From NCBI GenBank assembly GCA_030672545.1, contig DAOVGF010000065.1:1-33278 (forward strand): a DNA stretch of 33,278 nt, written 5' to 3'. The stretch comes from Candidatus Aerophobota bacterium (GTDB lineage Bacteria > Aerophobota > Aerophobia > Aerophobales > Aerophobaceae). Below the pieces are notes generated by a model that worked only from the letters and a program-made list of their open reading frames with translations, ran no database searches and was not told the DNA's origin. The position numbers and the translations under genes are program-made. This document shows positions 1-33,278 of the stretch, piece by piece; within the stretch, counting starts at the first letter, position 1; each line of letters starts with the position of its first letter.

Positions 1-9
1 TCGGGTCTG

Positions 10-35
10 CCAAATTGCTCCGCTCCGCAATTTGG
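10..35. repeat. Palindrome CCAAATTGC-N8-GCAATTTGG, part of an attC-like or other palindromic region
   Basis: Arms 10-18 and 27-35 are perfect reverse complements; followed at 63-69 by GTTATAC (GTATAAC on the minus strand). Confidence 0.6.
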
Positions 36-116
36 GTGAGCGTAGCGAATCGCATACACCACGTTATACGGTACTGCTGGCATCCCCTTTCAATCTCCAC
101 AAACCTTTTATGCTGT

Positions 117-134
117 GTTATATGAAGTGGCGGT
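117..134. repeat. Left inverted repeat flanking the R-M cassette (GTTATATGAAGTGGCGGT)
   Basis: Reverse complement matches 3237-3254 (ACCGCCACTCCATATAAC) at 17/18 positions. Confidence 0.85.
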
Positions 135-141
135 TTGATCT

Positions 142-2241
142 TTACATCATTTTGTCTATTTCTATTAATGATTCAACCTCTTCTATAACTTTCTTCCAGA
201 CCTTCAAAAGTTCTTTACGCATAGATATAATCTTTCCAATTTCATTAGATATTTGCTTCTGAACTTCTTTTGGTGGAAGCAGCACAAGCACCTTTGATAA
301 ACCTTCTATAGAAATTGCAGGAATAGCATGACCCGTCATGAGACGTCTAACCTGCCGCAAAAAATATTCTGCACGAAGGTATGATAGAAGGAAAAGCGGT
401 TCTACGCTATGAATATTACGGAGTACAACAAAACCATTAGAGCAGATTGCTCCATCCTCATCTTCGGTAATCAGTGCGGTTGCATGCCTGTATGTGCCAG
501 TGCTTGCTCCAGATATAGCTGTGATAATGTCGCCCGTCCGTACACGATAAGTTGCCCTTGATGGGGCATCATATGGTTTAATTACCTGCTGAGAAACCAC
601 TTGCATTGTACGCGCGTCAACATCAGAAATGGCGATATATCTTATTTCATTATTGGAGGTCGAACGGAAATCGTCAGTTTCTTTGAGAATATCTGCCAAT
701 TCGCCAAGGGGTTTTGCTCCATTTACTTGCAACATTTCAAGAAGCTTTCTATCTTCTGGTCTATAATGTTCTACGTCCAGACGCGTATTTAACGATTTCT
801 CAGAAACTGTGTAAATTCTCTCCTTATTTATTTCAAGTCCGTTATTTTTGAACCTGTTGTATTCAGAAACAATCTCCTCTATATCAGTATGAATAATAGG
901 TAGTCCTGATTTTGCTCTTACCAGTTTGCCATCGTGAGTTTTCTTGTAAATAGGTTTCCCTTTTACATCATAGCCAATCTTTTGTATTTGAGCCATGAAT
1001 ACTTTTTCTGAATCGGCAGGCAGTTTTTGCAAAAAGAGTAGAGAGGTCTTGATTCCCGTGCCATAGGGTATGAAAGCTTCCTGTGGAATTGACACAACAC
1101 CTAACACTTTAGTTTGGGAACGAATCCAGGACCTAATATGGCTATTGGTAATGTTTTGAAGTAAGCCATCTGGTAAGACAATTGCTATACGTCCACCTGG
1201 GCGAAGTAGCTTTAAACACTTCTCAATAAACAGAATTTCTGGTGTTTGTCCTGCGAGAACATTTCTCGTCACCTCCCAGTCACCATTTTGGGTTTTATTC
1301 CATTTACGAGCGAACAGATAGTTCTTTAGAATTTTTTGCTCTTTCATTTTACCTTTGCTGCCAAATGGTGGATTGGTGAGAACAACATCAAAAACATTAT
1401 TAAATTGCTCATTCTCTAACAGAGCATTTGTACAAATAATCTCTGTACCCACACCGCCTTCAAATACAAGGCGGACCGTTGCAGATAAAGCTACATCGGG
1501 ATTAAAATCAATTCCATAAATTTGCTCACGAATATAGTGCGTCTTACTAATATTGGGATTACTTCGGCAAACGTACGAGATGGTTTGAATGAGGAAGCCG
1601 CCACTTCCACAAGCAGGGTCAATTACCTTCTCATTTGGCCTTGGGACTATCATTTCAACAGCCAATCTCACAATAGGATGAGGTGTGAAAAACTCACCAC
1701 GATCACCACGTTGATGTCGATAGACAAATGCCTGGAAGGCTTCTCCCTTAATATCAGCAGGTGTTTGGGTAAGATTCATATACTGTAATCGCCCAACAAT
1801 ATAGGCCAATGTGAGAGGTTTAAGCTTTATCGAGTCGTCCGAGAATAAAGAAGGATATTTGTTTCGTACTGTATCAAATAGTTTGTTAACACGAACTTCA
1901 AAACTACTGAGTCTATTTGCAAGCATGCTTCTATATTCGCTTGAAGTAATACCAAATTGTAAGCCGACCTTTGTGGTATTCTGTTCATCGTAAAGTTTTA
2001 TCAAAAGTAGTTTTACAATTTCGTGAAATATCTTATCCTTAAGTAGACCTTCGTTAGCATAAACGTAATTGTGGCATTCATCAAATATAGCAGAGAGATT
2101 GTGAGCAGGACGCAATTCTTTACTCCGAGGCAAGTTTTCAGGAAGAAAACTTGCCTCGGAGTAAAGAAGTTGCTGTTCTCTAATTTTCCATTTTTGCGGG
2201 ACAGGAAATATATATTTGTGCTTTCTAGTCTTTTTCTTCAT
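142..2241 (-). CDS. N6-adenine DNA methylase (type I HsdM-like) with C-terminal single HsdS-like target-recognition domain
   Basis: Motif I region VIDPACGSGGFL, motif IV DVVLTNPPFGSKG, GEFFTPHPIVRLAVEMI typical of N6_Mtase; C-terminus IRYIAISDVD...RVRTGDIITAISGASTG...LLPPKEVQKQISNEIGKI typical of HsdS TRD/conserved regions. Confidence 0.9.
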   Translation of the reverse strand: MKKKTRKHKYIFPVPQKWKIREQQLLYSEASFLPENLPRSKELRPAHNLSAIFDECHNYVYANEGLLKDKIFHEIVKLLLIKLYDEQNTTKVGLQFGITSSEYRSMLANRLSSFEVRVNKLFDTVRNKYPSLFSDDSIKLKPLTLAYIVGRLQYMNLTQTPADIKGEAFQAFVYRHQRGDRGEFFTPHPIVRLAVEMIVPRPNEKVIDPACGSGGFLIQTISYVCRSNPNISKTHYIREQIYGIDFNPDVALSATVRLVFEGGVGTEIICTNALLENEQFNNVFDVVLTNPPFGSKGKMKEQKILKNYLFARKWNKTQNGDWEVTRNVLAGQTPEILFIEKCLKLLRPGGRIAIVLPDGLLQNITNSHIRSWIRSQTKVLGVVSIPQEAFIPYGTGIKTSLLFLQKLPADSEKVFMAQIQKIGYDVKGKPIYKKTHDGKLVRAKSGLPIIHTDIEEIVSEYNRFKNNGLEINKERIYTVSEKSLNTRLDVEHYRPEDRKLLEMLQVNGAKPLGELADILKETDDFRSTSNNEIRYIAISDVDARTMQVVSQQVIKPYDAPSRATYRVRTGDIITAISGASTGTYRHATALITEDEDGAICSNGFVVLRNIHSVEPLFLLSYLRAEYFLRQVRRLMTGHAIPAISIEGLSKVLVLLPPKEVQKQISNEIGKIISMRKELLKVWKKVIEEVESLIEIDKMM
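2116..2168. repeat. Perfect inverted repeat with 24-bp arms and 5-nt loop inside the methylase ORF
   Basis: TTCTTTACTCCGAGGCAAGTTTTC (2116-2139) aggaa GAAAACTTGCCTCGGAGTAAAGAA (2145-2168). Confidence 0.95.
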
Positions 2242-2244
2242 AGT

Positions 2245-3138
2245 TCAATCCTCGTCTTCATTTGCTATCATGTACCTGTTATCAACTTGCATGTCATCCT
2301 CGTTGACGGCATCTTGCGGGTTTGATGTGTCACAAACCTCGTTCAAGTCTTCATACCAATCGTCAGCAATGTGCAAAGTTCCTTTCCCTTGCTCATCAAT
2401 AAAAACAAAACCCATGACATAGTTCTGTTGAAGATGGTTTGGGTCATCTCCAGATGATTCGAGATTTTGGGGGTTGGCAAATAGAAATTTGTGTTGTGGA
2501 TACCGAAGAACAATATCAATAGCGATAACATTGAACTCGTCTTTGCGTGGAGTTGCCTGCGTCCGTTCACTCACCCCGGATCTACCTGAAACAAAGTGCG
2601 TTTCTAAGACTTTTACTTTTGACATAACATAATTCAAACGCTCTTCAATCATATCATTGATTTGGTCCCGTGTGTAACCACGCAATCTATGAATAGCTTT
2701 CGCCTTCTCAGTTTTGCGCTTGGACACATATTTCTGGACTTCTTCGTACTCGTAAAGATTGCAAGAATACTCGTTCTGGAATTTAGGCAGATTTTTATGA
2801 ATCCAATTAATTACTTGTTGCTCAATATTTTGCTTACGATTTATCCATGGAATTTTGTCAGCATGAGTGATGAAAAAATTTTTAAGGTTTCCGAAATTAT
2901 AAAGCCTATGCCATTTTTCTGAATTAGATTTTACTCCCTTTGACTCTATTACATACCAATAAGAAGTGTCAGATTTTCTGAAATAAAAATCGCCATGATG
3001 TTGGAGGTGCTTTTTACCCTCCCATTTCTCTCTGATTCTTTTTACTTCAAAGTTGTATTCTTCTTCCAGCTTCTTCTTCAACAAAAGTTCAGTTATGGAA
3101 CCACTAACATAGCCTTGAGCATTAGGACTAAGTTTCAA
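2245..3138 (-). CDS. Putative restriction endonuclease partner with PD-(D/E)XK-like signature
   Basis: GDFYFRKSDTSYWYVIESKG fits D-(x)n-ExK; 3-nt spacing to the methylase start indicates cotranscription. ORF-track start is TTG and the frame stays open upstream. Confidence 0.6.
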   Translation of the reverse strand: MKLSPNAQGYVSGSITELLLKKKLEEEYNFEVKRIREKWEGKKHLQHHGDFYFRKSDTSYWYVIESKGVKSNSEKWHRLYNFGNLKNFFITHADKIPWINRKQNIEQQVINWIHKNLPKFQNEYSCNLYEYEEVQKYVSKRKTEKAKAIHRLRGYTRDQINDMIEERLNYVMSKVKVLETHFVSGRSGVSERTQATPRKDEFNVIAIDIVLRYPQHKFLFANPQNLESSGDDPNHLQQNYVMGFVFIDEQGKGTLHIADDWYEDLNEVCDTSNPQDAVNEDDMQVDNRYMIANEDED

Positions 3139-3236
3139 TGCTTCAAGAAATATTTCCAGTGTCGTTTTGAATACCTGCTCGACAAACCTTTTTATCTTCT
3201 CATAAATATTTATGTGAATTCCCCTTTAAATTTGAT

Positions 3237-3254
3237 ACCGCCACTCCATATAAC
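3237..3254. repeat. Right inverted repeat flanking the R-M cassette
   Basis: ACCGCCACTCCATATAAC; reverse complement of 117-134 with one mismatch. Confidence 0.85.
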
Positions 3255-3599
3255 TCAAAATAACCGAACTACTTCGTTTATGCTCCCAAATTGGACTGTC
3301 TTGCATGAGTTCCTTTTTCTTGCGAAATTTCTTTACATTATCTCCAATCATATTTGTCCGTGAGATTCTTTCCATATTCTCATAGCATAATCAGAATAAC
3401 ATTCTTTGACATCCACTATTATACTAAATCCAGGATAATTTACAATTAAATTTAGTTAGTCTTTGATACCAATCTAAAAGGGTGGGCAAATTTTATTTTT
3501 TCTTCCTGCTTCACCCAAGAAGGGAAAGTAGACTTGGAGTGCAGACAACGGAAGACAGCTGAAGCCTAGTCGGAGCTACCTTGAAAAGCGTGAGAGAAG

Positions 3600-4535
3600 C
3601 TATGAAGATGCTTTATTAAGAAAACTTGCTACTTCCCTTTCAGTGGGCATTGAGGGTGCTGTTCCCACTTTGGTGACTGAGAGAGCCGCCACTGCATTAG
3701 CAAATCGCACCGCTTCTACTAAGTCATCATCTCTACCCAGAGCAAAAGCCAGCCCTCCGTTGAAAGCATCCCCGGCCCCGGTAGTATCAACCACTCTTAC
3801 TTTTTGGCCCGGAATGTGTTGAAATTTTTCCGAAGTTACTATTAAAGCCCCCTCGCTCCCCAGAGTAAAAACTACCGTTTCAACACCCTGCTTGAAAAGC
3901 TGCTCAGATGCTTTTCTAATTGAGCTCTGATTAGTTATCTCCATCCCAGTTAAAAGAGAAGCCTCGCTTTGATTGGGAGTTAATACATCCACACATTCCA
4001 GAATTGCCGGGGAGAGAACCTGAGCAGGCGCCGGATTCAATATAGTAGTAACCTGATTATCCTTGGCTATTCTCAAAGCTCTTTCTACCGATTCAGTAGG
4101 AATTTCCAGTTGAGTTAAGAGAACATCTGCCTCTCTAATAGCTTTGGTAGCCTTCCTCACCATACTCTTAGTTAGAGAAAAATTAGCTCCAGGAGCTACC
4201 ACAATCATATTTTCGCCTTGTTCATCTACTACAATTAGAGCCGCACCTGTATGTATTGTGCTATCTCTAACCACAAAACTGATATCAACCCCTTCTTTCC
4301 TCAAGTTGCTCAGAGCCAGGTCACCAAAAACATCTTCCCCCACGCAGCTAACCATGAAAACCCGGCTTCCTAGTCGAGCGGCAGCTACAGCCTGATTAGC
4401 CCCTTTTCCTCCCGGCCCCATCTGGAAAGGTCCCCCCAGGATAGTCTCTCCGGCCTGCGGTATTCTCGGGCTCCGCGCCATAAGATCCGTATTAAAACTC
4501 CCCACCACCGTTATTACCGGATTTCTTCTCTCCAT
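3600..4535 (-). CDS. rbsK: Ribokinase (PfkB family)
   Basis: VVGSFNTDLMARSPRIPQAGETILGGPFQMGPGGKGANQAVAAARLG and DTTGAGDAFNGGLAFAL signatures. Confidence 0.9.
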   Translation of the reverse strand: MERRNPVITVVGSFNTDLMARSPRIPQAGETILGGPFQMGPGGKGANQAVAAARLGSRVFMVSCVGEDVFGDLALSNLRKEGVDISFVVRDSTIHTGAALIVVDEQGENMIVVAPGANFSLTKSMVRKATKAIREADVLLTQLEIPTESVERALRIAKDNQVTTILNPAPAQVLSPAILECVDVLTPNQSEASLLTGMEITNQSSIRKASEQLFKQGVETVVFTLGSEGALIVTSEKFQHIPGQKVRVVDTTGAGDAFNGGLAFALGRDDDLVEAVRFANAVAALSVTKVGTAPSMPTEREVASFLNKASS

Positions 4536-4687
4536 TTTCAGATTCTCCTACAACTTCATCATTTTTTTTCAGTCCAAAAAACCATTCTTAAACAACAACC
4601 ACAGAGAAAGGGTAAACCCATGCCAACGAGAACAACCTGATCTCCAAATACAATATTACCCGGAAACAGGAAAATTGCAAATTACCA

Positions 4688-4709
4688 TGAACGGGGTCTG
4701 AACGGGGTC
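4688..4709. repeat. Tandem 11-bp direct repeat TGAACGGGGTC x2
   Basis: 4688-4698 and 4699-4709 identical. Confidence 0.8.
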
Positions 4710-4730
4710 AGGTCTCAACATTTGACATTA

Positions 4731-4761
4731 GTAGGGACAGACCACATAGGTCTGGTCCTAC
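4731..4761. repeat. Imperfect palindrome GTAGGGACAGACC-ACATA-GGTCTGGTCCTAC
   Basis: 13-bp arms with 2 mismatches and a 5-nt loop. Confidence 0.75.
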
Positions 4762-4770
4762 GCGGATTGT

Positions 4771-4872
4771 AATGAACGAGAGAAACCAAACAAACTACAA
4801 GAACCAAAGGAACAGTTTCAATGGAAAGAACGAGAGGAACCAGAGGAACGGAATGAACCAAATGAACCAAAA
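4771..4872. repeat. Degenerate purine/A-rich short-period repeat array (GAACNANA / GAACCAAA units)
   Basis: Repeated GAACGAGAGaAACCA, GAACCAAAGGAAC, GAACGAGAGGAACCAGAGGAACGGAATGAACCAAATGAACCAA in a non-coding interval. Confidence 0.7.
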
Positions 4873-4888
4873 TATGCCGAGTGCCATT

Positions 4889-4916
4889 TGACAAATTTAT
4901 CATTTATGCTAAATTA
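4889..4916 (+). promoter_or_regulatory. Predicted sigma-70 promoter for secD-secF-murG-murC
   Basis: TTGACA (4889-4894), 16-nt spacer, TAAATT (4911-4916), upstream of the ATG at 4990. Confidence 0.6.
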
Positions 4917-4989
4917 GCGCCAAGATTGGCTGACTCTTAAAGACGAGCTTTCGAAGTCAATAGTAATCGTACCGGTTAAGGAGAGTGGA

Positions 4990-6291
4990 ATGCTTCAGTA
5001 CAGTAAATGGGTGTTAGTTTTTATTTTGGCGTTGGTGGCTGTCTCAGTCTGGGCGATTTACCCTTTGCAAAAAAAGATAAAGTTAGGATTAGACTTAAAA
5101 GGAGGAGTTCATTTAGTTCTTGAGGCAGATACCAGCCAGATTCCGGAGTCTGAGGATGTTAAATACGCTGTAGATACAGCTATTGAAATTATTAGAAACA
5201 GAATTGATCAGTATGGAGTGGTGGAACCTAGCATAACTCACCAAGGGGAAAAAAGAATCGTGGTTGACCTACCCGGAGTTGAGGATCCTCAAGGAGCAGT
5301 GGAACTTATTGGAAAAACAGCTCTTCTGGAATTCAAATTAGTGGACGAAAAGGGAGACGTAAGTAAAGCTCTGGAGGGAGATATTCCCCTGGATGATGAA
5401 ATACTTTACCAGTACCGGGAGGGGAAGTCTTCACCTTATCTCATCAAGAAAGAAACCTTACTTACCGGAAGTACCATAAAAGATGCCCGGGTAGAAATAA
5501 ATCAATGGGGACAACCCTATGTTGCCCTGGAGTTCAACTCAGAAGGAGCCAAAAAATTTGAGGAGATTACAGGAAGACATATTGGAGAAAGACTGGCTAT
5601 TATCCTTGATAATGCTATCCAATCTGCTCCGGTGATTAAAACTCGCATACCGGGAGGTAAAGCCGTAATTGAGGGAAACTTTACTATGGATGAAGCCAGC
5701 AAGTTGAGAATAGTTCTCAAGAGTGGTGCTCTTCCTATTCCTTTTAGCATTATACAAAACACCACCGTTGGTCCTTCGCTGGGTCGGGATTCCATTCAAA
5801 AGGGACTTCTTTCGGGAATAATTGGCCTTCTGGTGGTGCTGGTATTTATGGGACTTTACTACAAAAAAGCTGGTTTGATTGCTGACTTAGCTTTGCTTCT
5901 CAACTTACTTTTCATATTGGCTGCTCTGGTTGCTCTGAAAGCAACCCTTACTCTTCCCGGAATAGCCGGAATTATCCTGATCATCGGGATGAGTATCGAC
6001 GCTAATGTGATCATCTTTGAAAGAATCAGGGAAGAATTGGAGAAGGAAAGGGCACCTCGGTCTGCTTTAGATGCTGGGTACAACAAGGCCTTGAGGACTA
6101 TCCTGGACGCCAATATCACCACTTTGATTACCGCCCTCATTTTGTTTCAATTTGGCAGTGGTCCCATCAAGGGATTTGCCACTACTCTTTCTATTGGCAT
6201 ACTGGCCAGTTTGTTTACCGCCATAGTAGTTACCCGGGTGATTTTCAACCTTCTGCTGGCAGGACGACCAACTAAAACCTTAAGTATCTAA
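4990..6291 (+). CDS. secD: Protein translocase subunit SecD
   Basis: LGLDLKGGVHLVLEAD, GIAGIILIIGMSIDANVIIFERIREEL; RBS AAGGAGAG upstream. Confidence 0.95.
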   Translation: MLQYSKWVLVFILALVAVSVWAIYPLQKKIKLGLDLKGGVHLVLEADTSQIPESEDVKYAVDTAIEIIRNRIDQYGVVEPSITHQGEKRIVVDLPGVEDPQGAVELIGKTALLEFKLVDEKGDVSKALEGDIPLDDEILYQYREGKSSPYLIKKETLLTGSTIKDARVEINQWGQPYVALEFNSEGAKKFEEITGRHIGERLAIILDNAIQSAPVIKTRIPGGKAVIEGNFTMDEASKLRIVLKSGALPIPFSIIQNTTVGPSLGRDSIQKGLLSGIIGLLVVLVFMGLYYKKAGLIADLALLLNLLFILAALVALKATLTLPGIAGIILIIGMSIDANVIIFERIREELEKERAPRSALDAGYNKALRTILDANITTLITALILFQFGSGPIKGFATTLSIGILASLFTAIVVTRVIFNLLLAGRPTKTLSI

Positions 6292-6305
6292 AAAAAGAGG
6301 ATGAA

Positions 6306-7427
6306 ATGAAGCTTTTTAGGAAAACTAATATTGATTTTATCGGGAAAAGAAAAATTGCCTTAACCATCTCAGTAATTGTGTTAGCTGTAGGAATAATCTC
6401 TTTGGTAATGAAAGGAGGACCACGATTAGGCTTGGATTTCACCGGAGGAGTTGAAGTTCATTTACAATTTGAAAAGTCTCTTTCGATTACCCAGGTAAGA
6501 GCAGGATTATCTTCTATTGGTTTGCAGCAGGCAATCATTCAAAAGTACGGAAAAACTACGGATAACCTCGTCCTCATTCGCTACCGGGTTGAGCAAATAG
6601 CCGAGGAAGCTGCTTCGCAAATTATCAACCTTCGGGAAAAGACGGGTAAACTTACCAGTCTAGAAGAATTAAAACAGCTTCCCGCCCTAGAAAGAATAGG
6701 CTATGAAAATCTGATAGGCTTATTTACCGTTGACCCGACTGATAAAGAAAGGATAAATCTCAATCAAATAGATCAGAAGTCCTTAACTGCTCGAATTCGG
6801 GGAATCACTCACTTAAAAGCCGCCGCTGAGATTGAAAAAGCAGTGAAGGCAGAAGTGGGAGAGGGTAATCCCTTCCAGATCATCAGCCTAGATATAATCG
6901 GGCCTAAAGTGAGTAAAGAACTACAAAAAAGTGCTGTCTTAGCCGTAATTTTTGCTTTAATCGGGATGCTCATTTATATTTCCTGGCGCTTTGAATTCAC
7001 CTTTGCCATAGGTGCGGTAATTGCTTTGGTTCACGATGTGGCTATCAGCGTAGGAGCTCTCTCGCTGGGTAATTTTGAGTTCACCCTCCCAGTCATTGCT
7101 GCTCTTATGACTATAATTGGCTACTCTTTAAACGACACCATTGTCGTCTATGATAGAATTCGAGAGAATACGAAGACTTTCCGAAAACGGAAAATGTCTT
7201 ACAGGGACGTCATTAACCTGGGTATCAATCAATCACTATCCCGAACTGTAATTACCTCACTGACTACCTTTATCGTTGTCTTAGCTCTGTTCGTCTGGGG
7301 TGGTCCGGTTATTCATGGCTTTGCCTTTGCCCTTTTGATAGGAGTTATCGTGGGAACTTATTCCTCCAGTTTTGTAGCTGCACCAGTAGTTTATCAGTGG
7401 GCCCAAATAAGGACTACCAAAAAATGA
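6306..7427 (+). CDS. secF: Protein translocase subunit SecF
   Basis: GLDFTGGVEVHLQF, SLNDTIVVYDRIREN; directly downstream of secD. Confidence 0.95.
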   Translation: MKLFRKTNIDFIGKRKIALTISVIVLAVGIISLVMKGGPRLGLDFTGGVEVHLQFEKSLSITQVRAGLSSIGLQQAIIQKYGKTTDNLVLIRYRVEQIAEEAASQIINLREKTGKLTSLEELKQLPALERIGYENLIGLFTVDPTDKERINLNQIDQKSLTARIRGITHLKAAAEIEKAVKAEVGEGNPFQIISLDIIGPKVSKELQKSAVLAVIFALIGMLIYISWRFEFTFAIGAVIALVHDVAISVGALSLGNFEFTLPVIAALMTIIGYSLNDTIVVYDRIRENTKTFRKRKMSYRDVINLGINQSLSRTVITSLTTFIVVLALFVWGGPVIHGFAFALLIGVIVGTYSSSFVAAPVVYQWAQIRTTKK

Positions 7428-8533
7428 GAGTTTTAGTGGCTGCCGGAGGAACCGGTGGACACCTTTACCCCGCCTTAGCTCTCGCCAATTACCTGAAAAA
7501 AGAACATTTGGCTCAAGAGATTATTTGGATTGGTGGAAAGCGATTTCTGGAAAAGGAAATTGTTACCAGTTCCGGGTTTAAATTCTTAGAAATAAATACC
7601 CGCAGTTGCCCTCGAGGCTTTTCCTGGAAATGGCCTTTTTTTCTTTGGAACCTGGCGATCTCGCTGAAACAATGTTTTTTCATTTTCTTAAGATCCAGGC
7701 CTCAGGTAGTCGTCGGAATGGGTAGTTTCCACTCTTATCCGGTGATAATTATTTCCTTCCTGCTGGGGATACCCAGCCTGATATGCGAACAGAACCTTAT
7801 TCCCTCGCTCACCAATCGGACTTTAGCCCGGCGAGCTACCGCTATTGCTATTAGTTTTCCTCAAACAAAAAAGTACTTCGCTCCCCTTCTGTATCCCAAA
7901 ATAAGAACTGTGGGTAACCCGGTAAGGAAAGAAATCCTGACCACTAAAAGAAAGGAAGCCTCGATTAAATTAAATATGAATGAAAATAGATTTACCCTTC
8001 TTTTTTTAGGTGGAAGTCAAGGAGCTGATTTTCTAAATCAAATGGGAATTAAGGTACTTCAACTTCTTGACCGAGAGGAAATTTTCCCTCAAATTCAAAG
8101 TATTTTCATCGTGGGAATACAAAGCAAAGAATTAGCTCTCCATCCTCCTCTCTTGCAAAGAATCAAACTGTTAATCTTACCTTATTCTTCTAAAATTCAA
8201 TATGTCTATGCTATGTCTGATTTAGTTATCTCTCGAAGTGGGGCCACCACTTTAGCTGAAATCACTGCCTGCGGTCTACCATCCATCCTTATCCCCTATC
8301 CCTACGCCACCGAAAATCACCAGTGGAAAAATGCTCAAATACTGGAGAAAAAGGGAGCCGCTCGGCTAATTGCCCAGAGTGAGCTTAAGGCAAAAAGATT
8401 AAAAAAACTGATCCTTGATTTAATCAATAATAAAGGGATTTTAAGAGAAATGAGCAAAAAGAGCCGCCAATTGGGTAAAAGAGATTCCACAGAACAGATG
8501 GCCAAACTCCTTATCAGCCTGAGGAAAAACTAA
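7424..8533 (+). CDS. murG: UDP-N-acetylglucosamine--N-acetylmuramyl-(pentapeptide) pyrophosphoryl-undecaprenol GlcNAc transferase MurG
   Basis: MRVLVAAGGTGGHLYPALALA; SRSGATTLAEITACGLPSILIPYPYATENHQ. Start chosen at 7424 (ATGA overlap with secF stop) rather than 7397. Confidence 0.93.
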   Translation: MRVLVAAGGTGGHLYPALALANYLKKEHLAQEIIWIGGKRFLEKEIVTSSGFKFLEINTRSCPRGFSWKWPFFLWNLAISLKQCFFIFLRSRPQVVVGMGSFHSYPVIIISFLLGIPSLICEQNLIPSLTNRTLARRATAIAISFPQTKKYFAPLLYPKIRTVGNPVRKEILTTKRKEASIKLNMNENRFTLLFLGGSQGADFLNQMGIKVLQLLDREEIFPQIQSIFIVGIQSKELALHPPLLQRIKLLILPYSSKIQYVYAMSDLVISRSGATTLAEITACGLPSILIPYPYATENHQWKNAQILEKKGAARLIAQSELKAKRLKKLILDLINNKGILREMSKKSRQLGKRDSTEQMAKLLISLRKN

Positions 8534-9922
8534 GTGCTCAAAAATATTCGCTCTCTTCATTTTATCGGAATCGGGGGAGTAGGCATGAGTGCTCTGGCTG
8601 AAGTCCTTTTAAGCAAGGGTTATCAGATTACCGGCTCGGATTTAAGGGAAAATGAGTTAATCCATAAACTACGAACAAAAGGAGTTAAGATTTATCAAGG
8701 ACACAGTTCTGATCATATCCAGAAACCTGAGATAATAGTGGTCTCTTCGGCCGTAAAGGCAGATAATCCAGAGCTTACCGAGGCCTTGAGAAAAGAAATA
8801 CCCGTAATCTCTCGAGGCAAGCTACTTTCTTGGCTGGTAAATGATACCCAAAGTATCATAATTGCTGGAACCCACGGAAAAACTACTACTGCTTCTTTCA
8901 TTTCTCACTTACTAATAAAAGCAGAAGAGGATCCTACTATATTTCTTGGTGGTGAGCTAAATGAGATAAAAGCAACCGGCTTTTTAGGAAGAGGTAGGTG
9001 GACAGTAGTAGAAAGTGATGAGTCTGATGGCTCCTTTCTTTTTCTTCATCCCCAACTGGCTGTTCTTACCTCTCTGGAAAATGATCATCTTGACTATTAT
9101 GGATCAGAAGAAAAATTAAGAGAAGCTTTCAAGCAATTTATTCAAAATTTGAAAAAGGGGGGGACTTTAATTTTCAACAGCGATGATGTCGGTCTAAGAA
9201 AAGTCTGGGAAGAATCTTTTTCTTTACCTTCATTCCTAACCTACGGAATTGACTCAGTCTGCGACCTCAGGGCCGGTGATATAAAATACCGGGCCTTTTC
9301 CAGTTCTTTCCAGATTACCTACCGGGGCAAATCTCTCGGAAGAGTCACCTGTCCTTTGCCTGGTAGACATAACGTTTACAATTGTCTGGCCTCTTTGTTA
9401 GTAAGTTTAACCTTGGGACTAAATTTCCACCAGTTGAGAGACCACTTGTCCTCTTTCCAGGGAATAAAAAGAAGATTTCAAAAAGTAGGAGAAGTTTCAT
9501 CCATTATGATACTTGATGATTATGCCCACCATCCCACAGAAATTAGATCTGTTTTGCAAGCAGCCAAACTTCTAAAAAAGAGAATTATAGTTGTTTTTCA
9601 ACCACATCGTTACACTAGAACAAAACTTTTACTGCCCGCATTTACCAGAGCTTTTACCGATGTTGACCTACTGATCTTAACTAAGATTTATCCCGCCGGA
9701 GAGAGCCCTCAGCCAGGAATTAGTGGCCAACGGCTATTCGAAGAAATAAAAAGCAAAAAGGGAAACTCGGTTTACTTTTTTCCCACCCAGAAGGAAATTC
9801 TGGATTTTCTAAAAAAAGAAGTAACCGAAGAAGATCTTTTGATAACTCTGGGAGCAGGAGACATAAACAGTTTAGGAAAAAAGTTTCTTACTTGGAAAAG
9901 AGAATCAATACAAACTAAATAA
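8534..9922 (+). CDS. murC: UDP-N-acetylmuramate--L-alanine ligase MurC
   Basis: HFIGIGGVGMSALAEVLL, GTHGKTTTASFISHLL, DDYAHHPTEI; GTG start immediately after murG stop. Confidence 0.95.
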   Translation: MLKNIRSLHFIGIGGVGMSALAEVLLSKGYQITGSDLRENELIHKLRTKGVKIYQGHSSDHIQKPEIIVVSSAVKADNPELTEALRKEIPVISRGKLLSWLVNDTQSIIIAGTHGKTTTASFISHLLIKAEEDPTIFLGGELNEIKATGFLGRGRWTVVESDESDGSFLFLHPQLAVLTSLENDHLDYYGSEEKLREAFKQFIQNLKKGGTLIFNSDDVGLRKVWEESFSLPSFLTYGIDSVCDLRAGDIKYRAFSSSFQITYRGKSLGRVTCPLPGRHNVYNCLASLLVSLTLGLNFHQLRDHLSSFQGIKRRFQKVGEVSSIMILDDYAHHPTEIRSVLQAAKLLKKRIIVVFQPHRYTRTKLLLPAFTRAFTDVDLLILTKIYPAGESPQPGISGQRLFEEIKSKKGNSVYFFPTQKEILDFLKKEVTEEDLLITLGAGDINSLGKKFLTWKRESIQTK

Positions 9923-9957
9923 TGTTCAACCGGGGCAAAAATACAGTTGAGAATTAA

Positions 9958-10443
9958 CTAATTTTTGCTCTTCTCCTTAGGGAAACCTTCTGCCGTTGTC
10001 TTTTTCTTTAACTCAACCTGCAAAGGAATCTCCACCTCGGGATGTAGCTTTATGGAGATTTTTCGGATCCCGATCACCCGAAGTGGTTCATCCAGAGAAA
10101 TCTTTCGATGGTCTATTTCCAAATTAAATTTTCTCTTTATTTCCTCGGTGATATCTTGACTGGTAACGGAACCGAATACCTTCCCTTCCTCTCCTACCTC
10201 TCTTTCTGCAATTATCCGGACACCTTCCAACTTTTCAGCTATCCGTAGAGCTCTGGTCTTACTTTTTTTATCTTTCAGGAGAGCTGTTTTTTGGTGTTCC
10301 TTCAACTGTTTGATATTAGAAGGAGTGGCTCTTAGAGCTAATTCTTTCGGTAATAGGAAATTCCGGGCGTATCCATTACTAACCTGAACTAACTCATATT
10401 TCTTACCCAGGTTTTCTACCTCTTTCGTCAAAATAACTTTCAT
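9958..10443 (-). CDS. rplI: 50S ribosomal protein L9
   Basis: MKVILTKEVENLGKKYELVQVSNGYARNFLLPKELA. Confidence 0.95.
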   Translation of the reverse strand: MKVILTKEVENLGKKYELVQVSNGYARNFLLPKELALRATPSNIKQLKEHQKTALLKDKKSKTRALRIAEKLEGVRIIAEREVGEEGKVFGSVTSQDITEEIKRKFNLEIDHRKISLDEPLRVIGIRKISIKLHPEVEIPLQVELKKKTTAEGFPKEKSKN

Positions 10444-10465
10444 TCCTTTTTCTCCTTTCGGACGC

Positions 10466-10684
10466 CTACTTGTAAGGCAATAAAGCCATTTGTCGAGCTC
10501 TCTCTATAGCTCTGGAAAGTTCTCTTTGATGTTTGGCACAAACACCGGTTCTTCTTCTACTCTTAATCCGGGCCCGATTATCAATGTAACGCTTCAAAAT
10601 ATCTACATTTTTGTAATCCACAGATTTGGCCCGAAGTCGACAAAACTGACAAATCTTTTTTCTCCTAAAACTCTTAGGAAACAT
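10466..10684 (-). CDS. rpsR: 30S ribosomal protein S18 (zinc-binding type)
   Basis: Short basic protein with CQFC...GVCAKHQRELSRAIERARQMALLPY. Confidence 0.95.
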   Translation of the reverse strand: MFPKSFRRKKICQFCRLRAKSVDYKNVDILKRYIDNRARIKSRRRTGVCAKHQRELSRAIERARQMALLPYK

Positions 10685-10704
10685 GTTATTTATCCTCCAA
10701 ATGA

Positions 10705-11124
10705 TTAATTCTCTTCTTTAATTTCTTCTTCACTTAAAGGAACCCGGTTAATCTCGTTCTCTATGGGTTCCTCAATTACCTCTTCTGTCGGCTTTTTCTT
10801 CAAGCGCTGCAAGAATACTACCCTCCAGGCAACAACCTCACTTTTTATTCTTTTAATTCCATCACGATCTTCATAGGAACGCACTTGTAATCTTCCATCC
10901 ACCGCTACCTGACTCCCTTTGGTTAAATACTCGGAACACCTCTCCGCTTGTTTACGCCAGGTCACTATGGGTATAAAATCAGTTGCTCTTTCTCCCTCGG
11001 CACTCGTGTAGGGACGTGAAACTGCCACAGTAAAACTGCTCACTGGTATTCCACCAGGTGTATAGCGAAGTTCAGGCTCCTGGGTTAGATTGCCGATTAA
11101 GATCACCCTGTTCAGAGCTGCCAT
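10705..11124 (-). CDS. ssb: Single-stranded DNA-binding protein
   Basis: MAALNRVILIGNLTQEPELRYTPGGIPVSSFTVAVSR; position between rpsF and rpsR. Confidence 0.95.
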   Translation of the reverse strand: MAALNRVILIGNLTQEPELRYTPGGIPVSSFTVAVSRPYTSAEGERATDFIPIVTWRKQAERCSEYLTKGSQVAVDGRLQVRSYEDRDGIKRIKSEVVAWRVVFLQRLKKKPTEEVIEEPIENEINRVPLSEEEIKEEN

Positions 11125-11440
11125 TTTCCTCTCCTTTTTTTGGCTCAGAAGTAAAGAGCTTATCCTTTTTAATAATCATTAATCTGATAACTCCTTGAGA
11201 ATACATAAAATTGCGAAACTCCCCCATTACAGAAGGTTCGGCCTCAAAATTAAGTATCACGAAATAACCCTCTTTTTTCTTCTTCACCGCATAAGCTAAC
11301 CTCCTCAATCCTTCCTCATTCATGGTTTTTATCTCAACTGTTCTTTCATTCAAAAATTCTCTGATTTTCTTGCTTAATTCTTCCCTTCTTTTTTCGTCCC
11401 ACTCCGGTTTGAGGACAAAAGTTATCTCATAATAAGACAT
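11072..11440 (-). CDS. rpsF: 30S ribosomal protein S6
   Basis: MSYYEITFVLKPEWDEKRREEL...; internal ATG at 11440 with GGGAGTG upstream preferred over 11482. Confidence 0.92.
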   Translation of the reverse strand: MSYYEITFVLKPEWDEKRREELSKKIREFLNERTVEIKTMNEEGLRRLAYAVKKKKEGYFVILNFEAEPSVMGEFRNFMYSQGVIRLMIIKKDKLFTSEPKKGEENGSSEQGDLNRQSNPGA

Positions 11441-11481
11441 TGAACACTCCCTTTTATTGGCAGAATAAATGGAATCTATCA

Positions 11482-12573
11482 TTAGCTATGAAAACGAAAG
11501 TTTATCACGTCGCCATCTTTAACCCGATACTCTTTTCCCTCCATCAGTACTTTCCCAGTCTCGCGAACTTCCCTAATTGAATTTACCTCTCTCAGGTCTT
11601 CAAAGGAAATAACCTCCGCTTTAATAAAACCCTTTTCCATCTCGGAATGAACTTTCCCTGCTGCCTGAAGAGCAGTAGTTCCCTCTGGTATTAACCAGGC
11701 TCTTACCTCCTTTCCCCCAGTTACTGTAAAAAAGGTAATCAGTTTAAGTAACTTCTGAGCTACCTGCACCAATCGCCTTATTCCACTTTCCTTTATTTGA
11801 AGGACTTCCTTAAATTCGCTGGCTTCCTCTGGAGAAAGCTCAGCCAATTCCCACTCAAGTTGAGCACATATCTCCACCAACTCTAATTTATGCTCTCTAG
11901 CATATCTTCTTAATTCTTCAAGATGAATAGAAGGTGTCTCCAGATCGTCTTCGCTAATATTAGCCAACAGCACTGTCGGCTTCACCCTCAGCAAACCTTC
12001 TTCCCTCAAAAAGGCTTGCTCCTCATCCTTTAAATCCCCAACAGATAGTGTTTCTTCCTCCAAACAATGCTGAAATTTCGATAATAAGGTAATTTTCTCT
12101 TTAGCTTCTTTTTCCCCTGATTTTATTGCCTTCTGAAATTTTGTCAATCGCCGTTTTATTATTTCTAAATCTGAAAGAGCTAATTCGGTAGCGATAATCT
12201 CCACATCCCTCAATGGATTTAGCTTACCTTCAGGATGACTCACTTTTTCCGTCTTGAAACATCTAGTTACTTCCACTAAGGCCTGAGAAACCCGTATTCT
12301 ACTCAAAAACTCATTTCCCAGACCTTCTCCGCGATGGGCTCCCCGTACCAGTCCAGCTATATCCACAAACTCAATAGTCGCCGGGGTAACTTTCTCTGGA
12401 TTTATCATCCGGCCCAATTTTTCCAATCGGACATCCGGTACCAAAGCCATACCTACATTAGGCGAGACAGTACAAAAAGGAAAACTGGCTACCTGAGCCT
12501 TACCTTTGGTAAGAGCATTAAATAAAGTAGATTTCCCCGCATTAGGGAGCCCAATGATACCCATTGAATACAT
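11482..12573 (-). CDS. ychF: Ribosome-binding ATPase/GTPase YchF (OBG family)
   Basis: GIIGLPNAGKSTLFNALTKGKAQVASFPFCT, DIAGLVRGAHRGEGLGNEFLS, C-terminal TGS-like KEYRVKDGDVINFRF. Confidence 0.95.
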   Translation of the reverse strand: MYSMGIIGLPNAGKSTLFNALTKGKAQVASFPFCTVSPNVGMALVPDVRLEKLGRMINPEKVTPATIEFVDIAGLVRGAHRGEGLGNEFLSRIRVSQALVEVTRCFKTEKVSHPEGKLNPLRDVEIIATELALSDLEIIKRRLTKFQKAIKSGEKEAKEKITLLSKFQHCLEEETLSVGDLKDEEQAFLREEGLLRVKPTVLLANISEDDLETPSIHLEELRRYAREHKLELVEICAQLEWELAELSPEEASEFKEVLQIKESGIRRLVQVAQKLLKLITFFTVTGGKEVRAWLIPEGTTALQAAGKVHSEMEKGFIKAEVISFEDLREVNSIREVRETGKVLMEGKEYRVKDGDVINFRFHS

Positions 12574-12635
12574 AATTTCCGCTCTCTATGCTTTGTCTCT
12601 AACTAAGTGGTAAATTGATCCAAAATAACCGAATC

Positions 12636-13784
12636 TCAGGTATATGTTTCTTTAAGGTCCGCCCTCAAATTATCCAGCAACTCAAGATAACTTCGAAGAT
12701 CTTTTTCTTCAGCAGGAGCTCGAAGCCTTTTCAGTGCTCTTTCTTGGATTTGTCTTATTCGTTCCCGACTAACACCGTATTTCTTTCCAATTTCCCTTAA
12801 AGAACAACTATCATCTTCCTCTAAACCAAATCTCAATCTCAAAATCTCCAGTTCTCGTTTATCTCTAACCACCTTTCTTAGGAGATTATTCACTTCCCGT
12901 TTGAGTAGCTCAAGAGTAAACTCATAAGCAGGTGGAGGAATAGTTTTATTAGAAACAAAGTCGATCATAGAACTTTCTGTTTCTTCCCCCTGGGGAGAAT
13001 CAAAAGAAACCGTGTTCTGAGTCAATCCCAGAGTTTCCCTAATCTTTTTGGGAGATATATTGGCTTCCTTGGCAATCTCCTCAGGCGTAGGCTCCCTTTT
13101 TAATTCCTGCTCTAACTGGCGAGAAATCTGGGTTAACTTCTTTAAGAGATGAGCTATATGAACAGGCAAGCGGATAGTTCGAGATTGATCAGTAATCGCC
13201 CGGGAAAGAGACTGTCGGATCCACCAACTGGCATAAGTACTGAATCGCTTGCCCGATTCATAATCAAATTTATCTACCGCCCGGGAAAGACCGATATTAC
13301 CCTCCTGAATAAGATCTGAAAAAGAGACACCTCGGCCAATATATTTTTTGGCAAAGTTCACCACCAAACGCAGATTAGCCTGCATCAAATCTTTCCTGTA
13401 CCCCTCATAAACTAACTTTACCTGTTCTATTTCATTCAAGATCTCAGTCATAGTTCTTTTTTTCTCACCCCTAAGAGCACCAATGACTTCTGACCGGTAA
13501 TTCAGTAAAAAATCGCATAATGCCCGTATCTTATCCATATTACCTTCTATTTTTTGCAGAGTTTTAACATTGCCTCCTTTCTCCTCAAAAAACTTCAGTA
13601 ACGGAGAGTTAACCTCAAGAATCTTCCGGGTGTTTTTTACCAAATCAATTAGTTTGATACGAGCAGACTTTATCCTGATGGCTAATTGCCTTTCCTTCTC
13701 AGGGGTAAGCAAAGGGGTCTTTCCTATCCCTTCGAGATACTTATCCAGAAAAGCAAAGGAAGTTCGTTCCCGTATTTTTTGCAT
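12636..13784 (-). CDS. rpoD: RNA polymerase sigma-70 family factor, primary (RpoD/SigA)-like
   Basis: Region 2 SFSDLIQEGNIGLSRAVDKFDYESGKRFSTYASWWIRQSLSRAITDQSRTIRLPVH; region 4 SLREIGKKYGVSRERIRQIQERALKRLR. Confidence 0.85.
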   Translation of the reverse strand: MQKIRERTSFAFLDKYLEGIGKTPLLTPEKERQLAIRIKSARIKLIDLVKNTRKILEVNSPLLKFFEEKGGNVKTLQKIEGNMDKIRALCDFLLNYRSEVIGALRGEKKRTMTEILNEIEQVKLVYEGYRKDLMQANLRLVVNFAKKYIGRGVSFSDLIQEGNIGLSRAVDKFDYESGKRFSTYASWWIRQSLSRAITDQSRTIRLPVHIAHLLKKLTQISRQLEQELKREPTPEEIAKEANISPKKIRETLGLTQNTVSFDSPQGEETESSMIDFVSNKTIPPPAYEFTLELLKREVNNLLRKVVRDKRELEILRLRFGLEEDDSCSLREIGKKYGVSRERIRQIQERALKRLRAPAEEKDLRSYLELLDNLRADLKETYT

Positions 13785-13841
13785 TGTCTTACTCTCTCAC
13801 AAAATCACTCTTTGACAGAACCTCTTTAAATAGCCTCAATT

Positions 13842-13869
13842 GTTCTGGTTTCTAATTAGAAACCAGAAC
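13842..13869. repeat. Perfect 28-bp palindrome in the sigma-factor leader
   Basis: GTTCTGGTTTCTAA|TTAGAAACCAGAAC; flanked by 10-bp direct repeats AATAGCCTCA at 13829-13838 and 13883-13892. Confidence 0.9.
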
Positions 13870-13988
13870 CCCTAAAATATCGAATAGCCTCACTTTCTTT
13901 ATTTTCCCGCTTATAAATTCTGGGGAGGAATCGTTAACTTCCCGCACATTCCTAATTGTTTTAGCTTTGATGAAAGAAATACATTTCT

Positions 13989-14016
13989 ACTATAACAAAT
14001 ATCCAAAATAGGTCAA
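13989..14016 (-). promoter_or_regulatory. Predicted sigma-70 promoter for the sigma factor gene
   Basis: Minus strand TTGACC (14016-14011), 16-nt spacer, TATAGT (13994-13989). Confidence 0.55.
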
Positions 14017-14038
14017 CAATTCCCCCCGGTTTTTTTCC

Positions 14039-14067
14039 TTGACGGCCAAGGATAATTTTGTTAAAAT
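14039..14067 (+). promoter_or_regulatory. Predicted sigma-70 promoter for purH operon
   Basis: TTGACG (14039-14044), 17-nt spacer, TAAAAT (14062-14067), 70 nt upstream of purH. Confidence 0.6.
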
Positions 14068-14136
14068 ATTTACGTTAAAAATACTTGGATTCCTTAATGA
14101 AAATGGTAATCCAGAAAATAAAAGAGGTAAAGTCTG

Positions 14137-15699
14137 ATGCCCAAAATTAAGACGGCTCTAATTAGTGTTTTTGATAAAAAGGGAATAGTGGAGTTTGCCA
14201 CCGGCTTGAGAGATCTTAATATTGATATCCTCTCCACTGGTGGAACAGCTCGGATTATCCAACAGGCCGGTATCCCCGTAACTGATGTATCTGAGTATAC
14301 GGGGACTCCATCTATGTTGGGAGGAAGGGTCAAAACACTTCATCCTCGAATTCACGGGGCAATCCTGGCTCTGAGAAATGAGCCTTCCCACCTCGAGGAA
14401 GCCAAAAAATATAATTTGAAGCTGATAGATATGGTAGTGATTAATCTCTATCCATTTCCGGAAATAATGAAGAAAACAGAAATAAGTTTGAAAGAGGCTC
14501 TGGAGAACATTGACATTGGAGGCCCCACTATGCTGCGCTCAGCAGCCAAAAACTTTCGATATGTGGCTGCCGTTAGCCATCCCCGTCAGTATCTGTCTTT
14601 ACTGGAGGAACTAAAAAGCAGCCATGGTTTTCTCAGTGAAAAAACCTGCCAAAAACTCGCCCGGGAAACCTTTGAATGCACCAGCGCCTATGACAGCCTA
14701 ATTAGTCATTATCTGGAAAATCTTGATAAAGTGGAGTTTCCAGAAATCCTCAATTTAAGCTTTAAGAGAAGTACCTTGCTCAAATACGGCGAGAATCCTC
14801 ACCAAAAAGCAGCTCTCTATCAGGAATGGATAGCTGGGAAAAACGATTTACCCTCGGCTGAAAAACTTTCAGGAGGAGAAGTATCCTTTAATAATCTCCT
14901 GGATCTGGAAGCAGCTCTGAAAATAGTTAGGGAATTCTCTTCTCCGGCGGCAGTCATTATAAAACATAATAATCCTTGTGGAGCTGCCGTGGGAAATACC
15001 TTGGCTGAAGCCTTTAAGAAAGCTTATCAAGGTGATCCCATTTCCGCCTTTGGGAGTATTGCCGGATTTAACAAAACCGTTGATCCCGCTACTGCCAGAG
15101 CTATGTCCATCCCCAAAAGCTTCATTGAGGCAATTATTGCCCCTGGGTTTGAGAAAGACAGCCTGGAAATCATTCGGGAGGGACCAACTTGGGGAAAAAG
15201 AGTAATAATTATGCAAACCGGTCCTTTTACTCAAGAAATTACCAGGAAAAATATCAGAAGTATTCCCGGAGGACTTCTGGTTCAAGAAGAAGATCAAGAA
15301 GATAACATCCCTAAGAGTTTAAAGGTGGTCAGCCACCAAGAGCCATCAAAGGAAGAACTAAAAGATCTCTTATTTGCCTGGACCATTTGCAAACACGTAA
15401 AATCAAATGCCATTGTCCTAGTTAGGAATGGAGCGGTAGTGGGGGTAGGAGCTGGACAAATGAGTCGGGTAGATTCCACCCTGATTGCTTTGCGCAAAGC
15501 GGGAGAGCGACGAAAGAATTCTGTTCTGGCATCTGATGCCTTTTTCCCTTTCGCTGATGCCATTGAGGAAGCGGGAAAAGCCGGAGTATCAGCTATCATT
15601 CAACCCGGGGGATCTAAACGAGATGCGGAAGTCATTGAAGCAGTTAATCATCTGGGAATAGCTATGGTATTCACCGGCAAAAGACATTTCCGGCATTGA
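14137..15699 (+). CDS. purH: Bifunctional AICAR formyltransferase/IMP cyclohydrolase PurH
   Basis: ALISVFDKKGIVEFATGLRDLNIDILSTGGTARIIQQAGIPVTDVSEYTGTPSMLGGRVKTLHPRIHGAIL; C-terminus GIAMVFTGKRHFRH. Confidence 0.97.
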   Translation: MPKIKTALISVFDKKGIVEFATGLRDLNIDILSTGGTARIIQQAGIPVTDVSEYTGTPSMLGGRVKTLHPRIHGAILALRNEPSHLEEAKKYNLKLIDMVVINLYPFPEIMKKTEISLKEALENIDIGGPTMLRSAAKNFRYVAAVSHPRQYLSLLEELKSSHGFLSEKTCQKLARETFECTSAYDSLISHYLENLDKVEFPEILNLSFKRSTLLKYGENPHQKAALYQEWIAGKNDLPSAEKLSGGEVSFNNLLDLEAALKIVREFSSPAAVIIKHNNPCGAAVGNTLAEAFKKAYQGDPISAFGSIAGFNKTVDPATARAMSIPKSFIEAIIAPGFEKDSLEIIREGPTWGKRVIIMQTGPFTQEITRKNIRSIPGGLLVQEEDQEDNIPKSLKVVSHQEPSKEELKDLLFAWTICKHVKSNAIVLVRNGAVVGVGAGQMSRVDSTLIALRKAGERRKNSVLASDAFFPFADAIEEAGKAGVSAIIQPGGSKRDAEVIEAVNHLGIAMVFTGKRHFRH

Positions 15700-15761
15700 G
15701 TTCCACCAAGCTCTCTATTCAGGTAGATTATTCGAAAAAGAGAGAGTTAAAAGGAAGTTAT

Positions 15762-17012
15762 ATGAATGAATCATTGAAAAATTCAGATCCTAAAATCTAT
15801 GAAATTCTTAAAAAAGAAATTGGTCGCCAGCGGAATTCTCTCATGCTTATCCCCTCAGAAAACTATGCCAGCCGTGCTGTTCTGGAGACTCAGGCTTCAG
15901 TATTTACCAATAAATATGCTGAAGGATATTCAAATAAACGATATTATCAAGGTTGTCAGTATGTTGAGGAGATCGAAGAATTAGCCATCAGGAGAGCCAA
16001 GCAGTTATTTAAGGCCGAACACGTAAATGTGCAAGCTCATTCTGGAACCCAGGCTAACATTGCTGTATACCACGCTTTCTTGAAGCCGGGGGATACCATT
16101 CTTTCTTTAAGCTTGCCCCAGGGAGGTCACTTATCCCACGGAAAGAAGGGAACCCTACCTTATTCCTACTACCGAATTGTCCATTACGGCCTGAGTCAGG
16201 AATCAGAAAGATTTGACTATCAGGAAATTGCCCGATTAGCTCATCAGTACCACCCTCGGCTAATTGTAGTGGGTACCAGTGCTTATCCTCGGGCTATTGA
16301 TTTTCATCCCTGGAAGGAGATTGCCCAAGAAGTGGGAGCCTACCTGATGGTAGACGCAGCCCATATAATCGGCCTGATAGCCGCTGGATGGCATCCGGAT
16401 CCTGTTCCCTTGGCTGATGTAGTTACCGCCACTACCCAGAAAACTCTCAGAGGACCTCGAGGGGGTTTTATTATATGCTCACAAAAGTATGCTTCTCGAA
16501 TAGATAAAGCCGTATTTCCGGGAACACAGGGTGGACCGTTTGTCCATATAATTGCTGCTAAAGCTGTTTGTTTTGGAGAAGCAAGCCAACCGGAGTTTAA
16601 AAAATACCAACATCAAATTATCCTCAATGCTCAGGCTTTAGCCAAATGTCTTAATAAAGAGGGTTTTCGCTTAATTACCGGGGGCACCGATAATCACTTA
16701 CTTTTAATAGATCTTTCGGATAAAGGTCTTACTGGCCAAGAAGCAGCCCTTATTCTGGAGCAAGCTGGAATAGTGGTCAATAAAAACTGTATTCCCTTTG
16801 AGCACCAAGGACCATCGATTACCTCGGGTATTAGAATGGGGACACCTGCTCTCACTTCACGGGGAATGAAGGAGTCTCAGATGAACATAATCGGCCAATG
16901 GATTACCCAATTATTAACCAACCCTGAAGATAAGCACCTTCCAGCAAAAATTCTCCAGAAAGTCCATCAACTATGTCAAGAATTCCCTATTTATCAAGAC
17001 AGCGAGTGTTAA
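15762..17012 (+). CDS. glyA: Serine hydroxymethyltransferase
   Basis: RNSLMLIPSENYASRAVLETQASVFTNKYAEGYSNKRYYQGC; TTQKTLRGPRGGFI. Start moved to ATG at 15762 (AAAGGAAG upstream). Confidence 0.96.
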   Translation: MNESLKNSDPKIYEILKKEIGRQRNSLMLIPSENYASRAVLETQASVFTNKYAEGYSNKRYYQGCQYVEEIEELAIRRAKQLFKAEHVNVQAHSGTQANIAVYHAFLKPGDTILSLSLPQGGHLSHGKKGTLPYSYYRIVHYGLSQESERFDYQEIARLAHQYHPRLIVVGTSAYPRAIDFHPWKEIAQEVGAYLMVDAAHIIGLIAAGWHPDPVPLADVVTATTQKTLRGPRGGFIICSQKYASRIDKAVFPGTQGGPFVHIIAAKAVCFGEASQPEFKKYQHQIILNAQALAKCLNKEGFRLITGGTDNHLLLIDLSDKGLTGQEAALILEQAGIVVNKNCIPFEHQGPSITSGIRMGTPALTSRGMKESQMNIIGQWITQLLTNPEDKHLPAKILQKVHQLCQEFPIYQDSEC

Positions 17013-18362
17013 ATGTTTTCCTTTAAAGAAGCCTTGGATTATCTAAACTCGTTGGTTAATTATGAAAAATGTCCTATTTTATCCTACGACTCCAGATTAC
17101 TAAAGCCACAAAGAGTAAGCAAGCTTTTCGATTTACTGGGAAATCCTCACCAGGGTATTAAGGTCATCCACATCGCCGGAACCAAGGGAAAGGGTTCTAC
17201 AGCGGTGATGATTACATCAATTCTGGAGAGTAACGGCTTTGAGGTTGGCTTATTTACCTCCCCCCACCTGGTCAATCCTCGCGAAAGAATCAGAATCGGG
17301 GAGGAATTGATTAAGGAGGAGGAGCTTGCTTGGTTCCTGTTTAAAATAAAGTCCAGACTGGAGAGTTCTGAGGGAAAGACTTTACTTCCCCCAACTTTTT
17401 TTGAGATTTATACGGCTCTGGCCTTTCTTTATTTTCGCTATTACCAGGTAAACTTTGCCGTTATGGAAGTGGGAATGGGGGGACGATTGGATGCCACCAA
17501 TATCTCCCATTCTCTGATTGGGGTAATTACCCAGATCAGTCTGGATCATACTCGGGAGCTGGGAAACAGTCTTGTTTCTATTGCCCGGGAAAAAGCCGGC
17601 ATTATCAAGAACAAAACTCCGGTGATAAGTGCCCCTCAGAAGAAATCTGTTTCAATGGTGATAAGAAAAATCTGCCAGGAAAAAAAAGCCCATTTGATAG
17701 AGGTTGGCAAGGATATTCAATTTGAGGCGGGAAAAATGAACAAAAAGGGCCAGATTTTCACAATAAAAGGTCTTAGAGGAGTATATCCAGATCTTTTTGT
17801 TCCTCTCCTGGGATCTCATCAAATTATTAACGCCGCTACCGCCATAGGAACGATAGAAACTCTCCAAGAAATGGGCTTTTCTATTTCCCGAGATTCTATC
17901 TTTAACGGATTAAGGAAAGTTGAATGGCCGGGCCGGGTTCAGTTTTTCGATACCGCTCCCCCCATCATTATTGATTCTGCTCATAACGGAGCTTCGGCAA
18001 ATGCTTTGGCTAAATGCTTAAGAGAACTTTTTTCTGGAGAGGCAATCACCATTATCTTAGGAGTACTCAAGCACAAAAATGTCCAAGCTATAGCCAGACC
18101 GCTATTCCCTTTAGCCCGTAGAATCATTATTACCAGCGTTAATAGTCCTCGAAGCTTACCGGGCAAGGAATTATTTTCTATAATAAGAGAATACCGAGAA
18201 GATAAATTGATAGTGGAAAAAAATTTGGTTTTTGCCTTAAGACGGGCTCGGTCCCTGGCTGGGAAAGATAACCTAATTTGCATTACTGGATCAGTTTACT
18301 TAGCCGGCGAAGCTCTACAGTTGATTAGCCCAGAATTCAGAGCTTTGGCTTTAAAAGAATAA
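17013..18362 (+). CDS. folC: Folylpolyglutamate synthase/dihydrofolate synthase
   Basis: VIHIAGTKGKGSTAVMITSILESNGFEVGLFTSPHLVNPRERI; VMEVGMGGRLDATN. Confidence 0.94.
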   Translation: MFSFKEALDYLNSLVNYEKCPILSYDSRLLKPQRVSKLFDLLGNPHQGIKVIHIAGTKGKGSTAVMITSILESNGFEVGLFTSPHLVNPRERIRIGEELIKEEELAWFLFKIKSRLESSEGKTLLPPTFFEIYTALAFLYFRYYQVNFAVMEVGMGGRLDATNISHSLIGVITQISLDHTRELGNSLVSIAREKAGIIKNKTPVISAPQKKSVSMVIRKICQEKKAHLIEVGKDIQFEAGKMNKKGQIFTIKGLRGVYPDLFVPLLGSHQIINAATAIGTIETLQEMGFSISRDSIFNGLRKVEWPGRVQFFDTAPPIIIDSAHNGASANALAKCLRELFSGEAITIILGVLKHKNVQAIARPLFPLARRIIITSVNSPRSLPGKELFSIIREYREDKLIVEKNLVFALRRARSLAGKDNLICITGSVYLAGEALQLISPEFRALALKE

Positions 18363-18373
18363 AGGAGGAAAAC

Positions 18374-20116
18374 ATGCCCAGAGGAATTGCCGCTTCTCCC
18401 GGGATAGCTATCGGGCGAGTTTATATCCTGGAAAAAGAAGATTTTTGTATCCTCAAATATAGAATAAAGAAAGATGCGATTGGGACCGAAATAAAGAGAT
18501 TTGAAGACGCTGTTGGTCAATCAAAGAAACAATTAAGAGAAATAGAAAAGAAAGTCAGAGAAAAACTGGGCAAGGATCTAGCCTATATTTTCCAGGCTCA
18601 CCTCCACATTCTGGAAGATCCCCTTCTCATCGGGGAAACTATTGATAGAATAAAAAGAGAAAGAGTAAATGTAGAAATGGCTCTCAGGGAGACCTACAGA
18701 AGCTTTCCTCAGAAATTCGCCCTTGTTCAGTCAGAACTTTTTCAAGAGAGATTCAGAGATGTGGAAGATCTGGGAGAGAGAATCCTGCGAAATCTTCTGG
18801 ATTATCCCTCAACAAGCTTGTCCAATCTTAAAGAAGATATTATTGTCATCTCTTCCGATCTATCTCCCTCGGACACCGCTTCCTTACAAAAAGACCGGGT
18901 TTTGGGATTCGCCACCGATATCGGAGGACCAACTTCTCACACCGCCATAATGGCTCGTTCTTTAAAAATTCCTGCTGTGGTAGGTTTGGGTGACATAACC
19001 AAGAAAGTCAAGCCTGGTTCCTTGATAATATTGGATGGAAACCGCGGAATAGTAATAGTAAATCCTACGGCAGCCCAGATTAAAAAATACCAAAAACACC
19101 GGGAAGAATTTGTCCTTTACCGAAAAAAACTGGAAACCTTAAGGTCTCTCCCTCCCATAACTCTGGATGGACGAGAAGTAGAATTGGCCTCAAACATTGC
19201 TGGTCCTGAAGAAATAGACCTGGCCATTAAGGACAAAACCGAAGGAGTGGGTTTATACCGCACAGAATATCTATATATGAATAGAAAGAAACTTCCTGAT
19301 GAAGAGGAACAACTTGAGGCTTACAAAAAGATAGCAGAAAAAATAGCCCCTTATTCAGCGATCATACGAACCCTGGATCTGGGTGGAGATAAATTCCTTT
19401 ACCATTTTCCCGCACCCAAACAAATCAATCCCTTTATGGGATGGAGAGGCATCAGACTTTCTCTAGAGAAAGTGAATATCTTTAAAACCCAACTCCGAGC
19501 TATACTCAGAGCAGGTTCTTACGGAAAGGTCAAACTGATGTATCCTCTTATCTCTGGAGTGGAAGAGTTAAAAAAGGCTAACCGAATCCTCTCTCAGGTT
19601 AAGCAAGAATTGAGGCAGGAGAGAATTCCTTTTGATAACAAAATAGAAGTGGGAGCTATGGTTGAAGTCCCTTCTGCAGCAACAATGGCTGATCTTCTGG
19701 CTAAGGAGGTTGATTTTTTCAGCCTGGGAACCAATGATCTGATACAATATACTCTGGCCGTGGACCGGATAAATGAAAAAGTAGCTTATCTGTATCAACC
19801 CCTCCATCCTGCTATTCTTCGCGTAATCCACCACACAATCAGAGCTGCTCACCGTGAAGATATCTGGATAGGAGCTTGTGGGGAGATGGCCAGTGACCCT
19901 CTCTGTATGGCTATACTCTTAGGATTGGGTATTGATGAGCTTAGTGTAACTCCAAGGAGCCTTCTGGAAATAAAGAAGGTAATCCGAGGTATCACCTGGG
20001 AAGAAACGCAAAAGGTAGCTTCTCACCTACTTAATTTGAGTACGGCCAATCAGGTAAAAAGACATGCCCATAACCGTTTGGGCAAAAAAATAAGAAGAAT
20101 TCTCCAGGAGGAATAG
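18374..20116 (+). CDS. ptsI: Phosphoenolpyruvate--protein phosphotransferase (PTS enzyme I)
   Basis: GIAASPGIAIGRV, GGPTSHTAIMARSLKIPAVVGLG, SLGTNDLIQYTLAVDR, GACGEMASDP; RBS AAGGAGG. Confidence 0.94.
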   Translation: MPRGIAASPGIAIGRVYILEKEDFCILKYRIKKDAIGTEIKRFEDAVGQSKKQLREIEKKVREKLGKDLAYIFQAHLHILEDPLLIGETIDRIKRERVNVEMALRETYRSFPQKFALVQSELFQERFRDVEDLGERILRNLLDYPSTSLSNLKEDIIVISSDLSPSDTASLQKDRVLGFATDIGGPTSHTAIMARSLKIPAVVGLGDITKKVKPGSLIILDGNRGIVIVNPTAAQIKKYQKHREEFVLYRKKLETLRSLPPITLDGREVELASNIAGPEEIDLAIKDKTEGVGLYRTEYLYMNRKKLPDEEEQLEAYKKIAEKIAPYSAIIRTLDLGGDKFLYHFPAPKQINPFMGWRGIRLSLEKVNIFKTQLRAILRAGSYGKVKLMYPLISGVEELKKANRILSQVKQELRQERIPFDNKIEVGAMVEVPSAATMADLLAKEVDFFSLGTNDLIQYTLAVDRINEKVAYLYQPLHPAILRVIHHTIRAAHREDIWIGACGEMASDPLCMAILLGLGIDELSVTPRSLLEIKKVIRGITWEETQKVASHLLNLSTANQVKRHAHNRLGKKIRRILQEE

Positions 20117-20117
20117 A

Positions 20118-21176
20118 ATGCTCAATGATAGAACATTAATAACTAAAATTGATTTAGAGAAAATGCAAGATATTCTTTATGATTTCCCTGGACAGTGTGC
20201 CCGGGCTGTTAAAAACAGTGAGAATCTCCAGATACCGGATGAATTTCTGAAAAAGCTAAAGGCAATTATTGCTTGCGGACAGGGAGGATCGGCTATAGGA
20301 GGAGAAATACTTCAAACCCTGCTGGAAAAGACCTCTTCTATTCCCGTCCTTCTCAATCGTAAATATACTCTTCCTCATCTGGCCAATGAGAGAACTCTCA
20401 TTCTCTTGATCAGTTATTCGGGGAATACAGAAGAGACAATATCTGCCTATCAGGAAGCCCGAAAAAGAGACTGTTTGCTTTGGTGCATTAGTAGTGGAGG
20501 AGAACTAAGTAAACTTTCTAAAAATGATGGGGTTCCCTGGACAAAGATCCCTGGAGGGATGCCTCCCCGTACCTGCTTGGGTTATCTTTTTATTCCTTTG
20601 GTACGGATAGGGGAAAAAATTGGATTAATCGAAGAACAAAATTACCGTGAACTTGAGGACAAGTTGAGAGACTTGAGAAAAAATTGCTCTCTTACCGTTG
20701 CTATAGAAAACAATCCAGCTAAATCACTTGCCCGCCGGCTTAAGGGAAAAATACCCCTGATTTATGGCATAGAGACAGTAACTGGTGTTGTGGCCCATAG
20801 ATGGAAAACCCAGTTCAATGAAAACAGTAAAATGTTTGCATTTTGGGACGTTTTACCTGAACTGGACCATAACGAGGTGGTCCCCTGGGGAGAACGGAAT
20901 AAATTTGATCCCAAACTTTTCCATGTTATTATTATTGGAGAAAAAGATGGTGACCCTAAAATAAGCAAGAGAATTCAGGTAACCAGCTCTTTAATTGAAA
21001 GGAGAGGAAATGAAGTTACCCAGATATGGGCAGAAGGCAAAAGTCTCCTGAGCAAAATCCTCTCCACCATCTACCTGGGAGATTGGGTAAGCTTTTATCT
21101 AGCTATTCTCAACCAGGTTGACCCTACTCCAATTGCCGGTATTGATCTTTTAAAAAGGGAGTTAGCCAAACTTTGA
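20118..21176 (+). CDS. Bifunctional phosphoglucose/phosphomannose isomerase
   Basis: IIACGQGGSAIGGEIL, LISYSGNTEETISAYQEA, PPRTCLGYLF, WKTQFNENSKMFAFWDVLPELDHNEV. Confidence 0.88.
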   Translation: MLNDRTLITKIDLEKMQDILYDFPGQCARAVKNSENLQIPDEFLKKLKAIIACGQGGSAIGGEILQTLLEKTSSIPVLLNRKYTLPHLANERTLILLISYSGNTEETISAYQEARKRDCLLWCISSGGELSKLSKNDGVPWTKIPGGMPPRTCLGYLFIPLVRIGEKIGLIEEQNYRELEDKLRDLRKNCSLTVAIENNPAKSLARRLKGKIPLIYGIETVTGVVAHRWKTQFNENSKMFAFWDVLPELDHNEVVPWGERNKFDPKLFHVIIIGEKDGDPKISKRIQVTSSLIERRGNEVTQIWAEGKSLLSKILSTIYLGDWVSFYLAILNQVDPTPIAGIDLLKRELAKL

Positions 21177-21207
21177 ATATCTGCATTTAAATTGAGAGCG
21201 CCTACTA

Positions 21208-22524
21208 ATGAACTTGTTTCCAAGAGAGCCAAAAGCAGAAGAAAGATTCCGTCCTTTAGCCGATAAAATGAGACCTACTCGCCTGGAGAATTTTCTAGGT
21301 CAAGAGGAAATTATTGGTTTAGGTAAGCCACTTCGCCGGGCTATTGAAAGTGATAATCTTATCTCCATAATTCTATGGGGTCCTCCCGGCTCAGGAAAAA
21401 CTACCTTAGCCCGCATTGTCTCTCAAGTAACCCGTAGTCATTTTGTGTCTTTTAGTGCGGTTACTTCAGGTATTCCCACTCTCAGAAAAGTAATCACCGC
21501 TGCAGAGCAGCGTAGAAAAATTACACTTCAGCGAACTATCCTTTTTGTTGATGAGATTCATCGCTTTAATAAAACACAACAGGATGCTTTCTTGCCCTAC
21601 GTGGAAAATGGTACCATTGTTCTTATCGGTGCCACAACCGAAAATCCCTCCTTTGAAATTAACTCTCCTCTTCTTTCTCGCTCCAAAGTTTATGTACTGA
21701 AACCACTGTCAATAACTAATTTAATGAAAGTAATACAAAGAGCTCTTGGTGATGCAGAAAATGGACTGGGTATGTACCGGGTAAAGCTTGCTCCGGGAAT
21801 ACTTAGTTTTATAGCTCAGCAGGCCTACGGAGATGCTCGCACTGCTCTAAACATACTAGAACTGGCTGTCATTACCACTGAATCTAAAAAAGGAATTAGA
21901 GAAGTTACTTGGCAGATAGTCAAAGATGTAGTTCAGAAACAACTACTTCGGTACGATAAGTCTGGAGAAGAACATTATAATATCATCTCGGCCGTACACA
22001 AAAGTATGAGGGATTCCGATCCTGACGCGGCTCTTTACTGGGTAACCAGGATGCTGGAAGGAGGTGAGAACCCTCTCTATATAGCTCGGCGGCTAGTCCG
22101 CTTTGCTTCGGAAGACGTGGGAAATGCTGACCCTCAAGCTCTTCAAGTGGCTGTCTCAGCTATGCAAGCAGTCCAGTTTGTAGGAATGCCTGAGGCTAAC
22201 CTATTTGTGGTTCAAGCGGCTACTTATCTGGCCTGTGCTCCTAAAAGCAATGCTCTCCTCAAGGGATATCTTAAAGCTAAAGAAGATATCGAAAGAACCG
22301 GACCTCTACCTGTCCCTCTGGTTATTCGGAATGCTCCTACTCAGTTAATGAAGGAACTGGGGTATGGCAGAGGATACAAATATGCTCACAATTTCAAAAG
22401 GGCCTATATAAAACAGCCTCACCTACCACCGGAACTGGCCGGAAGCAAATACTACCAGCCTACCGAAAGAGGTTACGAAAAAGTGATAAAAGAAAAAATG
22501 AATCGGCTAAGCAAGAATTCCTAA
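21208..22524 (+). CDS. rarA: Replication-associated recombination protein A (AAA+ ATPase, MgsA/RarA)
   Basis: LADKMRPTRLENFLGQEEIIG, LWGPPGSGKTTLARI, LFVDEIHRFNKTQQDAFLPYVE; C-terminal RGYKYAHNF. Confidence 0.94.
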   Translation: MNLFPREPKAEERFRPLADKMRPTRLENFLGQEEIIGLGKPLRRAIESDNLISIILWGPPGSGKTTLARIVSQVTRSHFVSFSAVTSGIPTLRKVITAAEQRRKITLQRTILFVDEIHRFNKTQQDAFLPYVENGTIVLIGATTENPSFEINSPLLSRSKVYVLKPLSITNLMKVIQRALGDAENGLGMYRVKLAPGILSFIAQQAYGDARTALNILELAVITTESKKGIREVTWQIVKDVVQKQLLRYDKSGEEHYNIISAVHKSMRDSDPDAALYWVTRMLEGGENPLYIARRLVRFASEDVGNADPQALQVAVSAMQAVQFVGMPEANLFVVQAATYLACAPKSNALLKGYLKAKEDIERTGPLPVPLVIRNAPTQLMKELGYGRGYKYAHNFKRAYIKQPHLPPELAGSKYYQPTERGYEKVIKEKMNRLSKNS

Positions 22525-22554
22525 AATTCAAAGCCAGCGAACCTCTGAGGAGCT

Positions 22555-23199
22555 TCAAGGTAGCTTTTTGAGTTTCACTATTTCTTCCAGAGCGCGATCA
22601 GCCCATTCAGTGTTCATATATTGCCTGACTACCTGTTGAAGAAGAGCAATTCTCCTATCTTTATCTTTCTCTTCCAAAGCTTCTAAATAAGCCTTTTGAG
22701 CCCGATCTACAGACTCCTTCTTAGCAGGAATAGATACTCTCTTTGTCTCCGGTACGCTTATTTCTTTCTCCATCTTCTGCGGAACTGCTTTTTTGGGCTT
22801 TTCAATGAACTTATGTCCACAAAAACAACAAATCTTGACCTCATCTTTGATTATCTCAGCACATTCCGGGCACCTTTTGGTTACTCCCTCTCTTTCCTTT
22901 AAAGGTAAAAGACAAACCATAATTATTCCAATAAGACTGAGCCAGGCCCAGAAAAATCCATTTCGACCTCTCCAATGAGCAATCCTCATCCCTCCTATCA
23001 TGAAGATTATCCAGATAGAAAAGAAGCTCAAAACCAGGGCTGAAGCCTGAATTTTCTTCAGATAGGAAAATCCTTCAACATTAGACAGGTAATCCCGAAT
23101 CACCGGAATGACAACACCTAAAAGACTCCAACCAATTATGATGAGGACAACTACAAGTATCCAGCTAAGAACTTGTTCTGCCCAATTAACCGTTTTCAT
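22555..23199 (-). CDS. Membrane protein with zinc-ribbon motif, unknown function
   Basis: Three hydrophobic segments then CPECAEIIKDEVKICCFCGHKF. Confidence 0.65.
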   Translation of the reverse strand: MKTVNWAEQVLSWILVVVLIIIGWSLLGVVIPVIRDYLSNVEGFSYLKKIQASALVLSFFSIWIIFMIGGMRIAHWRGRNGFFWAWLSLIGIIMVCLLPLKEREGVTKRCPECAEIIKDEVKICCFCGHKFIEKPKKAVPQKMEKEISVPETKRVSIPAKKESVDRAQKAYLEALEEKDKDRRIALLQQVVRQYMNTEWADRALEEIVKLKKLP

Positions 23200-23238
23200 T
23201 AATTTCTTCCTTTCTTCGCCCTGGCGTAAGGAAAAAAC

Positions 23239-23787
23239 TCAGGGGCCTCCCCGACCTAAATCTCCTCCACTTCGATCCCCCGAAATGGGGTTATACCAAT
23301 ACTGGCCTCCCGCATTACTATATCCGTAACCTTCGTAAGCACCGTATTTACCACCCAAAACTCCACTAATCAAAGGGACCCAGGTGGTTACGGTAGTAAT
23401 GCTGGGAGTATTATCCGGCCCATTAGAAAGAAGAAGCCAGCAACTATCACCCGTCAAAGCGTAGCCATAGCCTTTTTTGATCACAGCATCACAATTATCG
23501 ACTCCCGCCCCCCTGGAAGCATTAGTATTGAAACGATCCCTGGGCCAATCGCTGAGGTAATCTGGACAAAGTTTGGTAGTGGCCATAGAAACCGCTGGAT
23601 AACCATTCGTATCGAGATAATATAATTCGAGAGCCTGGGCCAGATGATTCATATCAGCCAAAGAGGAGGTAACTAAAGATTTAGTTCGGGCTCCCATAAA
23701 GGTGGAGATAGCAATTCCGCTCATTATACTCAAAATAGCCACCACCACCAGTAGTTCAATCAAGGTAAATCCTTTATTCTTAAACAA
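23239..23787 (-). CDS. Type II secretion/type IV pilus-like major pseudopilin
   Basis: Prepilin signature KGFTLIELLVVVAILSIMSGIAISTF, followed by GspG-like DMNHLAQALELYYLDTNGYP. Confidence 0.88.
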   Translation of the reverse strand: MFKNKGFTLIELLVVVAILSIMSGIAISTFMGARTKSLVTSSLADMNHLAQALELYYLDTNGYPAVSMATTKLCPDYLSDWPRDRFNTNASRGAGVDNCDAVIKKGYGYALTGDSCWLLLSNGPDNTPSITTVTTWVPLISGVLGGKYGAYEGYGYSNAGGQYWYNPISGDRSGGDLGRGGP

Positions 23788-23816
23788 GATACTCCCTCAA
23801 GAAATTCAACAGAAAA

Positions 23817-24374
23817 CTAAATCTTCCGGACCTCTTCTACTTTATGGTTCTGCATCTTTTCTATGTTTTCTATAAATTCATCGGTTAGTGATTGGATACT
23901 CTTTTGAGCCCGATGTTTGTCATCCTCAGATATTTCCTTGTCTTTTTCCATCTCTTCTATCTTTTCTCGGGCTTCTCTTCGTAGATTTCTCAGAGAAATC
24001 CGAGCCTCTTCCCCCCACTGTCTTACTAATTTGGCCAGCTCTTCTCTTCTTTCCTCAGTCAAAGGGGGCACAGACAAACGAATGAAGCTCCCGTCATCAA
24101 TGGGATTAATCCCTAAATCTGACACCAGAATAGCTTTTTTTATATTTTCAATTAGAGATTTGTCCCAGGGTTCGATAACTATAAGACGAGGCTCAGGAAC
24201 CGATATATTAGCTAATTGCTGAACAGTCATCTTAGACCCGTAACAATTAATCTTTATCCCATTAACCAATTCGGCGCGGGCACGCCCTCCCCTCATAGTA
24301 GAGTATCTTCGACTCAGAGCCTCTTCCACCTGTTGCATCTTTTCTTTAGTCTGTTCAACAATCTGCTTAATCAT
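23817..24374 (-). CDS. frr: Ribosome recycling factor
   Basis: ALSRRYSTMRGGRARAELVNGIKINCYGSKMTVQQLANISVPEPRLIVIEPWD. Confidence 0.96.
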   Translation of the reverse strand: MIKQIVEQTKEKMQQVEEALSRRYSTMRGGRARAELVNGIKINCYGSKMTVQQLANISVPEPRLIVIEPWDKSLIENIKKAILVSDLGINPIDDGSFIRLSVPPLTEERREELAKLVRQWGEEARISLRNLRREAREKIEEMEKDKEISEDDKHRAQKSIQSLTDEFIENIEKMQNHKVEEVRKI

Positions 24375-24423
24375 TATCCCACCTCCCTCCTAATCAAGAG
24401 CATCTCGCTTGACCAGGAACAAC

Positions 24424-25146
24424 TCAATCGCGAACAATGGTCCCTACCTTCTCCCCCATAATAATTCGCCTTATATTTCCTCTCTCTTCCAGACTAAAAA
24501 CAATAATAGGAAGTCCATTCTCCATACATAAGGAAACAGCGGTAGCATCCATCGCTTCCAAGCGGCTTTTGAGAACCTCCACATAGTTTATCTCATCAAA
24601 CTTCCGGGCATTTGTATCTTTCAAGGGGTCTGAAGAATAAATCCCTTCCACCTTAGTGGCCTTTAGAATTACCTTTGCTCCAATCTCCAAAGCACGGAGT
24701 GCCGCTGCCGTATCAGTAGTAAAATAAGGATTTCCCGTTCCCCCGGCAAATATGACAATTCGATCTTTTTCCAGGTGCCGAAGAGCTTTCCTGCGAATGT
24801 AGGGCTCGGCAATTTCCTGCATCTCTATGGCCGTTTGTACTCTGGTAACCAATCCCCGTTTCTCCAGAGCATCCTGGAGAACCAAAGCATTAATGATCGT
24901 AGCCAGCATACCTATGTAATCAGCCGTAGCTCTGTCTACGCCTTCTTTACTCGCCTGCTCTCCCCTCCAAAAGTTTCCCCCGCCCACCATAATACCCATC
25001 TTCACCCCAAGATTCTGTACCTCCTCAATTTCTCGGGCTACCCAGGCTACTCGAGAGGAGGAAATTCCAAAACAATCCTTGCCCGAGAAGGCTTCCCCGC
25101 CCATCTTAAGAATAATCCGTTTCCACTTAATAGAAACAACTCCCAT
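24424..25146 (-). CDS. pyrH: Uridylate kinase
   Basis: [64 protein letters not shown]. Confidence 0.96.
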
Positions 25147-25754
25147 TAGTTTTCTCCAGAAGAGGCCTCCAATTCATATCGGATAAAACGATGAATTTTC
25201 ATATTTTCCCCTAATCGAGCAATTAGTTCCTGAAGAACATCCTGTACAGTTTTGTCCTCCTCTTTGAGAAAAATCTGATTTAATAAGCAGTGTCGATCGT
25301 AAAATTTTTTTAGTCTCCCCTGGATGATTTTCTCGACAATACGCTCGGGTTTTCTCTCGCTCTCGGCCTGGACTCGCAAGATAGATTCTTCCTCTTTTAT
25401 TACTGTCTCAGGAACATCCTTAGGAGAAATCCAATCAGGACTAAAAGCAACTATATGCATAGCCACATTTCGACAAAAATCGACAAAATCCCGATTTCGA
25501 GCCACAAAATCCGACTGACAATGAATCTCTACCAAAGCTCCCATTCGCCCATCGTGATGAATATAAGAAGTAATAATCCCTTGATTAGTTTGAATTCCAC
25601 TTTTTTTTTCGGCGATCTCCAGACCTTTTTTTCTTAGGATTTTCTTAGCCTCTTTCAGATCACCGTTGGTTTCTTCCAACGCTTTCTTACATTCTATAAT
25701 CTTCGCTTGTGTTTCCTCTCGTAACTTCTTAACATTCTCCAAAGAAACAGTCAT
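25146..25754 (-). CDS. tsf: Elongation factor Ts
   Basis: [51 protein letters not shown]. Confidence 0.96.
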
Positions 25755-25805
25755 TCATAATCCTCCTCACTTAATCTTTGTGAAACTGTCAAGTCTGTTT
25801 ACTCT

Positions 25806-26687
25806 CTAGACCTCTCTCTCCATTTTCACCTTTTCATCTTTAGCTTCTTCACTTGCCTCTTTTTCTTCTGTTTCTGATTCTTTAGTCGGAGTTTTCACTC
25901 CATCAACTAGAGCTTTGGATTCCATCACCGGAGCTTTGGATTCCATCACTTTCTCCAAGACTTCTTCCGATTTCTGCTTTTCCTCCAATTGCCGTTTACT
26001 TTCAAGTATTTGCTTACCCATTATTACCGCATCGGCAATTTTACTAGTAATTAGCCTGATGCTCTTTATCGCATCGTCATTGGCCGGAATAGGATAATCT
26101 ATAAAAGTGGGGTCCACATTCGAATCAACTATACCTACTATAGGGATGCCTAATTTCTTGGCTTCCTTCACGGCGATTTCCTCCACTTTTACATCGGTAA
26201 TAAAAAGAGCATCGGGGAGCCCATTTAGTTCCTTAACTCCCGATAAATTTCTTCGCAGCCGCTCCAGTTCTTTCCGTAGAACTGTTTGTTCCTTCTCCGG
26301 TAATACCTCCCATAACCCCTCTACCTCATCTTTTTCCAAATGCCTCAACTTTATTATTCTCGTTTTAATGGTGAAAAAATTGGTAAGGAATCCTCCCCAC
26401 CAGCGGTAATTGATATAGGGTACAGCACATCTGTTGGCTTCTTCCTCAATACACTTTTTGGCCTGCTGCTTGGTACCCACAAATAAAATCTGTTTCCCCT
26501 GAGAAATGAGCTCCCTAACAAAAATATAGGATTTCTCCATTAATCTTACGGTTTTAGTAAGATCAATGATATGCATATGATTACGTTCTTGATAAATGAA
26601 CTGTTTCATCCTCGGATTCCAGGCACTTTTCCGATGCCCAAAGTGTGAGCCTGCTTCTAATAAAGTCTTCATTGTGATAATTGGCAC
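25806..26687 (-). CDS. rpsB: 30S ribosomal protein S2 with charged C-terminal extension
   Basis: [44 protein letters not shown] start preceded by AGGAGG. Confidence 0.96.
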
Positions 26688-26780
26688 TTTCTTCGCCTCC
26701 TATATACTTTTTTTACTCTCTATTTTATCTATTTTATATACCTATCACCATAACTCGTCGGTTAACCAGCCTTTCTTATT

Positions 26781-28055
26781 TTAAAAAGTTTCTTTTTCAA
26801 CTCTGATTAAAAGTGGACTTTCCTGGACTGCAGAAAGCATTCCAATTTCACTAAGAGCAACTTGAACATTTCCCTCGCGGGCTTTATGAGTTAACAGTAT
26901 GATAGGCACGTAGCCTCCTTCCTTCCTTTCCCCCTTCTGCAGCACAGCCTGAATACTGATATTGTGACTCCCCAGAATACCTGATATTTTAGACAATACC
27001 CCCGCCTGATCAAAGGCATTCAACCTCAAATAATATTTTGTCTCAATATCCTCCATTTTTTTTAAGGTCAAAGGTTCTTTTTCCGAAAGAAAAAGTAACT
27101 TTCTATCTTCAGCTATACAAATGAGGTCTTCAAGAATAGCCGTGGCCGCAGGATATTTTCCCGCTCCAGGAGCTTGCATACTAATATCAAGTCCCATCTC
27201 ATCCCTCAATTCCACACCGTTTTCCACTCCCTCCAATCGGGCCAGTCCCCTACCCTGGGGTAAAAGAACGGGATGCACCCGGGCCTCCACCACTCGTCCG
27301 GCCATTCGAGCAATAGCCAGATGCTTTATGCGATACCCCAGTTCCCGGGCAAACTTAACATCTTGAAGAGTTATCCTCCGAATTCCCTCTACATATAGGG
27401 ATTTTAAAGGCAAAAAAGTACCCGATACCAGTCCCAATAAAACAATTAGTTTATGGGCAGTGTCATATCCGTCAATATCATCCGAAGGATCCGACTCTGC
27501 ATACCCGATCGCTTGAGCTCGCTTAAGAATAACAGAAAAAAACTCCTCCTTTCTCTCCATCTCAGTGAGCAAGTAATTGCAGGTTCCGTTAAGGACACCC
27601 TGTAAAGTGGAAATTTGAGAAGGAGAACTGACTAAACTGTCAATTAGTCGATAGCTGGCAATATGGGAGGCGCGAATACCCAGATAGCATCCATTTTCCA
27701 CTGACTTTTGAAAAATTTCACTCCCAGCACGAGCCAGTAAAGCTTTGTTAGCCGTAACTACATTCTTACCCATTTTAAGAGATTGCATAATTATTTCCTG
27801 GGCCGGGTGTATACCTCCAATCACTTCTATTACGGTATCAATTTCTGGATCATTCAGTATCCAATCAGGATCACTCCTCACCAACTTCCAAGAAATAGAA
27901 GCCCCTTTTTTCCTGGAGAGATCATTTTCCACAATTTTTCTAAGGACAAATCTATTGTCTCCAATTCGCTTTCCTTTTTTCATCAAGAGTTCTACGATAC
28001 CACTGCCAACTGTTCCCAATCCAAAAAGTCCTATCTTAAGAGTTTTTTTTTCCAA
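26781..28055 (-). CDS. hom: Homoserine dehydrogenase with C-terminal ACT domain
   Basis: KIGLFGLGTVGSGIVELL, GVLNGTCNYLLTEM, YAESDPSDDIDGYDTAHKLIVL, YYLRLNAFDQAGVLSKISGILG. Confidence 0.95.
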   Translation of the reverse strand: MEKKTLKIGLFGLGTVGSGIVELLMKKGKRIGDNRFVLRKIVENDLSRKKGASISWKLVRSDPDWILNDPEIDTVIEVIGGIHPAQEIIMQSLKMGKNVVTANKALLARAGSEIFQKSVENGCYLGIRASHIASYRLIDSLVSSPSQISTLQGVLNGTCNYLLTEMERKEEFFSVILKRAQAIGYAESDPSDDIDGYDTAHKLIVLLGLVSGTFLPLKSLYVEGIRRITLQDVKFARELGYRIKHLAIARMAGRVVEARVHPVLLPQGRGLARLEGVENGVELRDEMGLDISMQAPGAGKYPAATAILEDLICIAEDRKLLFLSEKEPLTLKKMEDIETKYYLRLNAFDQAGVLSKISGILGSHNISIQAVLQKGERKEGGYVPIILLTHKAREGNVQVALSEIGMLSAVQESPLLIRVEKETF

Positions 28056-28123
28056 TCCAAACCCCTTTCTCTGACCAAGACATTCTCTTATCTGCTTATC
28101 TAAGGCTAATTAGAAATATCCTA

Positions 28124-28420
28124 CTAACTCTTTATTTTTCTCTCCAGAGTCTCGATTTTCTTTTCCAACCGGTTGATATCCTCTTTAGTAGCTATCTTTG
28201 TGTGGGCAAGAAGTGCTTCCAGTTTTTCTCCCATTTTTCTTTCCCACTCAGCCTTTTCCTCCTCACCCTTCTTAAGTAACTGAGCTAAAAGATCTCCTTT
28301 TTCCTTTGAAGCAACCCCACCGCATTTGACCAGTTCATTCACCATCTCTTCAATTTTCTCCCGAGTAAAGAAAAGTGTCCCCACACCTAAGAGCAAAAAT
28401 TTTCTAAATAGTTCTTCCAT
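28124..28420 (-). CDS. Phasin-like coiled-coil protein
   Basis: MEELFRKFLLLGVGTLFFTREKIEEMVNELVKCGGVASKEKGDLLAQL... resembles the small phasin/coiled-coil family; start at 28420 preferred over 28444. Confidence 0.65.
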   Translation of the reverse strand: MEELFRKFLLLGVGTLFFTREKIEEMVNELVKCGGVASKEKGDLLAQLLKKGEEEKAEWERKMGEKLEALLAHTKIATKEDINRLEKKIETLERKIKS

Positions 28421-28512
28421 CTGCTCTCCTTTCGTTGTTCTCATAACATAGGAACAAATTTTGTTTGGCTAACTTGGCTCTCAATTAAGTTTAAAGACCG
28501 GTAACTTAACCA

Positions 28513-28878
28513 CTACATTATAACAGAAAAAACGAAATGGTCAAAGCCTGGACAGAATATATGGTAGCCGCAGCTTTCAAGCTGCGCAAACAAACGCAGG
28601 CTAAAGCCTGCGGCTACCCTGGATATACTTTGGCGAGTGTCAAATAGCTTTTTCTCAGTCTCATCCATCTCTTCAAGTTGGAGAGCAACCCGGGGTCTGC
28701 CTCTTTTTCCGGTGAAGAATATGGTGGTTGACTCTCTTATGTTTTCTAAATGATAGAGAATATCCTCCAGACTCATCTTCATCCCGGCCTCAATGATCCT
28801 CTCCTTCTTTCTCTCATCAATCTGGTAGTCTATCTCAAATCTACTTCTCCTTCCTTGATTCTCATTTATGGTGACCAT
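28513..28878 (-). CDS. Hypothetical protein whose C-terminus is encoded by a palindromic repeat
   Basis: ORF of 121 aa; tail RVAAGFSLRLFAQLESCGYH is translation of the 28563-28618 repeat. Confidence 0.4.
   Translation of the reverse strand: MVTINENQGRRSRFEIDYQIDERKKERIIEAGMKMSLEDILYHLENIRESTTIFFTGKRGRPRVALQLEEMDETEKKLFDTRQSISRVAAGFSLRLFAQLESCGYHIFCPGFDHFVFSVIM
28563..28618. repeat. Compound palindromic (REP/BIME-like) element with two internal hairpins
   Basis: Outer GGTAGCCGCAG/CTGCGGCTACC; hairpins CGCAGCTT-tc-AAGCTGCG (28569-28586) and CGCAGGCT-aa-AGCCTGCG (28595-28612). Confidence 0.9.
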
Positions 28879-28899
28879 AGAGGGATTAATCAGCAGCTG

Positions 28900-29073
28900 C
28901 TGCTGCCAAAAGGGAGTAAAGAAAATATCGAAAAAGACGTAAAAAATAAAATATCAATCTTGGGAAAAAATGGTGGGTATATGATTGCTCCAGCACATAT
29001 AATTCAAGCTGACACTTCAGTAGAAAATGTTGAAGAATTTTTAAACGCAGTTAATAAATATGGTGCATATTAG
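28900..29073 (+). pseudogene. C-terminal remnant of a URO-D superfamily protein
   Basis: LPKGSKENIEKDVKNKISILGKNGGYMIAPAHIIQADTSVENVEEFLNAVNKYGAY matches the typical URO-D superfamily C-terminus, but no N-terminal part precedes it in frame. Confidence 0.7.
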
Positions 29074-29518
29074 CTGTATTTGGATAAAAATTTTGAGTAA
29101 AACCAGATTTTTTACTTATACATACAGCGAGACTCTTTCTGGAGAAAAATTTCAAGAATCTGGGAGAAGAAAAGTCATTATCGGAACTTACATTACATTT
29201 TACCCTTTACATATAGTTTGATTTTGAGAGCAAATTTGCGGCCTCGTGAGAGAAGTTTTTAATTATTCCGAGGAGAGAATTAATCTGGCGGGGTTTACTA
29301 AGAAAGTGAGATTATTCAGGAGATCAAAACGAGGTAATCTGGTGATAGCGAGACATTGGGAAACCGAAACCCATTATTCTTGAGTACCTGGAAACGGAGG
29401 AGTTAAAATCAAGGTTAAAGCCAGCCTGATCCTTACAAATCTTATAGATGTAAACATTTTTTCACCTCATAGCGTATTTACTCAAGATTGGTATGTCTCA
29501 TCATTATTTCTTCAGAAT

Positions 29519-29794
29519 TCATCTTGATTTTAGTGCGTAATTGCTTGTTACATTTTTGAATGTACATCCCCACTCATCTGTAAAATTGCCAACTTTCCAC
29601 CGTTGCTCTTGAGCAGGATCTCCTGCGGTAGAAAGCCCTGTAGCAAACCTTATATCTAAAGGAAATTCTTTTAAAATAGCATCTATTTGTTTCTGATACC
29701 TCTCAGAAGCTATGGGAAGAATCCACAGATCCCGTGGTGGCCTATCAGGATAACTAAAAGTTAAAGTTCTCTTTACACGCTCACGGAAACTCAT
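29519..29794 (-). pseudogene. N-terminal remnant of a URO-D superfamily protein
   Basis: MSFRERVKRTLTFSYPDRPPRDLWILP... resembles URO-D superfamily N-termini, but the ORF stops after 91 aa. Confidence 0.6.
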
Positions 29795-29819
29795 CTAACC
29801 TCCTCCTTTTATCTTCTTT

Positions 29820-29984
29820 CCCATCTAAAAAAAGCCTCTTTTGCCCTATTACGCAAGTTCCAAATTTTATCTCTTTTTAATAGACCTTTCATCAAATATG
29901 GCTGAACCTACGATAAATGTATTAACACCTACATTGGTCATATCCGTAATGAACTTCTCATTCACGCTTCCATCTAGCTCCCTC
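29820..29984 (-). pseudogene. Frameshifted 3' remnant of an epimerase paralogous to 31113-31823
   Basis: Minus strand encodes DGSVNEKFITDMTNVGVNTFIVGSAIFDERSIK, aligned with DGSVNEKSIVDMANAGVNIFVIGSAIFDEKGLK; a 1-nt insertion in the A-run then breaks the frame; nucleotide similarity continues to the stop region. Confidence 0.85.
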
Positions 29985-31082
29985 ATCCAGCATAGTTAAG
30001 TAGTTTTCCACAGATACATAGTTAGCTATAGAATTCCCTGAGCCTAAGGCATAACCCCCACCAGGCATACATTTATCCAAGATATCTCTCACGTACTTAC
30101 GTAATTCGCTTTCCTTTAGCCTGCACAGTTTATCCATATCTACTCCACCCAACGCAGCTATCCTATCTCCGTATTTTTTCTTGAATTGGGTAACTGGTGT
30201 TACCAAATCTTCAAAGGAATGTTTAGCATCTATTTTTACATCTTGAATTAAATCCTCTATTATGGGCTCTATATAACCACAAGTATGGAGGAAATATAGA
30301 ATATTGTGGGTGTGAGCTAATTGAGCGATTTTCTTATGCCAGGGCAGAACATATTTCCTCAAAAACTCTGGAGAAAAAAGGGTAGCAGTTTTAAAACCCA
30401 TATCATCTCCCTGAAAAAAACCGATTAATTTTTCCAACCCGATAATTTTTTCATACCATCCATAAATTAACTCTCCCACTTTATTAAATGTTGCTTTAAC
30501 TAACCCAGGATTATCGTATAGAAGATAGCAAAGATTTTCATATCCCAAAAGTTCATTTTCGACAACCTCTAAAATACCCATACAAGGACAACCAAAAATT
30601 CCCATTCCTTCCGGCAAATTTTTAGAAATAAATTCAAAGGACCACAAGTTTATTTTATCAAGGGAAGGCCAGGGATATTTTTCAAAATCTTCCCAGGAAC
30701 TTATCATTCCCTTGCCTTCCTCAGCCCAGTTTCTCTCCTGAGAAAGAGAATCTCTATCTTTTCCTTTCCTCACTTTCTTTTTGAAAACTAAACCTGCTGA
30801 AAGGCGGAAGTCTCCACTAACCCGAATTCCATCATAACCTAAACGATACCAGTACTCAATATAATTTTTTAGATACTCCTCTTCAGCTTTTCTATCGCCA
30901 AGAGAAGGTTCTATCCATTTCTTTCTTAGTTTCCTCTCTGTTATATACCTAATAACTTCCTTATCAATGTGAATTTCTATAAAGGGAACCCGTCGAGAAG
31001 CTTTCCTTCTTAGAATAACTTCTTTAAAGTCTTTTATATTTGGCTCAGGATGTTTCAGTGGAATTTTCATTGCCATAATCAC
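29958..31082 (-). CDS. URO-D superfamily protein (uroporphyrinogen decarboxylase-like; not necessarily HemE)
   Basis: URO-D-like layout: GIFGCPCMGILEVVENELLGYENLCYLLYDNP, FFQGDDMGFKTATLFSPEFLRKYVLPWHKKI, HTCGYIEPIIEDLIQDVKIDAKHSFED. Confidence 0.8.
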   Translation of the reverse strand: MIMAMKIPLKHPEPNIKDFKEVILRRKASRRVPFIEIHIDKEVIRYITERKLRKKWIEPSLGDRKAEEEYLKNYIEYWYRLGYDGIRVSGDFRLSAGLVFKKKVRKGKDRDSLSQERNWAEEGKGMISSWEDFEKYPWPSLDKINLWSFEFISKNLPEGMGIFGCPCMGILEVVENELLGYENLCYLLYDNPGLVKATFNKVGELIYGWYEKIIGLEKLIGFFQGDDMGFKTATLFSPEFLRKYVLPWHKKIAQLAHTHNILYFLHTCGYIEPIIEDLIQDVKIDAKHSFEDLVTPVTQFKKKYGDRIAALGGVDMDKLCRLKESELRKYVRDILDKCMPGGGYALGSGNSIANYVSVENYLTMLDEGARWKRE

Positions 31083-31112
31083 TTCCTTCTATATTTTGCG
31101 GTAAAAATGAGT

Positions 31113-31823
31113 TCAAATTCTTGTAGGGTTCCATTTAGAAAAAGCTTTTTCTGCCCTATTACGTAAGTTACAGATTTTATCCCTCTTAAGACCCTTTTCA
31201 TCAAATATAGCTGAACCTATGACAAATATATTAACGCCTGCATTGGCCATATCAACAATAGATTTCTCGTTTACACTCCCATCTGCTTCAATATCTATAT
31301 TAAGTCTCCTTTTCTGAATTATTTTTCTAAGACAAAGGGCTTTGTCCAGTACTGCTGGAATATAATCAGCACTTTTTACTCCGGGAGTCTTGCCACCGGG
31401 GTTCACCATCATCAGTAAAACTATATCTAAATCCGTTAGTATATTTTCAATCGCACATATAGGAGTAGCTGGATTTAAAGCAACTCCCGCCCTTCCACCT
31501 TCTTCTTTAATTTCCTGGATTACCTCATAGATATTTGTGCATGATTCAGGGTGAACACAGATAATATTCCCCCCTGCTTTGATAAATACTTCCACGTATT
31601 TTATAGGATCAATCATCATCATGTGAACTTCAAAAGGAATAGAAGTCAAAGATCGCAAGGCCTTAATTTCTAAGTAGTTTAGCCCAATACTGGGTACAAA
31701 ATTTCCATCCATTATGTCAAAATGCATTCGATCTACGCCAGCCTTTGTCAAAACTTGAACCTCTTCCCCAAGTCTGGTTAAATCAGCACACATCATTGAG
31801 GGAGAAATCTTTATTAAACCCAT
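31113..31823 (-). CDS. Ribulose-phosphate 3-epimerase family protein (AlsE-like hexulose-6-phosphate epimerase possible)
   Basis: IKISPSMMCADLTRLGEEV...HFDIMDGNFVPSIGLNY; start at 31823 with AGGAGG upstream preferred over 31880. Confidence 0.88.
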   Translation of the reverse strand: MGLIKISPSMMCADLTRLGEEVQVLTKAGVDRMHFDIMDGNFVPSIGLNYLEIKALRSLTSIPFEVHMMMIDPIKYVEVFIKAGGNIICVHPESCTNIYEVIQEIKEEGGRAGVALNPATPICAIENILTDLDIVLLMMVNPGGKTPGVKSADYIPAVLDKALCLRKIIQKRRLNIDIEADGSVNEKSIVDMANAGVNIFVIGSAIFDEKGLKRDKICNLRNRAEKAFSKWNPTRI

Positions 31824-31839
31824 AAACGAACCTCCTATT

Positions 31840-32412
31840 TTACTCCAAATTGGCGTGAGCTTTCCACATCTCCCCTTCACTAAGGTTAAGTTTTTTTTGA
31901 AGAATCATACTTAGGCAATCACCAAATATAAGAAGAGCTTGTTCGAAAAGACTAGTCATAGGCTGCACAGAGGTAGGCTCATCAGGGGTCTTTAATTTCA
32001 TAAGTCTTCGCTTGGTAGTAGATGGAATCCTTACCGAAATATCCGCTATTTTCTTTAGAGTTGAATCTTTTGCTGCGGTAATTAGGGCAACTTTAGCCCC
32101 AAATTTCTTAGCCAATTGAGCAACCGTCACAGAAGTAATAGTTTCTCCTGAGCCTGACCCAGCCAACAGCACATCTTTATTTGATATGGCTGGTATCACT
32201 GTTTCCCCTACCACGTAGGAATCTATTCCCATGTGCTTTATTCTTTTAGCAAAGGATTGCATCATAAGCATAACCCGACCTACTCCCATCACAAACACTT
32301 TTTCTGCTGAGAGAAGAACATCAATAAGTTCATTGATCTCCTCATCTCTTACTTTAGATAAAGCTGATGTTATCTCCTGACAAACCTGGTTTTGCAAAGT
32401 TTGAAAATCCAT
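31840..32412 (-). CDS. SIS-domain sugar-phosphate isomerase, 6-phospho-3-hexuloisomerase (HxlB)-like
   Basis: VFVMGVGRVMLMMQSFAKRIKHMGIDSYVVGETVIPAISNKDVLLAGSGSGETITSV; C-terminal SLFEQALLIFGDCLSMILQKK. Confidence 0.82.
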   Translation of the reverse strand: MDFQTLQNQVCQEITSALSKVRDEEINELIDVLLSAEKVFVMGVGRVMLMMQSFAKRIKHMGIDSYVVGETVIPAISNKDVLLAGSGSGETITSVTVAQLAKKFGAKVALITAAKDSTLKKIADISVRIPSTTKRRLMKLKTPDEPTSVQPMTSLFEQALLIFGDCLSMILQKKLNLSEGEMWKAHANLE

Positions 32413-32489
32413 AAGACACCTCCTTAAGGAAATAATTTAAATGTTAATTTTTTGTTAAAATCCACCCACCTTTGTTTATTCACAACTAT

Positions 32490-32602
32490 AGGAGAGAGGT
32501 GAAAAAGTGTTTTTTTGTAGAGGTTTCATTTATGAAACCCGCTTTATTAACGGGTCCGGTAAATCGGACCGCTACAACATATGGGTTTTTCACCTCTCTC
32601 CT
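32490..32602. repeat. Nested palindromic element: 17-bp perfect outer inverted repeat around a three-hairpin cloverleaf
   Basis: AGGAGAGAGGTGAAAAA (32490-32506) / TTTTTCACCTCTCTCCT (32586-32602); inner GTAG...CTAC (32517-32575) holding GGTTTCAT-tt-ATGAAACC, CCCG/CGGG and GGTCCG/CGGACC stems. Confidence 0.9.
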
Positions 32603-33278
32603 GTGATTTAGAGTATTTTCTCAGAAATTGCTGAAGTTCAACATATGTAGGCAAAGAGGGAATAACCCCTTTTTTTGTAGCAGTTAAAGCTCCAGCAGTA
32701 TTGGCAAACATTAGAATATTATCAATTTCATCAATGTTAAGATCCCAAATGCATTTGCCTTTCTTTTTCCAATGGACAACCCTTGATAAAATTGCTGCAG
32801 TAAAACCATCTCCACATCCCGTAGTGTCCACTACCCGAACCTTAGGAGCTTTCACAAACCTAAATAGTCGGCCCGTATTTGCAAAACTACTATGTTCTCC
32901 ATCTGTAATTATTACTACTCTGGGACCAAAACTTAAAATTTTATTACTTCCCTTCCTGACATCATTTGTTCCAGTCACAAATTCAAGCTCTTCAGTATTC
33001 ATTCTTACTAAGTCAGATTTCCTTATTCCTTCTTTGATCTTCTCTTTAGCCTGCTTGAGATCTGTCCATACCTGAGGACGAAGATTTGGATCAAAAGATA
33101 TCAGGAGATGGTGCTTATGGGAATATTCAAGGCAGCAAATCGTAGCAGATAAAGATAGGTCGCCACTCATACTTACTGACCCAAAATGAAATATACTTGC
33201 CTTTGAGATTAGCGATTCATCTATATCTTCCGGGGCTAATTTCATATCAGCTCCAGGATGACGGGAAAATACGAAATT
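32547..33278 (-). CDS. PfkB-family sugar kinase (fructokinase-like), 5' end truncated by window edge
   Basis: VRVVDTTGCGDGFTAAIL signature; frame open to window end (NFVFSRHPGAD precedes the ORF-track Met), consistent with a longer gene. Confidence 0.85.
   Translation of the reverse strand, partial: NFVFSRHPGADMKLAPEDIDESLISKASIFHFGSVSMSGDLSLSATICCLEYSHKHHLLISFDPNLRPQVWTDLKQAKEKIKEGIRKSDLVRMNTEELEFVTGTNDVRKGSNKILSFGPRVVIITDGEHSSFANTGRLFRFVKAPKVRVVDTTGCGDGFTAAILSRVVHWKKKGKCIWDLNIDEIDNILMFANTAGALTATKKGVIPSLPTYVELQQFLRKYSKSQERGEKPICCSGPIYRTR

Follow-up and report, generated by a model that had tools for sequence, protein, structure and literature searches.

The stretch of DNA examined here (the window) is a whole contig of 33,278 nt (G000:C29:1-33278), so its left edge probably coincides with the end of the contig. 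Near that edge, two minus-strand genes together span about 3.1 kb: one for a small nuclease-like protein (the partner); and, directly downstream, one for a methylase that carries a half-size recognition domain (MS). An initial annotation had placed a two-gene, restriction-modification-like pair at 142-3138. Both open reading frames are present, as are the features cited for them: DPACGSGGF, NPPF and a single HsdS-type recognition domain in MS; and GDFYF-x8-YVIESKG in the partner.

The partner, previously given 297 residues, proves to be longer. Its relatives begin MNIYEKL... with ATG, about 25 codons upstream of the earlier TTG start, and that frame continues in the window as INIYEKI..., where ATA (3211-3213) occupies the position at which nearly all relatives have ATG. 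Because the relatives start at this ATG and the frame is shared, the 5' end of the gene is placed at 3213. The gene most likely spans 2245-3213 and encodes 322 residues from a presumed ATA start. Initiation at ATA is expected to be weak. Given this apparent start codon, the nuclease may be weakly made in the source organism; the ATA may also be an assembly error.

Two repeats lie farther along the window: a degenerate tandem repeat upstream of a secD-like gene (4768-4876); and stretches of 57 and 99 nt in neighbouring open reading frames (29821-31284), repeated at 79-82% about 1310 nt apart, and probably reflecting a tandem paralogue.

Table 1. Positions of the two genes, their motifs and domains, and the flanking elements in the window
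Feature	Position	Strand	Basis
MS protein, 699 aa, gamma-class N6-adenine methylase (HsdM-like) with one HsdS-type TRD	142..2241	-	ORF, domain matches, AF2 model
SAM-binding motif I DPACGSGGF, MS residues 208-216	1594..1620	-	Sequence; D208, P209, A210, C211, G212 and F216 invariant in 39 aligned members
Catalytic motif IV NPPF, MS residues 290-293	1363..1374	-	Invariant in 40/40 aligned members
Single TRD (Methylase_S), MS residues 511-679	205..711	-	Pfam match; structure comparison
C-terminal 41-residue helix after the TRD, MS residues 658-698, candidate dimerisation zipper	148..270	-	AF2 model; cf. PMC3874165
Partner, 322 aa, PD-(D/E)XK-like endonuclease (predicted)	2245..3213	-	Relatives' start, alignment, AF2 model
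E42 of partner, helix before the core sheet	3088..3090	-	Invariant 42/42; AF2 model
D75 of partner (GDFYF)	2989..2991	-	Invariant 42/42; AF2 model
E90-x-K92 of partner (VIESKG)	2938..2946	-	Both invariant 42/42; AF2 model
C-terminal beta-rich domain of partner, residues 196-314, with QATPRKDEF, HKFLFANP and HLQQNY	2272..2628	-	Alignment, AF2 model
Left half of attC-like site after the MS stop: R'' CATATAAC and L'' ACAGCATAAAAGG	104..124	-	Identical to the same half of the complete L003 site
GTTATATGGAGTGGCGGT upstream of partner; its GTTATATG is the exact complement of the 3'-end R''	3237..3254	-	Repeat search
Second attC-like half (GCATACACCACGTTATACG) reaching the contig end	1..70	.	Read by eye; single copy in source genome

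The MS protein

MS matches the Pfam families N6_Mtase (6e-39) and, once, Methylase_S (2e-6). Its AlphaFold2 (AF2) model (pLDDT 84.8) retrieves HsdM-type methylases and BsaXI RM in a fold search, and the nearest solved relative of its TRD is the first TRD of HsdS in 3okg/5ybb. Within the 5' end of the coding sequence lies a perfect 24-nt inverted repeat with a 5-nt loop (2116-2168); the residues encoded there, about 25-42, have low model confidence.

Among NCBIfam models, MAD2 (347 bits, cut-off 720) and MAD5 (61 bits, cut-off 400) fit the two halves of MS best. These matches, and the contig end at the left edge of the window, might mark the pair as the remnant of a Type I or MADS system, the other genes of which lie past the contig end or have been lost. 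This is the least probable of the explanations considered, and hardly a plausible one: both scores fall under the curated cut-offs; no HSDR_N domain was detected in the source organism's draft genome (89% complete); and wherever relatives have full flanks the pair stands alone, as it does on a complete Thermus plasmid, which bears the same pair and also lacks a detectable HSDR_N domain. Membership in Type I and in MADS was rejected on the scores and the missing genes.

The initial annotation had seen no translocase beside the pair, and allowed for an hsdR gene just beyond the left edge. No HsdR was found on the 33,278-nt contig, and the genome search extends this result to the draft assembly; the region past the left contig end is unreadable.

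The partner protein

The AF2 model of the partner (41 sequences; mean pLDDT 87.5, pTM 0.82) begins its core with a helix at residues 30-52, which includes E42, followed by strands at 55-60, 76-80 (directly after D75), and 86-93 (with E90-x-K92). This is the alpha-beta-beta-beta layout of PD-(D/E)XK nucleases, with D75, E90 and K92 in place. The Thermus sequence was left out of the sequence sets for structure predictions. All four residues, E42, D75, E90 and K92, are invariant in the 42 aligned members, across phyla. The partner is very probably a member of the PD-(D/E)XK nuclease superfamily. Residues 196-314 form a second domain, a candidate DNA-recognition domain of the partner's own.

Structure prediction supports the nuclease fold that had been proposed from the GDFYF-(n)-YVIESKG motif, with the qualification that a Foldseek search with the whole chain returned no match at E <= 0.001. 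Nuclease folds came up with probabilities of only 0.12-0.51: Hjc (0.12), I-Ssp6803I (0.25), and a phage Holliday junction resolvase (0.51). The missing structural match would be in line with MS as an orphan-type methylase and its partner as a regulator or inhibitor with the PD-(D/E)XK fold, an explanation that we consider highly unlikely. Four catalytic-type residues that stay invariant in 42 of 42 members across phyla argue against it, as does the pattern of gene decay described below.

No Pfam, NCBIfam, PADLOC or PHROG model matches the partner; a profile search of PDB sequences gave no match; and no relatives were found in viral and phage collections. Library matches to Prefoldin_3 (0.003), Nmad2, and FokI (0.05) were rejected as sub-threshold noise. 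Assignment to RE_TdeIII was also rejected. The weak match traces to a single member, L022 (17 bits, cut-off 27), and true TdeIII genes sit elsewhere in the genomes concerned. We read the partner family as an uncharacterised family of endonucleases, undescribed in the libraries, in a system whose layout is already known.

Distribution and gene decay

Scanning genome contigs turned up 54 loci, spread over many phyla and including archaea. Carriers include Cyanobacteria, Chloroflexi, Bacteroidetes, Spirochaetes, Campylobacterota, and Planctomycetes; the archaeal ones include Woesearchaeota and Altiarchaeales. With the window counted, the partner lies directly upstream of MS and on the same strand in 51 of 56 distinct sequences. 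The five exceptions are L024, at a contig end; L020, L052, and L056, for which no MS was found; and L046, with a divergent MS fragment at a contig end. At the 30 loci measured, the partner stop and the MS start are separated by -86 to +83 nt.

The complete Thermus thermophilus plasmid pTthSNM1-1c carries a partner homologue (35-41% identical in two alignments) beside an MS gene that is 42% identical; the two are annotated as a hypothetical protein and an 'N-6 DNA methylase'. Among the neighbouring genes of the relatives, none is conserved as a third member of the system and none resembles HsdR. In several other carriers HsdR does occur, but elsewhere in the genome and not adjoining the pair. 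With the two genes adjacent in 51 of the 56 sequences, their recurrence is not chance: on the evidence of gene order, partner and MS are a real two-gene system, and the co-occurrence that the initial annotation had named as a check holds in nearly every genome.

The two genes decay unequally. A broken partner accompanies an intact MS at 10 loci, and clear reverse cases number zero (P = 1e-5 by gene length alone; 3e-4 with the doubtful L020 and L046 counted against). Locus discovery went by way of the partner gene, so this outcome is not one to which the search is biased. Some frameshifts may be assembly errors; such errors should strike the longer MS gene more often. Preferential loss of the partner fits a toxic nuclease guarded by its methylase, which counts against a regulatory role for the partner. 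At L020 (6941-7927) the partner frame is open although no MS lies nearby, which counts against the Type II reading proposed below; the frame does, however, deviate at conserved positions (NAQVY, QTTPRKDEF), and may be a solitary copy in decay.

Cassette-like ends

A 37-nt inverted repeat (78%) flanks the pair, at 108-144 and 3227-3263. In 1500 shuffles of the flanks, the score of its best part was never reached. The repeat has CATATAAC as its core downstream of the MS stop and GTTATATG as its core upstream of the partner; complementarity between GTTATATG and R'' is as expected for the putative 5' end of an integron cassette. Four relatives from different phyla (L003, L028, L018, and L051) have an almost identical ACCGCCACTTCATATAAC after the MS stop. 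Two of these, L003 and L028, have a complete attC-like site, with an inner stem score of 11 and a GTTAT core; shuffles gave none. Some other matches from the attC scanner (L023, L020) look like terminators or chance. The integron integrase TIGR02249 scores above the NCBIfam cut-off in 8 of the 39 carrier genomes tested, L003 and L028 among them, and in the source organism's draft genome no match exceeds it.

The window itself has only the left half of the site. About 100 nt further the contig ends, in another attC-like half. There, the contig begins within the half site: a hairpin, CCAAATTGC...GCAATTTGG, and then GCATACACCACGTTATACG. The contig start is perhaps an assembly break at an integron-like repeat. 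In L003, the complete attC is followed (5940-6500) by a small gene pair that resembles, by eye, a BrnT/BrnA toxin-antitoxin cassette.

Terminal repeats of a transposon were considered, and set aside for attC because of the complementary CATATAAC and GTTATATG cores and the complete sites in L003 and L028. Part of the partner-MS family appears to move as integron cassettes. The pair in the window is likely such a cassette as well, with incomplete ends: the complete attC of integron cassettes lacks its right half here. Restriction-modification and other defence systems are already known in integron cassettes, as the available parts of PMC12444791 and PMC9892861 describe. The window pair has attC-like ends in common with these; the partner-MS family is not named in those parts of the two papers. 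New here are the inverted repeats that flank the pair, and a 3' flank that matches half of an integron attC-like site, complete in two relatives with an integrase.

A proposed mechanism

The pair very probably functions in restriction-modification. If so, the nuclease likely recognises DNA independently of MS. Taken together, we think it fairly probable that this is a two-gene Type II system, partly cassette-borne, in which MS acts as a dimer and a cognate PD-(D/E)XK endonuclease recognises the site itself. The proposal builds on what computation provides: domain make-up, pairing, catalytic residues, fold layout, asymmetric decay, the absence of HsdR from the draft genome, and cassette-like ends.

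In this mechanism, MS would probably dimerise through its C-terminal helix. The target of the dimer's two inverted TRDs would then be an interrupted palindrome (half-site, gap, inverted half-site), in which the dimer would methylate one adenine per strand. The upstream gene would encode the cognate PD-(D/E)XK endonuclease, most likely dimeric as well, which would itself recognise that site by means of its conserved C-terminal domain. The partner is predicted to cut unmethylated invading DNA with neither ATP nor a translocase, presumably in phage defence. In at least part of the family, both genes would travel together as an integron gene cassette.

The evolution of the TRD bears on where the nuclease obtains its specificity. 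Type I TRDs are commonly swapped by recombination (PMC3874165). In MS, identity of the S domain tracks identity of the catalytic domain (r = 0.98 over pairs, which are non-independent), and within clades the TRD shows roughly the same degree of conservation as the catalytic domain; it is not hypervariable. In this it departs from Type I TRDs, which are exchanged freely, and a TRD locked in this way fits a nuclease that has a fixed specificity of its own.

Alternatively, the partner might lack specificity of its own and be recruited by an MS dimer that reads the site for both methylation and cleavage, a motor-less split enzyme. By analogy, this might be a Type IIG or IIB enzyme whose nuclease domain is a separate chain. 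We regard such an arrangement as rather unlikely. When the two MS clades are compared, likeness is 73% (nuclease part) and 60% for the two conserved domains of the partner, and only 36% for the TRDs. A nuclease docking on MS would be expected to show such a gap, so recruitment by MS keeps a place in the argument; the gap could reflect a nuclease that takes its specificity from MS. Against this stand three points: besides its nuclease core, the partner has an entire further conserved domain (residues 196-314); a TRD common to both activities would be free to vary, and this one is not hypervariable; and the endonuclease is separate in the described Type II systems with a fused half-S (PMC3874165). 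There is no clear evidence that partners were swapped between the MS clades: 3 label changes suffice for the partner tree, and only 1 is forced by starred branches.

Comparison with known systems

The initial annotation had proposed the fusion of a methylase with a half-S and a separate small PD-(D/E)XK-like nuclease, lacking a translocase. Domain matches, the AF2 model, and the genome search support that description. It had also held that the arrangement fits no known class. This does not stand: M.XmnI, M.DrdI, and M.XcmI are homodimeric gamma-methylases with a fused single TRD (PMC3874165, Table 3), and they serve Type II systems with interrupted palindromes and a separate endonuclease (PMC3874165).

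The window pair resembles these systems. MS joins a gamma-class N6-adenine methylase and one TRD in a single chain, with a probable C-terminal dimerisation helix (here the predicted helix 658-698); a separate, predicted nuclease gene adjoins it in 51 of 56 sequences; and there is no translocase. The likeness is to the described layout, the sequences of R.XmnI, R.DrdI and R.XcmI being uncompared, and the pair differs in that the partner family is without a library match and part of the partner-MS family has integron-cassette ends.

Other classes agree in part. The Type IIH or 'Type 1 1/2' systems AhdI, PshAI, and BsaBI (PMC4081073, PMC3874165), the unfused counterpart, likewise combine a Type I-like methylase, a half-size S, and a Type II endonuclease, but their M and S are separate chains that in MS are fused. 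Type IIB and IIG enzymes (BcgI, BsaXI, HaeIV) share the HsdM-like methylase with TRD, and BsaXI RM is among the fold matches of MS; their nuclease is joined to the methylase, whereas in the window pair it is a separate open reading frame. Type I systems have HsdR, of which none was found near the pair or in the draft genome, and an S subunit with two TRDs, where MS has one. MADS supplies the best NCBIfam models for the MS halves, its MAD2 methylase and MAD5 specificity subunit, but at scores far below the cut-offs; moreover, MAD2 and MAD5 are separate proteins, and no other MADS genes were found.

Bower et al. engineered a half-S fusion as a laboratory-made step from Type I to Type IIG, and regard M-half-S fusions as a stage in the evolution of Type IIG (PMC6158711), a view that would suit a partner recruited by MS. 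Carried further, the partner would be a trans-acting, motor-less subunit that docks on the MS dimer, and the pair a naturally occurring split form midway from Type I to Type IIG, kept in bacteria and archaea and partly spread by cassettes; this seems to us unlikely. As a natural case of the fusion made by Bower et al. (PMC6158711), the pair makes it directly testable whether DNA is read by the nuclease itself or by a TRD borrowed from the methylase.

The pair is compact (about 3.1 kb), occurs on a plasmid, and is present in many phyla and archaea. With its endonuclease family unannotated, such pairs can be miscounted as orphan methylases. We read partner and MS together as a Type II system of known layout, in the manner of XmnI, DrdI, and XcmI, with an unannotated endonuclease family.
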